Positions 1 to 64,000 of a stretch of 64,000 nucleotides of DNA are shown here, piece after piece. Source of the stretch: Terriglobia bacterium (lineage in GTDB: Bacteria; Acidobacteriota; Terriglobia; Terriglobales; SCQP01); NCBI GenBank assembly GCA_021323595.1, contig JAJPKR010000004.1:1-64000 (forward strand), written 5' to 3'. The notes beneath the pieces were generated by a model. That model worked only from the letters and a program-made list of their open reading frames with translations. It had not been told where the DNA came from and searched no databases. Position 1 is the first letter of the stretch. Each line of letters begins with the position of its first letter. A program made the position numbers and the translations under genes.

Positions 1-130
1 CACTGAACTCACCCAGGCTTCCCGCCCGATCGTCCGCGGCCGCAGCCAAGCCCGCGTTTTCGGCTCCTGGCTCTCTTACCGCGCCGGAGTGATGGAATCA
101 GAGCCACTCTCTGGTTTCGCCGCCTTCGCC

Positions 131-268
131 ATGGCGTCTGCTCCGCCATTTCGCTTCGGCCCGTTCGAATTCGAACCTGCCGCGGGCAAGTTGCGGCGCG
201 CGGGCGAGAGAGTCCATCTTCAAGACAAGCCGCTGCGCCTGCTGCAGATCCTCGCCGCGCGCGCCGCC
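131..268 (+). pseudogene. 5' fragment of a CadC-like winged-helix regulator
   Basis: The ATG at 131 opens about 45 residues (FRFGPFEFEPAAGKLRRAG, then LQDKPLRLLQILAARA) matching the N-terminal strand and first helix of OmpR/CadC-type winged-helix regulators, as in the acidobacterial wHTH-TolB/TPR family. The expected continuation, a GEVVTREEL-like recognition-helix region, is missing. After about position 265 the sequence becomes the antisense of an SBBP-repeat fragment. The remnant has no complete DNA-binding domain and no effector domain, so it is read as a truncated gene. The open frame that continues to 604 is antisense to the SBBP fragment and is not a real extension. An assembly chimera is also possible. 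Confidence 0.6.
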
Positions 269-550
269 GAGGAAATCGGTGTAAACCACGCCCGTGCCCG
301 CGGCGTTCAAGTTGGTCACATAGACCGAAAAGGCCCCCGGGCTGGGAAACGGCGGCGGCGCGACCGCAGTGGAGGGGAACGAGGGCGCCTGGGTCAGACC
401 CACGATCACGGCCCGGCCCGTGCCATCCACGGAGAGGCTCGGCAGGCAGGGCGCGAAATTTTGGCCGGCGGGACCGACCAGCGTGGCGTAGCCGCCGGGC
501 GCGCCGTACGAATAGCTCGTCGCGTCGGGCGAGCCGCGGGGCGCGAGTTA
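263..550 (-). pseudogene. fragment of an SBBP-repeat / beta-propeller secreted protein
   Basis: Read on the minus strand after a stop codon at 548-550, the frame gives SYSYGAPGGYATLVGPAGQ, then AVIVGLTQAPSFPST, then VYVTNLNAAGTGVVYTDFLGG in segments. This is the signature of SBBP beta-propeller repeats (FVTKLNxxGTxLVYSTYLGG), which occur in very large secreted proteins of Acidobacteriota. The repeat ends with LGG at 263-268, and beyond that the frame is only the antisense of the wHTH fragment. No start codon or signal peptide is present, so this is an internal piece of a larger gene. Both fragments break at the same point, which marks a rearrangement or an assembly join. Confidence 0.6.
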
Positions 551-600
551 CTCTCGCGCCTCGCGGCTCATCGGTTAGAGCTCAGGGCCGGCAAAGGCGG

Positions 601-1671
601 CTAGGGCCGCGCCTCATAGACGATGTTGAAGGGCGTCTCGGTGGCGCGGCGGAAGCGGCTGAAACCGGCGGCGGTGACCACTTCGCGGATGCGCTTCTCG
701 CCCGCCTGCGCGCCCAGGCACATCGCCACTTCCTGCGACCGCGAGCAGGGGGTGCAGAGCAGCGTCGAGAAGCCGTAATAGGTCCGGCCGACGGGGTTCA
801 AGTTGTCTTTGAGGTCGTCGTTGGCAAATGGCTCGACGATCATCCAGGTGCCGTCGGCGGCCAGCGAGCGGCGCACGTGCGCCGCGGCGCCGACGGGATC
901 GCCCATGTCGTGCAGGCAATCGAACACGGCGACGAAGTCGTAGTCCTTGCCGGGAAACTCCTTGGCCTTGGCGACTTCGAAGCGGACGCGCCCGTCCAGC
1001 CCCTCGCGGCGGGCGGCGGCCCGAGCGGCTTCGATGGACCGGTCGTGGTAGTCGAAGCCGAAGAACTGCGACTTCGGGAACGCCTTGGCCAGCAGCAGCG
1101 TGGAGGCGCCTTTGCCGCAGCCCACGTCGGCGACGCGCGCGCCGGCTTCGAGCTTCCCCTTCACGCTCTCGAGCGCGGGAATCCAGGAGCTGACCAGGTT
1201 GGCGGAGTAGCCGGGACGGAAAAACTTCTCGCAGCCGTGAAACACGCTCTCATGCTGTTCGTGCCAGCCCATGCCGGCGCCGCTGCGAAACGCTTCGGTA
1301 ATGCGCGGAACGGCAGCCAGCGAGCCCAGCGCCAGCTCGAAGGCGCCGGGCACGTAGGCAGGGCTGTCTTCGTTGGCGAGCGCGAAGGCTTGCTCGGCGG
1401 TGAGGCTGAACTTCTTGGATGCGGGATCGTAGGTCACGTAGCCGCCGGCGGCCTGCGACGACAGCCACTCGCGCACATAGCGCTCGTCGGTTTGCGTGCG
1501 CGCAGCCAGCTCGGCGGAGGTCGCCGGGCCTTGCGCCAACGCCTTGTACAAGCCGAGCTTTTCGCCGATCACTACCATGCCCGCGTGGACCGCGGCGCCA
1601 AGATCGCCCACGAACTGCCCGATAAAGGCATGCAGCTTATCCATGTCAACTGGGGAAGTCATTGCCGCCAT
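601..1671 (-). CDS. class I SAM-dependent methyltransferase with N-terminal winged helix (Rv2258c-like)
   Basis: The 356-residue protein has an N-terminal winged-helix dimerisation region (about residues 15-100, including GLYKALAQGPATSAELA and TDERYVREWL). A Rossmann-type methyltransferase domain follows, with SAM motif I VADVGCGKGAST and the acidic strand FFGFDYHD. This architecture is that of the Rv2258c-like family, whose substrates are mostly unknown. The C-terminal region has several cysteines (LLCTPCSRSQEVAMCLGAQ) typical of this subgroup. The ATG is supported by AGGAGAG seven bases upstream. It is a single gene, downstream of nothing recognisable, and the 137 bases between it and the kinase gene hold no gene. 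The substrate cannot be predicted. Confidence 0.85.
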   Translation of the reverse strand: MAAMTSPVDMDKLHAFIGQFVGDLGAAVHAGMVVIGEKLGLYKALAQGPATSAELAARTQTDERYVREWLSSQAAGGYVTYDPASKKFSLTAEQAFALANEDSPAYVPGAFELALGSLAAVPRITEAFRSGAGMGWHEQHESVFHGCEKFFRPGYSANLVSSWIPALESVKGKLEAGARVADVGCGKGASTLLLAKAFPKSQFFGFDYHDRSIEAARAAARREGLDGRVRFEVAKAKEFPGKDYDFVAVFDCLHDMGDPVGAAAHVRRSLAADGTWMIVEPFANDDLKDNLNPVGRTYYGFSTLLCTPCSRSQEVAMCLGAQAGEKRIREVVTAAGFSRFRRATETPFNIVYEARP

Positions 1672-1808
1672 AAAGGTGCTCTCCTGAATCGCGTTTCCGG
1701 GCCGCCGCGCGTGTCGAAATCCATCTCGACCGAAGCGGCCCTATAGTTGGTATCGGAAACGGCGGGGAAAAGGCGACAACAAGCGGCGCAAAGGCGGCGG
1801 CGCGGCGG

Positions 1809-4091
<2,283 letters not shown>

Positions 4092-4101
4092 GGCTGGCGA
4101 G

Positions 4102-4677
4102 TTACCCCGGGATCTCCGCGCCGGGCTGGAGCGCGCTGTGCAGATAGATGCGGGCTTTATCCCACTCGCGCTGCACGGTGCGCTCGGAGACGCCGTGCAT
4201 GGCGCCGATTTCCGCGAAGGTGAAGCCGCAGAAAAACTTGAGGTCCACGATCTCGGCCAGGGCGGGCTCGGCCTTCGCCAGCTCGTCGAGGGCGTCGCCG
4301 ACGCGCGCCAGCTCGGTCTCGTCCGCGGCCTTGGCGGGATCGACCTCGAGCGAGGTGATCTCGAATTGGCCGCCGCGCTTGAGCGCGTGGCGGCTGCGGG
4401 CGTAGTCGATGATCAGCCCGCGCATCACGCGGGCGGCGTAGCCCATGAAGCGGCGCTCGTGCGCGAAGGAGGTGCCCTCGCGGGCGGCGATCTCGATATA
4501 GGCAGTGTGCAGCAGGGTGGTGGCGCCGAGGCTGAGCGGCGCGCCGTGGCGGGCCAGCTCGCGCTTGGCCAGGCGGCGCAGCTCGGCGTAGAGCGCGCTG
4601 AAGAGCGCGTCGGCGGCCTCCTTGCCGCCGGCCTCGGCGGCTTGCATCAAGGCGGCTAGATTGGCTTCGCTCGCCAA
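4102..4677 (-). CDS. ECF-type RNA polymerase sigma factor (PF07638 / TIGR02999 group)
   Basis: The 191-residue protein contains a region-2 helix (LFSALYAELRRLAKREL, then MGYAARVMRGLIIDYARSR) and a region-4 helix-turn-helix (LKFFCGFTFAEIGAMHGVS, then ERTVQREWDKARIYLH). This pattern is typical of the sigma-70 ECF group found beside Ser/Thr kinases in Acidobacteriota. The frame begins with TTG at 4677, with only a weak GAGAAAG upstream. Its stop lies 10 bases before the kinase start, so the two are probably co-transcribed. No anti-sigma gene is adjacent, and the kinase probably plays the regulatory role. A perfect TATAAT lies about 200 bases upstream on the same strand. Confidence 0.9.
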   Translation of the reverse strand: MASEANLAALMQAAEAGGKEAADALFSALYAELRRLAKRELARHGAPLSLGATTLLHTAYIEIAAREGTSFAHERRFMGYAARVMRGLIIDYARSRHALKRGGQFEITSLEVDPAKAADETELARVGDALDELAKAEPALAEIVDLKFFCGFTFAEIGAMHGVSERTVQREWDKARIYLHSALQPGAEIPG

Positions 4678-4874
4678 GGCTTTCTCGCCCCAGGGCTGAA
4701 AGTCGGGGATCGGAGATCAGCGGCCCGGGATCGGGGCCGAGGCCGGGAGAAGCGTTCCGCCGGACCCAAGCCGCGCCGTGGAGGGCCGGCGCCAACAGCC
4801 CCGGTTCGCTGCCGGAACGGTGGTCCGCCGATTGGGATTACTCTCCTCGTCCCTCTCGATCAGCCCGCCGTGCA

Positions 4875-4880
4875 ATTATA
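4875..4880 (-). promoter_or_regulatory. candidate -10 element (TATAAT) for the sigma/kinase operon
   Basis: A perfect TATAAT is read on the minus strand in an otherwise GC-rich gene-free stretch (4678-4965). No convincing -35 hexamer lies at 16-18 bases, so this is only a composition-based candidate. It would give a leader of about 190 bases. Confidence 0.3.
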
Positions 4881-4965
4881 TCCGGGCGCGCCGCTGGGGC
4901 GGGGGTTCGCCGCCCCGGTTGCAGTCACCTCCGGCACCGCCGGCGCGCCGCGCCGGCCCACGCAC

Positions 4966-6096
4966 CTAGCGGCAGTGGGCGAAGCAGAGATTGCGGCTGA
5001 AGAAGGGCAGCACGTGATCCTGGAAGCGCACGGCGACGGCGCTGGTGTGGGTGCCGTGATAGATCTCGAAACTGTTGGCGATGCCGTATTCGTCGAGGAC
5101 GCCGTGCAGCTTCATCATGTCGAAGCGCAAGCCGTCTTGGTCGCCGACGTCGAGGGCGATGGCGCGATAGCGGCGCAGGTTGTCGATGTACTGATCGATG
5201 AAGGCGAGCGGCGCGTTGGCCGCAAACTTGGCGAGCACCGCGGGCTGGGGGTCGCCGCCCTTCGCCGGCAGGTCGAGATAGAGTGGCGGATTCTTGGGGT
5301 CCGGCGCCCAAGCCGCCGCGGAGGCCAGCATCGCGCGCGCGAAAAAGCCCAGGCGGGCGGCATCGGCGGGACTCTTGACCGCCTCCAGTTGCTTCTCTTG
5401 CTGGGCGAAGGCGGCGCTCGCGGGAGCGTTGCCGGGGGGACGGCGGCCCATCGGCGAGAGGCAGCAGGCGCTCATCACGTAAAGGCTGCCGAAGACGTCC
5501 GGGTGCTTCATGCCGATGCGCACGGCGCCGTAGCCGCCCATGGAGTGGCCCACCAGGCCGCGGGCGAGACGCGTGGGGATGGTGCGGTAGTGGGCGTCAA
5601 TGTAGTTCACCAGGTCGTGGGAGATGAAGCGCTCGTAGTCGCCGGTGGTCACCGAACTCGAGTACATCGAGCCGCCGTAAACGGTCTTCGAGTCCGGCAG
5701 CACCACGATCATCGGTTTCGCGCCCAGGGCGAAGGCGCCCGCGATGGTCTGCGGAACGTGAATTTCGTGCGTCCACTGCTCGGCGCCGATGGAGTAACCG
5801 TGCAGGGCATAGACGACCGGATAGCGCCGGTGCGGGTGCTGCGCGTAGCCCGGCGGCAGAAAGACGAGCACGTCGCGATCGGGCGAGTCGCCTTCGAGGT
5901 TCCCGACCAAGGCTTCGCCATGCACCTTGATGTGCTCGACCGTCACCGCCTTGGCGCCGAGCACCGGCGGCGGCACTTCCGTCTGCACTTGCGCCAGGCA
6001 TGAAGCCGCCAGCGCCAGCATCAGCGCGGGCAGCGCGAACGATGCCGGATGGAGACGGCGCGAGGGCCGTGCCGGAGTCAGAGGAAGCTTGCGCAT
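4966..6096 (-). CDS. secreted esterase of the esterase D / tributyrin esterase (PF00756) family
   Basis: The product is an alpha/beta-hydrolase with an export signal (MRKLPLTP, then a hydrophobic ALPALMLALAASCLA). The nucleophile elbow is GHSMGGYGAV, a candidate acid is in DVGDQDGLR, and a candidate histidine is in HGTHTSAVAVRFQDH near the C-terminus. This matches the S-formylglutathione hydrolase/antigen-85-like esterase family, which acts on acyl esters or feruloyl-type esters outside the membrane. ATG at 6096 is chosen because it places the signal peptide correctly; ATG 6114 is also possible. The longer in-frame extension to 6231 would overlap the preceding gene and is unlikely. The real substrate is unknown. 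Confidence 0.88.
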   Translation of the reverse strand: MRKLPLTPARPSRRLHPASFALPALMLALAASCLAQVQTEVPPPVLGAKAVTVEHIKVHGEALVGNLEGDSPDRDVLVFLPPGYAQHPHRRYPVVYALHGYSIGAEQWTHEIHVPQTIAGAFALGAKPMIVVLPDSKTVYGGSMYSSSVTTGDYERFISHDLVNYIDAHYRTIPTRLARGLVGHSMGGYGAVRIGMKHPDVFGSLYVMSACCLSPMGRRPPGNAPASAAFAQQEKQLEAVKSPADAARLGFFARAMLASAAAWAPDPKNPPLYLDLPAKGGDPQPAVLAKFAANAPLAFIDQYIDNLRRYRAIALDVGDQDGLRFDMMKLHGVLDEYGIANSFEIYHGTHTSAVAVRFQDHVLPFFSRNLCFAHCR

Positions 6097-6160
6097 GCGG
6101 TTACTGTAACTCATGAAGCCGCCGCGCGCGGCGCTTGGCCCCTGGCGCGCCGCGCGCGGC

Positions 6161-6580
6161 TCATAGCTCGCGCGGGTCGTGGTCAATTTCGGATCCGCAG
6201 GTGCGCCAGCCGACTCTAACGGCGGGGCCAATCATTTGCAGCTTGCCGCTCCAGCCGCTCTCTTGCCCACGCCTCGGAACTTCGATGATTAGGTGGCCGT
6301 CGCTGCCCGTGCTCGGGCTAAAACCGGAGCCGCCGTCTGTGTAATGCACAGGGTAGTCGTAGCCGCCGTCGTGACCGCTCACGTGCATGACGAGCGACTG
6401 CACCTGCTGGTTTGAGCTTAGGTCCGTGTAGCTGCCCGTTGGCGGCCCATATAGCCACCACTCTGCCGAGGCGCTCGTGAAGCTGGCGAGGCCGGGGCCG
6501 CCTTCCTGGATTGCGGTCAGGAGAATGGCCATGGCCGCGACCGCGATTGCGGGTTGAAGCATGCTGTGGGGCCGACGCAT
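6161..6580 (-). CDS. small secreted protein of unknown function
   Basis: The 139-residue protein has a hydrophobic N-terminal segment (MLQPAIAVAAMAILLTAIQ), then a polar region rich in Ser, Gly and aromatic residues (SAEWWLYGPPTGSYTDL, then VMHVSGHDGGYDYPVHY). I do not recognise the family. GAGGTG about eight bases upstream of the ATG supports the start. The stop falls about 65 bases before the esterase start on the same strand, so the two may be co-transcribed. The exported character and the neighbouring secreted esterase hint at an extracytoplasmic role, which is inference only. Confidence 0.6.
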   Translation of the reverse strand: MRRPHSMLQPAIAVAAMAILLTAIQEGGPGLASFTSASAEWWLYGPPTGSYTDLSSNQQVQSLVMHVSGHDGGYDYPVHYTDGGSGFSPSTGSDGHLIIEVPRRGQESGWSGKLQMIGPAVRVGWRTCGSEIDHDPREL

Positions 6581-6703
6581 CGTGGGAGCACCTCGAAAGG
6601 CTCTGGCCGATTGTGGGGCAGCTCACGGCAGAGCACAATGCCACGAACGGGTGGCCTCAGGCGGGGGTAGCTGCGCATCGGAGTGGGGTTAGGGAGGGCG
6701 TTT

Positions 6704-8510
6704 ATGGACCCGAGCGCGGGTGCTCCGAGGCGCTACCGGCGGCGCGACTGGTTCCCGTGGGCGCTGGTGGGGGCGGTGGCGATGAGCCGTCTGGCGCTCT
6801 TTTCGCCCGGCGAGGGCGAGCCGGACAGCGCGCGATTTGTGATTGGCGTCTGGCAGTGGCTGCGCTTTGGGCCGCATCCGCCAAGACACGCGTACACGTT
6901 CGCCTATTACTCGGTCCTCGCGCCTGGCTATTTCGCTCTGGTCAGCGCGGTCGAGCGATGCTTTCGTCCTGCGCCGGACCGCTGGCCGCTGCTGTTGAAC
7001 GGTTTGAGCGCCGCGGCGGCGGTCGCGTCCGCTCCGCTGATCTACTTCATCGGCCGGCGCTTAGTCTGCAAGTGGGCGGCGCGTTCCGCTGCGATCATCT
7101 TTTTATTCTCGCCGGGTTACTGGTGGCTGGGCCTGGAGGCGCACCCGCAGTGCCTGGCATTCCTGCTCCTGCTGGCGGCGCTGGCGGCGTTCTCCTCCGC
7201 CGTGGCGAAGCTGGCCGGCTGGGACCGGCCGGTCCGCTGGCGCCCCGATTTGGCGATTCGGCTGGGTGCTGCCGCGCTGTGCTTGGTGGGCTCGTTGCTG
7301 CTACGCGGCGATCAGGTCTTGCTCATCGGACTTTTCCCGGTGCTGGCGCTCTGGCGATCGCGGCCGAACTCGCCGCGCGGCTGGGCGAGGGCAGCGGCGC
7401 TCTGCGCCTCGGTTCCGGCGCTCGGCGTCGCGGGCTTTCTGCTCGCGCGCAGCGCGATTCTCGGAGATAGCCTGGCCGGCGCCAGCGCGGCGTCTGTCGG
7501 GCTCGTGCGGCGGTTCTGGGGCGATCCCTCGCTGATTCACCAGCTCACTCCCGTGGTCACGGCGCCCGGCCCGGTCGTGGCGCTGGCGGCCGCGCTGGCG
7601 CTGGCTATCGGCTGCTTCAGGGTCAGAGCCTCGCACCGGCTGGTTTGGCTGGCGGCCGCGATGTTGCCGGGGCTGGCCTTCTGGCTTTGCGTCACGGGCA
7701 ACAACGTCCGGCATGTGATTGAATTCTGGCTTCCGCTGCTGTGGGCGGCAACCGCGGCAACGGAGCGTCTGAGGCCGCGACTCTCGCTCTACCTGGGCGC
7801 CGGGGCGATGCTCGCCGGAGGACTTTTGCTCCCGGCGAACTCCAACTTGACGCTCTACCCTTCGCCCAACGTTTGGGGCAGCCAAACTCTGCTCGCGCGG
7901 CGCGAGCGGCAGATGGCACGCACGGCAGCGGCGCTTTACCGCGCTGCCGAGGGGGGGGGGACGTCACGCGAGTTGCTACAGCGGCGCGTCAACCAATCCA
8001 TTCTTGTTAGAGGCGCTGTTGCTGCGCTCGCCGGACGCGGATTTGCGAGTTGCGGGGCCGGAGTGGGAGCAGTTCCTTGGCCGCTCGGGCGCGGGGCTCG
8101 TTACCGTCAACTTCATGGACGCGTATAGCGGTTACGAATACCGCGCCGCGCAGAGACGGTGCCGGGGCGTCCAGAGCCTTGAATATGGCAGCACGGGCCG
8201 CCGCTGGTATTTCGGCAGCGAGCTGCAGCGACATCCCCTGTTGCACCGGTTCGAGACGTGGGGGCACCGGCTCGAAACGCCCGCGACCGTGCGCGCCAGC
8301 GCGGGGCCGGCGGCGGGGGCTGACGGGCAGGAATGCCTGCCCCACGCTGCGGGTCGGCGGGCAGATGCGAGGCGCCAGCGCTCGGTGCCGGCCGCCCCGG
8401 CCCACGGCTGCGCGTTGGCAGATGGGCCGATGGAGGGCGCGACCGGCGCCGCCGCGCCGGGGCGGCCGGCTAGCCAGTTTTATCCACGGCGACTAATCAG
8501 TTTCGACTAG
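6704..8510 (+). CDS. multi-pass membrane protein, probable GT-C glycosyltransferase, frame broken at a poly-G run
   Basis: ATG 6704 follows AGGGAGG at six-base spacing. The product has about ten hydrophobic helices and an early acidic loop (GEPDSARFVIGVWQWL) resembling GT-C (ArnT/PMT-like) sugar transferases. At ten consecutive G (7951-7960) the frame shifts. The first frame ends at 8128 with low-complexity sequence, whereas the +1 frame continues with a sensible soluble tail (PEWEQFLGRSGAGLVTVNFM, then YGSTGRRWYFGSELQRHPLL) to a stop at 8510. Nine or twelve G would restore one frame. The last 80 or so codons run into a dispersed palindromic repeat, so the native C-terminus may lie near 8270. 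This could be phase variation, a recent lesion or a sequencing error. Confidence 0.65.
7951..7960 (+). repeat. homopolymer of ten G inside a coding sequence
   Basis: A run of ten G sits in the codons for a Glu-Gly-Gly-Gly stretch of the membrane-protein gene. Removing one G joins the upstream frame to the downstream frame that carries protein-like sequence. Confidence 0.9.
8325..8342. repeat. dispersed palindromic repeat of the 'GQAFLPV' type
   Basis: GGGCAGG-AATG-CCTGCCC is a perfect 7-bp inverted repeat with a 4-base loop. Read in one minus-strand frame it gives GQAFLPV, a peptide-like signature often seen when dispersed intergenic repeats of GC-rich environmental genomes are translated by mistake. 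It lies at the tail of the broken membrane-protein gene. Only this copy was noticed in the window. Confidence 0.5.
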
Positions 8511-8557
8511 CGCATGCATCCGCGGCGCGGACTAAACTGGCGCACGCCGGAACCTAA

Positions 8558-11503
8558 ATGCATCGCTTGCCGACTTCGTTCCTGGTGGTCTTTTTGGCCG
8601 CCGCCGTCACCGCCGGGCTGCTGGTCGCCTTTCCCGCCGCCAATTTGGCTTTCGTGGCCGTCGTTTTCGCGCATGCGGCGCTGGGCCTGGCGCTGCTCGT
8701 GCTCGGCTTCGCGGCATGGCGGCGCTGGCGGCGCGAGGCCGCAGGCCGGCGCGCGCCGCTGGCCGGGGCTTTCTGGGTTCTGTTCGCGCTGGCGGCGCTC
8801 TCCGGGCTGTATCTGCTGGCGCGCGGCAACACGCACAAGCATCTGGCCGAGCGCTGGCTGCACACCGGCTTCGCCGCCGTCGCGCTGATTTTGCTGGCGG
8901 CGTGGGCGGCGCGCTCGCCCCTGCGCACGGCGGCGCGCGCCGGAGTGGCGCTCGCGGCTGCGGCGGCGATCTTGATTCCCAGCGTGGCCGTGCCCTGGCG
9001 CCGGCTGCATCCGAATCCCTACTACATCATCGCCAACCGGGTCACCGGCTACACCACGATGGCCTCCGAGGACGGCGGCCGGGGGCCGTTCTTCCCCTCG
9101 GACGCGCACACGATCTCTTCCACCGGCGTGCACGACGCCTATCTGCCGGAAAAATTCTTCGAAGCCTCGGCGAGCTGCGGGCGCTGCCACCAGCAGATTT
9201 ACCGCGAGTGGAAGAGCTCGATGCACCACAACTCGTCGTTCAACAACCAGTTCTACCGCGCCTCGATCGAGTACATGCAAAACGTGGATCAAGGCACGGG
9301 CGAGAGCCAGTGGTGCGCCGCCTGCCACGATCCCGCGGTGCTGTTCACCGGCAAATGGAAGACACCGATCGTCCGGCAGATTCATACGCCGGCGGCGCAG
9401 GCGGGGCTGGGATGCATGTCATGCCACGCGGTCGTGCACGTGCAGAACACGCTGGGCAACTCCGGCTTCACGCTCGACGACCCGCCGCTGGACGCGCTGG
9501 TGGAGAGCGACAACCGCTTGGTGCGCGCGGCCCATGACGCCGCGCTCTATCTGGAGCCGGCGCCGCACGACGTCACCTTTCTCAAGCCGTTCCATACGCA
9601 GCAGACGGCGCGCTTCTGCTCGGCCTGCCATAAGGTGCACATGGACGTACCAGTCAACCATTACCGCTGGGTGCGCGGCTTCGACGAGTACGACAACTGG
9701 CAGGGCAGCGGCGTGAGCGGGCACGGCGCGCGCTCCTTCTATTACCCGCCGCAGCCGGCCAACTGCGCCAACTGCCACATGCCGCTGGTGCGCTCGAACG
9801 ATCCCGCCGCGGTCGACGGCTACATTCACTCGCATCGCTTCGCGGCGGCCAACACCGCCGTGCCCTTCGCCAACCACGACGCGAAGCAACTGGCCGACGC
9901 CGAGCATTTCTTGAAGGGGGCGGTTTCGACCGACATCTTCGCCATTTCGCGCGAGCAAGGGACGGAGGTGTACGTCAGCCCGAGCGGGGCGCAAGCGCCG
10001 CAAGAGGAGACCAACTTCGCGCAGGGCGAGGAGAGCGGCGCCTTCTCCGGGCCCGCCGCCGTGCGCCGGGGCGGGCAGGTGACGATGATCGCGCCGCTCG
10101 ACGAGACGCGGCCGACGGTCCGGCCCGGGGACTCGCTGCGCGTGGACGTGGTCGAGCGCACGGTGCGGCTGGGGCACTTCTTCCCCGGCGGCACGATCGA
10201 CGCCTTCGACGTGTGGCTGGAGTTCAAGGCCACCGACGGCAACGGCCGGCCGTTCTTCTGGTCGGGCGGCCTCGAGCCCGACGGCGAGGTCGAGCCCAGC
10301 GCCCACTTTTACCGCTCGCTGGCGGTGGATCTGCACGGCAACCCGATCAACAAGCGCAACACCTGGAGCGGCCACGCCACGGTGTACGTGCACCTGATCC
10401 CGCCGGGCGCCGCCGACACCGTGCACTTCCGCGTGAACATCCCGCGCGGCGTGAAGGGCCCGATCACGTTCGACGCCAAGCTGAACTACCGCAAGTTCTC
10501 TTGGTACTACAACCATTTCTCCTACGCCGCCGACATTCATCCCGGCCCATTCAACACTCTCTTCGACGACCGGCCGATCACCTTCGACGCCTCGACGGCC
10601 GACGTCTCCGGCAAGATCAAGGCGGTCCCCAAGCTGCCGATCGTCACCCTCAGCGAGGACAAGGTCGTGCTCAACGTCGGCACGAAGACCGCGGCCACCG
10701 CCCCGGCGACGGCGACGGCGCGCGACCGCACGCGGTGGAACGATTACGGCATCGGCCTGCTGCTGCAAGGCGACCTGACCGGCGCGGAGGCCGCGTTCCG
10801 CCGCGTGACGCAGATCGATCCCCAGTATCCCGACGGCTGGCTGAACGTGGCGCGGGTACTGATTCAAGAAGGCGAGACGGCGGCGGCGCAGCCGTATCTG
10901 GACAAGACCTTGGCGCTGGCGCCGGGACTGCCGCGGGCGCTGTATTTCAGCGGCTTGGTGCGCAAGGCCGCCGGCGACTATCCGGGGGCGATCGCCGACA
11001 TCGCCCGCGCCGCCGCCGCGTATCCGGCGGACCGGGTGGTGCTCGACGACTGGGGCCGGCTGCTGTTTCTCGAGCGCGAGTACCGGCAGGCGATCCCGAT
11101 CCTGCTGCGCGCCGCCGCCGTGGATCCGGAGAACGTCGAGGCGCACTACAACTTGATGCTCTGCTATCGCGGGCTCGGCGACATCCCGGACTCGCTGCAC
11201 GAGGAGAAGCTCTACGAGCGCTTCAAGGCCGACGAGGCGTCGCAAGCGCTGCTGACCAAGTTTCTGCGCACGCATCCCTACGACAACAACGAGCGCCAGC
11301 CGATCCACGAGCACGACAACGCGCTGGCGCTGATCGAGGGCAGGGCGCCGGGGGCGCAGGCGCTGGCGCGGCGGTATGCACCGGGATTCGCGCTGTCCGA
11401 CGCGCCCGTGCCGGGCGCGAGCGCGGCGGCGGCGCCGCGCCGCCGGGCCGCCCGTGGCGGCGCGCCGCCGACTGCGCTAGCCTCGAACGAACCTCGAACA
11501 TGA
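8558..11503 (+). CDS. membrane-anchored pentaheme cytochrome c with TPR domain
   Basis: This 981-residue protein starts with about four hydrophobic helices (residues 8-145). It then has five CxxCH heme sites: CGRCH (207-211), CAACH (253-257), CMSCH (286-290), CSACH (354-358) and CANCH (403-407). A beta-rich middle region and TPR repeats (about 725-900, e.g. ALYFSGLVRKAAGDYPGAI) follow. It resembles cytochrome c554/multiheme-TPR proteins of Acidobacteriota and Planctomycetes, often encoded beside CRTAC1 proteins. A role in periplasmic or surface electron transfer is likely, but donor and acceptor are unknown. Its TGA overlaps the ATG of the next gene (ATGA), implying translational coupling. 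Confidence 0.9.
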   Translation: MHRLPTSFLVVFLAAAVTAGLLVAFPAANLAFVAVVFAHAALGLALLVLGFAAWRRWRREAAGRRAPLAGAFWVLFALAALSGLYLLARGNTHKHLAERWLHTGFAAVALILLAAWAARSPLRTAARAGVALAAAAAILIPSVAVPWRRLHPNPYYIIANRVTGYTTMASEDGGRGPFFPSDAHTISSTGVHDAYLPEKFFEASASCGRCHQQIYREWKSSMHHNSSFNNQFYRASIEYMQNVDQGTGESQWCAACHDPAVLFTGKWKTPIVRQIHTPAAQAGLGCMSCHAVVHVQNTLGNSGFTLDDPPLDALVESDNRLVRAAHDAALYLEPAPHDVTFLKPFHTQQTARFCSACHKVHMDVPVNHYRWVRGFDEYDNWQGSGVSGHGARSFYYPPQPANCANCHMPLVRSNDPAAVDGYIHSHRFAAANTAVPFANHDAKQLADAEHFLKGAVSTDIFAISREQGTEVYVSPSGAQAPQEETNFAQGEESGAFSGPAAVRRGGQVTMIAPLDETRPTVRPGDSLRVDVVERTVRLGHFFPGGTIDAFDVWLEFKATDGNGRPFFWSGGLEPDGEVEPSAHFYRSLAVDLHGNPINKRNTWSGHATVYVHLIPPGAADTVHFRVNIPRGVKGPITFDAKLNYRKFSWYYNHFSYAADIHPGPFNTLFDDRPITFDASTADVSGKIKAVPKLPIVTLSEDKVVLNVGTKTAATAPATATARDRTRWNDYGIGLLLQGDLTGAEAAFRRVTQIDPQYPDGWLNVARVLIQEGETAAAQPYLDKTLALAPGLPRALYFSGLVRKAAGDYPGAIADIARAAAAYPADRVVLDDWGRLLFLEREYRQAIPILLRAAAVDPENVEAHYNLMLCYRGLGDIPDSLHEEKLYERFKADEASQALLTKFLRTHPYDNNERQPIHEHDNALALIEGRAPGAQALARRYAPGFALSDAPVPGASAAAAPRRRAARGGAPPTALASNEPRT

Positions 11504-13332
11504 CCCCTATCGCCTTGCGCCCCGCCGCCGGCCGGCCTTCGCGCGCCGCCGCCGCCGCCTCCCGCCTGCTCCCGGCCGCGCTCGCGGCCGCCGCGCTCTG
11601 CTTCTGCGCCGGCTGCCATCGCCGCCCGGCGGCGCGGCCGGCCGCGCCGCCGGCCGCCGCCGCGCCGGGCGCGCCGGGCGGCACGCCGCTCCGCTTCGTG
11701 GATGTCACCGCCGCCGCCGGCATTCACTTCCTGCACAACACCGGCGGCTTCGGGAAGAAATACTTACCCGAGACGCTCGGCTCCGGCGTCGCCTTCCTCG
11801 ATTACAACAACGACGGCTGCGAAGACATCCTGCTGCTGAACGGCCGGGATTGGCCGGGACATCCCACGGCGCTCCACGGCGCGACGCTCAAGCTCTACCG
11901 CAACAACTGCGACGGAACGTTCACCGACGTCACGCGGCAGAGCGGGCTCGGCGTGCCGATGTACGGCATGGGCGCGGCGGTCGGCGACTACGACAATGAC
12001 GGCTACGACGATCTCTATATCACCACGCTCGACGGCGGCCATCTGTTCCACAACAACGGCAACGGCACGTTCCGCGACGTGACCCGGCAATCCGGGATCA
12101 CGCCCTATCCCTTCGCCACCAGCGCCGCCTGGGTGGATTACGACCGCGACGGCAAGCTGGACCTCTTCGTGGATCATTACGTGCAATGGACGCCGCAGAC
12201 CGACCTCTATTGCACGCTCGACGGCGTGCACAAGAGCTATTGCACGCCGGAAAATTACCAAGGCGCCAGCGCCCGCCTCTATCACAACGACGGTCACGGC
12301 CACTTCACCGAGGTGACCCAGCGCGCCGGCATCTACGATCCCACCAGCAAGGGACTTGGGGTCACGGTCTTCGATTACGACAACGACGGCTGGCCCGATA
12401 TTTTCGTCGCCAACGACACCCAGCCCAACAAGCTGTACCGCAACAACCACAACGGCACGTTCACCGAGCAGGCGGTGTCGGCGGGCGTGGCCTTCAGCGA
12501 AGACGGCGTGGCACGCGGCGGCATGGGCACCGACGCCGCCGATTACGACGGCAGCGGCCGGTTCAGCCTGATCATCGGCAACTTCTCGAACCAGATGCTC
12601 GGCCTCTACCACAACGAGGGCCACGGGCTGTTCGTGGACGTCGCGCCCAGCTCGGCGGTGGGCCAGGCGAGCCTGCTATCGCTTTCCTTCGGCACCTTCT
12701 TTTTCGATTACGATCTCGACGGCACGCCCGACATCTTCGTCGCCAACGGCCATCTCGATCCCAGCATATCCGCCGTGCAGCCGCAGGTGCACTGGGCGGA
12801 ATCGCCGCTGCTGTTCCGGAACGTAGGGCAGGGGAAATTCGTCAACGCGATCGCGCAGGTGGGGCCGCAACTGGGGCGTCCGATCGTGGCGCGCGGAGCG
12901 GCCTACGGCGACTTCGATCTGGACGGCACGCCCGACCTGCTCCTCGCCACCAACAACGGACCGGCGTATTTGTTCCTGAACACCGGCAACGGCAACCACG
13001 CGCTGCGCATTCGCACAATCGGCGTGCGGAGCAATCGCGACGGCATCGGGGCGCGGGTGCGGGTGCGGGCGGGCGGGCGCTGGCAGGAGCAATACGTGAA
13101 GAGCGGATCGAGCTATCTTTCCGCGAGCGAGCTGCCGCTGACCTTCGGCTTGGGCGCGGCGCGGCAGGCCGACGAGATCGAGATCCGCTGGCCGAGCGGT
13201 GCGGTGGATCACCTTGCCGCCGTGCCCGCGGGCCAATTCATCACCGTCACCGAGGGCCGCGGCATCACCGCCCGCCAGGCGCTGCATGCGCCCGGCTGGG
13301 ATTGGTCTAAGCTGAAAGTGAATGGCAAGTGA
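11500..13332 (+). CDS. CRTAC1-family secreted protein: FG-GAP/VCBS propeller plus ASPIC/UnbV domain
   Basis: The 610-residue product has a signal sequence (LLPAALAAAALCFCAGC, possibly a lipobox) and a proline/alanine-rich linker. Repeated calcium-binding FG-GAP blades follow (FLDYNNDGCEDILLLNG, VGDYDNDGYDDLYIT, VFDYDNDGWPDIFVAND, FFDYDLDGTPDIFVANG). It ends in an ASPIC/UnbV domain (GIGARVRVRAGGRWQ, then ADEIEIRWPSGAVDHL). The ATG overlaps the cytochrome stop, and the 3' end overlaps the amidohydrolase start by 11 bases. The open frame extends upstream of 11500, but that part is antisense-like shadow of the cytochrome gene. Family function is poorly known; a surface partner of the cytochrome/TPR protein is plausible from context. 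Confidence 0.92.
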   Translation: MTPIALRPAAGRPSRAAAAASRLLPAALAAAALCFCAGCHRRPAARPAAPPAAAAPGAPGGTPLRFVDVTAAAGIHFLHNTGGFGKKYLPETLGSGVAFLDYNNDGCEDILLLNGRDWPGHPTALHGATLKLYRNNCDGTFTDVTRQSGLGVPMYGMGAAVGDYDNDGYDDLYITTLDGGHLFHNNGNGTFRDVTRQSGITPYPFATSAAWVDYDRDGKLDLFVDHYVQWTPQTDLYCTLDGVHKSYCTPENYQGASARLYHNDGHGHFTEVTQRAGIYDPTSKGLGVTVFDYDNDGWPDIFVANDTQPNKLYRNNHNGTFTEQAVSAGVAFSEDGVARGGMGTDAADYDGSGRFSLIIGNFSNQMLGLYHNEGHGLFVDVAPSSAVGQASLLSLSFGTFFFDYDLDGTPDIFVANGHLDPSISAVQPQVHWAESPLLFRNVGQGKFVNAIAQVGPQLGRPIVARGAAYGDFDLDGTPDLLLATNNGPAYLFLNTGNGNHALRIRTIGVRSNRDGIGARVRVRAGGRWQEQYVKSGSSYLSASELPLTFGLGAARQADEIEIRWPSGAVDHLAAVPAGQFITVTEGRGITARQALHAPGWDWSKLKVNGK

Positions 13333-14917
13333 GGGCGCGGCGCAGTCTTTTCTCCTAACCAACGGCAAAATTTGGCAGGGCGAGGGGGTTTGGGCGCAAG
13401 CCGCCGCCGTCGCCGGCGGCCGCTTTGTCGCCGCCGGCTCGGCGGCGGAGGCGGAGGCGGCGCTGGCCGCGCGCGGCGGCGCTTATGAGCGGCGCGACCT
13501 CCACGGCGGCTATCTCCTGCCGGGCTTCGTCGATGCGCATATGCATCCGCTTTTCGGCGCGGTGTTCCAAGAGAGCGGCATCGCGCTGCAAAACGAGCAC
13601 GGCGCCTTTCTCGACCGGCCGGAGGCGGTGGCCGAGGCGGTGGCGGAGGCGCATCGGCGGACGCCGCCGGGCGAGTGGCTGGCCGGCTATGGCTGGAATC
13701 CGGCGTTGCGCGCCGATCCGCTGTTTACCCGCGACCTGCTCGACCGCGCCGCGCCGGGCCGCGCGGTTTACCTGCTCAGCCTGGACGCGCATTTCGCACT
13801 CGCCAGCACCGCCGGGCTCGAGCGGCTGGGGCCGATCGCCTTTCCGCCCGATAGCGGCCAGATCGCCCTCGGCAGCGATGGACGCCCCAACGGGCTGCTG
13901 CTCGAGACGCCGCAGTTCATCGCCTCGCTGCGCGTGCTGGCGCAATTGCCGTATGCGGGGAAGGCGGCGGCGTTCGAGCGCTTTCAGGCGCGGGCGCTCG
14001 CGGCGGGGCTGACCGCGATCACCGACATCATCGGCGACGTCGAGGCGCTGCGCTTTTACGCGCGCCTGCTGGAGGAAAACCGGCTGCGGCTGCGAGTTCA
14101 TGTAAGCCCTTATGGTCCGATGGATAACCGCCGGGAAATGGAGGAGTTTCTGGCCACTACGGGCGCGGATCCGGAACGGCTCGCCCTCGGCCCGCTGAAG
14201 TTCCTGCTCGACGGCACGCCGGGCAATCACAACGCGGCATGGTTTCAGCCCTATGCCGACGAGCCGCAGACTTCCGGGTTTCTGACGATCGCGCCCGATG
14301 CGCTCACCGCCGCGGTGCGCCGGGCGCGCCGCGAAGGCTACGACCTGGCGCTGCACGCGGCCGGCGATCTCTCCGTGCACGTCGCGCTCGACGCCATCGA
14401 GCGCGGCAGCCGGGACGCGGGGTCGGAGGCGCGGCTGCGCATCGAGCACTTCGACAACGTGATCGCCGAGGATCTGGCGCGGCTGCCGGCGCTGGCGCGC
14501 TGCGGTCTGGTGGCCAGCGTGCAGCCGACGCACTTTCATCCCGTCTATGTCGCCACCATCGAGCGCGTGTTGGGGCCGGAGCGGATGCGGCGCGAGTATC
14601 CGCTGGCCTCGCTGCGGCGCGCGGGCCTGCCGCTGGCGCTCAACTCCGACTGGCCGGCGGCGATGACATTCGAGCCCCTGGCCAATTTGCGCGCCGCCTG
14701 CGAGCACGGCGCCGAGGCGCTGACGCCGGCGGAGGCGCTGGAGGCGCTCACCGCCGGCAACGCCTTCGCCGCGCACCGGGAGACGAGCTGGGGACGTATC
14801 GCGCCGGGATATTGCGCGGACGCGGTCTTGCTGGACCGCGATCCGTTGGCCCTCTCCGGGACCGAGCCCCGCATCCAAGCGACATGGATCGCGGGCGAAC
14901 TGGTTTTCGCCTCCTGA
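13322..14917 (+). CDS. amidohydrolase of the YtcJ / amidohydrolase 3 family
   Basis: The 531-residue enzyme has the N- and C-terminal beta-sandwich typical of amidohydrolases. Metal ligands include the HxH motif in PGFVDAHMHPLF, later histidines in LALHAAGDLS and RIEHFDNV, and the catalytic Asp in ALNSDWPAAM. YtcJ-like enzymes hydrolyse amide or related C-N bonds of small molecules using zinc; the actual substrate is unknown. No signal peptide is visible, so it should be cytoplasmic. ATG 13322 lies inside the last codons of the CRTAC1 gene. This tight packing suggests one transcript, although no biochemical link is obvious. Confidence 0.9.
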   Translation: MASEGAAQSFLLTNGKIWQGEGVWAQAAAVAGGRFVAAGSAAEAEAALAARGGAYERRDLHGGYLLPGFVDAHMHPLFGAVFQESGIALQNEHGAFLDRPEAVAEAVAEAHRRTPPGEWLAGYGWNPALRADPLFTRDLLDRAAPGRAVYLLSLDAHFALASTAGLERLGPIAFPPDSGQIALGSDGRPNGLLLETPQFIASLRVLAQLPYAGKAAAFERFQARALAAGLTAITDIIGDVEALRFYARLLEENRLRLRVHVSPYGPMDNRREMEEFLATTGADPERLALGPLKFLLDGTPGNHNAAWFQPYADEPQTSGFLTIAPDALTAAVRRARREGYDLALHAAGDLSVHVALDAIERGSRDAGSEARLRIEHFDNVIAEDLARLPALARCGLVASVQPTHFHPVYVATIERVLGPERMRREYPLASLRRAGLPLALNSDWPAAMTFEPLANLRAACEHGAEALTPAEALEALTAGNAFAAHRETSWGRIAPGYCADAVLLDRDPLALSGTEPRIQATWIAGELVFAS

Positions 14918-14934
14918 CCGTTGCAAGCCCGGCC

Positions 14935-15942
14935 ATGACCTCCCGCTCGAACGTCCCATGGCCCGCCGCCGCGCCCGCGCCGCCGGCGCGCGCGGCGGTC
15001 TGGCGCGCCTGGACGCCGGCGGAGATTTGCCTGCTGGCCTATTTCGGCTGGTGCCTGCTGCTGCTTGCGCTCAAGTTTCCGCCCGGCGACGGCATTTGGC
15101 TGGGGCGGGATCTGCTGGTTTGCGCCGGTGTGATCGTCTTCCACTTCCTGGCCGCGCGCCGGCGCGCCGGCGGCGCCGGCTTCGCCTGGGATGTGGCGCG
15201 GCACGGCTATGCCATTTTCGTCGCCCTGCCGCTGGCGTATCAGCAAGCGGGCAGCTTCGGCACGCGCTTTCTGCCGCTGCTCGAAAGCCGGCTCATCGGC
15301 TGGGATCGCGCCCTATTCGGCATCAACTGGCTGACGCGCCGCCCGCCGGCGGCCGGCGCTCTCGGGGCCATTCTCGAAGCCGCCTATTTGTCGAACTATC
15401 TGCTGCTGCCCTTCACGCTGGGCCTCGGCGCCGCGCTCGCGTGGCCGCGGCGCCAGCCGTGGCGGGCTGCCGCGGCGACGGCGGAGGACGAGGCGTGGGC
15501 GGAGGCGCCGCCGCCGCGCGCGCGCGACTGGAGCCGGGCGGACGCGGAGTTGCGCATCCTGTGCGGCGCGCTGCTGGCAGCGCTGCTGTTGTGCTACGCC
15601 GTCTTTCCCTTCTTTCCCGCGATCACGCCGCGTCTGTACTTCCCCGCCCTGCGGCAGGCGGGCAGCGACGCCGTGCGCGCGCTCAATTGGGATCTGCTGA
15701 GCCGCTTTTCGATTCCCTATGGCATCTTCCCCAGCGGGCATGTGGCCGGTCCCGCCGCCCTGGGCGCCGCGCTCGCCGCGCTGCGATTGCGCCGGCTGGG
15801 CCTGGTCTTCTTGGCGCTCAGCGCCTTGGTGGCCGTCGCCACCGTCTATGGCGATTACCACTTCGCCTCGGACGCGCTCGCGGGCTTCATCGCCGGCCTG
15901 CTCGGGGCCGCGATCGCCCTGGGCCTGGCACGCCGGCAGTAG
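14935..15942 (+). CDS. PAP2-superfamily membrane phosphatase / phosphotransferase
   Basis: The 335-residue integral membrane protein has about seven hydrophobic helices. It carries the PAP2 motifs PSGHVAGP (second signature) and VYGDYHFASDALAGF (third signature with catalytic His and Asp). The layout resembles inositolphosphotransferase/Aur1-like and lipid-phosphate phosphatases, which act on the outer face of the membrane. The start ATG lies 18 bases after the amidohydrolase stop, so it is probably the last gene of the transcript starting at 8558. An inositol-lipid role would fit the inositol-3-phosphate synthase gene at 48812-50137, but this link is speculative. Confidence 0.85.
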   Translation: MTSRSNVPWPAAAPAPPARAAVWRAWTPAEICLLAYFGWCLLLLALKFPPGDGIWLGRDLLVCAGVIVFHFLAARRRAGGAGFAWDVARHGYAIFVALPLAYQQAGSFGTRFLPLLESRLIGWDRALFGINWLTRRPPAAGALGAILEAAYLSNYLLLPFTLGLGAALAWPRRQPWRAAAATAEDEAWAEAPPPRARDWSRADAELRILCGALLAALLLCYAVFPFFPAITPRLYFPALRQAGSDAVRALNWDLLSRFSIPYGIFPSGHVAGPAALGAALAALRLRRLGLVFLALSALVAVATVYGDYHFASDALAGFIAGLLGAAIALGLARRQ

Positions 15943-15959
15943 GTAGGCGGCGCGGCGGT

Positions 15960-16493
15960 TCAGCGTTCGCCCGGCTTGGTGGGCTCCATTTGCAAGGCGT
16001 TGTTGAAGCGATTGAAGTAGTTGAAGAGGCCGATGACGGCGGCGATCTCGACGATTTCACCTTCCTCGAAGTGGGCGCGCAGCGCCGCGAAGAGCGCGTC
16101 ATCCACGCCGTTCGAATCCAGGGTCATGCGCTCGGCGAAGCGCAGCGCCGCCCGCACCGGCTCCTCGAGCGGCAGCGCCTCGGGCTCCTCGAGCCGCGCC
16201 AGAATCTCCTCGCTCCAGCCGAGCCGCCTTGCCAAGGCGGTATGCGAGGCCAGTCAATAGTGGCAGGCATTCAGCTGGGAGACGCGCACCGCCAGCAGTT
16301 CCTTCAGCTTGGCGGGCACGCTGCCCGCCTCCATCACCACGCGAAAGTGCGCCAGCATCGTGCGCAGCAGCTCCGGGCGATGGGCGACGGCGCGGAACAT
16401 GTTGGGCACGTTGCCGCGGCGCTCGAACAGCGACTCCAGCAAGGGCCGCACGGCGGGCGCGGCCTCGTCGGTGGGAATGCGGGTGATGCGCAT
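15960..16493 (-). CDS. AhpD/carboxymuconolactone-decarboxylase-like peroxidase, candidate selenoprotein (CxxU)
   Basis: Two adjacent minus-strand frames form one 177-residue protein when the TGA at 16254-16256 is read through. The N-terminal part (PNMFRAVAHRPELLRTML, then LLAVRVSQLNACHY) and C-terminal part (LASHTALARRLGWSEEIL, then IAAVIGLFNYFNRFNNAL) are both typical of PF02627 peroxidase-related enzymes. Here a CxxC redox pair precedes SHTAL. The TGA stands exactly where the second cysteine belongs, giving Cys77-His-Tyr-Sec80. A SECIS-like hairpin follows. Selenocysteine forms of AhpD-like proteins are known. The gene lies 16 bases after the STAS gene stop. Start ATG 16493 is chosen over 16532, which would overlap that gene. 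The alternative is a one-base TGC/TGT-to-TGA nonsense mutation. Confidence 0.72.
16208..16256 (-). promoter_or_regulatory. UGA codon with SECIS-like stem-loop
   Basis: Read 5'-3' on the minus strand, UGA is followed after 13 bases by a perfect 7-bp stem, CCGCCUU (16240-16234) and AAGGCGG (16230-16224), closing a GGC loop (16233-16231). The loop starts 21 bases after UGA and begins with G. Both features fit the described bacterial SECIS rule (loop roughly 16-37 bases downstream, G among the first loop bases). An outer 6-bp stem, CCUCGC (16249-16244) with GCGAGG (16213-16208), encloses it. Because the sequence is also coding and GC-rich, chance pairing cannot be excluded. Confidence 0.55.
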
Positions 16494-16509
16494 GGCGGAA
16501 GCGCGCCGG

Positions 16510-16857
16510 TCAGGCGGCGGCGAAGCTGGCAATGGCGCTGGTCTCGTCGTCGTGGACGTCGAAGACCGTGTAGAGCTTGGTGATCTGCAGCAAATCGTGA
16601 ACCTTGCGGGTGAGGTTGAGCAGCTTGAGCTCGCCGCCTTCGGCGCGCACGGCGGTGAAGGCGCTGACCAGTTCGCCCAGCCCCGAACTGTCGATATAGC
16701 TCACCTCGCCGAGGTTGACGAGAATGCGCTTCTCGCCGGCGGCGAGCAGCTGGCGAATGCTGTCGCGCAACTGCGTGCTGCCCTCGCCCAAGGTGATGCG
16801 CCCGCCGATATCCAAAATCGTGACGCCGTCCACGCGGCGCGATGTCATCTTGATCAT
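16510..16857 (-). CDS. STAS-domain anti-sigma factor antagonist (RsbV/SpoIIAA-like)
   Basis: The 115-residue STAS protein has the conserved segment VNLGEVSYIDSSGLGELV. The first Ser of DSSG is the expected phosphorylation site used in partner switching with an RsbW/SpoIIAB-type kinase. The start ATG has GGGAG five bases upstream. It lies 21 bases after the RsbW-like gene, so kinase and antagonist are co-transcribed. No partner sigma-B gene is in the window, so the target may be encoded elsewhere or may not be a sigma factor. Confidence 0.92.
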   Translation of the reverse strand: MIKMTSRRVDGVTILDIGGRITLGEGSTQLRDSIRQLLAAGEKRILVNLGEVSYIDSSGLGELVSAFTAVRAEGGELKLLNLTRKVHDLLQITKLYTVFDVHDDETSAIASFAAA

Positions 16858-16878
16858 GCGACTCCCGCGAGCGTCCCG

Positions 16879-17298
16879 TCAGCGCCGCTTCCGCTTGGCC
16901 ATGCGCACTTCCAGGCCGTGGCGGAGATTCTTCAGATCCAGCTCGTCCATGAACGCGCGCGCCAGGAAGATGCCGCGCCCGGACTGCCGCAATAAATTAT
17001 CGGGCGCGAGCGGGTCGGGCAGCTTGCTGGCGTCGAAGCCTCGGCCCTCGTCGCGCACCTCGATGATCAGGCCGGCCGGCGAGATCGAGAAATCCAAATG
17101 CACCTTCTTGGCGGCGTCCAGTTGATTGCCATGGGTGATGGCGTTCACCGTGATCTCGCGCACCGCCATGGCGATATGGTGCTGCTCGTCCACATCGAAG
17201 CCGGCGGCGCGGGCGACCTCCTCGGCGGCGGCCTCGGCACGATCCACGTTTTCGATTCGGCTCTCGAGCACCAACGCTCGGTGCGTGAGTGAGTTCAA
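16879..17298 (-). CDS. anti-sigma regulatory Ser/Thr kinase (RsbW/SpoIIAB-like, HATPase)
   Basis: The 139-residue GHKL ATPase has N box REITVNAITHGNQ, G1 box VRDEGRGFD and G2 box QSGRGIFLARAF, all intact, so kinase activity is expected. It would phosphorylate the STAS protein encoded just downstream and bind an unidentified target. The frame begins with TTG at 17298; TTG or GTG eight or nine codons later is a possible alternative. It heads the three-gene unit rsbW-like, STAS and AhpD-like. The order (kinase before antagonist) is the reverse of the usual rsbV-rsbW order. Confidence 0.9.
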   Translation of the reverse strand: MNSLTHRALVLESRIENVDRAEAAAEEVARAAGFDVDEQHHIAMAVREITVNAITHGNQLDAAKKVHLDFSISPAGLIIEVRDEGRGFDASKLPDPLAPDNLLRQSGRGIFLARAFMDELDLKNLRHGLEVRMAKRKRR

Positions 17299-17324
17299 GG
17301 CATTCCGCCGGCCGGAGACGCTTC

Positions 17325-17354
17325 AAGATGGCATGTTGTGACCGATTCTGTCAA
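17325..17354 (-). promoter_or_regulatory. candidate promoter of the RsbW-STAS-AhpD unit
   Basis: A consensus TTGACA lies at 17354-17349 on the minus strand and overlaps the stop codon of the Sel1 gene. A poor -10 (CATCTT, 17330-17325) follows at 18 bases. The -35 is good and the -10 weak. Confidence 0.3.
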
Positions 17355-18052
17355 TCCGGGCAGCGCGCCGCCAGCGGCCGGGCGGCGGGATCGCGCCGCG
17401 CCGCCTGCCGGTACCAGCGGCAGGCGCGGCGGCGGTCGCGGGGCGTGCCGAGGCCTTGCCAGTAGAGGTCGCCGAGCTCGCGCGCCGCCAGGGCATTGCC
17501 GGCGGCGAGCAGGCGCAGCCAATGGCGGGCATCAGCATAGTCGCGCACTTGCGGGTTGTCGATTTCGAGCAGCGCCAAATTGAGCTGGGCGTCGGCCAGC
17601 CCCTGGCGGGCGGCGCGCCGGTACCACTGTGCCGCCGCGCGCGCATCGCGCGGCACGCCGCTGCCGGCGGCATAGAGCGCGGCCAGGCTGGCTTGGGCCG
17701 GGGCGAGATTCTGCTCCGCGGCGCGCCGGTACCAATGCGCCGCCTGGCGGGCATCGCGCGGCACGCCTTGCCCGACTTGATACATCACCGCCAAGCTCAA
17801 TTGCGCCGCCGCCAAGCCTTTCTCCGCCGCCACCCGGTACCAGCGCGCCGCCTGCGCATAGTCTTGCGGCACGCCGTCGCCATGATCGTAGGCGATGGCC
17901 AGCGAATCGGCGGCGCGGGCGTCGCCGTGCTCGGCCATGAGGCGCAGCAAGCGGGCATTGGCCGCGGCGTCGAGGGGCGGCACGGGGCGGTTCTGCGGCG
18001 GCAGCCCGGCGAGCGAGGCGGCTAGCACCAGGGCGGCGGCAAGCGCGCGCAT
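17351..18052 (-). CDS. secreted Sel1-like repeat (SLR) protein
   Basis: After an N-terminal signal (MRALAAALVLAASLAG) the 233-residue protein consists of about five Sel1/SLR repeats of some 36 residues. Each has the pattern A-x-x-x-L-A-x-x-Y-x-x-G-x-G-V-P-x-D-x-x-x-A-x-x-W-Y-R-x-A-A, e.g. GDGVPQDYAQAARWYRVAAE. Such helical-repeat proteins mediate protein-protein contacts, often in the envelope or in signalling. ATG 18052 (or the adjacent 18055) is preferred over 18163, since the extra N-terminal sequence would overlap the divergent regulator gene. Its target is unknown. Confidence 0.85.
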   Translation of the reverse strand: MRALAAALVLAASLAGLPPQNRPVPPLDAAANARLLRLMAEHGDARAADSLAIAYDHGDGVPQDYAQAARWYRVAAEKGLAAAQLSLAVMYQVGQGVPRDARQAAHWYRRAAEQNLAPAQASLAALYAAGSGVPRDARAAAQWYRRAARQGLADAQLNLALLEIDNPQVRDYADARHWLRLLAAGNALAARELGDLYWQGLGTPRDRRRACRWYRQAARRDPAARPLAARCPD

Positions 18053-18150
18053 CATCCCGACCATTATCGTCGTCCGGCACCAGATCATGACCGCCGCCCG
18101 GCGCCGGCTGAAGGTCCGCATACAATGATGAAGCGGCCCCTTGCGCGCCC

Positions 18151-19533
<1,383 letters not shown>

Positions 19534-19537
19534 GCGC

Positions 19538-20197
19538 GTGGCCCGCATCACCACCGGCACCCTCGCCGGCCCCGCCGGCGCGCTCGAGTACCTGCTGAAC
19601 GAGCCCACCGGCGAGGTCGCCGGCCGCGGCGCCGGCTTGGCGGCGGTGGCGGCGCATCCGCATCCGCGCTTCGGCGGCACCATGCACAGCCGCACCGTCT
19701 TCTACATCGCCCGCGCGCTCGAAAGCCTGGGGATGCCGGTGCTGCGCTTCAACTTTCGCGGCGTCGGCAAGAGCCAAGGCGCCTACGACGAGGGCCGCGG
19801 CGAAATCGAGGACCTGCGCGCCGCACTCGATTGGATGGCGGCGCGTTTTCCCCGCCCGATCGTGCTGGCCGGCTTTTCCTTCGGCTCGATGGTGGCGATG
19901 CGCTATCTCGCCGCGCATCGGGACCGGCGGGTGGCGAGCTATCTCGGCGTGGGATTCCCCGCCAAGAACGAAGCCGCGCCGGCGGCATGGGCGTGGCAGG
20001 GCCCGAAATTGCTCATCAGCGGCACGAACGATGTCTTTGCCACGCCGGAGCAGTTGGGCGCCGCGGCCGCGCGACTGCCGCCGCCGCGGGAGTGGTATTG
20101 GATCGAAGGCGCCGATCATTATCTGACCGGTCACTACGAGTCGTTTCGCGCTCTCGTCCACGAGCACCTGACCTGGCAGACCGAGCCGCGGGATTGA
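19538..20197 (+). CDS. alpha/beta hydrolase
   Basis: The 219-residue hydrolase has HPHPRFGGTMHSR near the oxyanion region, nucleophile elbow GFSFGSMVAM, acid in ISGTNDVFATP and histidine in EGADHYLTGH. This is the short YlbA/Esterase-like alpha/beta-hydrolase group seen widely in Proteobacteria and Acidobacteriota. No signal peptide is present. Translation starts with GTG five bases after the response-regulator stop, implying co-transcription. The substrate is unknown. Confidence 0.88.
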   Translation: MARITTGTLAGPAGALEYLLNEPTGEVAGRGAGLAAVAAHPHPRFGGTMHSRTVFYIARALESLGMPVLRFNFRGVGKSQGAYDEGRGEIEDLRAALDWMAARFPRPIVLAGFSFGSMVAMRYLAAHRDRRVASYLGVGFPAKNEAAPAAWAWQGPKLLISGTNDVFATPEQLGAAAARLPPPREWYWIEGADHYLTGHYESFRALVHEHLTWQTEPRD

Positions 20198-20254
20198 CGC
20201 CTCCGCGCGGGACGCGGCTTTTGCCCTAGAATCGCCTGTACCGGCACGCCCGCC

Positions 20255-21256
20255 ATGGATCTATTCGCCTTCACCCGCGCGCTCATTGACATCGAGTCGG
20301 TCACCGGCAACGAAGCCGCGGCGGCGGAGTTCGTAGCCGAGTTCTTGCGCGGGCACGGCTTCGCCGCCGAACTGTGGCGCTTCGAGCCGGGCCGGGCCAA
20401 CGTCTTTGCCGCCGTGGGCAAGCCCAGCGTCGTGCTCAGCACGCACCTGGACACGGTGCCGCCGTTTTTCCCCAGCGCGGACGACGGGGACCGCATCCGT
20501 GGCCGGGGCGCCTGCGACGCCAAGGGCATCGTCGCCGCCCAGCTCTTCGCGGCCCTGGAATTGCGCGCCGCGGGCGCGAGCGATTTCGGGCTGCTGTTTC
20601 TGGCCGGCGAAGAAAAGAACAGCGCCGGGGCGAAAGCGGCGAACGAGCAGCCCTGCGGCAGCCGCTACTTGATCAACGGCGAGCCCACCGAAGGGCGGCT
20701 GGTCAGCGCCGGCAAGGGCGTGCTGCGGGTGGATGTGCGGGCTTCGGGGCGCATGGCGCATTCAGCGTATCCGGAGCTGGGCGAATCGGCGATCGAAAAG
20801 CTGCTGGCGGCGCTCGTCCGCCTGCGCGAGATGCCGCTGCCCGCCGATCCCCGCCTCGGGCCGACGACGATGAACATCGGTACGCTGGCTGGCGGGCGCG
20901 CGCCCAACGTGATTGCCGACGAAGCGCGGGCCGAATTGGCCTACCGCATCGTGGCGCCCTCCCAGGGCCTGCGCCGGGAGATCGAGCGCGCGGTGGCCGG
21001 CCTGGCGCAAGCCGAGTTCCTGTTGGAAATTCCGCCGGTGTTTCCCCTGATCTTGCCGGGATACGAAACCACGACCGTGGCCTTCACGACCGATATTCCC
21101 GCCCTCGACCGCTGGGGCACGCCGTTGCTGCTCGGGCCGGGCAGTATTTCGCTGGCGCATACCGAGCGGGAATCCATCGGCAAAGCCGAGCTGCAGCGGG
21201 CCGTCAGGCAGTATGTGGGCCTCGTGCGCGCTTGCCAGGCGCTACCGGCCCGGTAA
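20255..21256 (+). CDS. M20-family metallopeptidase / deacylase (ArgE/DapE-like)
   Basis: The 333-residue enzyme shows the two-zinc site of M20 enzymes: STHLDTVPP (His, catalytic Asp), RGACDAKGI (bridging Asp), LAGEEKNSAG (catalytic Glu and ligand), INGEPTEGRL (ligand Glu) and SLAHTERESIG (C-terminal His). A lid/dimerisation insert lies between. The length is slightly short for ArgE/DapE (about 375-380), so it may be a simple acetylornithine-deacetylase-like hydrolase. TAGAAT at 20227-20232 lies 23 bases before the ATG and could be a -10. Confidence 0.9.
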   Translation: MDLFAFTRALIDIESVTGNEAAAAEFVAEFLRGHGFAAELWRFEPGRANVFAAVGKPSVVLSTHLDTVPPFFPSADDGDRIRGRGACDAKGIVAAQLFAALELRAAGASDFGLLFLAGEEKNSAGAKAANEQPCGSRYLINGEPTEGRLVSAGKGVLRVDVRASGRMAHSAYPELGESAIEKLLAALVRLREMPLPADPRLGPTTMNIGTLAGGRAPNVIADEARAELAYRIVAPSQGLRREIERAVAGLAQAEFLLEIPPVFPLILPGYETTTVAFTTDIPALDRWGTPLLLGPGSISLAHTERESIGKAELQRAVRQYVGLVRACQALPAR

Positions 21257-21346
21257 CGGCGGAGGCGGAAGTCCGGACCCCCGCCCCGCCCTCGTCACTC
21301 GCGCTGCGCGGAGGCGCGGCCGGCGGGCTTGCCGGGAGCGCCGCTC

Positions 21347-21355
21347 TGCTAGGCT
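21347..21355 (+). promoter_or_regulatory. extended -10 (TGCTAGGCT) ahead of uppP
   Basis: TGC plus TAGGCT lies six bases before the ATG, so a transcript from it would begin at or near the start codon (leaderless). A TTGCCG lies 15 bases upstream of the hexamer. Confidence 0.35.
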
Positions 21356-21361
21356 GGTTGC

Positions 21362-22306
21362 ATGCCGCACGTCATTTTCCCGGTCTGGCAGGCGGTGGTG
21401 CTGGCGATCGTGCAAGGCATCACGGAGTTCCTGCCAGTCAGCAGCACGGCGCATTTGATCCTGTTCCCGTGGATCTTCCGCTGGTATGATCCCGGCCTCA
21501 CCTTCGACGTGGCGCTGCACGCGGGCACGCTGCTGGCAGTCCTGGGCTATTTCTTCCTCACCTGGGTGCGGATCATCCGCGCCGGCTTCGGCGCCCGCAT
21601 CGATATTCACACCGGCGGGCCGCTTGCCGGCGACGCGCTGGCGACACAGCAGCGGCTGCTCTGGTTTTTGGTCGCGGCGACGATCCCGGCGGCAGTCATC
21701 GGCTACGCCTTCGAGAAGCAGATCGAGACGACCTGGCGCGACCCGCTGGTGATCGCCCTGAGCCTGATCGGCGTGGCGGTGCTGATGGAATTGGCCGACC
21801 GCCTGCCGGACCGCATGGCGCCGGCGGCGGAGCCGGCGCTGCCGCGTTCGGTTGGGGCGGCGGCGGCTACTCCGCGGCGCGGCCGGCTCAAGGACTTCGA
21901 CCAGGTATCGTGGGCGGATTCGGTCTGGATCGGATGCTGGCAGGCGCTGGCGGTGATTCCCGGCATTTCCCGCTCCGGCATCACGATCACCTGCGGGCTG
22001 TTCCGGGGCTTGACGCGGGAAGCGGCGGCACGCTTTTCGTTCATCCTGGCCACGCCCATCATCGCCGGCGCGGCGCTCAAGAAGGGGCTGGAAGTGCGTC
22101 ACCAAGGATTGCCTCCGGGGATGCACGCCGCCTTCGCCGCCGGCATCGCGGTTTCGGCGGTGGTGGGCGTGGCTTCGATTTGGCTCTTCATTCGCTTCCT
22201 GCGGCTGCGCACGCTGCGCATTTTCGTCGTCTATCGCATCGCCCTGGGCGTCTTCATTTTCCTCTGGGCGTGGCACTCGCATACCGCGCTCTTGGGAGCG
22301 TTGTAA
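21362..22306 (+). CDS. uppP: undecaprenyl-diphosphatase UppP/BacA
   Basis: The 314-residue integral membrane protein carries both BacA signatures: QGITEFLPVSSTAHLIL (residues 19-35) and PGISRSGITITCGLFRG. These form the phosphatase site that converts undecaprenyl diphosphate to the monophosphate for peptidoglycan and O-antigen recycling. Eight or so hydrophobic helices are visible. It is somewhat longer than E. coli BacA (273) because of a cytoplasmic insert rich in Ala and Pro. No Shine-Dalgarno is seen and a -10-like element abuts the ATG, consistent with a leaderless message. The 3' end is followed by a strong hairpin. Confidence 0.95.
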   Translation: MPHVIFPVWQAVVLAIVQGITEFLPVSSTAHLILFPWIFRWYDPGLTFDVALHAGTLLAVLGYFFLTWVRIIRAGFGARIDIHTGGPLAGDALATQQRLLWFLVAATIPAAVIGYAFEKQIETTWRDPLVIALSLIGVAVLMELADRLPDRMAPAAEPALPRSVGAAAATPRRGRLKDFDQVSWADSVWIGCWQALAVIPGISRSGITITCGLFRGLTREAAARFSFILATPIIAGAALKKGLEVRHQGLPPGMHAAFAAGIAVSAVVGVASIWLFIRFLRLRTLRIFVVYRIALGVFIFLWAWHSHTALLGAL

Positions 22307-22317
22307 GGCCGGCGACC

Positions 22318-22340
22318 CGGCGGCGGGCATCCCGCCGCCG
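22318..22340. terminator. GC-rich hairpin between convergent genes
   Basis: CGGCGGCGGG-CAT-CCCGCCGCCG forms a perfect 10-bp stem in the 42-base gap between the convergent uppP and peptidase genes. Neither side has a U tract, so it may act as a bidirectional, possibly factor-aided terminator. Confidence 0.5.
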
Positions 22341-22348
22341 CGGCGCGA

Positions 22349-23479
22349 TCAAAAGAGGCAATGGCGAAAGCGGGAGAGCGGCTCGCCGCCGTGCTCGGTT
22401 ACGACCGCGACCTGCTTGATACGCATGCCCCAATGGCGGGGAAAGTAGATACCCGGTTCGAGCGCCACCACCATGCCCGCCGCCAGCGGCATTTCGCAGC
22501 CGGGCACGACGGTGGGGGATTCATGACAGAGCAGGCCGATGCCGTGGCCGCTGTGATGGAAGTAGGAACCGCCGTGGGCCGCTAGCGTCTTGCGCATGCG
22601 TTCATCCACCTCGCCGGCTTGGACTCCCGGGCGCAGGTGCGCCAGGCCTTCCCCCAAGGCGTCCCGCAGAGCTTCGAAAGCGCGGTGCTGAGCCGGATTG
22701 GGAGCGCCGAGCGTCAGGGTGTTGCAGGTTTCGCCCCAATAGCCGAGCCAGTGCGGGCCGAGATCGCTGATCAACAATTCGCCGGCGGCCATCTGACGGG
22801 TGGTGGGCTCGCCGACGCTCTCGGCAGTGCGCTCGCCGCTGATCAAATCGGCGATCATCGCCACGCGCCGCCCGGCGCGGAGATCGATGGCGCGCCGCGC
22901 CGCTTCGAACAGCTCCAACTCGCACAGACCCGGCCGCGCGGAGCCGCGGATGACTTCCTGACCGAGGTCGGCGAGCGCCACGGCTTCGCGAATGGCGGCG
23001 ACCTCGTCTTCATCCTTGATCGCCCGCAGCCGCGCCAGCACCGGCTCGATGGGCACGAATTGGAGATGCGGGCATTGCGCTTCCAGGCGCCGCTCGAACT
23101 CGGCCGCGCAACTCCGCATTTCGAAGCCGAGCTTGCCGGCCGGCAAACGCTGCAATTGCTCGCCCACGCGGGCGCAGAGCCGCTCCGGCCAAGTCTCTTC
23201 GACCGCCAGCGAATACTGCACGACCAGTTCGTGGGGAACTTCCTCGAAGGGGGTTTCGCTGAGTTCGAGCGCCAAAAACAAAAGCGGCGCTTCGTCGCGC
23301 CGCAGCAGGCAGGCTCCCAGCACCGGGCTTTGCACCGAAAAGCTGCTGACGAGCGGGGGCGCGAAGCCGGTGTAATAGCGCAAACTCGGCCGCGAGCACA
23401 GCACCGCCGCGGCCATGCCGCCGGCGCTCAGTTCCGCCATCAGCCGCGGGATGCGTTCCCGCGCAACGGAACAAGCCAT
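22349..23479 (-). CDS. M24 (pita-bread) Xaa-Pro peptidase homologue with altered metal site
   Basis: The 376-residue protein has an N-terminal creatinase-like domain and a C-terminal pita-bread domain. Of the five M24 ligands, Asp in LLISDLG, His in HHSGHGIG and Glu in VALEPGIYFP are present. The second Asp, eleven residues after the first, is Glu (GYWGETCNT). The final Glu of the usual RIED motif is Lys (MRIKQVAVVT). The site is therefore unlikely to bind two metals normally. It may be a creatinase-like or otherwise diverged hydrolase, or an inactive member. It is convergent with uppP and divergent from the Nudix gene. Confidence 0.82.
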   Translation of the reverse strand: MACSVARERIPRLMAELSAGGMAAAVLCSRPSLRYYTGFAPPLVSSFSVQSPVLGACLLRRDEAPLLFLALELSETPFEEVPHELVVQYSLAVEETWPERLCARVGEQLQRLPAGKLGFEMRSCAAEFERRLEAQCPHLQFVPIEPVLARLRAIKDEDEVAAIREAVALADLGQEVIRGSARPGLCELELFEAARRAIDLRAGRRVAMIADLISGERTAESVGEPTTRQMAAGELLISDLGPHWLGYWGETCNTLTLGAPNPAQHRAFEALRDALGEGLAHLRPGVQAGEVDERMRKTLAAHGGSYFHHSGHGIGLLCHESPTVVPGCEMPLAAGMVVALEPGIYFPRHWGMRIKQVAVVTEHGGEPLSRFRHCLF

Positions 23480-23554
23480 GCTTTTAGCATGTCACAGCCA
23501 CCGTGCGCAAGCTTTGGGCGCGCGTGAAAATCGGGAGCAGGGCCGATGGGCGGC

Positions 23555-23563
23555 TGCTATGCT
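23555..23563 (+). promoter_or_regulatory. extended -10 (TGCTATGCT) ahead of the Nudix gene
   Basis: TGC plus TATGCT lies 26 bases before the GTG start and matches the TGCTAnnnT pattern found before four other plus-strand genes here. No clear -35 is visible. Confidence 0.35.
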
Positions 23564-23589
23564 GCCGTGGGAAGGCGAAAGGTCACCGC

Positions 23590-24048
23590 GTGCAACTCGA
23601 TCACGATCGCTCCCGGCGTGAGTATCCCCTCGCGCCATTGCTGGGGGTCGGCACGATCATCGCCGACGGCGCGCGCGTGCTGCTCATCCAGCGAGGCCGC
23701 GAGCCGATGCGCGGGCTCTGGACGGTGCCGGGCGGCCTCGTCGAGGTCGGCGAGACGCTGCGGGATGCGGCGCGCCGGGAAGCGCGGGAAGAGACCGGAC
23801 TCGATGTCGAAATCGGCGCCTTGGTCGAGGCCGTGGATGCGATTCATCGCGATCCTGACGGCCGCATTCGCTACCATTACGCGATCGTGGATTTTCTCGC
23901 GCGGCCCGTGGCCGATCGCACCCCGCAGGCCGCCGCCGATGCCGCCGCGGCGTCCTGGGTCGGTTGGGACGAACTGGCGCGCTTCCCCACCACGCCGGGG
24001 CTGGCGGCGGTGCTCGAAAAAGCCCGGCGGCTGCTGGCAGCGGGCTGA
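23590..24048 (+). CDS. Nudix hydrolase
   Basis: The 152-residue enzyme contains a complete Nudix box: GGLVEVGETLRDAARRE followed by AREETGLDVEIG, satisfying GX5EX7REUXEEXGU. It presumably hydrolyses a nucleoside diphosphate linked to another moiety, with Mg. GTG at 23590 is preferred because GAAAGG lies seven bases upstream and the family fold begins near LAPLLGVGTIIADG. The open frame back to 23503 adds sequence unlike the family. The stop abuts the stop of the convergent membrane-protein gene. Confidence 0.9.
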   Translation: MQLDHDRSRREYPLAPLLGVGTIIADGARVLLIQRGREPMRGLWTVPGGLVEVGETLRDAARREAREETGLDVEIGALVEAVDAIHRDPDGRIRYHYAIVDFLARPVADRTPQAAADAAAASWVGWDELARFPTTPGLAAVLEKARRLLAAG

Positions 24049-25644
24049 TCAAGGCCACGCCACGACGACGATTTTGCCCGGGGCCACCTTTTCCAGTTCC
24101 GGCGCGTAAAGACCATGACTCTCGCGCCGCCACCAATTGCCCGTCAGCCGCCACGTGCGCCAATCGGTGAACCAATACTGCCAAAGTACCGCCCGGACGA
24201 AGCGCGGCGGGGCACGCGCAAACGGGTTGGCGGCGAACAAGCCGGTTACCGCGGGGTCATTGTCGAGCAGTAAGGCTTCGGCGCGAACGACCCACGGATA
24301 TTGCCGCCACGGCCCCAGCGACGCGAACCAGAGGTTCCAATCGAAGCGCGGCTGGTAGGGGGCGTAGATGCCCGGCGCTTGATTCAGCGCCTGGGGCTTG
24401 AAGCGAAACGGGTAAGGCGTCCAATGCGCATCGTCGTTCGAGCCCTGGAATTCGATCTCATAGCGCGCCGGGGTCATGACCGCGAACAGCCCGTATTCAT
24501 TGGCGACGCGGAAGGGCTCCAGGGCGAGGACCGGCGCCGCCGGCAGCGGCAAGCGCGGCCAAGGCATCCAGAGCAAGAGCGCCAGCGTGGCATAGAAGAC
24601 CCAGCCCAAGACGATCCCTTCCGTCCACCGGCGCACGGGTGCGTGCCGCGGCCGCGCGGGCTCGCGTTGCGGTTCTTCGCCGGCGCCGGCGTTCCTCGGC
24701 CGCTTCTGCCATCGCGCGAGAAAAAGGTCGTCCAGAAGGAGCACGCCGAGGCCGCCTTCGATCCAGTTGATGAAGGCGTAGTTGGCGGTGAGCGCGATGC
24801 CGATCTGAAACGCGGTGACGATGAAAAAGCACGTCAGGCGGGCGCGCCGGGGCAAAAACAACAACCAGCAGACGCCCAGTTCCAAGGCCAAGGTCACGCC
24901 GGTCATGACGGCATGAAAGCCGTGGGGAAGATGCTGCATGAACCAGCCGATCCACGTGGGCAAGGGGCAGTTTTGGTAATACGCGTCCAGGGCGGTGAAA
25001 TGCCGCCATTGCGGATCGCCGCCGAGCAGCTTGGCCAGGCCGGATTCGAAGTAGATGCGAAACCACAGCCACTGCAACAGGAATAGGCTGGCGGGAGTCG
25101 GCGGATGGTCGCGCCCCAGGCCCGGGCGGCGGCCCGGCGGAGCAAAGAACCACGCGATCAAGCCGGCGGCGAGGAGCATGCCATCGGATTGGTAGGCGGA
25201 AAAATCGCGCGCCGCCACGACGAACGACAAGAACAGAACCTCCGCCGCGGCGATCGCCCAACGCGGCCAGCGATTCACGACCAACAGCAGCGACGCCGCC
25301 AGCCCCAGCCAGCACAGGAGCTGCAAGGCGAAGTGGCCGTTCGCCAGCCAGAGGAGCGTGGGCGCATACCAAAAGCGCGCGGCGCCGAAATGCGCCGCCA
25401 AATCCGCCAAGTACTCGCGCGCTGGCAGCAGACCGCGCGGGCCGATCAGCCCGTTGATTTGGAACAGCAGCGACAGGAACGCCGAAAGGAAGATCAGGCC
25501 GAGAATCCGCAGGAAGATCCAACGCGGCCAAAGATGGCCGCGATGGGCGGATTCCGGATCGAGCAAGTGCCGGGCGAGGCGCGCCCACGGATGCGGTTGC
25601 GCAGGCAGTTGCAGACGCGGTGCGGGCGAGGCGTCAGCGGGCAT
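24049..25644 (-). CDS. lipase maturation factor family membrane protein
   Basis: The 531-residue protein has about eight hydrophobic segments (e.g. ILGLIFLSAFLSLLFQ, WAIAAAEVLFLSFVVAA). The C-terminal part (NEYGLFAVMTPARYEIEF, then LWFASLGPWRQYPWV and VLWQYWFTDW) matches the LMF1-like family, whose eukaryotic members help lipases fold in the ER. Bacterial homologues are uncharacterised. ATG 25644 is chosen because it overlaps the DCC gene stop by 11 bases; the open frame to 25839 is antisense-like shadow of that gene. Pairing with a DCC thiol protein suggests a role in folding or modifying exported proteins, which is an inference. Confidence 0.85.
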   Translation of the reverse strand: MPADASPAPRLQLPAQPHPWARLARHLLDPESAHRGHLWPRWIFLRILGLIFLSAFLSLLFQINGLIGPRGLLPAREYLADLAAHFGAARFWYAPTLLWLANGHFALQLLCWLGLAASLLLVVNRWPRWAIAAAEVLFLSFVVAARDFSAYQSDGMLLAAGLIAWFFAPPGRRPGLGRDHPPTPASLFLLQWLWFRIYFESGLAKLLGGDPQWRHFTALDAYYQNCPLPTWIGWFMQHLPHGFHAVMTGVTLALELGVCWLLFLPRRARLTCFFIVTAFQIGIALTANYAFINWIEGGLGVLLLDDLFLARWQKRPRNAGAGEEPQREPARPRHAPVRRWTEGIVLGWVFYATLALLLWMPWPRLPLPAAPVLALEPFRVANEYGLFAVMTPARYEIEFQGSNDDAHWTPYPFRFKPQALNQAPGIYAPYQPRFDWNLWFASLGPWRQYPWVVRAEALLLDNDPAVTGLFAANPFARAPPRFVRAVLWQYWFTDWRTWRLTGNWWRRESHGLYAPELEKVAPGKIVVVAWP

Positions 25645-26014
25645 GGAGCCGGCAACTGCCGTCAGCGCACTGGCCACGGTTCCAGCGATAGCGGTTGCGG
25701 GCGACCCACGCATAGACGCACGCGGCGAGGCCATGAACGCCGGGTAGGCGCAGCAGCGGCGGCAGCCAGCGCCAGCGCGGCAGCTCGCGGGCGGCAAGCA
25801 TCCACGCGTCCACGCCGGAGAAGACCCGGCCCTGGGCATCCACGGCTTGCATCAGCGCCCGCGCCCGCGCCGCATCCACCTGCGGGAAGCGGCCGAGCAC
25901 GGCGGGATCGTTGAGGTCGAGCAAGGCGAGCGCGTGGCGGCGGTCGGCGCGGCGGAGCCGGTCGGCGCTCGCGCGGCACAAGGCGCACTGACCGTCGAAG
26001 AGCACGCTAACCAT
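25634..26014 (-). CDS. DCC-family (DUF393, YuxK-like) thiol-disulfide protein
   Basis: The 126-residue protein begins MVSVLFDGQCALCRAS, the DxxCxxC signature that names the DCC family of predicted thioredoxin-like redox proteins. It ends with Arg/Trp-rich sequence (YAWVARNRYRWNRGQC) containing another Cys pair (CADGSC). An in-frame GTG at 26023 would add three residues. It overlaps the lipase-maturation-factor gene by 11 bases. DCC and HTTM/LMF-type membrane proteins are often neighbours or fused, supporting a joint function. Confidence 0.88.
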   Translation of the reverse strand: MVSVLFDGQCALCRASADRLRRADRRHALALLDLNDPAVLGRFPQVDAARARALMQAVDAQGRVFSGVDAWMLAARELPRWRWLPPLLRLPGVHGLAACVYAWVARNRYRWNRGQCADGSCRLHAR

Positions 26015-26056
26015 GGCTTTCACCGGGTGCCGCGGCGAAACTGGCGCCGGCGGCGG

Positions 26057-27499
26057 CTAGCGTGGCGCGACTGCGGCGGCAGGCTCGGCGGCGGGGGCCT
26101 CGGCGGCGCGGTGCAGGCCGTGCGCATGAATCTTGGTCAGCAGCGTCTTGTAGGCGATGCCGAGCCGCTCGGCGGCTTTGGCCTTGTTCCAGCGGCACGC
26201 CTCCATGGTACGCAATAACAGCGCTCCCTCGACCGCGTGGGCGGCGCGCTCGGTGACTTCGGTGAGGCTGCCTTCCCAATCGAACTCCGGCGGCAGGCCG
26301 AAACTCGCCGAGGGCGGCAGACTGGCCGCGCGCGGCGCGCCGACTTGCAGGTCGCCGGGCGCGATCTCCTCGCCTTCGGCCAGAATGACCGCGCGCTCGA
26401 TCGCATTCTGCAATTCGCGCACGTTGCCGGGCCAGTGGTATTCCAGCAATAAGTCGCGGGCGCCGCGGCTCAAGCGCAGCGGCGGGCGCTTGAATTCCCG
26501 GCTGAACTGCTGCAAGAACGCCTCCGCCAGCGCGATCACGTCCTGGCCGCGCTCGCGCAGCGGCGGAATGGTGATGGGAAAGGCCGAGAGGCGGAAATAC
26601 AGATCTTCGCGGAAGATCTTCTGCGCGACCGCCGCATGCAGGTCGCGGTTGGTGGCGGTGATGATGCGCACGTCCACTTGTGTCGTCTGCACGCCGCCGA
26701 CACGTTCGAACGAGCGCTCTTCGAGCACGCGCAAGATCTTCGCTTGGATCGCCAGGGGAATTTCCCCGATCTCGTCCAAGAAGATCGTCCCCCGGTGCGC
26801 CAGCTCGAATTTCCCGAGCTTGCGCGCGGTCGCGCCGGTGAAGGCGCCCTTTTCATGGCCGAAGAGCTCGGTCTCGACCAGCGTTTCGGGAATGGCGGCG
26901 CAGTTGATGGCGACGAAGGGCTGTTGCGCGCGCGGGCTCAGCGTGTGGACGGCGCGGGCGAAGAGTTCCTTGCCGGTGCCGCTCTCGCCGAGCAGCAGCA
27001 CGGTGGTGTCGGTGGGCGCGATGCGCTGCAGCGCAGCCGCGGCTTTCTGCATGCTGGCGTGCTCGCCGATGATGCGGGGGAAGCCATGGCGCTCGGCGAA
27101 CTCCTGCTTGAGCAAGATGTTTTCGCGCAGCAGTTGCTGCTGGGCGATGGCGCGGCGGATCAAGAGGACGAGATGGGCGAGATCGAGCGGCTTCTGAATG
27201 AAGTCGTAGGCGCCTTCCTTCATCGCCTTCACCGCTTCTTCGATCGAGCCGTAGGCGGTCATGATGATGACCGGCGTGTTGAGCGCGTGCTCCTTGACCG
27301 CGCGCAAGACGTCGAGCCCGCCGGCGCCGGGCAATTTCAGATCGGTGAGAACGGCGGCAAATTCCCGCCGCCGCAGGTGCTGCAAGGCGGAGGCGCTGTC
27401 GGCGGCGTCGGTGATCTGAAATCCTTCCTTGCCGAGCGCGGTCTTGAGCATGAGGCGCAGCTCGTGCTTGTCTTCGATCAATAGGATGGCGTCGCCCAT
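26057..27499 (-). CDS. NtrC-family sigma-54 response regulator
   Basis: The 480-residue activator has a receiver domain (Asp53 in AVLTDLKLPGAG), an AAA+ domain with GESGTGKELFAR, canonical GAFTGA (GHEKGAFTGATARKLGKF) and Walker B GTIFLDEIG. A C-terminal Fis-like HTH (TMEACRWNKAKAAERLGIAY) precedes an Ala/Pro-rich tail. It is a standard sigma-54-dependent activator, unlike the GAFPGA protein at 18151. No histidine kinase gene adjoins it, so it is an orphan regulator in this window. The 220 bases up to ilvD are gene-free. Confidence 0.94.
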   Translation of the reverse strand: MGDAILLIEDKHELRLMLKTALGKEGFQITDAADSASALQHLRRREFAAVLTDLKLPGAGGLDVLRAVKEHALNTPVIIMTAYGSIEEAVKAMKEGAYDFIQKPLDLAHLVLLIRRAIAQQQLLRENILLKQEFAERHGFPRIIGEHASMQKAAAALQRIAPTDTTVLLLGESGTGKELFARAVHTLSPRAQQPFVAINCAAIPETLVETELFGHEKGAFTGATARKLGKFELAHRGTIFLDEIGEIPLAIQAKILRVLEERSFERVGGVQTTQVDVRIITATNRDLHAAVAQKIFREDLYFRLSAFPITIPPLRERGQDVIALAEAFLQQFSREFKRPPLRLSRGARDLLLEYHWPGNVRELQNAIERAVILAEGEEIAPGDLQVGAPRAASLPPSASFGLPPEFDWEGSLTEVTERAAHAVEGALLLRTMEACRWNKAKAAERLGIAYKTLLTKIHAHGLHRAAEAPAAEPAAAVAPR

Positions 27500-27686
27500 T
27501 CCTGTCCGAATGTAACAGATATGCGCCGCCCTCTCGCGCGCCCCGGGGCGGGAGAGTCACCGTTCGCAAGGACAGGGCGCCCGCCGCGCCCCCCGGCGCG
27601 CTTGGCGCCGCCGCGCCCGTGGACTGGGACGCATCGCGGAACTCGGCCGCGCGGCCGCCCCGGCCGCCGCGCCCCCCGGCGCGCTC

Positions 27687-27695
27687 TGCTACGAT
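27687..27695 (+). promoter_or_regulatory. extended -10 (TGCTACGAT) ahead of ilvD
   Basis: TGC plus TACGAT lies 24 bases before the ilvD ATG. It shares the ten-base context CGCTCTGCTA with the element before uppP. No good -35 is present. Confidence 0.35.
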
Positions 27696-27719
27696 CAAGA
27701 CCTTCACGGAAATTCAGCC

Positions 27720-29432
27720 ATGGCCAATGCCCTTACGCCCGAACCGCCCTCCGGCGCGGACCTGAAACCGCGCAGCCGGGCGATCACCAGCGGCCGCCGC
27801 CAAGCCGGTGCGCGCGCGATGTTCAAGGCCGTCGGCTACACCGACGCGGATTTGGAGCGTCCGCTGATCGGCGTGGCCAACACCTGGATCGAGACCATGC
27901 CCTGCAACATCCACCTGCGCAGCTTGGCCGCCGCCGTCAAGGAGGGCATCCGCGCCGCCGGTGGCACCCCCATGGAATTCAACACCATCGCCATCAGCGA
28001 CGGCGAAACCATGGGCACGGAAGGCATGCGCGCTTCGCTGATCAGCCGCGAGGTCATCGCCGACTCGATCGAGTTGGTGTGCCGCGGCCAACTCTTCGAT
28101 GCCGTGGTGGCGGTGGTGGGGTGCGACAAGACCATTCCCGGCGCGGCGATGGCGCTGGCGCGGCTGAATTTGCCCGCGGTGCTGCTGTACGGCGGCACGA
28201 TCGCGGCCGGCCAGTACCAGGGCCGGGCGGTCACGATTCAAGACGTCTTCGAGGCGATCGGAGCGCACGCCGCCGGCCGCATCAACGACGCCGAATTGCG
28301 CGCGCTCGAAGACGTGGCCTGCCCCGGCGCCGGCGCGTGCGGCGGCCAATATACCGCCAACACCATGGCCACGGCGATGGAGATGATCGGGCTGTCGCCG
28401 CTGGGGGCCAACGGCATCCCGGCGCTGGCGCCGGACAAAGAGGCCGCGGCGCGGCGCGCGGGCGAACTGGCGATGGCGGCGTTGCGCGCCAACCTGCGCC
28501 CCGCCGATATCCTGACCCGCGCCGCCTTCGAGAACGCCATTGCCGCCGTGGCCGCCAGCGGCGGCTCGACCAACGCGGTCTTGCATTTGCTGGCCTTGGC
28601 GCGCGAGGCCGGAGTCGAGCTGACGCTCGAGGACTTCCATGCCGTCAGCGCGCGCACGCCGCTGCTCGCCGACTTGAAGCCCGCCGGCCGCTTCGTGGCT
28701 GCCGACATGCACGCCGCCGGCGGCGTGCCGTTGCTGGCGCAACGGCTGCTGGCCGCCGGCCGCTTGCACGGCGAGGCGCGCACCATCACCGGCCGCACGT
28801 TGGCGGAAGAAGCCGCGCACGCGCGCGAAGCGCCCGGACAAGAGGTGATCCGGCCGCTCGCGCGGCCGATCAAGGCCACCGGCGGCATCGTGATTCTGCG
28901 GGGCAATCTCGCTCCCCAGGGCGCGGTGGTGAAGCTGAGCGGCCACGAGCGGCAAACGCACCGCGGGCCGGCGCGGGTGTTCGAGTCCGAGGAGGACGCC
29001 ATGGCTGCGGTCACCGCCCGCGCCCTGCGCCCCGGCGACGTGGTGGTGATCCGCAACGAGGGCCCTCGCGGCGGACCGGGCATGCGCGAGATGCTCAGCG
29101 TCACCGCGGCGATCGTGGGCGAGGGCTTGGGCGAGAGCGTCGCCCTGCTCACCGACGGCCGCTTCAGCGGCGCCACCCGCGGCTTGATGGTCGGCCACGT
29201 CGCGCCGGAGGCCGCCCGCGGCGGGCCGATCGCGGCGCTGCGCGACGGCGACATCATCGTCATTGATGCTGCCGCGCGCCAACTGGAGGTGGAGCTGTCG
29301 CCGGCCGAGATCGCCGCGCGCCTGGCGGCCTGGCGGCCGCCCGCCGCGCGCGACCGCGGCGGCGTCTTCGCCAAGTACGCCGCGCTCGTGCAATCCGCCG
29401 CCGAAGGCGCCATCACCGTGCCTCCTTCGTAA
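27720..29432 (+). CDS. ilvD: dihydroxy-acid dehydratase
   Basis: The 570-residue enzyme has the Fe-S ligand cysteines in [24 protein letters not shown] and [16 protein letters not shown], and the conserved [15 protein letters not shown] segment with the catalytic Ser. It converts 2,3-dihydroxy-isovalerate and its methylvalerate analogue to the 2-keto acids of valine and isoleucine biosynthesis. Length is normal (about 560-570). Its TAA stop at 29430-29432 is also the first three bases of a RAYT transposon end, so insertion may have replaced the original last residues. No other ilv gene is in the window. Confidence 0.96.
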
Positions 29433-29462
29433 AAGGGGACAGCCTGATCTGCGCAGGTTTTG
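29430..29462. repeat. left terminal inverted repeat of the RAYT element
   Basis: The repeat begins TAAAAGGGGACAGCCTGAT, then CTGCGCAGGTTTTG. It mirrors 30243-30275 with three mismatches in the centre. The TAA is used as the ilvD stop. Confidence 0.85.
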
Positions 29463-29465
29463 CGG

Positions 29466-30173
29466 CTATTCGGACACCGCCGCCCGCGCGCGTTGCGTAG
29501 AGACCGGCGCCGGTTGGGGGCGGCGCGGCGGCCGTCCGGGACGCCAGTAACGTCCCAACTGCGCCCCCAACGTTTGCACAAAATCCTCGGTTCCGTACGG
29601 ACGACCCGCATAAGTGCAGCTCCGCAACTGCGCGAAAGCATCTTCTCGATCATGGCCGGTTAGCACTCGCTCCCATGCCGGCGGAGCGAGTTGGCGCCAT
29701 AGATCCAGATTGAGCAGACGGGTCGGATCGCGGCCTTGTATATGAGCGGACGCACTCGACCAAAGATAATCGCCGGGGTTCGCGACCAGGCCGGCGCGAA
29801 CCGGGTTCAGGTCCACGTAAGCGAGGGCCAGGCTCAAGTGGCCTCCTTCTAGCGGGCACGAGAAGAACCGGTTTTGCCAAAGATGCCCGCTTCGCCCCCA
29901 GCGCGCGTTGAAATACTGCGCGTAACGCCCGTGGACGCGGCGAAAGAAAACGCTGAGCGAATCCGGGCGGCTCCCGACGACGATCCAATGCACATGATTG
30001 CTCATCAAGCACCAGCCGAGAATTTCGACCTCGGCCTCGGCCTGATGCGTTTGCACTAGCCGCAAGTAGGTTTCCCAATCGGCCCGAATATAAAAGGTCT
30101 CGCTCCGGTTGACGCCCCGCTGGGTGACATGGCAGGGGAGACCGGGAAATTGGCAACGGTCGCGACGCGGCAT
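29466..30173 (-). CDS. REP-associated tyrosine transposase (Y1_Tnp, PF01797)
   Basis: The 235-residue transposase starts MPRRDRCQFPGLPCHVTQRG, typical of RAYT proteins. It has the HUH motif in MSNHVHWIVVG and helix sequence HGRYAQYFNARWGRSGHLWQ with the conserved region carrying the catalytic Tyr. The following segment FFSCPLEGGHLSLALAYVDL, then NPVRAGLVANPGDYLWSSAS, is highly conserved in the family. ATG 30173 is preferred over 30254. The C-terminus is Arg/Pro-rich. No frameshift or internal stop is seen, so the enzyme is probably functional. Confidence 0.92.
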   Translation of the reverse strand: MPRRDRCQFPGLPCHVTQRGVNRSETFYIRADWETYLRLVQTHQAEAEVEILGWCLMSNHVHWIVVGSRPDSLSVFFRRVHGRYAQYFNARWGRSGHLWQNRFFSCPLEGGHLSLALAYVDLNPVRAGLVANPGDYLWSSASAHIQGRDPTRLLNLDLWRQLAPPAWERVLTGHDREDAFAQLRSCTYAGRPYGTEDFVQTLGAQLGRYWRPGRPPRRPQPAPVSTQRARAAVSE

Positions 30174-30242
30174 CCCCCGCATTCTTATCCGCCGCTCAAG
30201 ATTGTTCGCCCCCCGATCAGGGGAAAAACGCCGTTCCTTTCT

Positions 30243-30275
30243 CAAAACCTGCAAATATCAGGCTGTCCCCTTTTA
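30243..30275. repeat. right terminal inverted repeat of the RAYT element
   Basis: The repeat reads CAAAACCTGC, then AAATATCAGGCTGTCC and CCTTTTA on the plus strand, the reverse complement of the left end apart from three bases. Confidence 0.85.
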
Positions 30276-30291
30276 CGGTTTGGTAAAGGGG

Positions 30292-32892
30292 TTAGGGCTG
30301 GGGAGGGCGCGAGGGTTTCGCCGCGGATTTGCCGCTGCCGATCCCGAATAGGCGGGCAAAGAAGCCGCGCTTCTTTTTCACCGGCGGCGGCAGCGGGCGC
30401 GGTGGCGCTTGGGCGTTGGCCACGGGCACGGTCACAGATGAACTCGGCGGAGGGCCGACCGGGTTCGGCGGCGGCGGCGCGGGCTTCGAGCGCAGATGCA
30501 AGAACGTGAGCACCTTGCCCACCGCCGTCCCCGGCGTCAAGGGCACGGGGTGCAGCGTGCAGGTCTGTTGCGGCTGGGTGCCGGCGATGAAGTAGTCGTC
30601 GTCGGTGAGCGGGCAAAGGGCGGTCGCGATTTCCTGCGTCTGATCGTCCACCTTTTCTTCGACGATCCCTGGAGGCGGCTGGAAGGGCTGGACGTTGGCG
30701 TATTGGGGCAGCGCCACCGCCGACTTCATGAACTCCGCCCAGATGGGCAGCGCCGACCGTGCGCCCTCGAGGTTCAGATCCTGATAGTTGTCGAAGCCGA
30801 CCCAAACCACGCAGAGCAGATTGCTGGTGTACCCGGCGAACCAGCCGTCGTGATCGGTTCCAGTTTTGCCCGCCGCCGGCGCCGTGAAGCCGGCCTCGCG
30901 CGCGCCCACGCCGGTGCCGTGGTCCATCACCGACTCCAGCAAGTCGGTCGTCAAGAAGGCGACGCGGGGATCGAGAACGGGCTTGCCCTCCGGCAGCTCG
31001 CGATCCACGATCGCGCCGTTGGCGGTTTCCACGGCGACGATCGAGCGCGGCGTCATGCGCACGCCGTGATTGGCGAAGATAGTCCAGGCCGCAGCCATGT
31101 CGAGCGGCGTGGCCGGATACGTGCCGATCGCTTCCGAGGGCGTGGCCAAGACGCTCGAGATGCCCGCCGCGTGCGCCAGGTCCGCAACTTTGTCGTAGCC
31201 GACTTGTTGCGCCAGCGCGATGGTGGCGTTATTGAGCGAGTGCTCGATGGCGACGCGAATGGGAATCCGGCCGTAATAGTGATTCTCGAAGTTGTGCGGC
31301 GCGTAGCCGCCCTCGAAGACGGTGGGCTCGTCCATGACCTCGGTCGTCTCCGTGATCATCGGCTGCTGGCCGGTGAGGGCGGTATTGAGCGCGGCGGCAT
31401 AGACGAACGGCTTGAAGGTGCTGCCGGTCGGGCGTTCGGCGCGGGTGACGTGATTGTACTGGCTATAGGCGTAACTGCGCCCGCCGATCAGCGCTTTGAT
31501 CGCGCCGGTGTGGGGGTCGAGGGCGACCAGCGCGGCCTGCGCCACGGGCCCGGGCGAGACCACGGTCCGCCAGGAGCGGCCGACGCGCACGCGATGGGTG
31601 CGGCGGCGCGCGATCAGGGCGTCCACCTGTTTCAATCCGTCGGCCATGGCCTTGGCCGCCGCCCGCTGCAGCTCGGGATCGAGCGTGGTGTACACGCGAA
31701 AACTCTCGGAGGCGAGCGCGCCTTCCGGCAGCTCGTTCACCAGTTGGTCGCGGATCATGTCCACGAAGTACGGCGCGTCGCTGGCCTCGACGCTGATGGG
31801 ATTGACTTGCAGCGGCGTGGCGAGCGCCTGTTCCCGTTCGCTCGCGTTGATCCACCCTGCCTTGAACATTTGCTCGATCACTTCGTTGCGCCGGCCGAGC
31901 GCGCGCTTGGGATAGCGGAAAGGCGTGAGATAGTTGGGGCCTTGCACGATGCCGGCGAGCAGGGCATATTGCGGCAGCGTCAGCTCGTCGAGCTGCTTGC
32001 CGAAATAGGCGCGCGCCGCCTCGCCGAAGCCGCGGATCGTGTAGGTGCCGCGCTGGCCCATATACACGTCGTTGGCATAGAGCTCGAAAATCTGCTGCTT
32101 GGTGAGCCGCTGCTCGAGCTCGACCGCGATCATCGCTTCGGCGAGCTTGCGCCGCCAGGTGCGGCGATTGTTCAAGAAGAACATGCGCGCCACCTGCTGC
32201 GTGATCGTGCTCGCCCCCTGCGCGCCCGATTCCCGCCAGCGGCCGTGGATCAGGTCGCGATAGGCGGCGCCGAGAATACGCCAATAATTGAACGCTCCGT
32301 GGTGGAAGAAATCGCGGTCCTCGATGGCCAGCAGCGCCTCCACCATCGGCTTGGGAATCTGATCGTAGCGGAGCAGCCGGCGCTTGTCGCGGTTCTGATC
32401 GAAGAGCGTCGTCAAGACTTCCGGTTCGAGGCTATAGCCGCTAAGCGCTTGATTCGTCCGCGGATCGGTGATCGCGACGATGCGGCCTTGGTCGAACTGC
32501 ACCAGAGCGGCTTGCGGGGAATGGAACGACTCCGGCCCCGGCTCGATGAGCAGTCCCTGGCCGGTGATTTGGAAGCGGCCCACCGGCGACGATTGCGCGC
32601 TGCTGTAGTTGGCTTGCTCGAGTGCGGTCTCGATTTGCAGCGGCGTGATGCGCTCGCCGATATAGATCGATTCGGGCGCGGCGAAGAGGATCGAAGGCCG
32701 GCTGAAGATCTGGCCGGTGAGGCGGGCATCGATGATGCGGGCGTACTTGTTGTAGTAATGCAGCACCACGAAGCCGCCCGCCACGAAGGCGACCAGCAGC
32801 AGCGCCAGCACGACCTTGGTAACCGGATGGGTGAGGGCTCGTACCCAGGGCCGCGTCTTGATCCTGAGCTTCCGACCTCGTTTCGACGCCAT
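30292..32892 (-). CDS. bifunctional class A penicillin-binding protein (PBP1-type)
   Basis: The 866-residue protein has an N-terminal membrane anchor (about 26-46, KVVLALLLVAFVAGGFVVLH) and a UB2H-like region (ITPLQIETALEQANY). A GT51 glycosyltransferase domain follows with catalytic Glu191 (LLAIEDRDFFHHGAFNYWR), then a transpeptidase domain with SxxK Ser491 (TGSTFKPFVY), the SLN motif in EHSLNNATIAL and KTGTDHDGWF. The C-terminal tail is Pro-rich and basic. It polymerises and cross-links peptidoglycan on the outer face of the membrane. The layout is closest to PBP1b, but 1a and 1c cannot be separated with certainty. Confidence 0.94.
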   Translation of the reverse strand: MASKRGRKLRIKTRPWVRALTHPVTKVVLALLLVAFVAGGFVVLHYYNKYARIIDARLTGQIFSRPSILFAAPESIYIGERITPLQIETALEQANYSSAQSSPVGRFQITGQGLLIEPGPESFHSPQAALVQFDQGRIVAITDPRTNQALSGYSLEPEVLTTLFDQNRDKRRLLRYDQIPKPMVEALLAIEDRDFFHHGAFNYWRILGAAYRDLIHGRWRESGAQGASTITQQVARMFFLNNRRTWRRKLAEAMIAVELEQRLTKQQIFELYANDVYMGQRGTYTIRGFGEAARAYFGKQLDELTLPQYALLAGIVQGPNYLTPFRYPKRALGRRNEVIEQMFKAGWINASEREQALATPLQVNPISVEASDAPYFVDMIRDQLVNELPEGALASESFRVYTTLDPELQRAAAKAMADGLKQVDALIARRRTHRVRVGRSWRTVVSPGPVAQAALVALDPHTGAIKALIGGRSYAYSQYNHVTRAERPTGSTFKPFVYAAALNTALTGQQPMITETTEVMDEPTVFEGGYAPHNFENHYYGRIPIRVAIEHSLNNATIALAQQVGYDKVADLAHAAGISSVLATPSEAIGTYPATPLDMAAAWTIFANHGVRMTPRSIVAVETANGAIVDRELPEGKPVLDPRVAFLTTDLLESVMDHGTGVGAREAGFTAPAAGKTGTDHDGWFAGYTSNLLCVVWVGFDNYQDLNLEGARSALPIWAEFMKSAVALPQYANVQPFQPPPGIVEEKVDDQTQEIATALCPLTDDDYFIAGTQPQQTCTLHPVPLTPGTAVGKVLTFLHLRSKPAPPPPNPVGPPPSSSVTVPVANAQAPPRPLPPPVKKKRGFFARLFGIGSGKSAAKPSRPPQP

Positions 32893-33031
32893 GGATTGTT
32901 TTCAGGATACCGCGCCGCCTGGGGAGCAAGCCAGCGCCAGCGCCGCACCGCCCGGCGGCGCCGGCCGCGGCGCCGCGATTGCCAACCGGGCACCTTGACC
33001 CGGCGGCCAGGCGCGCGGAACGGGGCGGGAA

Positions 33032-33040
33032 TGCTAGCGT
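33032..33040 (+). promoter_or_regulatory. extended -10 (TGCTAGCGT) ahead of the DUF4845-like gene
   Basis: TGC plus TAGCGT lies 19 bases before ATG 33060, with GGGAG (33049-33053) as the ribosome-binding site. It matches the TGCTAnnnT pattern. Confidence 0.35.
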
Positions 33041-33059
33041 CAGCGCATGGGAGCGCACC

Positions 33060-33434
33060 ATGGCTGGACGCAATGAGCGCGGGGCGATGGGACTGGGAGG
33101 TCTGTTGTTCTTGTTGGTACTGGCGGCACTCTGCTATTCCGGGTACAAGTTCCTGCCCCCGCTGGTCGGCAATTTCCAATTCGATAACGACGTTCAACAA
33201 GAGGCGCGCATGGCGGTTTACAATGCCGACACCGACGACCAGATCCGCGCCAAGCTGCTGGCCGAAGCGCAGGCCCTGAACCTGCCGGTGACCGGCGACG
33301 ACATCGTGATCCAGCGCGAGGGCCCCGATGTCTTGATCGCGGTGCAATATGACGTCGTCGTCGCCTACGCCGGCCACACGGTGCCGATGCATTTTAAGGA
33401 TGGCGCCAAAGGGCTCCTCGCCACCCAGGAGTAA
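33060..33434 (+). CDS. small membrane-anchored protein, DUF4845-like
   Basis: The 124-residue protein has one N-terminal helix (GLGGLLFLLVLAALCYSGYKF) and a soluble domain (FDNDVQQEARMAVYNADTD, then DDIVIQREGPDVLIAVQYDV). The pattern is that of small single-pass proteins of the DUF4845 type, whose function is unknown. ATG 33060 has GGGAG six bases upstream; ATG 33087 is an alternative. It is divergent from the PBP gene. The assignment to DUF4845 is tentative. Confidence 0.75.
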   Translation: MAGRNERGAMGLGGLLFLLVLAALCYSGYKFLPPLVGNFQFDNDVQQEARMAVYNADTDDQIRAKLLAEAQALNLPVTGDDIVIQREGPDVLIAVQYDVVVAYAGHTVPMHFKDGAKGLLATQE

Positions 33435-33496
33435 ATGCCGCGCCGGTCCCGGCGCAACCAAACGGCGTCTTCCGACTCCTATATGAGCGAGACCCC

Positions 33497-34084
33497 ATGC
33501 CTCGCCGACGCCTACTCTTGCTGCTGGCGCTCTTCGCGGCGGCCTTGCCGGCGGCGGCGCAGCGCCCGCCCCGCGCGCTCGAGCTGATTCTCGACCCCGC
33601 GGCCACGCAGATTCGCTTCACGCTCAAAGCCACCTTTCATACGGTCCATGGCAGCTTCCGCCTGCAACAGGGACGCGTCCGCTATGACCCGCAAAGCGGG
33701 GCGGCCAGCGGGTTGGTGGTGGTCGCCGCCGCCAGCGGCCAAACCGGCAACGCCGATCGCGACGCCACCATGCAGCGCAAGGTGCTTGAGTCCGCGAAGT
33801 ATCCGGAAATTACCTTCCGGCCGACCCGCGTCACCGGGGCGCTGCCGGGCCCGGGACGATACACGGCGGAAGTGGAGGGCATCCTGCACCTGCACGGCGC
33901 CGATCATGTCATGACCGTGCCGGTGAGCGTGGACGCGACCGCCGACCGGCTGACCGCGCGCGCCAGCGTGCTTATCCCATATGTCCGTTGGGGGCTCAAG
34001 GACCCGAGCACCTTTTTCCTGCACGTCGCCAAGCAGGCGCAGTTCGAGCTCGTCTTGGTGGGCCGCTTGCAGTACGTCAACTGA
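33497..34084 (+). CDS. YceI-family periplasmic lipocalin-like protein
   Basis: The 195-residue protein has a signal peptide (LLLLLALFAAALPAAAQ) followed by the YceI beta-barrel pattern ATQIRFTLKATFHTVHGSF, then DRDATMQRKVLESAKYPEI and GILHLHGADHVMTVPV. YceI proteins bind isoprenoid or amphiphilic ligands in a lipocalin-like barrel; the ligand here is unknown. It lies 62 bases after the upstream small membrane protein and may be co-transcribed. Confidence 0.9.
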   Translation: MPRRRLLLLLALFAAALPAAAQRPPRALELILDPAATQIRFTLKATFHTVHGSFRLQQGRVRYDPQSGAASGLVVVAAASGQTGNADRDATMQRKVLESAKYPEITFRPTRVTGALPGPGRYTAEVEGILHLHGADHVMTVPVSVDATADRLTARASVLIPYVRWGLKDPSTFFLHVAKQAQFELVLVGRLQYVN

Positions 34085-34178
34085 GCGGCAACCCCGCCGC
34101 GGCCGGCGCGGCGCCGCCTGTCCGGAAGGACAAGGGCCGCAACCCAGGGACTGTATCCCAAAAGTACCGGCGCTTGCG

Positions 34179-34207
34179 TTGTTCACGGGGTGGAACCGGC
34201 TTAGACT
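34179..34207 (+). promoter_or_regulatory. candidate promoter of the FecR-domain gene
   Basis: TTGTTC and TAGACT are separated by exactly 17 bases, and the -10 ends 33 bases before ATG 34241. Confidence 0.4.
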
Positions 34208-34240
34208 CCGGTTAGCAGCGGAGCAACTCCCAGCGGCCCC

Positions 34241-35503
34241 ATGGGCAACGGTTTTCACGCGAAAGACGACGGTCAGGTTGCGATCCAGTGGCGGTTCATC
34301 ACCTACCGTACGCTCTTTCTCATCGGATTCCTCATCGTCGCCGCCGTCATTTTGGCGGTGTACTCGGGCGTGTTTCCGCACCTTTCGAGCGGCCTGCGCG
34401 CCTGGCTGAACGGCTCGGGCGGCGGCACGGTCGTGGCCACCACCAATCTGACGCCGCAGGCGCGATTCATGAACGTCGAAGGCGGCGTGCTGGTGAAGCC
34501 GGCCGGCAGCGCCGAGTTCCAGCCGGCGCAGCCGAGCGGCACGCTGCACCAGGGCGACACCGTGCAGACGCAGGGCGACGGCTGGGCGCGCATCGAGTTC
34601 TCCGACGACACGACCTACATGCTCAGTCCCAATTCGCTGATCGTCATCGAGCAAAATCAGGCGACGGCGAGCAGTTCCCTGGTTTCGATCAACGTCACCT
34701 CGGGCCGCGTCGACCTCTCCACCGGTCACGCCGACGGGCGGCAGATCACTTCCCGCGTGCAGTTCGCCGATGCCGCCGCTTCGCTGCATCAGGATAGCCG
34801 CGCGGAAGTGGTCACGTCCGCGCAAAAGGGCTCGCTGACGGTCGTCGCCGGTTTGGCCAGCGTGCGGCGCGGCAAGGAAGCGATCCAAGTGCATCCCTTC
34901 CAGCGCTTGAGCGTGGCGCCGGGCCAGGCCTTCAACGTGCAGACGGTGCCGGCGGCGCCGCAATTGATCACGCCCGGGAATCTGAGCCCGATCCTGGCGC
35001 GGGATCCGCGATCTGCCGCCGTGCACTTCAGTTGGACCGCGGTCGCGGGCGCGAAGGTCTATCATCTGCACCTTTCCCGCTCGCCCTTGATGAGCAACTT
35101 GCTCGAGGATCGCGCCACGGCCGCGACTTCGCTCGATCTCGACGGATTGCCGCCGGGCAGCTATTACTGGACCGTCAGCGCCGTCGATGCCGCCGGCCGG
35201 TCGGCGCCCGAGCTGGACGCCAACAAATTCACCATCATCGTCAGCCTGGCGCAATCGAAGCTGCCGCTGGCGGTGGATAAGATCTCCGAAATCGCCCCCG
35301 GCGTGCTCGAAGTCGATGGGCACACGCAGCCGGGCGCCAAAGTGCTGGTCAACGACGAAGTCGTCGGGTTAGTGCGCAACGACGGTACTTTCCAATATGT
35401 GACGCCGCAGTTGCCGCGGCAAGATAACTACGCCATCACCGTCACCGCCGAAGATAATGCCGGCCGCGTGGCCACGCTGACGAAAACCTACAACGTGCAA
35501 TAG
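34241..35503 (+). CDS. membrane-anchored FecR-domain protein with C-terminal Ig-like domains
   Basis: The 420-residue protein has a membrane helix (about 24-46, TLFLIGFLIVAAVILAVYSG) and a FecR-type beta domain (QARFMNVEGGVLVKPAG to VRRGKEAIQVHPFQRLSV). A fibronectin-III-like domain (VHFSWTAVAGAKVYHLHLS) and a terminal Ig-like domain (GVLEVDGHTQPGAKVLVND, ending KTYNVQ) follow. The FecR fold is used in anti-sigma signalling, but no sigma or TonB receptor gene adjoins, so this is more likely a structural or peptidoglycan-surface protein. It is convergent with the PLP enzyme. Confidence 0.85.
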   Translation: MGNGFHAKDDGQVAIQWRFITYRTLFLIGFLIVAAVILAVYSGVFPHLSSGLRAWLNGSGGGTVVATTNLTPQARFMNVEGGVLVKPAGSAEFQPAQPSGTLHQGDTVQTQGDGWARIEFSDDTTYMLSPNSLIVIEQNQATASSSLVSINVTSGRVDLSTGHADGRQITSRVQFADAAASLHQDSRAEVVTSAQKGSLTVVAGLASVRRGKEAIQVHPFQRLSVAPGQAFNVQTVPAAPQLITPGNLSPILARDPRSAAVHFSWTAVAGAKVYHLHLSRSPLMSNLLEDRATAATSLDLDGLPPGSYYWTVSAVDAAGRSAPELDANKFTIIVSLAQSKLPLAVDKISEIAPGVLEVDGHTQPGAKVLVNDEVVGLVRNDGTFQYVTPQLPRQDNYAITVTAEDNAGRVATLTKTYNVQ

Positions 35504-35524
35504 CCGTTCGCCTGCGGCGCGGCG

Positions 35525-36730
35525 TCAGTCCAGCGCCTGGCGGAGGTCGGCGAGGAGGTCGGCGGGATCCTCGATGCCGGCGGAGTAGCGCACCAGAGCT
35601 TCGGGAATGCCGCTGGCGGCGCGCTCGGCGGGCGTGGATTCGACATGGCTCGTGGTCGCGGGCGGGCCGGCAGTGGTTTCCACCGCGCCCAGGTTGGCGG
35701 CGAGGCGGGCGTAGCGCAGGCGCGGCAGAAAACGCTCGACCGCGGCCCAGCCGCCGCGCAGCACGAAGCTGAGCACGCCGCCGAAGCCGCGCATCTGCCG
35801 GCGCGCGATTTCGTGGCCGGGGTGCGATGCGAGTCCGGGATACAGCACGCGCGCGACGCGCGGATGCGCCGCCAGCTCGCGCGCCAGCGCCAGCGCGGTT
35901 TGATTCTGGCGCTCGACCCGCAGCGCCAGGGTCTTAATGCCGCGCAGCAGCAGAAAGGCAGCCAGCGGATCGAGACAGGCGCCGGTGATTTCGCGCCAAT
36001 GGAAGATGCGCGCGACCAGCTCGGCCTCGCCGCAGACCGCGCCGCCGAGCGCGTCGGCATGGCCGCCGAGAAACTTCGTAGCGCTGTGAATCACCAGATG
36101 GGCGCCGAGCGCCAGCGGCTGCTGGTTGATCGGCGTGGCGAAGGTGTTATCCACGACCACCCACGCGCCCTGGCGGCGGCCGGCGGCGGCCAGCCGCGCC
36201 AAATCGAGCACGGCCAGAGCGGGATTGGTCGGGCTCTCCAGATACACCAGGCGGCAGCCGCGCGCGATCTCCGCCTCCAGCGCCGCGTGGTCGGCGGTGG
36301 GCACGAGCGCGGCCTCGATGCCGAAGCGGGGCAGGAACTCCACGAAAAGCTTGTTGGTCCCGCCGTAGGTGTCGTGGATCGAGACGACGCGGTCGCCGGG
36401 GGAGAGCAAGGTGAAGAGCACGCCGGCGATCGCGGCCATGCCGCTGGCAAAGCTGGTGGCGGCGGCCGCCGCTTCCAGCGCGCGGACCTTTTCCTCGAAC
36501 GCGGCTACGGTGGGATTGGTGTTGCGGCTGTAGATATGGCCGGGGCGGCGGCCCTGGGCGACGGCCAGCCAGCTTTCCAGGTCGGGATAGGCGAAGGTCG
36601 CGCTTTCGACGATGGGAACTTGGGCGGCGTTCTGCCAATGCGGGCCGGCTTCCCCGGCCCAGACGGCGCGGGTGGCGAGACCGGGCGGCGCCGCAGGCGG
36701 GCGGTCGCGCAGGCCCTCCTCGGCGGCCAC
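35525..36730 (-). CDS. Cys/Met-metabolism PLP enzyme (cystathionine gamma-synthase/lyase type)
   Basis: The 401-residue fold-type I enzyme has the PLP-phosphate region (SFASGMAAIAGVLFTLL), Asp in WVVVDNTFATP, and the Schiff-base Lys in VIHSATKFLGGHADALGG. The C-terminus RYSAGIEDPADLLADL is typical of the MetB/MetC/MetY family. Substrate (homoserine ester, cystathionine or methionine) cannot be assigned. GTG 36730 starts one base after the stop of the DUF4097 gene, so it is translationally coupled to an envelope-type operon. The open frame continuing to 36901 is shadow of that gene. A paralogue lies at 47570. Confidence 0.87.
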   Translation of the reverse strand: MAAEEGLRDRPPAAPPGLATRAVWAGEAGPHWQNAAQVPIVESATFAYPDLESWLAVAQGRRPGHIYSRNTNPTVAAFEEKVRALEAAAAATSFASGMAAIAGVLFTLLSPGDRVVSIHDTYGGTNKLFVEFLPRFGIEAALVPTADHAALEAEIARGCRLVYLESPTNPALAVLDLARLAAAGRRQGAWVVVDNTFATPINQQPLALGAHLVIHSATKFLGGHADALGGAVCGEAELVARIFHWREITGACLDPLAAFLLLRGIKTLALRVERQNQTALALARELAAHPRVARVLYPGLASHPGHEIARRQMRGFGGVLSFVLRGGWAAVERFLPRLRYARLAANLGAVETTAGPPATTSHVESTPAERAASGIPEALVRYSAGIEDPADLLADLRQALD

Positions 36731-36731
36731 C

Positions 36732-38090
36732 CTAGAGGGCTCCGCCGGCGGTCTTGGGCGCCAGCTTGCGCAGCGTGATCGTGCCGTCGGTGGTGCGCAA
36801 GTGCACCGGCGGGCCGCCGCCGCCGACTTGCAGGTGGGCGGTGCCGGCGCCGGCGGGCACGCCGAAGTCGCCGGCCAGGCTTCCCTGATCGGCAAAGGCA
36901 TCGAGCGTAAAGGCGCTGTCAGCGGGCAGGCTCAGCGTGATGTCGCCGTCGCGATCGGTGATCGACACGGCATCGCGCAGCCGGCCGGCGCTGGCGGCGG
37001 TGATGGTGCCATGGGTGTCGTCGACGCGCAGTTCGCCGGTGAAATCATCCACGGCGATGTCTTTGTCGCGGGTGGTCACTTGCAAGCCGCGCGCGGCAAC
37101 GGCATGCAGGTCGCCCATATCCATTTTGAGCGATCCCGGCAGCGCCGCCACTTGCAATTGCGTGCGGCTGGAGGAGTACTGCACCCCCGCCGGCAGATTG
37201 CTGAGATCGAGGTCGCCGGAGAAGTTGCCGTTGATGGTGACCGCGCCGCGCACATGCGCGAGGGTGATGTCGCCGCCGTTGCCATCCAGCTCGAGCGAAC
37301 CGGAAACGTCCTGGATGGTGGCGTCGCCGTGCTCGACGTGGCCGCGCAGCGCGCCCGCGAGGCCGCTGACCGCCAGGTCGCCGCGGCTGCTGGCGAGATC
37401 GAGGTTGGCCCGCCAATGGGCGACGCGGATGTCGCCATGGTCGGTGCGCACGACGACCGGCGTATCCGGCGGCAAGCTCAGGCGGAGGTCGGCCGCCACA
37501 CGCCCGCTGTCGCTGTTGCCGGCCGGACGCACGACCATCTGGCCGTTCTCGACGCGCAGCGTCGGCTGGGCGTCTCGAAATCGCCGCTGCGCTTCGCTGT
37601 CCGATTGGGCGCGCACGTCGTCGGTGACGCTGGCGGCCGCCACGCCCGGAGCGCCCGCAACCAGTTCGACGTCCCCGCGCGGCGAGATCACGAAGACGCC
37701 CATGTGCGGCGGCAATGCCGCTTGGGCGGCGGCATTGAAGGTGAAATCGCGGGCGAAGGGATCCCAAAACTCCATGCCGGCATTGCGGCCCCAGTCGGAG
37801 TTACGCCAGCGCCAGCTCGCCGTCACTCCCAAACCGATGAGGACCACGAGAATCAGCAGCACCACTTCCCCGCCGCTCAGGCCGCGGCGGGCGCCGGACG
37901 GGTCGGAGTAATGCTCGGCCAGCCGAACCAAACCCCACACGATCAGCAGCGCCGGCCAGTAGCGGGCGATGAATTGCCAGGCGTCAAAGCCGGGAATGTG
38001 GTGGCGCAGAAGAAAAATCACGCCGAGGGCGATGAGCACGAGCGGGCCCAACACCGAGCCGCGATGAGGATGTGCGTAGCCGTTAGCCAT
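36732..38090 (-). CDS. membrane protein with LiaF-like transmembrane region and DUF4097 beta domain
   Basis: The 452-residue protein has N-terminal helices (SVLGPLVLIALGVIFLLRH, then WPALLIVWGLVRLAEHY) of the LiaF-TM/DUF5668 type. A third helix (GGEVVLLILVVLIGLGVTA) precedes a long beta-helix-like adhesin domain (DUF4097, repeats such as GDLAVSGLAGALRGHVEHG and GNGGDITLAHVRGAVTING). Such proteins are linked to envelope-stress and anti-sigma operons in Firmicutes and Acidobacteriota. AGGAAAGG precedes the ATG. It sits between a small LiaF-TM gene and the PLP enzyme. Confidence 0.85.
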   Translation of the reverse strand: MANGYAHPHRGSVLGPLVLIALGVIFLLRHHIPGFDAWQFIARYWPALLIVWGLVRLAEHYSDPSGARRGLSGGEVVLLILVVLIGLGVTASWRWRNSDWGRNAGMEFWDPFARDFTFNAAAQAALPPHMGVFVISPRGDVELVAGAPGVAAASVTDDVRAQSDSEAQRRFRDAQPTLRVENGQMVVRPAGNSDSGRVAADLRLSLPPDTPVVVRTDHGDIRVAHWRANLDLASSRGDLAVSGLAGALRGHVEHGDATIQDVSGSLELDGNGGDITLAHVRGAVTINGNFSGDLDLSNLPAGVQYSSSRTQLQVAALPGSLKMDMGDLHAVAARGLQVTTRDKDIAVDDFTGELRVDDTHGTITAASAGRLRDAVSITDRDGDITLSLPADSAFTLDAFADQGSLAGDFGVPAGAGTAHLQVGGGGPPVHLRTTDGTITLRKLAPKTAGGAL

Positions 38091-38102
38091 GGCCTTTCCT
38101 GG

Positions 38103-38306
38103 TTAGGCGGGCGGGGCGGGCGGCGCGCCGCCCGAGGGCAGGTTGGGACCGAAGCGCTCGGCGAGCTTGACCAGGCCGATCACGATCAAGATCACCGGCC
38201 AGGTCTGATCGAAGCCCCAGGCCGGCGTCGTCATCTGCAACAGCAGCAGCACGCCGACGGTGATCAACAAGATCGCGCCCAGGGGGTAATTGCGCGGCCG
38301 GCTCAT
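38103..38306 (-). CDS. small two-helix LiaF-TM/DUF5668 membrane protein
   Basis: The 67-residue protein has two hydrophobic helices (YPLGAILLITVGVLLLLQ and WPVILIVIGLVKLAERF) with the central WP-containing turn typical of DUF5668. The ATG is set by GGAGG seven bases upstream; the frame extending to 38339 lacks such a site. It is nearly the same size and pattern as the membrane part of its neighbours, suggesting duplication of one module along this operon. Function unknown. Confidence 0.85.
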   Translation of the reverse strand: MSRPRNYPLGAILLITVGVLLLLQMTTPAWGFDQTWPVILIVIGLVKLAERFGPNLPSGGAPPAPPA

Positions 38307-38429
38307 CGCTGTGCCTCCTCGTGGCGCCGGCCGGGCCAAGTGCGCCGGTGGGGGCCGCGACGGACCGGGGCCGTCGAAATTGGGGCTCGAGGGTCGCGGG
38401 CCGCGTTCGCGCTCATGGCCAGGCCTCCC

Positions 38430-39083
38430 TCAAGGCTGCCGTCGCCCGCGGCGATCGAGCATCAGCAGGCCGATGACGATCATCAGCACCGGCCAGAAGT
38501 AACGCATGATGTCGAAGGCGAACAAGTTCATGCTGCGCAGCAGCAGCACGACGCCGACAGCGATCAAGATGATCGCTCCGAGCGGCGCCGTGACCCGCAC
38601 CTGCCCCATGCCGGGAAAGTCTTCGACCGGGTGGCCGAGCGAGATCGCCCGCGCGGTGTGATACGAATCAATCACCATGTAGAAATAGAACGCGGCGGCG
38701 CCGATGCCGAAAATGGGGCCGTAGGTGACGTTCGACATGTACACCAAGAATCCGAAGATCACCACCTGCAAGAAGGCCTTGAAGTACTGGCCGTTGTAGA
38801 TCGCGCCGACACCGGGGATGAAGCCCAGGCCGAGCGCCACGCCGGGATTGGGGGCGTTGGACGGCGCCGGCTGCGGCACGGCGGGCTCGGGGCCGGGCGC
38901 GGCGCCGGCGGCGGCGCCGGTGCCGGCGCCGGCCGGCGCCGGCGCGATGCCGATCTGGCGGGCCAGGCATTCCTGGCAAAAGACGACGCCGTAGATTTCG
39001 CGCTGATCTTCCGCGCAGAGCGCGCGGCCGCAGTTGCGGCAAAAGGCGCTCGCCGGCCGGTCGGGATGTTGGAAGCAGTTCAT
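38430..39083 (-). CDS. B-box zinc-finger membrane protein with TM2/DUF5668-like helices
   Basis: The 217-residue protein opens with a B-box-type zinc finger (CFQHPDRPASAFCRNCGRAL, then CAEDQ and VVFCQECLARQ). An Ala/Pro linker leads to helices FIPGVGAIYNGQYFKAF, FLQVVIFGFLVYMSNVTYG, and a terminal LiaF-like pair (LGAIILIAVGVVLLLRS, then FWPVLMIVIGLLMLDRRG). Its ATG overlaps the anti-sigma stop as ATGA. It is the third gene of the sigma/anti-sigma operon. Acidobacterial homologues with a B-box and TM2-like helices are common but uncharacterised. Confidence 0.88.
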   Translation of the reverse strand: MNCFQHPDRPASAFCRNCGRALCAEDQREIYGVVFCQECLARQIGIAPAPAGAGTGAAAGAAPGPEPAVPQPAPSNAPNPGVALGLGFIPGVGAIYNGQYFKAFLQVVIFGFLVYMSNVTYGPIFGIGAAAFYFYMVIDSYHTARAISLGHPVEDFPGMGQVRVTAPLGAIILIAVGVVLLLRSMNLFAFDIMRYFWPVLMIVIGLLMLDRRGRRQP

Positions 39084-39763
39084 GAGAGATCGCTTTCGAT
39101 GGCGAAGTTGGCGCGCGGTCGCGCGGCGGCGCGGCCGGAGAACGACGCCGGCGCGGCGCTCGCGAACTCCCGGGCGTAGCCGAAGACGGCGTTCGGATCT
39201 TGATTGCGGTTGCGGTGATTCGGAGCGGCGGCCGGCGGCGCCGGTTGATTGCGCTGCACGGCTTGCAAAGCGGCCTGGATTTCGTACACGACCTTGAGGT
39301 CGTTGTAATATTTCGCCCCGCGCGCCCATCCGCGGTGCATGCCCCGCTCGGCGCTGAGAGCGAGTTGGCGCGGCGTGAGATCGCGCCACCGGAGCTGGCG
39401 CAGATTGACGCCGGCGGCGTTGAGCAGCACCGCCAGCGCGAAGACCGCCATGCCAAAGCCCATCACCACCCGCGGCTGCCAGAAAATGCCGCCGAGCGAG
39501 CGCAGCGTCGCGCGCCAGCTCACCAGCTCGCGGCGGCCGGTGGTCCGCGCCAGCACGGCGGGAATCAGCGCCGGCGGCAGCTCCAACTCCGGCAGTTCCG
39601 CCAGCCACGTCGCCGTCTCGCGCACCGCCTGGCGCAGGGCGGCGCAAGCCCCACAGGCTTGCGCATGGGCCCGCATGGCCGCCGCCAGTTCGGGCGCCAG
39701 CGCGCCTTCTTCGAAGTCGCTCAAGCGCTCCTCGAATTGCGAACAGTTCAACGGCTCGATCAT
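39080..39763 (-). CDS. zinc-binding anti-sigma factor, single-pass membrane protein
   Basis: The 227-residue protein has the ZAS motif Hx3Cx2C (His33, Cys37, Cys40 in RAHAQACGACAAL) and a C-terminal-side helix (VVMGFGMAVFALAVLLNAAG, about 97-118) with an extracytoplasmic tail. It is expected to sequester the ECF sigma factor encoded immediately upstream. Its ATG overlaps the sigma stop, and its own stop overlaps the next start, both as ATGA. The open frame upstream of 39763 is shadow of the sigma gene. Confidence 0.9.
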   Translation of the reverse strand: MIEPLNCSQFEERLSDFEEGALAPELAAAMRAHAQACGACAALRQAVRETATWLAELPELELPPALIPAVLARTTGRRELVSWRATLRSLGGIFWQPRVVMGFGMAVFALAVLLNAAGVNLRQLRWRDLTPRQLALSAERGMHRGWARGAKYYNDLKVVYEIQAALQAVQRNQPAPPAAAPNHRNRNQDPNAVFGYAREFASAAPASFSGRAAARPRANFAIESDLS

Positions 39764-40452
39764 CACTGCCCTCCGCCCCGCTCGGCGGCTTGGCCGCGCA
39801 AGTTCGGCCGCAGCAGCCGCGCCAGCTCGATGCGGCCGCGATTGATGCGCGATTTGACCGTCCCCTCGGGCACGCGCAGCACCGCGGCGATCTCCTTGTA
39901 GTCCAGGTCCTGCAAATCGCGCAGGATCACCGCTTCCCGCAATTCCGGAGAAAGGCGCTGCAACGCCAAGCCCAATTGCTCGCGCACTTCCCGCCGCCAC
40001 AGGCCGGCCTCCTGCGGGCGCGTTTCCCGCGAAGCCAGCTCCGGCGGCCGTTCGCTCTGATCGGCGCCGGCGGGCGCGCTGTCGAGCGAATCGGTGAGGC
40101 GGTCGTATTTGTGCCGGCGATAATGATCGATCAAGAGATTCCGCGTCAAGCTCAGGATCCAGGTGCCCAGGCTCCCTTCGTTGGCGCGGAACGAAGCCAA
40201 ATTGCGATAAATGCGCAGGCTGGCCTCCTGGCTGAGGTCTTGCGCATCTTCGACGCGCCCGGTAAACCGATAGCACAGATTGTAAATGCGCCGGGCATGC
40301 TGGTGCAGGATGGCTTCCCACGCGGCGGCATCGCCGGCCAAACAGCGGTCCACTAAATGTTGCTCGTCGGCTTTCAGAGCTTCCCTCGACGCCTCGGTCC
40401 AGTCCGCGAGGGCCGGGCGCCCGTTCCCGTCCAGCGACGCTGGCCGGAGCAT
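39763..40452 (-). CDS. ECF RNA polymerase sigma factor (RpoE-like)
   Basis: The 229-residue protein has region 2 (YNLCYRFTGRVEDAQDLSQE, then ASLRIYRNLASFR) and region 4 (LRDLQDLDYKEIAAVLRV, then PEGTVKSRINRGR), the RpoE/SigE-type ECF arrangement. Its partner is the ZAS anti-sigma protein encoded next. Start choice is ATG 40452 or GTG 40482; neither has a clear ribosome-binding site. The longer frame to 40842 is antisense to the neighbouring gene. The sigma factor probably controls this operon and other envelope genes. Confidence 0.93.
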   Translation of the reverse strand: MLRPASLDGNGRPALADWTEASREALKADEQHLVDRCLAGDAAAWEAILHQHARRIYNLCYRFTGRVEDAQDLSQEASLRIYRNLASFRANEGSLGTWILSLTRNLLIDHYRRHKYDRLTDSLDSAPAGADQSERPPELASRETRPQEAGLWRREVREQLGLALQRLSPELREAVILRDLQDLDYKEIAAVLRVPEGTVKSRINRGRIELARLLRPNLRGQAAERGGGQ

Positions 40453-40672
40453 TGGGTCCAGCGATAGATCTAGTGCGCTCACATTAAAAGTAAACGAAAT
40501 CGGGAGGATGGAGGTTCCCCGGCGATCAGGGCCTGGCCCGGGCATGGCCGGGCGCCCGCGGGCTGGCGAAAGGTCGCTCCCTCCCCAACCAGGGCAGCAT
40601 GGCTTTATAGTTGAAGAAGCGAAGTTGTCCCGGCCCCTGCGAAGGCCGGAACCCTCCCCCCCCGGACGCGTT

Positions 40673-41710
40673 ATGTCCAAACGTCGTATCATCCTGACGA
40701 TCATAGGTTTAGGAGTGCTGATCGGGGTGGGCTGGCACCAAATCCATACCAGCCCCGAGTGGAAAAACTTTACTTGGGAGGCGGTCTGGAGCGCGACGCA
40801 AGAGGCGAAGCTGGGCTTCATAGCGGGCGCGGTCGTGCTCATCTACGCCAGCTACCTGCTGCGCTCGCTGCGCTGGCGGGCGCTGATGACTCCGCACGGG
40901 AAGTTTTGGCCGGTCTTGAAAGGGACGTTGATCGGCTTCACCGGGATCGCGTTCTTTGGCCGGCCGGGCGAACTGCTGCGCCCCTACTACATCGCCCGCA
41001 AGCACGCCACCTCGGTGGCCCCGCAACTGGCGGTATGGCTGCTGGAGCGCGCGTTCGACATGGGAGCCACGCTGGTGCTGGTCTTGGCGGCGCTGCTGCT
41101 CAGTCCCGGCCTGGCCTCCGGCGAGGATGCGGCTTCCGTGGCGCTGCGGCACGCGGTGTGGCTGCTGGCGGTGGCGGTGCTTCTGGCGGTCGCGGGCATC
41201 GCCTTGTTCCACAAATATTCCCAGCGCATCCTCGCCCGCCTTCGCGGCCGCTTCGCGCGCGGCGGCCGGCGCATGTCGCAGCGGCTCGAGCATTTCCTGC
41301 ATACGCTGGCGGCCGGCACCAAGGCGCTGTCCCGGCGGCGGAACTTGCTGGTCTCGAGCTTCTACACGCTCTCCATGTGGATGGGAGTGGCCGTCGCCGT
41401 CTGGTTGATCGTGCGCGGCTATCCCGGCATGCTGCCCGGCTTCAGCTACGGCGAAGCCCTGGTGCTGCTGGGCTTCTTGCTGGTGGGTTCGATCGTGCAA
41501 CTGCCCGCGATCGGCGGCGGCGTGCAGGTGCTGTTGATTTTGGGGCTGACGGAGGTCTTCGGCGCGCCGGCGGCGCCGGCCGCCAGCGCTTCCCTGCTGA
41601 TGTGGCTGGTCGCCTTCTATGCCGTGGCGCCGCTGGGCGCGGCGCTGGCGGCGCGGGAAGGCATTTCCTGGAAGGCCATGGAGCACGAGGCGGAGCTGGC
41701 GAGCCGCTGA
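40673..41710 (+). CDS. lysylphosphatidylglycerol-synthase-TM family (UPF0104) membrane protein
   Basis: The 345-residue integral membrane protein has about eight helices (e.g. LGFIAGAVVLIYASYLLRSL, LAVAGIALFHKYS). The conserved GRPGELLRPYY and the late PAIGGGVQVLLILGLTE segment identify the LPG_synthase_TM/UPF0104 flippase-like family. Members without the catalytic acyltransferase domain are linked to lipid or sugar-lipid transport. The ATG lies 220 bases from the divergent sigma gene. The N-terminal extension in the open frame is antisense shadow. Confidence 0.88.
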   Translation: MSKRRIILTIIGLGVLIGVGWHQIHTSPEWKNFTWEAVWSATQEAKLGFIAGAVVLIYASYLLRSLRWRALMTPHGKFWPVLKGTLIGFTGIAFFGRPGELLRPYYIARKHATSVAPQLAVWLLERAFDMGATLVLVLAALLLSPGLASGEDAASVALRHAVWLLAVAVLLAVAGIALFHKYSQRILARLRGRFARGGRRMSQRLEHFLHTLAAGTKALSRRRNLLVSSFYTLSMWMGVAVAVWLIVRGYPGMLPGFSYGEALVLLGFLLVGSIVQLPAIGGGVQVLLILGLTEVFGAPAAPAASASLLMWLVAFYAVAPLGAALAAREGISWKAMEHEAELASR

Positions 41711-41753
41711 CCGCTGGGCGCGGCCCGGCGCCCGTGACGCGCGCCGCCCCGCG

Positions 41754-42302
41754 CTAATCGCGGGCGGGCTCGCTCGGCGATTCGGCCAAGGCGGGCAAGG
41801 ACGCGGCGGCGCGCTCCCCTCGCAAGATCTCCCAAACTAGCACGCAGGCGCCGACGACGATGGCGCTGTCGGCGAGATTGAACGTCGGCCATTCGTGCGG
41901 GCCGATGTAGAAAAGCAGAAAGTCCACCACGCTGCCGCGCAACAGGCGGTCGAAGAGATTGCCGCAGGCGCCGCCGAAGATCAGGGCCAGGGCTAGGCCG
42001 GTGAGGCGGCTCTGCGCGTTCCGCCAGAGCAGCACGAAGACGACCAGCAAGGCGATCACCGAAAAGGCGACCAAGAAGTCGTTCTTGAAGGGGGACGCTG
42101 CGTCTTGAAACAGGCCGAAGGCGGCGCCGCTATTCTCCACATGAACGATGCGAAACAGATGCGGAATCACATCGAAGCCCTGCCGGCGCGGCATGCGCTG
42201 GATCAGGCCCTTGCTGATCTGATCGGCGATAAAGACCGCCAGGGCGATCAGAAAATGGCGGGTGCGGAAGATGCCGGGCTGCGCGCGCGACTGCATCTTC
42301 AC
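41754..42302 (-). CDS. lspA: lipoprotein signal peptidase II
   Basis: The 182-residue aspartic protease has four helices and the conserved catalytic segments, VENSGAAFG in the first half, then GNLFDRLLRGSVVDFLLF (first Asp) and FNLADSAIVVGA (second Asp). It cleaves prolipoproteins in the membrane. The ATG overlaps the ileS stop (ATGA), the familiar ileS-lspA arrangement. The C-terminal tail after residue 160 is unusually acidic/proline-rich. Divergent lipoproteins in this window such as the CRTAC1 protein would be its substrates if their lipobox is real. Confidence 0.95.
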   Translation of the reverse strand: MKMQSRAQPGIFRTRHFLIALAVFIADQISKGLIQRMPRRQGFDVIPHLFRIVHVENSGAAFGLFQDAASPFKNDFLVAFSVIALLVVFVLLWRNAQSRLTGLALALIFGGACGNLFDRLLRGSVVDFLLFYIGPHEWPTFNLADSAIVVGACVLVWEILRGERAAASLPALAESPSEPARD

Positions 42303-45130
42303 TTATTTTGCGCCAATTGGCCGGGCGCCGCCGCCGGCTCGGCCTGCTCCAGCGCCGCCACGCAGCGCTCGCAGACCGTGGGCCAGCGGGCGTCGGCGCC
42401 GACTTGCGTCGAGTAGTTCCAACAGCGCTCGCACTTGGTCCCCGCCGCCCGGGCCACCGTCACCGCCGTCGGTGCGTCGCCGTCGGCGCGCGCCAGCTCG
42501 ACCTGCGAGACGATGAAGAGCGCGGGCAGATGCGCCTGATAATCGGCCAGCGCGGCGTAGTCGGCGCCGGAGGCGCGCAGCAGCACGCGGGCATCGAGAC
42601 CGGCGCCGATGAGGCCGTCGCGGCGCGCCGCTTCCAGGGCCCGCAGCACGGCGTCGCGGGCGGCGCGCAGGCGCGTCCAGCGCGCGATTTCCGCCTCGCG
42701 CTCGCTCTCCGGCGCGGCCGCGAAATGCGGCCAAAGCTCGCAATGCACGCTCAGCCCGCGCTCGGCGCCGCCCAGCGTGCGCGGCGGCAGATAGCCCCAC
42801 ACCTCTTCCATGGTGAAGGGCAAGAGCGGCGCGAAAAGGCGCGCCAGGGCCTCGGCCAAGATCCACAGCACGGTCTGGGCGCCGCGGCGGCCGGGACTGG
42901 CGGCGGCGAAGGTGTAAAGGCGGTCCTTGAGGACGTCCAGATAGAAGGCGCTCAGCTCCACCGCGCAGAATTCGTACAGCCGCTGATAGGCGCGGTGAAA
43001 TTGAAACTCGCCGTACCAGCGGACGCAGTCGGCGGTGAGATCGGCGAGCTGATGCAGCATGTAGCGGTCGATCTCGAACAGGTCGCCCTCGGCGAGGGCG
43101 TCGTCTTGCGGCGCGAAGTCGTGGATGTTGCCGAGCAGGAAGCGAAAGGTATTGCGGATCTTGCGGTAGGCCTCCGCCTGGCGCGCCAGCATGACGTCGC
43201 TGACGCGCACGTCCTCGCGAAAATCCACGCTGGCCACCCAGAGGCGCAGCACCTCGGCGCCCAGCTTATCCACCACCGCTTCCGGTTCGATGTTGTTGCC
43301 GAACGACTTGGACATGGCACGGCCGCCGGCGTCGAGCACCCAGCCGTGGGTGAGCACGCCGCGATAGGGCGCGGCGCCGCGCGTGCCCATGGCGACCAGC
43401 AAGGAAGATTGGAACCAGCCGCGATGCTGATCGCCGCCCTCGAGGTACAAATCGGCGGGCCAGGGCAGCTCGGGCGTATGCCCCAGCACCGCCGCCTGGC
43501 TGCAGCCGGATTCGAACCACACGTCCACGATGTCCCGCTCCTGCTCGAACTCGGCGCCGCCGCATTGCCCGCAGCGCGCGCCGGGGGCGACGAAATCGGC
43601 GGCGGGGCGGGCGAACCAACTGTCGGAGCCCTCACGGGCGAAGATCTCGACGATGCGCGCATCGGTGGCGGCATCGGCGAGATAGGCGTGGCAGGCGCGG
43701 CAGCTCAGCACCGGAATCGGCACGCCCCAGACGCGCTGCCGCGAGATGCACCAGTCGGGCCGCGCCGCCACCATGTTGGCGATGCGCTCCTCGCCCCAGA
43801 CGGGATCCCAGCGCACGCCGCCGATGGCCTCCAGGGCGCGCTGGCGCAGGCGATGCCGCTCCATGCCGATGAACCACTGCTCGGTCGCGCGAAAGATCAC
43901 CGGACGATGGCAGCGCCAGCAATGGGGATACGAATGGACCAGCGGCGCGCTGGCGACCAGCGCCCCGGCGGCGCGGAGATGGTCCACGATCAGGGGATTG
44001 GCGGCAAAGACCTGCATGCCCTCGAAGGGCGCCGTCTCCGGACCGACGAAAAGCCCGGCGGCATCGACGGGGCTGAACACCGTCAGGCCGTACTTTTCGC
44101 CGGTGGCGAAGTCCTCGGCGCCGTGGCCGGGCGCGGTATGTACGATCCCGGTTCCCTGCTCGGTGGTGACATAGTCGGCCAGCACCGCCGGTACGTCGCG
44201 CGCCAGCCAAGGGTGGCGAAAGCGCGCGCCCTCGATCTCGCGGCCGCGAAACCGACCGAGGACCTGCTCGAGGGTGAATCCGCCTTGCCGGGCAGTCGCT
44301 TCGGCCAAAGCCTCGGCCAGAATCAAGACCTCGCCCGTGGAGGCGAGCGCCGCCACATACTCGAGATCGGGATGAAACGCGAGCGCCATGCTCGCCGGCA
44401 GCGTCCACGGCGTGGTGGTCCAGATCACGGCGAAGACGGCGGCGCCGGCCGGCGGCGCGAAGGGGAGCGCGCCGGAAGCGTAGGCATACTTGACCCACAC
44501 CGTCGGGCTTTCGTGCGGCTCATACTCGACTTCGGCCTCCGCCAGCGCCGTCTTGTCGTGGATGCACCAATAGACCGCCCGCAGGCCCTTGTACGCATAG
44601 CCGTCGCGGATGAAGCGCAGGATGTTGCCGGCGATGACCGCTTCGTAACTTCGGTCGAGAGTTAGATAAGGGTTCTCCCACTGGCCGAAGATGCCAAGGC
44701 GCTGGAACTGGCGGCGGTGCAAATCCACGAACTTGAGCGCGTACTCGCGGCAGGCCTGGCGGATGGCGACTGCGGGCAGCGCCGCCTTGCGCGCGCCAAG
44801 TTCCTGATCCACCTTGATTTCGATGGGCAGGCCATGGCAGTCCCAGCCGGGCACGTAGGGTGAATCGAAGCCGGCCATCGTCTTGGACTTCACGACCAAG
44901 TCCTTGACGATCTTGTTGAGCGCGGTGCCGAGATGGATCGGGCCGTTGGCGTAGGGCGGGCCGTCGTGCAAGAGGTAGGACGGCGCGCCTCGGCGCGCGG
45001 CGCGAATCTGGCCATAAAGGCCATTGGCCTGCCAGCGGGCCAGCATGGCCGGTTCGCTTTGCGGCAGGCTCGCCTTCATGGGGAAGGCGGTACGGGGCAA
45101 GTTCAGAGTTTGCTTGAGGCTAGAGGGCAA
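42299..45130 (-). CDS. ileS: isoleucyl-tRNA synthetase
   Basis: The 943-residue class Ia synthetase has LLHDGPPYANGPIHLGTAL (the HxGH-like site reads HLGT), a long CP1 editing domain, and GWVLDAGGRAMSKSFGNNI, in which the KMSKS motif reads AMSKS. The C-terminal zinc knuckle is KCERCWNYSTQVGADA, then CERC. Length is typical. The frame starts with TTG, supported by GGAG five bases upstream and a perfect TATAAT 36 bases upstream. It is followed by lspA with an ATGA overlap. No T-box or leader structure was recognised. Confidence 0.96.
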   Translation of the reverse strand: MPSSLKQTLNLPRTAFPMKASLPQSEPAMLARWQANGLYGQIRAARRGAPSYLLHDGPPYANGPIHLGTALNKIVKDLVVKSKTMAGFDSPYVPGWDCHGLPIEIKVDQELGARKAALPAVAIRQACREYALKFVDLHRRQFQRLGIFGQWENPYLTLDRSYEAVIAGNILRFIRDGYAYKGLRAVYWCIHDKTALAEAEVEYEPHESPTVWVKYAYASGALPFAPPAGAAVFAVIWTTTPWTLPASMALAFHPDLEYVAALASTGEVLILAEALAEATARQGGFTLEQVLGRFRGREIEGARFRHPWLARDVPAVLADYVTTEQGTGIVHTAPGHGAEDFATGEKYGLTVFSPVDAAGLFVGPETAPFEGMQVFAANPLIVDHLRAAGALVASAPLVHSYPHCWRCHRPVIFRATEQWFIGMERHRLRQRALEAIGGVRWDPVWGEERIANMVAARPDWCISRQRVWGVPIPVLSCRACHAYLADAATDARIVEIFAREGSDSWFARPAADFVAPGARCGQCGGAEFEQERDIVDVWFESGCSQAAVLGHTPELPWPADLYLEGGDQHRGWFQSSLLVAMGTRGAAPYRGVLTHGWVLDAGGRAMSKSFGNNIEPEAVVDKLGAEVLRLWVASVDFREDVRVSDVMLARQAEAYRKIRNTFRFLLGNIHDFAPQDDALAEGDLFEIDRYMLHQLADLTADCVRWYGEFQFHRAYQRLYEFCAVELSAFYLDVLKDRLYTFAAASPGRRGAQTVLWILAEALARLFAPLLPFTMEEVWGYLPPRTLGGAERGLSVHCELWPHFAAAPESEREAEIARWTRLRAARDAVLRALEAARRDGLIGAGLDARVLLRASGADYAALADYQAHLPALFIVSQVELARADGDAPTAVTVARAAGTKCERCWNYSTQVGADARWPTVCERCVAALEQAEPAAAPGQLAQNK

Positions 45131-45165
45131 AAATTCTCCGAAACGACGGCAGCCGCAAAAGAGTC

Positions 45166-45171
45166 ATTATA
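45166..45171 (-). promoter_or_regulatory. -10 element (TATAAT) of ileS-lspA
   Basis: A perfect TATAAT on the minus strand lies about 36 bases upstream of the TTG start. A -35 is not convincing at 16-18 bases. Confidence 0.45.
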
Positions 45172-45197
45172 GAAGGTGATCGCACCGCCCTTGGGTG

Positions 45198-45226
45198 CTG
45201 ACGGGGCGGGGCCGGGATGCTAAAAT
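45198..45226 (+). promoter_or_regulatory. promoter candidate for tonB
   Basis: CTGACG (4 of 6 to consensus) and TAAAAT are spaced by 17 bases, and TGC immediately precedes the -10 (TGCTAAAAT). The leader to the tonB start would be about 155 bases. The leader contains a ten-codon frame starting at 45244 that is probably fortuitous. Confidence 0.45.
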
Positions 45227-45381
45227 TTGCTCGTACCGGCTTGATGGAAGAACCAAAAGGCATCAACAGCCTGTGATTCGGCCATCGAAGCGAGCCAGAC
45301 GAGGAGGAGAGCGCCACTCGTTTGCGTGCCGGCGACGCTAGGAAGAACGCGGGCGTGCCGGAGTCGAATTAGGGACACGTC

Positions 45382-46356
45382 GTGATGGCCCATCCAGCTC
45401 AACCCTCCGAATCGGAAATTTCCAGGGCATCCTCCGCCGTTTCGCCCCGTTCCGAGGCCAGCGACGAGGTGTTCAGCTTTCTGCCGCAGAAGTCGCTGTG
45501 GCGCTCCATCCGCGAGAATCTGCGCGAACGCTTTCGCCCCGAGCCGCTGCCGCCGCTCGAACTGCAATCGAAGCCGATTCCCGTCGAGGAGATTTGGAGC
45601 AAGAACCGCGATTTCTGGAGTAGCGGCGGGTCGCTGGCGCTGCACGCGATCGTGATCGCGCTGCTGGTCTTGCCGCTGTTTCAGCCGAGCGTGCGCAAGG
45701 CGGTCAGCAACGACATGCAGGTCGTGAATTTGACCTTCACCGCGATGACGCCGCCGGCGCCGCGGCGCATAAGCGGTGGCGGCGGCCAGCACACCATTCA
45801 TGCCATCAGCGCCGGCCGGCTGCCGAAATTCGCCAAAACGCCCCTCGCGCTGCCGACGCCGCCGGTGGTCAAGCCGGCGTTGCCGGAGCCGCCGCGGCTG
45901 GCGGTGCAGCCGAATATCCGCATGACGCAGGTGAACTTGCCGCAGTTCGGCAGTCCGGTGGCCGCCGCCGCGCCTCCCTCGCCAGGCAACGGCTCGGGCG
46001 CGGGCTTGGGCAGCGGCAATGGACCCGGATTTGGCCCGGGCAGCGGCGGCAACATGGGCGGCGGCGAGGCGGCTTACGGCGCCGCAGTGACGCCGCCGGT
46101 CGCGATTTACGATCCCGACCCGGAATATTCCGACGCCGCGCGCAAGGCGAAGTACCAGGGCACGGTGGTGCTCTACGTCGAGATCGGCGTGGATGGCCGA
46201 GCGCACAACATCAAAGTCATCCAGCCGCTGGGCTTGGGACTCGACGAAAAAGCCATCGAAGCGGTCAAGACTTGGCGCTTCCAGCCGGCGCGCAAGGCCG
46301 ATGGGACGCCGATCGCCGCGGCCGCCGACATTCAAGTCAACTTTAGGCTCTATTAG
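45382..46356 (+). CDS. TonB-family energy transducer
   Basis: The 324-residue protein has a cytoplasmic N-terminus, a membrane helix (about 85-105, SLALHAIVIALLVLPLFQ), a Pro- and Gly-rich spacer and a C-terminal TonB domain (DPEYSDAARKAKYQGTVVLY, then GLGLDEKAIEAVKTWRFQPA). It transmits proton-motive energy to outer-membrane receptors. The N-terminal cytoplasmic part is longer than in E. coli TonB. Translation may start at GTG 45382 or the following ATG 45385. No exbB/exbD adjoins. Confidence 0.92.
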   Translation: MMAHPAQPSESEISRASSAVSPRSEASDEVFSFLPQKSLWRSIRENLRERFRPEPLPPLELQSKPIPVEEIWSKNRDFWSSGGSLALHAIVIALLVLPLFQPSVRKAVSNDMQVVNLTFTAMTPPAPRRISGGGGQHTIHAISAGRLPKFAKTPLALPTPPVVKPALPEPPRLAVQPNIRMTQVNLPQFGSPVAAAAPPSPGNGSGAGLGSGNGPGFGPGSGGNMGGGEAAYGAAVTPPVAIYDPDPEYSDAARKAKYQGTVVLYVEIGVDGRAHNIKVIQPLGLGLDEKAIEAVKTWRFQPARKADGTPIAAAADIQVNFRLY

Positions 46357-46432
46357 GCCGGCAGGGGCGGGCGACGGACCCGCGCGCCAGCCCGGCCGCG
46401 CGTCTTATCCCCCGTCGCCGGCAGCCCTGCTC

Positions 46433-47389
46433 TTAGCCGGCGCGCTCCCAAACATACGCGTCGAACTCCCGCATTTGGGAAAAGCCGAGACCACGATAGA
46501 GCTCGAGCGCGAGCGCATTGGCCGCGGTCACGGTGAGCGTGATGGCGGCGAAGCCGCGGCGGCGCAGGTTGGCGCGCACGTGCTCGAAAAGTTGCCGGCC
46601 GATGCCGCGCCCCCGCCAGCGCTGCGACACGCAAACCTGGGTGACGTGGCCGACGTCGGGACGCACGCGCGAAACCAAGATCAGCGCCGCCAAGCCTTCC
46701 CCGTGCGGATCGGCGATCACCGCCGACGAGGCCTCGTCGAATTGCCCGCAGCCGGGGTAATGCACGACGTTTTGCAGAAACCGCAGCGATCCCCCGAACG
46801 TGCGGTATTGGTCGTTGATGAGGCTATCCACATGCTGCGCGTAGGAGGCCTGGATCAGCGTGGCGGCGTGCTCGAAGGGCGTGCCCGCCCAGGGTTGGAT
46901 CGGCCAAGGCGAGGGGCCGGCGGCGGGCGCCGCGCCCGCCAGATCGAGGTGCAGAAACAGGCGGCGGTACGCGCGAAAGCCGTGGCGCGAAAATACCGGC
47001 GCCAGCTCCTCCGGGCGAAAGGCCATGAGCTGGGCTTCGATGCGGTGCAGGCCCGGCGTCGCCGTCAGCGTCTCGATCATGTGCTCGAGAATCAAACGCT
47101 CTTCCGCGCGCTCGGCGCCGCGGTAGCGGGGGCCGACGTACAGATCGCCGATCAGGCCCTTGTGCGTCTCGTAAACGAAAAACCCATAACCGAGCGGGCG
47201 CGGGCGCTGCGGCGTGCCGTCGCTCAAAACGTAGCCGGGAAGAATGCGCGCGCCGATATATTGCCGGATCAGCTCGAGCGAGCTTTCATAGTCCCAGAGC
47301 AATTCCCGCTGCCATTCCTCGGCTTCGGCGCGCAGCAAGGCGTCGAGCTGGCCGGGGCGAAATTGGCGCAGGTCGAGGATGTCGGCCAT
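46433..47389 (-). CDS. GNAT-family N-acetyltransferase
   Basis: The 318-residue protein carries a C-terminal GNAT domain with acetyl-CoA loop QRWRGRGIGRQLFEHV and helix/strand FAAITLTVTAANALALELYR. A less obvious N-terminal half (ETHKGLIGDLYVGPRYRG, then AEERLILEHMIETL) looks like a second, diverged GNAT unit. The substrate is unknown. It is convergent with tonB; the 180 bases to the PLP enzyme downstream hold no gene. Confidence 0.88.
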   Translation of the reverse strand: MADILDLRQFRPGQLDALLRAEAEEWQRELLWDYESSLELIRQYIGARILPGYVLSDGTPQRPRPLGYGFFVYETHKGLIGDLYVGPRYRGAERAEERLILEHMIETLTATPGLHRIEAQLMAFRPEELAPVFSRHGFRAYRRLFLHLDLAGAAPAAGPSPWPIQPWAGTPFEHAATLIQASYAQHVDSLINDQYRTFGGSLRFLQNVVHYPGCGQFDEASSAVIADPHGEGLAALILVSRVRPDVGHVTQVCVSQRWRGRGIGRQLFEHVRANLRRRGFAAITLTVTAANALALELYRGLGFSQMREFDAYVWERAG

Positions 47390-47569
47390 CTCAACAAATG
47401 TAGCAAGCCAGGCGCCGGATGACGCTGGCCCTCGATCCCCGGGCCCAAGCTTGGCCTCCGCGTGCGCCGCGCGCCTCGGCCTCCAGCGGGCCCGGCGCGC
47501 TTCACCGGATTTGCAATAGCGCGGCCTGAGAGGCGCATGCGCTTCGGCGGCCGCCCCGGCCGCTGCGCG

Positions 47570-48802
47570 TCAGCGCGTCGCTGCCACCGGCGCGGCGTTC
47601 GCCACCGGCGCAGCGGGCGCGAGCGCCTGCTCGAGGTCGGCGAGCAGATCGGCGGGATCTTCGAGACCCACGCTCAGACGCACCAGATTCTCACGAATGC
47701 CGGTGCGCTCGCGCTGCGCGGGCGACAGGTCGCGATGCGAGGCCATCACCGGATAGAGCAGGAGCGACTGCACGTCGCCCAGGCTGGTGCCGCCCAGGCA
47801 CAGCCGCAGACGGTTCATGAACGCCAGCACGTCCTCGCGGCGCGCGCCGCGCAGCTCGAACGAGAGCACGCCGCCGAAGCGCCCTTGAAACTGCGCGGCA
47901 GCGATGGCGTGGTCGGCATGCGAGGGCAGGCCGGGGTAATGCACGCGCTCGATCGCGGGCCAGCGCTCGAGCTCCCGCGCGAGGCGCAGCGCCGATTGGC
48001 ACTGGCGCTCGACGCGCAGCGGCAGGGTCTTGAGGCCGCGCAGCGTCAGCCAGGCCTCGAAGGGGCCGAGCACGCCGCCGGCCAGCTTGCGCAGCGCGAA
48101 CAGCGCCGGCGCCTCCGTTTCCGCCGCGGTCACGACGCCGCCCATGGCATCGCCATGCCCGGCGATGAATTTGGTCGTGCTTTGCACGACGTAATCGGCT
48201 CCGAGCGCCAGCGGCCGGCAGAGGATGGGGCTGGCGAAGGTGGCGTCGACGAGCAGCTTGGCGCCGGCAGCGTGCGCGTCGCGGACGGCGGCGGCGAGGT
48301 CGAGCACACGCAGCAGCGGGTTGGAGATGGCCTCCACCAGCACCAAGCGCGGGCGCCGCGCCAGCGCCGCTTGCCAGGCGGCGGGATCGGTGGGCCGGGC
48401 CAGATCGAGCTGCAGCCCGAGCGGCGCCACCACGTTCATCAAGAGCGCGGTCGTGGCGCCGTACACCTCCGTTGAGCAGAGCACGCGATCACCTTGCCGC
48501 AGCCCGGCGGCCAGCACCGCGGCATGGATCGCCGCCATGCCCGAGCCGTAGGCGAAGCTGACCGCGCCGGCCGGCGCGCCGCCGGTCTCGAGCGCCAGCA
48601 GCGCTTGCTCCAGCGCGGCCACCGTGGGGTTGGCGTAGCGGCTGTACATGAATCCCGCCTCCTCGCCCCCGGCGACGCGATCGAGACGCTCGAACTGCGG
48701 GTAAAAGAACGTCGTGCTGTTGTGGATGGGCGTGCTGACGGTCGAAAAGTCGCCCCCCGCTTGCCGCTCGCCGGCGTGCACGGCGAGAGTGGTGATGTCC
48801 AT
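47570..48802 (-). CDS. Cys/Met-metabolism PLP enzyme (cystathionine gamma-synthase/methionine gamma-lyase type)
   Basis: The 410-residue paralogue of the 35525 gene has SFAYGSGMAAIHAAVLAAG, LLVDATFASPILC and the PLP Lys in YVVQSTTKFIAGHGDAMGG. The C-terminus is RLSVGLEDPADLLADLEQAL. It starts nine bases after the inositol-3-phosphate synthase stop, so the pair is co-transcribed. Substrate specificity is not readable from sequence; gamma-lyase or gamma-synthase roles are both possible. The Ala/Pro-rich extreme C-terminus is an add-on. Confidence 0.87.
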   Translation of the reverse strand: MDITTLAVHAGERQAGGDFSTVSTPIHNSTTFFYPQFERLDRVAGGEEAGFMYSRYANPTVAALEQALLALETGGAPAGAVSFAYGSGMAAIHAAVLAAGLRQGDRVLCSTEVYGATTALLMNVVAPLGLQLDLARPTDPAAWQAALARRPRLVLVEAISNPLLRVLDLAAAVRDAHAAGAKLLVDATFASPILCRPLALGADYVVQSTTKFIAGHGDAMGGVVTAAETEAPALFALRKLAGGVLGPFEAWLTLRGLKTLPLRVERQCQSALRLARELERWPAIERVHYPGLPSHADHAIAAAQFQGRFGGVLSFELRGARREDVLAFMNRLRLCLGGTSLGDVQSLLLYPVMASHRDLSPAQRERTGIRENLVRLSVGLEDPADLLADLEQALAPAAPVANAAPVAATR

Positions 48803-48811
48803 GCGCCGCTC

Positions 48812-50137
<1,326 letters not shown>

Positions 50138-50147
50138 CTGTTGGGTT

Positions 50148-50153
50148 CCTCCT
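50148..50153 (-). promoter_or_regulatory. Shine-Dalgarno that fixes the TTG start of the MIPS gene
   Basis: AGGAGG on the minus strand lies ten bases before TTG 50137 and separates the real start from the long open frame upstream. Confidence 0.7.
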
Positions 50154-50312
50154 CGAATAGCGTACAGGGCTGCGTGCTCGCGCGGCAATGTCTGCCGACC
50201 GCCGCCGACCCGCGAATAACCGCTGCGCGCCCGGCGCGTTGATCGGCGTTCGGCGTGTGTCCGGCCCTCCGGCGGCGTCCGTCGCCCGCCCGCTGTCTGG
50301 CATCCTCGAGCG

Positions 50313-51146
50313 GTGACCCGCAACCCCACGCCGGCCCGCGCGCAGCCTCTGGCCCCCCCCCACGTCCCCTGGCGTGCGCCCGCAGCGATCGGCGTGGTCG
50401 TTGATCTCCTCGGCGCGATTTTCCACGAAGCCATCGGCCACGGGCTCGCGGCGCTGGCGCTCGGCCTGCATCCCACGCTGGTCAGCTCGGTCGAGCTGAG
50501 CGTCAACCTGGCAGGCGCGGCCGCCTGGAAGGCGCGCACCGTGGCGGCGGCGGGCTGTGGCGGCAATCTCGTGCTTGCCGCCCTGGCGCGCCTGGGCTGG
50601 CGCGCCGCCCGCCGCGCGCCCGCGCCGGCGCGCTTCTTTTGGTGGCTGCTGGCCACCGCCAACGTTCAGGTTCCGGGCGGCTACTTGATGGTGATGACCC
50701 TGCCGGGAATCGGCGACTGGGGCGACTTCGTCCACGGCCTGCCGCGGCCGCTGGCCTGGAAGCTGGCGCTGACGGCGCTGGGCGTGGCGATCTCGATCTA
50801 CGGATTGCTTTGGGGCGCGCGCACTCTGACCGCGCTGCTCCCCTCCGCCGGCCGGCGCGGCGGCGGCCGCGGCTTTCGTCTCGTCCTACCGCCTTATCTC
50901 GCGGGCTCGCTCGTCGCCACGCTCGCCGGCGCGCTCAATCCCACCAACCCGAAGTTGATCTTGATCTCGGCGATGGCCGCAAGCTTCGGCGGCACGTCGT
51001 GGGTGTTGTGGGCGGGCGCGCTGGCCGGTGCGCGCCCCGGCGGCGCCGAGCCCGGCAGCCCGGCGTTGCGCTGGCAGCCGCACCGCGTTTGGCTCGTGGC
51101 CGCCGTCGTCTATATCGCCGTCCTCGGTCCCGGCTTGCCTCGCTGA
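50313..51146 (+). CDS. membrane protein with an HExxH motif (possible M50-like site-2 protease)
   Basis: The 277-residue integral membrane protein has an HExxH sequence (AIFHEAIGHGLAALAL) inside or near its first helix, at about residue 38, as in intramembrane zinc proteases of the M50 type. A second ligand Asp is plausible in the late NPTNPKLIL segment but not certain. Other helices include LAWKLALTALGVAISIYGLL and WVLWAGALAGA. Start is GTG. Divergent from the MIPS gene. Family membership is not established; the motif alone is suggestive. Confidence 0.7.
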   Translation: MTRNPTPARAQPLAPPHVPWRAPAAIGVVVDLLGAIFHEAIGHGLAALALGLHPTLVSSVELSVNLAGAAAWKARTVAAAGCGGNLVLAALARLGWRAARRAPAPARFFWWLLATANVQVPGGYLMVMTLPGIGDWGDFVHGLPRPLAWKLALTALGVAISIYGLLWGARTLTALLPSAGRRGGGRGFRLVLPPYLAGSLVATLAGALNPTNPKLILISAMAASFGGTSWVLWAGALAGARPGGAEPGSPALRWQPHRVWLVAAVVYIAVLGPGLPR

Positions 51147-51702
51147 GCCGCGCGGCGCATCCGCGCGCCTGGCGTCGTCCCGTCCGCGCCCTGGCGTCTG
51201 GCTCGCCCTCCGCCCTGCGCCATCTGCCCCGCCCCGGCCAACTACGCCGCTCGGGCCAGCATCATACCTTCGGGGCCCCCCAGGGGAAGCCCCTGCGGGG
51301 TACGCCATCGATCGATCGCCGAGCCACGCCCCGCCGCCGTTTGACAACTGAATCTGGCTCGCGCTTGCTCTCCGAAAAGAGCGAGAGGGAATCGCGCCCG
51401 CCGATTCCCTCCTTTCGCGGGCCCGCGCTTGGGTGACCCCCGTCGGGAAGCTCAACACTGCGCGCCGCTTTTCCGCGCTCGGGCGCAAGCGCTAAGTCAA
51501 AGCGCCTCAACCAGTTATGCCGACTTTGCCGCCTGCCGCCACGCGTACCCCGTTGACCTGGTCTTTCGGACAGGCGCCAGGGCGCGCACAGGCGACCGCG
51601 CACGACGCAGGACGTCAGCGCCATCGGTGACGGCGAAGCGGGCCGCCTTGAACGGAACAACCTATTGCGCCTCCACAGCTAGACGCCGCCCGGCGGGACG
51701 CG
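51147..51702. other. 556-base gene-free region with several hairpins
   Basis: No convincing gene is found. It holds three inverted repeats: CAGGGG-AAG-CCCCTG at 51281-51295, an 8-bp stem at 51364-51385 (one G-U pair, CCGAAA loop), and GAGGGAATC with GATTCCCTC at 51385-51411. The second and third are adjacent. A TTGACA at 51341 has no matching -10. The region may carry a transcript end, an RNA or mobile repeat debris. Confidence 0.5.
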
Positions 51703-52740
51703 CTAGCGCAGGCCCTCAAGGATCTCATCCAAGACCGCCCGCGGCGGGCGCACGCGGTCCGTCGGCAAAGTGGCCAGCGGCTCCGGAACGAGATTGAGCT
51801 GGGTGGTGAAGTCGGGTTTGCGCGGGTCCACGTAGAACAAGCCCGTGAGCACTTCCGCCTGGCCATGCGACTCCGCCAGCAGCGCCAGCGCGGCGGAACG
51901 GCTGGTGGGATCGTGATCGCGGCCCAGTTTGCGCAGCCGTAAGCGCGAGCCGTCGTGCAAGGTCACTTCCGTGGCCGTGCCTTCTTCGTACTCCGCTTGG
52001 ATGTCGTCGAAATAGGGGACGAAGTCCACCTCTTGGACGGCTTCCTCGTGCTCCTTGACGTACTGATAGCTCTTGGTCGAGCCTTCGTGGTCGTTGAAGG
52101 TGACGCAGGGCGAAATCACGTCGAGCACGACGGTGCCGCGATGGGACAGGCCAGCCTTGAGCAGTTGCGTGAGCTGGCGCTTGTCGCCGGAAAATGAGCG
52201 GGCAACGAAGGTGGCGCCGGCCTCGATCGCCAAGGCGCAGAGGTCCAGGGGCGGCATCTCATTGACGACGCCGCTCTTCAGCTTGGCGCCGGCATCGGCG
52301 GTGGCGGAGAACTGGCCCTTGGTGAGGCCGTAGACGCCGTTATCCTCCACGATGTAAAGCAGCGGCAAGTTGCGCCGCATCAGGTGCAGATACTGGCCGA
52401 TGCCGATGGAGGCGGTGTCGCCGTCGCCGCTGACGGCGATGGCGAGCAAGGTTTGGTTGGCCAAGAGGGCGCCGGTGGCGACGCTGGGCATGCGCCCATG
52501 GACGGCGTTGAAGCCGAAGGCCTGGCCGAGGAAGTAGGCGGGACTCTTACTGGAGCAGCCGATGCCGCTCAGCTTGATCACGCGGCGCGGCGGAATGCCG
52601 AGTTCGAAGCAGGCATCGATGATGCGCTCGCTGATGGCGTTGTGGCCGCAGCCCGCGCACAGAGTGGTCTTCGAGCCGCGATAGTCGGCCAGCGCCAGGC
52701 CGGCGCGATTGAGTTTCACGGGAGGCGGGGCGGCGCTCAT
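51703..52740 (-). CDS. korB: 2-oxoacid:ferredoxin oxidoreductase beta subunit
   Basis: The 345-residue TPP-binding subunit contains the TPP motif DGDTASIGIGQYLHLMRRN and Fe-S-type cysteines CAGCGHNAIS and GIGCSSKSPAYF. It works with the alpha/gamma subunit encoded upstream to oxidatively decarboxylate a 2-oxoacid, most likely 2-oxoglutarate, onto ferredoxin. The ATG overlaps the korA stop as ATGA. Substrate specificity (2-oxoglutarate versus pyruvate or branched acids) is inferred from the gene arrangement and not proved. Confidence 0.92.
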   Translation of the reverse strand: MSAAPPPVKLNRAGLALADYRGSKTTLCAGCGHNAISERIIDACFELGIPPRRVIKLSGIGCSSKSPAYFLGQAFGFNAVHGRMPSVATGALLANQTLLAIAVSGDGDTASIGIGQYLHLMRRNLPLLYIVEDNGVYGLTKGQFSATADAGAKLKSGVVNEMPPLDLCALAIEAGATFVARSFSGDKRQLTQLLKAGLSHRGTVVLDVISPCVTFNDHEGSTKSYQYVKEHEEAVQEVDFVPYFDDIQAEYEEGTATEVTLHDGSRLRLRKLGRDHDPTSRSAALALLAESHGQAEVLTGLFYVDPRKPDFTTQLNLVPEPLATLPTDRVRPPRAVLDEILEGLR

Positions 52741-54578
52741 GCTTGGATCTCCTGGCGCTCGATCTCGTCGCTGACCGAGCGCGCGTCAATGGGCAGACCG
52801 TTGAAATGGCGGACCGATCGTAGCCGCGCCGCCAGCGCCGGCGCGAGATCCAGGCGCAAGCGGTCGTACATCTGGCCGTCGCGGTTCTGCTCGATCACGT
52901 ACACGCGCTGGTGGGCGGCCACGAAATCGGCGACCGCGGCCGTGAGCGGCAGCGCGCGCAGGCGCAGGTAGCCGGCTTCGATGCCTTGTTCGGCGCGCAA
53001 CTGCTCAAGGGTTTCAAGCACCGCCCAATGAGTCGAGCCGTAGGCGATGAGCCCGATCTCGCCATGGCCCTCGCGTTCGCGCACCGGCGCGGGCACGCGG
53101 CCGCGCGCGGTCTCGTATTTGCGCCGCAGCCGCTCCATGTTGGCGACGTAATCGCCCGGGCGCTCGCTGTAAAGGGCGCGGTCGTTATGGCCGCTGCCGC
53201 GGGTGAAATAGGCCGCCCGCGGATGATCGGTGCCGGGCAGGGTGCGATAGGGAATGCCGTCGCCATCCACGTCGCGATAGCGGGCGAACTCGGCGAGGCG
53301 CTCGAGGTCGGCGGCGCCGAGCACCTTGCCGCGGCGCAAGGGCGCCTCGGGGTACGGCAGCGGCTCGGCCATCCAATGATTCATCGCCAGGTCGAGGTCG
53401 CTGAGCACGAACACGGGAGTCTGGAATTCTTCGGCGAGATCGAAGGCGGCAAGCGCCATCGTGTAGCACTCCTCGGCGGTGCCGGGCAGCAGCACCAGGT
53501 GCTGGGTGTCGCCGTGCCCCAGCGTCGCGACGAAGCCGAGATCGCCCTGCGAGGTGCGCGTTGGCAGCCCGGTGGAGGGGCCGACGCGCTGGATGTCTAA
53601 GAAGACGCCGGGAATCTCGGCGTAATAGCCCAAGCCGATGAACTCGGCCATCAGGCTGATGCCCGGCCCGGAAGTCGAGGTCATGGCGCGCGCGCCCATC
53701 CAGCCGGCGCCGAGCACCAGGCCGGCGGCGGCCAGCTCGTCCTCGGCTTGCACTGCGGCGAACGTGGCCTGGCCGGTCGCGGGATCCAGGCGGTAGCGGC
53801 GCAAATAATCGATGAGAAACTCGCACAGCGAGCTGGAGGGAGTGATCGGATACCAACCCACCACCGTCACTCCGGCGAAGAGACAGCCGAGGGCGGCGGC
53901 GGCGTTGCCTTCGATGATGATCTTGCCTTCGTTCTCGCGCATCGGCTCCAGCCAGCAGCGGTCGCGCTTGGCCAAATGCTCGCGCGCGAAGGCGAGGCCC
54001 GCCTGCACCGCTTTCCAGTTGAGCTCGGCGGCCTTGGGCTTCTTGCGGAAGTGCTTGCGCAGCGCCTGCTCCAGCCGCGCCAGATCGAGATTGAGCAGAT
54101 GCGCCAGCACACCGTCGTAGATCATGTTGCGGACGAGCTTGCGCAGCTTCGCCTCGACCGAGACCTGAGCCACCAGCTTGTCGAAGGGAACCGGGTAAAA
54201 GATGAGATCCGAACGCAGGACCTTCAGGTTGAGCGGCTCGTCGTAAACCACGGCGGCGCCGGGAGCGAGCGCCATCACGTCCTCGCGCGCCGTTTCCGGA
54301 TTCATCGCCACCAGAAAGTCCACCTCTTTCTTGCGCGCCAAATGATGATGCTTGCTCGCCCGGATCGTGTACCAGGTCGGCAAGCCGGCGATGTTCGAGG
54401 GGAAGAGATTCTTGCCGCAGACGGGAATGCCCATCAGGAAGATCGTGCGCAGCAGCACCAGGTTCGACGATTGGCTGCCCGATCCGTTGACGGTGGCAAC
54501 TTGAATGCTGAAATCGTTGACGAGACGGTCCGAGCTGGGCGCGAGCGCGCCCTCCAGTTCTACATCAGCAGTAGCCAA
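52737..54578 (-). CDS. korA: 2-oxoacid:ferredoxin oxidoreductase, fused gamma-alpha subunit
   Basis: The 613-residue protein has an N-terminal gamma-type domain (SIQVATVNGSGSQSSNLVLL, then IPVCGKNLFPSNIAGLPTW) followed by the alpha domain (GITVVGW-like region GVTVVGWYPITPSSSLCEF, then TSTSGPGISLMAEFIGLGYY). This gamma-alpha fusion is the usual form in Bacteria with two-gene Kor. It starts with TTG 54578, with AGGA six or seven bases upstream and TATAAT about 24 bases upstream. It is co-transcribed with korB through an ATGA overlap. Confidence 0.94.
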   Translation of the reverse strand: MATADVELEGALAPSSDRLVNDFSIQVATVNGSGSQSSNLVLLRTIFLMGIPVCGKNLFPSNIAGLPTWYTIRASKHHHLARKKEVDFLVAMNPETAREDVMALAPGAAVVYDEPLNLKVLRSDLIFYPVPFDKLVAQVSVEAKLRKLVRNMIYDGVLAHLLNLDLARLEQALRKHFRKKPKAAELNWKAVQAGLAFAREHLAKRDRCWLEPMRENEGKIIIEGNAAAALGCLFAGVTVVGWYPITPSSSLCEFLIDYLRRYRLDPATGQATFAAVQAEDELAAAGLVLGAGWMGARAMTSTSGPGISLMAEFIGLGYYAEIPGVFLDIQRVGPSTGLPTRTSQGDLGFVATLGHGDTQHLVLLPGTAEECYTMALAAFDLAEEFQTPVFVLSDLDLAMNHWMAEPLPYPEAPLRRGKVLGAADLERLAEFARYRDVDGDGIPYRTLPGTDHPRAAYFTRGSGHNDRALYSERPGDYVANMERLRRKYETARGRVPAPVREREGHGEIGLIAYGSTHWAVLETLEQLRAEQGIEAGYLRLRALPLTAAVADFVAAHQRVYVIEQNRDGQMYDRLRLDLAPALAARLRSVRHFNGLPIDARSVSDEIERQEIQA

Positions 54579-54601
54579 AATTTCCTGAACTCCTGGGCTT
54601 C

Positions 54602-54607
54602 ATTATA
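54602..54607 (-). promoter_or_regulatory. -10 element (TATAAT) of korAB
   Basis: A perfect TATAAT in the minus-strand context CCTATAATGAAG lies 23 bases from the TTG start. The -35 region is weak. Confidence 0.45.
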
Positions 54608-54739
54608 GGGGTGCGGGCGCGCGGCCGTGGGCAAAGAGGGAACGCCTTTTTCAATGCCGCGCATTTGAAAAGCAGATGAGTGCGCCGGGCGAGGCTGAAA
54701 CGAATAAATTGGCAGCGGGCGGGCCGAGGCCAACCAGGA

Positions 54740-54780
54740 TTGGAAAAGAAGCGTGGCCGCCCGCGGATGCGGGCGGCCAC
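54740..54780 (-). terminator. rho-independent terminator of the YXWGXW gene
   Basis: A perfect 12-bp stem (GTGGCCGCCCGC with GCGGGCGGCCAC, loop GGAT on the plus strand) lies 14 bases after the stop codon at 54795. On the minus strand it is followed by the T-rich GCTTCTTTTCC. Confidence 0.8.
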
Positions 54781-54794
54781 GGCGGCCACGAGGG

Positions 54795-55670
54795 TTAGAA
54801 GCGCTCGGAGTGCGGTTCGTGGTTGCGCTTCGCTTTGGGATTACCACGGGGATGGGCCGGGGGGCCGGCTTGCTCCCGGCCCGGGCCTCGCTGGACGCGA
54901 TCGCGGGGCGGCTGCGCGCGGTTGGGCCGCGAATATTGCTGGCCGCGCGGTTGCGGCTGCGGATGTTCGCGGTACTGCGGCGCCGGCCGGCCGGCGGCAT
55001 CCGGCATCGCGCGGTCGCGGGCGAAGGCGCGCGGGTTGGCGCGCACTTGATCGTAGAAGCGCGCCTGGGCCGGTGTCGCCTGGAAGCGGCGTTGCCGCTC
55101 GGCTACCAGGTCCGCGCGCGAGGGCCGCGCGGCGATGCCGCCGGGCCCGCCGTTATAGCTCACCCGCCTGTCGTCGTCGCGGTTGACGATCACTTCGCGC
55201 CGGTAAACGTTGTGGACCACGGTGACCTGCACGCGATTCACGGCGCTGTTATAGAAGAATTCTCCGCCGCGCCAATAGCCCCCGGTGTAGCCCACGCCGA
55301 AGTAGCCGAAACCGTAGTTGATGCCTCCGTAGAAACCGACGCGCGGTCCCCAATAGCCCGGATGCCAGCGGTAGAAGCCTTCCTCCCAACCCCAGTAGCC
55401 CGGCGTCCAGAGCAAGCCCGGCGCCGGCGCCAGCACCCATTGCCCCGGCACCCAAAAATAGTTGTAGCCGTCCCAAGCCCAATAGCCCGGCACCCAAATG
55501 TATCCGGGAGCGGGGCACCAAGGCTGGACATACACCGGTAACGGCGGCGGCCCAATCCGCACCGAGATGCCAATCGCCATTTGTGCCGCGGCCGGTTGCA
55601 CCGCCAAACCGCCTGCCGCAAGTAGCACCAACACTGCCAGACCCACGACCCTGCGCCAGTTCTTCGTCAT
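54795..55670 (-). CDS. secreted YXWGXW-repeat protein
   Basis: The 291-residue protein has a signal peptide (VVGLAVLVLLAAGGLAVQPAAA). A region of repeated aromatic motifs follows (YIWVPGYWAWDGYNYFWVPG, then LLWTPGYWGWEEGFYRWHPG). This is the YXWGXW family, abundant in Acidobacteriota and Bacteroidetes but without known function. The C-terminal third is basic and Pro/Gln-rich. GGAGGG about nine bases upstream supports the ATG. A strong terminator follows. Confidence 0.9.
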   Translation of the reverse strand: MTKNWRRVVGLAVLVLLAAGGLAVQPAAAQMAIGISVRIGPPPLPVYVQPWCPAPGYIWVPGYWAWDGYNYFWVPGQWVLAPAPGLLWTPGYWGWEEGFYRWHPGYWGPRVGFYGGINYGFGYFGVGYTGGYWRGGEFFYNSAVNRVQVTVVHNVYRREVIVNRDDDRRVSYNGGPGGIAARPSRADLVAERQRRFQATPAQARFYDQVRANPRAFARDRAMPDAAGRPAPQYREHPQPQPRGQQYSRPNRAQPPRDRVQRGPGREQAGPPAHPRGNPKAKRNHEPHSERF

Positions 55671-55992
55671 TGTCTGTCCCTCCGTCGCGCACCCCTAAAA
55701 GTGGTGCTTGATTCCATAAACACCAGCCTCGAAAGAAGGTTGCTGCCCGGCGGACGGCGAACGGCGGAATGCGGCAAGCGGGGTAATCAAGTAGGTACGG
55801 CCCGAAGTGGCTGCGACAGGGTGAAGGCGTTGCGCTTCCCCGATCGGGAGCAGAGGAATTCGGGCGTACAAACCAAAAGGCGAGGCCGGCATCTTTTCGC
55901 TTGGGTGACGGGGCCACGCTGGAGCATGGCGGCGGGGCGGGCGGACCAGCGGCGGCGAAAGCGCAACTGCGAGGCGGGAGGAACTAGGTCGC
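55671..55992. other. 322-base gene-free interval
   Basis: It lies between the divergent YXWGXW and glycosidase genes. No protein-like frame was recognised in either strand, and no remnant of the missing glycosidase N-terminal half is visible. GGGAGG at 55976-55981 is the likely ribosome-binding site of the GTG at 55993. Confidence 0.5.
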
Positions 55993-56928
55993 GTGCTTTC
56001 AGCCTTGATGCTTTGGAATGAGCCGAACAATCTTTCGCATTGGAACTTCCATCTCGATCCCGATTGGCGGCGTTATGCGCAAATGGTGCGGCAGGCGGCG
56101 GCGGCGGCGCGCCAACTCGCGCCTGGGCTTCCCATCGTCGCCGGCGGCATTTCCCCGATCGATCCGCAATTCGTGCGGCTGCTAGACAGCTTGGGCGTCT
56201 TGGAAGCGGTGGACGCGCTCGGCATCCACGGCTTCCCACTGGATTGGAACCATTGGACGATCCAGCAGTGGCCGGAGAAGGTCGCCGAGATTGGCGCCGT
56301 CACCGATAAGGCCATTTGGATCACGGAAGCGGGCGCATCGAGCTTCGGGGCGGAAGAAGTTCAGCTCTTCGGGCTCGACACCACCGCGCGCTTGCTGGCC
56401 GAGGCGCCGGTGGAGGAGATCTTTTGGTACAGCCTTTTGGATCTGCCGCCGGCCTGGACCGCGACCACCCGCCATAAAGAGAGCGAAGGCAGCGCGTATT
56501 ACCGGCATTACTACATGGGTTTGGTGCGCGCGGACGGGCGGCCGAAGCTGGCGGCGAAGCGCTTTCCGCCGTCGCTGGGGATCTGCCAATGGTTCCATTT
56601 TCAAGACCCGCGGCTGGAGGAAGCGCTGCGCTGGCTGCGGCGCTTAGGCGTGAAGAAATTGCGGACCGGACTGAGCTGGGCGGATTGGTTCCGGCCGGGC
56701 GCGGAGGCCTGGTTCGACCGGCAGATGGAGGCGCTGACAGAGTTCGAAGTGACGCTGACGCTTTGCTTCACCCCCGCTCAGCTCGGGCTGGAACCGCACT
56801 ACGCCAGCCCGCCGCGACGGCCGGAAGACTTCGCTGACTTTTGCGCGTGGACTCTCGAGCGGTATCGCGCGATGATCGCGCCCGCGGCGGCGCCCGACGA
56901 GCGACGCCTGGAAGCCCCGGCCCATTGA
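55993..56928 (+). CDS. glycosidase-like TIM-barrel protein with halves in permuted order
   Basis: The 311-residue protein begins directly in a catalytic segment (LMLWNEPNNLSHWNFHLDP), the acid/base Glu motif of clan-A glycosidases. The second catalytic Glu is at KAIWITEAGASSFGAE. After residue about 200 it continues with LGICQWFHFQDPRLEEALRW, then LGVKKLRTGLSWADWFRPG and EVTLTLCFTPAQLG, a stretch that normally opens such barrels. The first half-barrel is therefore missing from the front and a half-barrel is found at the back. GTG 55993 has GGGAGG upstream. It is the first gene of the glycan cluster; the next starts two bases after its stop. Confidence 0.7.
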   Translation: MLSALMLWNEPNNLSHWNFHLDPDWRRYAQMVRQAAAAARQLAPGLPIVAGGISPIDPQFVRLLDSLGVLEAVDALGIHGFPLDWNHWTIQQWPEKVAEIGAVTDKAIWITEAGASSFGAEEVQLFGLDTTARLLAEAPVEEIFWYSLLDLPPAWTATTRHKESEGSAYYRHYYMGLVRADGRPKLAAKRFPPSLGICQWFHFQDPRLEEALRWLRRLGVKKLRTGLSWADWFRPGAEAWFDRQMEALTEFEVTLTLCFTPAQLGLEPHYASPPRRPEDFADFCAWTLERYRAMIAPAAAPDERRLEAPAH

Positions 56929-56929
56929 G

Positions 56930-58075
56930 ATGGCGTACATCCTCATCACCGGCGGCGCGGGGTTTCTCGGCGGCCATCTGGCGGAACGGCTGGCGAGCCG
57001 CGGCGATCGCGTGCGCCTGCTGGACAACTTGTCGCCGCAGGTGCACGGCAGCCGCGGCCTGGAGGCGCTGCCGATCGCGCTGCGGTGCGACTGCGAGTTT
57101 CGCCGCGGAGACGTGACTTCGCCCTCCGCGCTGGATCGCGCGCTGGCCGGCGTGGACGCGGTGGTGCATCTGGCGGCGGCGGTGGGGGTCGGGCAGAGCA
57201 TGTACCGGATCGCCGAGTACTGCCGCAGCAACCTGCAGGGCACCGCCGAACTGCTGCAAGCGATCTTGCGGCGGCGGCAACGGCCGCGCGGGGAAGCGCC
57301 GCGGCGCCTGGTGATCGCCAGCTCGATGTCGGTTTACGGCGAAGGCTGCTATCGCTGCCCGCGCTGCGGGCCGGCGGCGGCGGCGCCGCGTTCCCGCGAG
57401 CAGCTGGCGAAGGGCGAATGGGAGCCGCCGTGCCGGCAGTGCGGCGGGCAGCTCACGCCGCTGCCCACGAGCGAGGCGAAGGCGGCCGAGCCGCACTCGA
57501 TCTACGCGGTGACGAAGCTGGCGCAGGAGCAGATGGCGCTGAATTTCGGGCGTGCCTACGAGATCCCGGTGGTGGCGCTGCGCTTCTTCAATATTTATGG
57601 CCCGCGGCAGGCGCTGGAAAACCCCTACACCGGCGTGGTCGCGATCTTCTGCGCGCGGCTGCGCGCGGGGCAGCCGCTGCTGCTCTTCGAGGACGGCGAG
57701 CAGCGGCGCGATTTCGTGAGCGTGCACGACGCGGTCGGGGCCTGCCTGGCCGCGCTCGCGGACGCCACGCCCGCCGGAGCTTACAACATCGCCAGCGGGG
57801 AGACGATCACGATCCGGCGTTTGGCGGCCGCGGTGGCGGAGGCGCTGCACCGGCCGTTGCGGCTGGCGGAGGGCCGCCGCTACCGCATCGGCGACGTCCG
57901 GCATTGCATGGCCGATATCAGCCGGGCGCGGCGAGCAATGGCCTACGAGCCGCGGGTGAGCTTGAGCGCGGGCCTGGCGGAGCTGACCGGCTGGCTCGAT
58001 TCGCAGGCGCCGCCGGCGGGGGAGATCCTGGGACTCGCCAATCAAGAGCTGCGCGCCTTCGGACTGGGCGGTTAG
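56930..58075 (+). CDS. NAD-dependent sugar epimerase/dehydratase with inserted zinc ribbon
   Basis: The 381-residue extended SDR has the nucleotide motif GGAGFLGG (8-15), the Ser motif IASSMSVYG, and YxxxK (Tyr192-Lys196, IYAVTK). Between them lies an insertion with Cys140, Cys143, Cys146, Cys168 and Cys171 (CYRCPRCG and CRQCG), a likely zinc ribbon not found in ordinary GalE-type enzymes. The product probably epimerises or dehydrates a nucleotide sugar for the following glycosyltransferases. ATG is two bases after the glycosidase stop. Confidence 0.9.
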   Translation: MAYILITGGAGFLGGHLAERLASRGDRVRLLDNLSPQVHGSRGLEALPIALRCDCEFRRGDVTSPSALDRALAGVDAVVHLAAAVGVGQSMYRIAEYCRSNLQGTAELLQAILRRRQRPRGEAPRRLVIASSMSVYGEGCYRCPRCGPAAAAPRSREQLAKGEWEPPCRQCGGQLTPLPTSEAKAAEPHSIYAVTKLAQEQMALNFGRAYEIPVVALRFFNIYGPRQALENPYTGVVAIFCARLRAGQPLLLFEDGEQRRDFVSVHDAVGACLAALADATPAGAYNIASGETITIRRLAAAVAEALHRPLRLAEGRRYRIGDVRHCMADISRARRAMAYEPRVSLSAGLAELTGWLDSQAPPAGEILGLANQELRAFGLGG

Positions 58076-58079
58076 TCGC

Positions 58080-59180
58080 ATGCGCGTTCTGCTGACGACA
58101 GATACTTGGGGCGGCATTGGGAGTTTCACCCGCGAGCTGGCGCTGGGCCTGGCCGAGCGCGGCCACGAGGTCGCGCTGGCGAGCTTCGGCCCCGCGGCGA
58201 CTCTGGCGTGGGCGTCGGGCCGCGCCATCGCCTGCCGGGTTTCGCCGCTGCCGCTCGAGTGGATGCCGCGCGCGGGGGCGCTGGCGGAGGCGGCCCGCCG
58301 GTGGGTCGAGGATCTGGCGGCGGAGTTCCGGCCGGACATTCTGCATGCCAACCACTTTGCCTTTGCGGCGGCGCCGGTGGCGGCGGCGACGGTGATGACG
58401 GTGCATAGCGACGTTGTGTCTTGGTGGCGCGCGGTACACGGCGGGGCGCCGCCGGCGAGCGCCTGGCGCGACGCATACGTGGCGCAGGCCCAGGCGGCGC
58501 TGCGCCGTTGCGCGGCGGCGGTGGTGCCGACGGCGGCGGCCGCCGCCGACATCCGCGCCAGCTTCGGCACGAGCGTGGCGATGCAGGTGATCGCCAACGG
58601 AATGACGCCGGCGACGACGGCGCCGTCCCCCAAGCGGCCGGTGGCGCTGGCGGCGGGCAGGATCTGGGACGCGGGCAAGCAAATGGCGCTGCTCTTTCGC
58701 CGCGATTTGCCGCTCCCTCTGCGTTTGGCCGGTCCCTGCGAAGCCCCCGCGGAAGCGGGCTGCGCACGCGTGCGGGTGCCGGCGCTGCCGCGGCTGGAAT
58801 ACCTGGGCGCGCTGGCGCACGAGCCCTTGCAGCGGGCGATGGCGGAGGCGGCGATTTTCGTCTCGCCGAGCCGGTACGAGCCCTTCGGACTGGCAGCGCT
58901 GGAAGCGGCGTGGGCGGGCTGCGCCTTGCTGCTCAACGACCGGCCGAGTTTGCGGGAAGTGTGGGGCGGCGCGGCGGCATACTTTCGCCGCGACGACGGC
59001 GACGACATGGTGCGGCAGCTGGCGGCGCTGGCCGGCGACGATGCGCGACGGGAGCGGCTGGCCGCGGCAGCGCGGCAGCGCGCCGAACGCCTCTACTCCC
59101 GCGAACTCATGACCGTGCGCTACCTGCGGCTCTATGCCGCGCTGGCGCAGCGCGCCGGCACCGCGGCGCAGGCGGGGTAA
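58080..59180 (+). CDS. GT4-family glycosyltransferase (GT-B fold)
   Basis: The 366-residue enzyme has the N-terminal signature LTTDTWGGIGSFTRELALGL and a C-terminal donor site with SPSRYEPFGLAALEAAWAGC (E-x7-E). This is a standard retaining GT4 arrangement for nucleotide-sugar donors. The gene starts four bases after the epimerase stop. Substrate is unknown. Arg/Ala-rich helices near the end are typical of the high GC content. Confidence 0.9.
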   Translation: MRVLLTTDTWGGIGSFTRELALGLAERGHEVALASFGPAATLAWASGRAIACRVSPLPLEWMPRAGALAEAARRWVEDLAAEFRPDILHANHFAFAAAPVAAATVMTVHSDVVSWWRAVHGGAPPASAWRDAYVAQAQAALRRCAAAVVPTAAAAADIRASFGTSVAMQVIANGMTPATTAPSPKRPVALAAGRIWDAGKQMALLFRRDLPLPLRLAGPCEAPAEAGCARVRVPALPRLEYLGALAHEPLQRAMAEAAIFVSPSRYEPFGLAALEAAWAGCALLLNDRPSLREVWGGAAAYFRRDDGDDMVRQLAALAGDDARRERLAAAARQRAERLYSRELMTVRYLRLYAALAQRAGTAAQAG

Positions 59181-59182
59181 CG

Positions 59183-60310
59183 GTGGAAATCCGCATTTTC
59201 GCGCATTCGTGGCTCTCGGACTGGAACCATGGCAACGCGCATTTCCTGCGCGGCATGGCGCGGGCGCTGGTTCACCTGGGGCATGGCGTCGAGTTGTACG
59301 AGCCGCTGCCCGGACCCTGGGGCGGCTGGTCGCTGGCGCACTTGATCGCGGAGGAGCCGCTGCTGGCGATGAGCGCGCTCGGCGAGTTCCGGCGAGCCTA
59401 TCCCGATCTGGCGGTGAACTTCTATGCCGTCAGAACGAACGGTGAGGGCCGGGGACGCTGGGCGACGCAAGTGGCGGAGATCGTGCGCGGCGCGGACCTG
59501 GTGCTGGTGCATGAATGGAATCCGCCGGAGCTGCTGGCGGAGCTGGCAGCGGCGCGGCAGCGGCAACGATTCCTGCTGCTGTTCCACGACACGCATCATC
59601 GCGCGGTGAGCGATCCGGCGGCGTTGCGGCGGCTGCCGCTGGGCGCCTGCGACGCGGTGCTGGTGTTCGGCGCGGCGCTGCGCGCGCCCTACGCGGCGAT
59701 GGGCTGCCGGCGGACCTATGTCTGGCACGAGGCCGCGGACGAGACGCAGTTCTTCCCGCGCGCGGCGCGGCGGGAGCAGGACGTGCTGTGGATCGGCAAT
59801 TGGGGCGACGGCGAGCGCGACGGCATTCTGCGGGAGTTTCTGCTGCAGCCGGCGGCGCAGATGCCGGAGGCGCGGTTCGCGGTGCACGGGGTGCGCTATC
59901 CGGAGGCGGCGCGCGCGGCGCTGCGGGCGGCGGGAGTACGGCTGCGCGGCTACCTGCCGAATTTGCGGGCGCCGGCGGCCTATGCCGCCAGCGGGCTGAC
60001 GCTGCATCTGCCGCGCGCTCCCTACCAAGGCCCGCTGGCGGGGATTCCGACGATTCGCGTCTTCGAGGTGCTGGCCTGCGGCGCGCCGCTGGTCTGCGCC
60101 CCCTGGCACGACACGGAAGCGCTGTTCGAAGCCGGCGCCGATTATCTCGTCGCGCGCGACGGACGGGAGATGCGCGCGCTCCTGCGCGACTTGCTGCGGG
60201 ACGCGGCGGCGGCGCGCGCGCTGGGCGAACACGGGCGGGCCACGATCATGGCCCGGCACACTTGCCGGCAGCGGGCGCTGGAATTGCTCGAGATCTGCCG
60301 CCAGCTCTGA
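59183..60310 (+). CDS. CgeB-like glycosyltransferase (first of three)
   Basis: The 375-residue GT-B protein starts VEIRIFAHSWLSDWNHGNAH at GTG 59183, two bases after the previous stop. Its C-terminal half contains the Glyco_trans_1_2-type segment IPTIRVFEVLACGAPLVCAP, then WHDTEALFEAGADYLVARD. This is the pattern of CgeB (spore maturation glycosyltransferase) homologues, common in non-sporulating bacteria. The longer frame upstream overlaps the GT4 gene and is shadow. Confidence 0.88.
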   Translation: MEIRIFAHSWLSDWNHGNAHFLRGMARALVHLGHGVELYEPLPGPWGGWSLAHLIAEEPLLAMSALGEFRRAYPDLAVNFYAVRTNGEGRGRWATQVAEIVRGADLVLVHEWNPPELLAELAAARQRQRFLLLFHDTHHRAVSDPAALRRLPLGACDAVLVFGAALRAPYAAMGCRRTYVWHEAADETQFFPRAARREQDVLWIGNWGDGERDGILREFLLQPAAQMPEARFAVHGVRYPEAARAALRAAGVRLRGYLPNLRAPAAYAASGLTLHLPRAPYQGPLAGIPTIRVFEVLACGAPLVCAPWHDTEALFEAGADYLVARDGREMRALLRDLLRDAAAARALGEHGRATIMARHTCRQRALELLEICRQL

Positions 60311-60317
60311 GAGGGCC

Positions 60318-61388
60318 ATGCGACTGCACGTTTTTGGATCGAGTTTGGTCTCCACCTATTGGAACGGCGCCGCCACCTATTACCGCGGCATCTATAAGCA
60401 TCTGCACGCGCTCGGCCACGCGATCACCTTCGCCGAGCCGGACATCTACGGCCGGCAGCAGCACCGCGATGCCGAAGACGTGAGCCGCTTCGCGGAGACG
60501 CGCGTCTATCGGGGGCGGGCCGAACTCGACGCGGAGCTGCGGCGCGCGGAGGACGCGGATTTCGCGGTGCTGCACAGCGGCGTCGGCGCGGACGACGCCT
60601 ATCTCGCCGCGCGCCTGGCCGCGCACCGGCGCGCGGTGTATTGGGACGTGGACGCGCCGGCGACGCTGGCGGCGATCGGCGAGCGCGCGGATCACTACCT
60701 GCGGCCGCTGCTGCCGCGCTTCGCGCACGTGCTCACCTACGGCGGCGGCCCGCCGGTGGTACAAGCCTTTTTGGCGCTGGGAACGCGCAACTGCACGCCG
60801 GTGTACAACGGCTTCGATCCGGAGACGCATTTTCCGGTGGCAGCCGAGCCGGCCTGGCGCTGCGATCTGGTCTTCGTCGGCCATCGCCTTCCCGACCGGG
60901 AAGCGCGCGTGGAGGAGTTCTTGTTCAGGGCGGCACGGCGGGCGCCCAGCCGCCGCTTTCTGCTGGCGGGAGCGGGCTGGGAGACGGCAGCGCTGCCACC
61001 GAACGTGCGCTACGGAGGGCACGCGCCCAGCCATCTGCACAACGTCATCAACAGCTCGGCGCGGCTGGTGCTCAATGTCGACCGGGAATCCATGGCGCGC
61101 TGCGGCTATTCGCCGCCGACCCGCATCTTCGAGGCCGCCGGCGCCGGCGCCGCGGTGATCACCGACGCCTGGCGCGGCATCGAGGAGTTTTTCGCGCCGG
61201 GCGAGGAAATCTTGCTGGCGCGCGGCGGCGACGACGTGGCCGCGGCGCTGGCGCGGCCGGACGCGGAGCTGCGGGCCTTGGGCGCGCGGATGCGGGCGCG
61301 CGCCGCCGCCGCGCACACCTACGCGCAGCGCGCGGCGCAGGTGCACGCGGCGCTGGGCATGAGCGAAACGGCGCGGGAGGCGGCGTGA
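60318..61388 (+). CDS. CgeB-like glycosyltransferase (second of three)
   Basis: The 356-residue paralogue begins MRLHVFGSSLVSTYWNGAAT, and its C-terminal half has RCGYSPPTRIFEAAGAGAAV followed by ITDAWRGIEEFFAPGEEILL. These match the donor-site region of the neighbouring proteins. It starts seven bases after its upstream neighbour and overlaps the next gene by four bases (GTGA). The three tandem genes differ enough that they probably add different sugars or linkages. Confidence 0.88.
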   Translation: MRLHVFGSSLVSTYWNGAATYYRGIYKHLHALGHAITFAEPDIYGRQQHRDAEDVSRFAETRVYRGRAELDAELRRAEDADFAVLHSGVGADDAYLAARLAAHRRAVYWDVDAPATLAAIGERADHYLRPLLPRFAHVLTYGGGPPVVQAFLALGTRNCTPVYNGFDPETHFPVAAEPAWRCDLVFVGHRLPDREARVEEFLFRAARRAPSRRFLLAGAGWETAALPPNVRYGGHAPSHLHNVINSSARLVLNVDRESMARCGYSPPTRIFEAAGAGAAVITDAWRGIEEFFAPGEEILLARGGDDVAAALARPDAELRALGARMRARAAAAHTYAQRAAQVHAALGMSETAREAA

Positions 61389-62467
61389 AGCTGGTGTTCT
61401 TCGGGCTGTCGCTTTCCTCTTCCTGGGGCAACGGCCATGCCACGACCTATCGCAGCTTGCTGCGCGGCCTGCACGAGCGCGGGCACCACCTCGTCTTTTA
61501 CGAGCGCGATGTGCCTTGGTACGCCGCGCATCGCGACCTTGCCCGTCCGGAATACGCCGAGATCCGGCTCTTCGCGTCGTGGCGGCGGGCCCGGCGGGAA
61601 GCCCTGGCGGCGGCGCGCGCGGCGGACGCGGCGATCGTAGGCAGCTATTGCGGCGAGGGCGCGGCGATTCTCGACGATCTGCTGCAGGAGCGCCCGCGAC
61701 GGCTCGCGTTCTACGACATCGACACGCCGGTAACGCAGGAAGCGCTCGATCACGGCGGATGCGAGTATCTGCGGCCGGAGCACATCGCGGCGGTGGACTT
61801 GTATTTGAGCTTCACGTCGGGCCCGATGCTCGAGGAATTGCGGCGGCGCGGCGCGCGGCGGCCGCGGGCGCTGCACTGCTGCTCCGATCCGGAGCATTAC
61901 CGGCCGGGCGCAAGCGGGCCGCGGCGCTGGCAGTTGGGCTATTTGGGCACGTACGCGCCCGACCGGCACGACAAGCTGCGGCGGCTGCTGCTCGAGCCGG
62001 CGCGACGCTTGCCGGAGATGAGCTTCGTCGTCGCCGGACCGCTCTACCCCGATCGCGAGAGCTGGCCACCGAATGTGGAGCACATCGCCCATCTCGGGCC
62101 GGGCGAGCATCCCGAGTTCTATCGCTCGTGCCGGCTGACGCTGAGCATCACGCGCCGGGCCATGGTGGCATGGGGCTACTCGCCCTCGATCCGGCTTTTC
62201 GAGGCGGCCGCCTGCGCGACCCCGATCGTCACCGACCCTTGGCCCGGGTTGGAGCAGTTCTTCACGCCCCAGGGCAAGAATGGCGCGCGCGGCAAGGGAG
62301 AAGTCCTGGTGGCCACGGCGGCGGGCCAAATGGTGGATTACCTGCGCGAGGTCTCCTCGGCCGAGTTGGAGAGCATGGCGTGCGCCGCCCGGGAACGCGT
62401 GCTGCGGGAGCATACCGGCGTGCGCCGGGCGGAACAGCTCGAGCAGTACTTGCAAGAGATCGAGTGA
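61385..62467 (+). CDS. CgeB-like glycosyltransferase (third of three)
   Basis: The 360-residue paralogue begins VKLVFFGLSLSSSWGNGHAT at GTG 61385. The donor-site segment is GYSPSIRLFEAAACATPIVT, then DPWPGLEQFFTPQGKNG. It ends the glycan operon. The N-terminal SLSSSWGNGHATT is close to that of the second copy (SSLVSTYWNGAATY), showing tandem duplication. No sugar is predictable. Confidence 0.88.
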   Translation: MKLVFFGLSLSSSWGNGHATTYRSLLRGLHERGHHLVFYERDVPWYAAHRDLARPEYAEIRLFASWRRARREALAAARAADAAIVGSYCGEGAAILDDLLQERPRRLAFYDIDTPVTQEALDHGGCEYLRPEHIAAVDLYLSFTSGPMLEELRRRGARRPRALHCCSDPEHYRPGASGPRRWQLGYLGTYAPDRHDKLRRLLLEPARRLPEMSFVVAGPLYPDRESWPPNVEHIAHLGPGEHPEFYRSCRLTLSITRRAMVAWGYSPSIRLFEAAACATPIVTDPWPGLEQFFTPQGKNGARGKGEVLVATAAGQMVDYLREVSSAELESMACAARERVLREHTGVRRAEQLEQYLQEIE

Positions 62468-62594
62468 CGCGGACGGCGGGCGGCTCGGTCCGCACAGTTG
62501 GCGCAAAAGACCGTTCCCCGTTTAAAACGCCGAACCAGGACCCGGCATCCAGATTTTGGTAACGACTCTACCGAATTCTGGAGCGCTCGCCGCC

Positions 62595-63590
62595 GTGAAG
62601 CGATTCGCGTTTTCTTTCTACGTCTTGCTGTGCTGCTTTGGACTGATGCAGGCACAAACGGAGAACCCGCCCACCCCGGGCAAAGGCATGATCCTGCGCG
62701 GCATTTTACAGGATGCCGCCGGAGCTCCGGTTTCGGGGCTGAACCTCGAGTTGACCAACTGGAGCGGCGAGATCGTGGGAACCGCGATGACCGAAAGCGA
62801 CGGCTCGTTCGCGTTCGTCAATGTTGCGTTCGGCATGTATTACCTCACGGGCAGTTATCATGGCGAACCCTTCCGCCATGCATTGATGTTCTCGAATCCC
62901 ATGGCCTTGGCTGAAATTCATGTGGGCGGCGTGAAGCCGCCAATCGCGTCGGCAAATCCGGCCGGCGGCACGGTTTCCGTAAACGCGCTGGCGGCGCCGT
63001 ACGCGCGCAAGAAGCTGGAAGCGGCGCGGAAGGCCTTGCGCGCGCACCAAATCGCGCGGGCGCTGGAGCTCAGCAGCGCCGCGATCGAGCGGGCGCCGCA
63101 ATGGGCAGAGCCTTATTTTTTTCGCGGCATCGTGCACCTGACCCAGCACCAATATCATCAGGCGGTGAGCGACTTGAATCGGTCGCTCGAAGACAATCCG
63201 CAAGATCCGATGGCGCTGGCGGCGCTGGGCAGCGCCATGCAGCAACTGGGGCAATACCAGCTCGCGCTGGCCTATTTGAACTACGCCGACCGGGTCAAGC
63301 CGATCTGGCAGTCGTACTTCACGCGCGCGCAGGTCGAATTGAAGCTGCATCATCCGGAGCAGGCGATCGCCGATGCGGGCCACGCGCTTTCCCTAGAGCC
63401 GCCCGGGCCGGCGCAATGCCACATCCTGCGCGCGAACGGCGATCTCGAACTGCACCATTACGACGACGCCGTGCGCGAGCTGAAGCTGTTCTTGACTCTG
63501 GCGCCCAACTCTCCCGAAGCCGGGCAAGCGCGCACGGTGCTGGGGCAACTGCGCGCGGCGATGGCCGAGCCGCCCGGAGCGCGCCCGTAG
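62595..63590 (+). CDS. secreted TPR protein with carboxypeptidase-regulatory-like domain
   Basis: GTG 62595 opens a signal peptide (VKRFAFSFYVLLCCFGLMQA); a TTG at 62556 is an alternative. A CarboxypepD_reg-like beta-sandwich follows (MILRGILQDAAGAPVSGLNL, then SDGSFAFVNVAFGMYYLTG). A TPR array comes next (residues about 140-330, e.g. PYFFRGIVHLTQHQYHQAVS). The pair of domains is common in acidobacterial surface proteins. It is separated by about 125 bases from the glycan operon. Confidence 0.85.
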   Translation: MKRFAFSFYVLLCCFGLMQAQTENPPTPGKGMILRGILQDAAGAPVSGLNLELTNWSGEIVGTAMTESDGSFAFVNVAFGMYYLTGSYHGEPFRHALMFSNPMALAEIHVGGVKPPIASANPAGGTVSVNALAAPYARKKLEAARKALRAHQIARALELSSAAIERAPQWAEPYFFRGIVHLTQHQYHQAVSDLNRSLEDNPQDPMALAALGSAMQQLGQYQLALAYLNYADRVKPIWQSYFTRAQVELKLHHPEQAIADAGHALSLEPPGPAQCHILRANGDLELHHYDDAVRELKLFLTLAPNSPEAGQARTVLGQLRAAMAEPPGARP

Positions 63591-63919
63591 ATCGGTGGCG
63601 TGGGCCTCGCATTCCGGGCCGCTCCCGGAATCGAGTGCGGCGAAAACGCGGGACGCGAATGGGGCAAACGACGCGCGCAGCTGGGGACGGCGCGCGGGCG
63701 CTCGAATGAGGCCATGAGCCGGCGCGTAGCTGCGTCCGCGATAAGAGGAATCTAACCTGCTCGCGCGAACAGGCGAAATGTGCCAGCCGGTGACAGTCTC
63801 CGACCTGGCCTAGGCATGGCAACGGCGTAAAATTGGAAGGAAAGGCAAGACTTGCGCGAACTCGGGGATTGGTATGCAAGCTGCTCCGTAGTAGCCGAGT
63901 TTAGCGAGCAAGACGACCA
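63591..63919. other. 329-base gene-free interval
   Basis: No gene recognised. It is less GC-rich towards 63820-63900 than its surroundings, which may mark a promoter region for the next gene. No clear -35/-10 pair was identified. Confidence 0.5.
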
Positions 63920-64000
63920 TGTTGATCTCCATAGCCATTCTCGCGATGTCCTTGGCGGCACTTGTGTTTTGGCTGTTCGCGTTTGCCCACGGTCAAGTGC
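63920..64000 (+). CDS. start of a gene truncated by the window end
   Basis: ATG 63920 opens MLISIAILAMSLAALVFWLF, then AFAHGQV, a hydrophobic segment consistent with a signal peptide or membrane helix. The frame runs off the end. No ribosome-binding site was seen. The identity cannot be determined. Confidence 0.4.

Follow-up and report, generated by a model that had tools for sequence, protein, structure and literature searches.

An acidobacterial AhpD-like gene with an in-frame UGA predicted to encode selenocysteine

An AhpD-like gene with an in-frame TGA

The window analysed is a 64,000-nt stretch of DNA from a Terriglobia bacterium (contig JAJPKR010000004.1). Positions 15960-16493 of its minus strand hold a single frame of 177 codons, running from 16493 to 15960, that consists of 79 codons including the initiating ATG, an in-frame TGA at 16254-16256, a further 97 codons, and a TGA terminator. 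The frame contains no other stop and no frameshift. The in-frame TGA is codon 80, lies within the sequence ...NACHY-TGA-LASHTAL, and occupies the second position of a CxxC site, such that decoding as selenocysteine (Sec) would give Cys77-His-Tyr-Sec80, with Cys77 encoded at 16263-16265. When the TGA is read through, the protein scores 61.4 bits against PF02627 (curated cut-off 23) and 96.3 bits against TIGR01926, the peroxidase-related enzyme model (cut-off 81.8), and the match spans the TGA. The initial annotation, made from the sequence alone, described two minus-strand halves joined in one frame by a TGA at the second cysteine of a CxxC pair, with the family pattern kept on both sides and no other lesion; the open frame and the profile scores agree with this description. 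An AlphaFold model of the 177-residue protein is all-helical, with a mean pLDDT of 94, and its best matches in the PDB are the AhpD-like structures 2pfx, 2prr, 6k40 and 3c1l.

Three further features lie close by on the same strand. A hairpin, CCGCCUU-GGC-AAGGCGG, is found at 16224-16240, with a 7-bp stem and 20 nt between the UGA and the apical loop; it is interpreted below as a bacterial Sec insertion sequence (SECIS). Directly upstream of the AhpD-like gene is a gene for a STAS-domain, anti-sigma antagonist-like protein (16510-16857, PF01740), and upstream of that is a gene for an RsbW-like protein with a HATPase_c_2 domain (16879-17298, PF13581). Neither of the two upstream genes is needed for recoding.

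An ORF finder using translation table 11 splits the AhpD-like gene into two ORFs, at 16254-16532 and 15960-16235. The split is consistent with a reading in which the TGA is a nonsense mutation, leaving a pseudogene or a truncated protein of 79 residues, and the initial annotation had kept this as its alternative to Sec.

Conservation of the UGA and of the hairpin behind it

The nearest relatives of the gene in public genomes are from Acidobacteriota, and the family was sampled from genome contigs together with 297 sampled genomes of this phylum. Among 110 family genes, the codon-80 column holds TGA in 53 (the window gene included) and TGC or TGT in 57, while TAA and TAG are absent. Hence, every homologue has either Cys or UGA at the column, and the in-frame UGA aligns with the Cys of homologues, as is expected for a bacterial selenoprotein. 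The initial annotation had proposed this alignment as a check, and had named frameshifts flanking the TGA in close relatives as evidence against Sec; in the relatives that share the TGA, the frame is open over its full length on both sides. The occurrence of TGA at exactly codon 80 in 53 family genes is far beyond chance. A nonsense mutation is very unlikely given that the same codon is affected in 53 diverged genes, that TAA and TAG are avoided, and that the codon affected is that of a catalytic cysteine. Values of pN are lower than those of pS both upstream and downstream of the UGA; for the pair L026 and L057, pN/pS is 0.07/0.59 upstream of the UGA and 0.09/0.59 in the distal part. By this measure, purifying selection acts on the gene before as well as after the UGA.

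The strongest evidence for recoding is the SECIS hairpin, which was absent from the initial annotation. In all 53 TGA genes, the hairpin begins 13 nt after the UGA and has seven pairs and a GGC loop. Across these genes, 99.7% of the pairing cells are formed, and six of the seven pairs show compensatory changes on both sides. The covariation score is 0.477; shuffled alignments give 0.197, and sliding one arm gives no more than 0.209. According to a 2026 review, the bacterial SECIS model requires a loop of 3-9 nt with G at the first two positions of the loop, a stem of 4-16 bp, a spacing of 16-37 nt, and a minimum free energy (MFE) of −7.5 kcal/mol or lower (PMC13188914). The window hairpin falls within all of these limits, with a 3-nt loop beginning GG, a 7-bp stem, a spacing of 20 nt and an MFE of −9.5 kcal/mol; the isolated hairpins of two relatives narrowly miss the energy limit, at −7.3 and −7.4. 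The SECIS argument rests on covariation and on the isolated hairpin, since the 51 nt that follow the UGA, folded as one piece, are no more stable than shuffled sequence (z = −0.61). An Rfam scan of the window found no family that reached threshold, although bacterial SECIS elements vary too widely for such a scan to serve as a test for them.

The same columns were scored in 59 genes with Cys at the column, comprising the 57 family members and two remote paralogues. Mostly one to three pairs are formed in these genes. The exceptions are L133, with six pairs and a GUC loop, and L075, which has a GGC loop and is the only one of the 59 with all seven pairs. Among the TGA genes, a clade of four (L111, L116, L118 and L122) has a differently built stem, CCGCGCA-GGC-UGCGCGG, with one pair changed in L122. 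The residues after the Sec position in this clade are NRSHTAQ (GRSHTAQ in L122), so that the protein changes while the hairpin is kept.

These data contradict the nonsense reading. A pseudogene is hard to reconcile with 53 genes that carry the same TGA and no other lesion, with purifying selection that continues after the UGA, or with a hairpin that is both conserved and covarying, and the presence of Sec machinery in the genome, described in the next section, also argues against it. The pseudogene reading was rejected on the basis of the conserved SECIS and the 53 TGA genes, and a nonsense mutation is considered extremely improbable.

Selenocysteine machinery and the history of the Sec codon

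The host genome, which is 97.6% complete, carries selA, selB, selC and selD, the set of genes that a bacterial selenoprotein requires. The selC gene, on contig C64, scores 69.7 bits against the tRNA-Sec model and is called tRNA-SeC by ARAGORN, with anticodon TCA; selB is on C14 and selA on C26. The selD gene, on C5 (L102:1480-2541), has an in-frame UGA of its own at the usual Sec position, in the sequence AAGUASK, a further and independent indication that the host decodes Sec. The statement in the initial annotation that some Acidobacteriota encode Sec machinery therefore holds for this genome, in which all four genes were to be sought. Another host match to the tRNA-Sec model, on C35 (50.6 bits), was discarded as an ordinary tRNA-Ser(UGA) by ARAGORN. 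Weaker second matches were also seen in two other genomes that already have one tRNA-Sec each, at G004:C190:14815-14909 (57.9 bits) and G040:C9:54137-54226 (52.9 bits). These could be tRNA-Ser or unusual SelC-like tRNAs.

Among the genomes of relatives with the TGA form, selC was found in 25 of 29 and selA in the other four, such that all 29 have selC or selA, as compared with seven of the 21 Cys-form genomes (Fisher p = 1.2e-7; the genomes are related, so this value overstates the number of independent events and is optimistic).

Another alternative is that a suppressor tRNA, or a change in the genetic code, causes Cys or Trp to be inserted at the UGA. Homologues without the UGA carry Cys at the column, and Cys-inserting SelC-like tRNAs have been reported from some bacteria. 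However, the UCA-anticodon tRNA fits the tRNA-Sec model and is identified as such by ARAGORN, selA, selB and selD are all in the genome, the downstream element is consistent with decoding through SelB, and TGA still terminates the window gene and many related genes. This reading was rejected on these grounds, and there is very little probability that it is correct. The codon column, the covarying SECIS and the host machinery together support the claim of the initial annotation that the TGA is decoded as Sec. As far as sequence comparison can establish, UGA80 is almost certainly recoded as Sec: the SECIS hairpin just after UGA80 would recruit SelB with Sec-tRNA(Sec), and the ribosome would then put Sec where the CxxC site has its second Cys.

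The history of the codon was followed on a tree that was rooted only at its midpoint and for which the recoded column had been masked. The Sec/Cys label requires six changes on this tree, of which at least four are forced by well-supported branches. Since most of the deep branches are Sec forms, the simplest reading, given the midpoint root, is that Sec may have been present early in this gene set and was then lost repeatedly. The Cys clade L022/L032/L043 retains selC and selA, so losing the machinery is not what forced its Sec/Cys change. The gene L075:3275-3799, which has the perfect hairpin described above, has TGT at the codon and is placed inside a Sec clade; its genome has no selC match and no selA above the cut-off. 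The best interpretation of L075 is that Sec reverted to Cys recently and that the SECIS persists as a relict, although incompleteness of the assembly could also account for the missing machinery. Residue 77 differs between the two forms, being Cys in 53 of 53 Sec forms and Thr in 40 of 57 Cys forms (Fisher p = 1.7e-16, for genes that are not phylogenetically independent). Within one phylum, Sec and Cys forms thus make up a dense series: 53 Sec genes share a covarying SECIS, the Sec/Cys label changes several times, and one apparent revertant still bears the hairpin. The series is well suited to studying how Sec is lost.

Predicted chemistry, known families and gene neighbourhood

The relay of Mycobacterium tuberculosis AhpD comprises Glu118, Cys130, His132, Cys133 and His137 (PMC3141380). 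Residues with the same spacing in the window protein are Glu65, Cys77, Tyr79, Sec80 and His84; Glu65, Tyr79 and His84 are conserved. The catalytic Glu, Cys, Cys/Sec and His are spaced alike in M. tuberculosis AhpD, in Pseudomonas aeruginosa PA0269 (2o4d) and here, and PA0269 also has the same fold, with a Tyr preceding its second Cys, but M. tuberculosis AhpD and PA0269 carry Cys where the window protein would carry Sec. By alignment and fold, Sec80 would stand in place of Cys133, with Glu65 and His84 as proton-relay residues. From the shared spacing, the attacking group would be the selenol of Sec80 and the resolving group the thiol of Cys77. Sec80 may reduce a peroxide or another electrophile, after which a Sec80-Cys77 selenenylsulfide would form and be re-reduced by a partner. 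Overall, the gene very probably encodes a 177-residue thiol-selenol oxidoreductase of the AhpD-like/CMD family with SECIS-directed Sec80.

Peroxidase-type chemistry is a further step beyond the recoding, and is somewhat more likely than not. Alternatively, the recoding could be genuine but the role of the enzyme a different one: it might serve another partner as adaptor or reductase, or carry out reductive dehalogenation as Bmp8 does. The debrominase Bmp8 (6ohi, 6ohj) is among the fold matches of the AlphaFold model, with 23-24% identity, and AhpD is itself an adaptor to AhpC (PMC3141380). On the other hand, the annotations of the closest structures name them peroxidase-related or AhpD, though these names are mostly untested. 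A function other than that of a peroxidase is a substantial possibility, if not the expected one.

The selenoprotein family itself is already known, and the acidobacterial gene, which almost certainly encodes Sec, is a well-supported addition to it. As the initial annotation stated, AhpD-like CxxU proteins are among the bacterial selenoproteins on record: studies from 2005 (PMC1088965) and 2008 (PMC2398784) include AhpD-like and CMD CxxU families, and the 2026 review has the entry "AhpD-like protein, TIGR01926, CxxU" (PMC13188914). The reviewed protein resembles the one described here in its TIGR01926 model, its CxxU motif and the position of Sec, second in the motif, but the protein listed is MCB9421940.1, a different one. 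For that listed protein, the available passages contained neither a set of Acidobacteriota genes nor an aligned SECIS nor a description of neighbouring genes, and no paper describing the acidobacterial genes, their SECIS or their surroundings was found in the literature searched, coverage of which was partial. What is new here is the member itself, the distribution and apparent repeated loss of Sec in Acidobacteriota, the relict SECIS, and the frequent adjacency to an RsbW-like/STAS pair. Selenium use by Acidobacteriota may be under-counted, because standard bacterial-code gene calling splits the gene in two. Two related models of AhpD-domain selenoproteins, NF053654 (YciW-related (seleno)protein) and NF041238 (AhpD_rel_CFYUT), were tried, and membership was rejected for both, with scores of 84.5 against a cut-off of 310 and 44.4 against a cut-off of 175, respectively.

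The adjacency was counted in those related loci for which 900 nt or more of sequence was available upstream, requiring a STAS gene on the same strand within 600 nt upstream. Such a gene was found at 13 of 28 Sec-form loci as compared with two of 36 Cys-form loci. The RsbW-like gene occurs in 18 related loci, the same 18 as the STAS gene. This arrangement suggests that the Sec-AhpD gene may be regulated by partner switching. A broader proposal is speculative and rather unlikely: the Acidobacteriota Sec-AhpD would be an output of the adjacent RsbW-like/STAS partner-switching pair, forming a stress-regulated Sec redox module, and in lineages that lost Sec only the Cys standing in its place would remain, often with Cys77 gone, so that a mechanism based on two residues would give way to one based on a single residue.

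The host has one more AhpD-like (TIGR01926) gene, L011:1354-1974 on C49, with an in-frame TGA in the sequence RCHY-TGA-IDSHAE, followed by the hairpin ACGCAGA-GUU-UCUGCGU, with an MFE of about −9. Given the in-frame TGA and the hairpin behind it, this gene probably encodes a second AhpD-type selenoprotein of the host genome.
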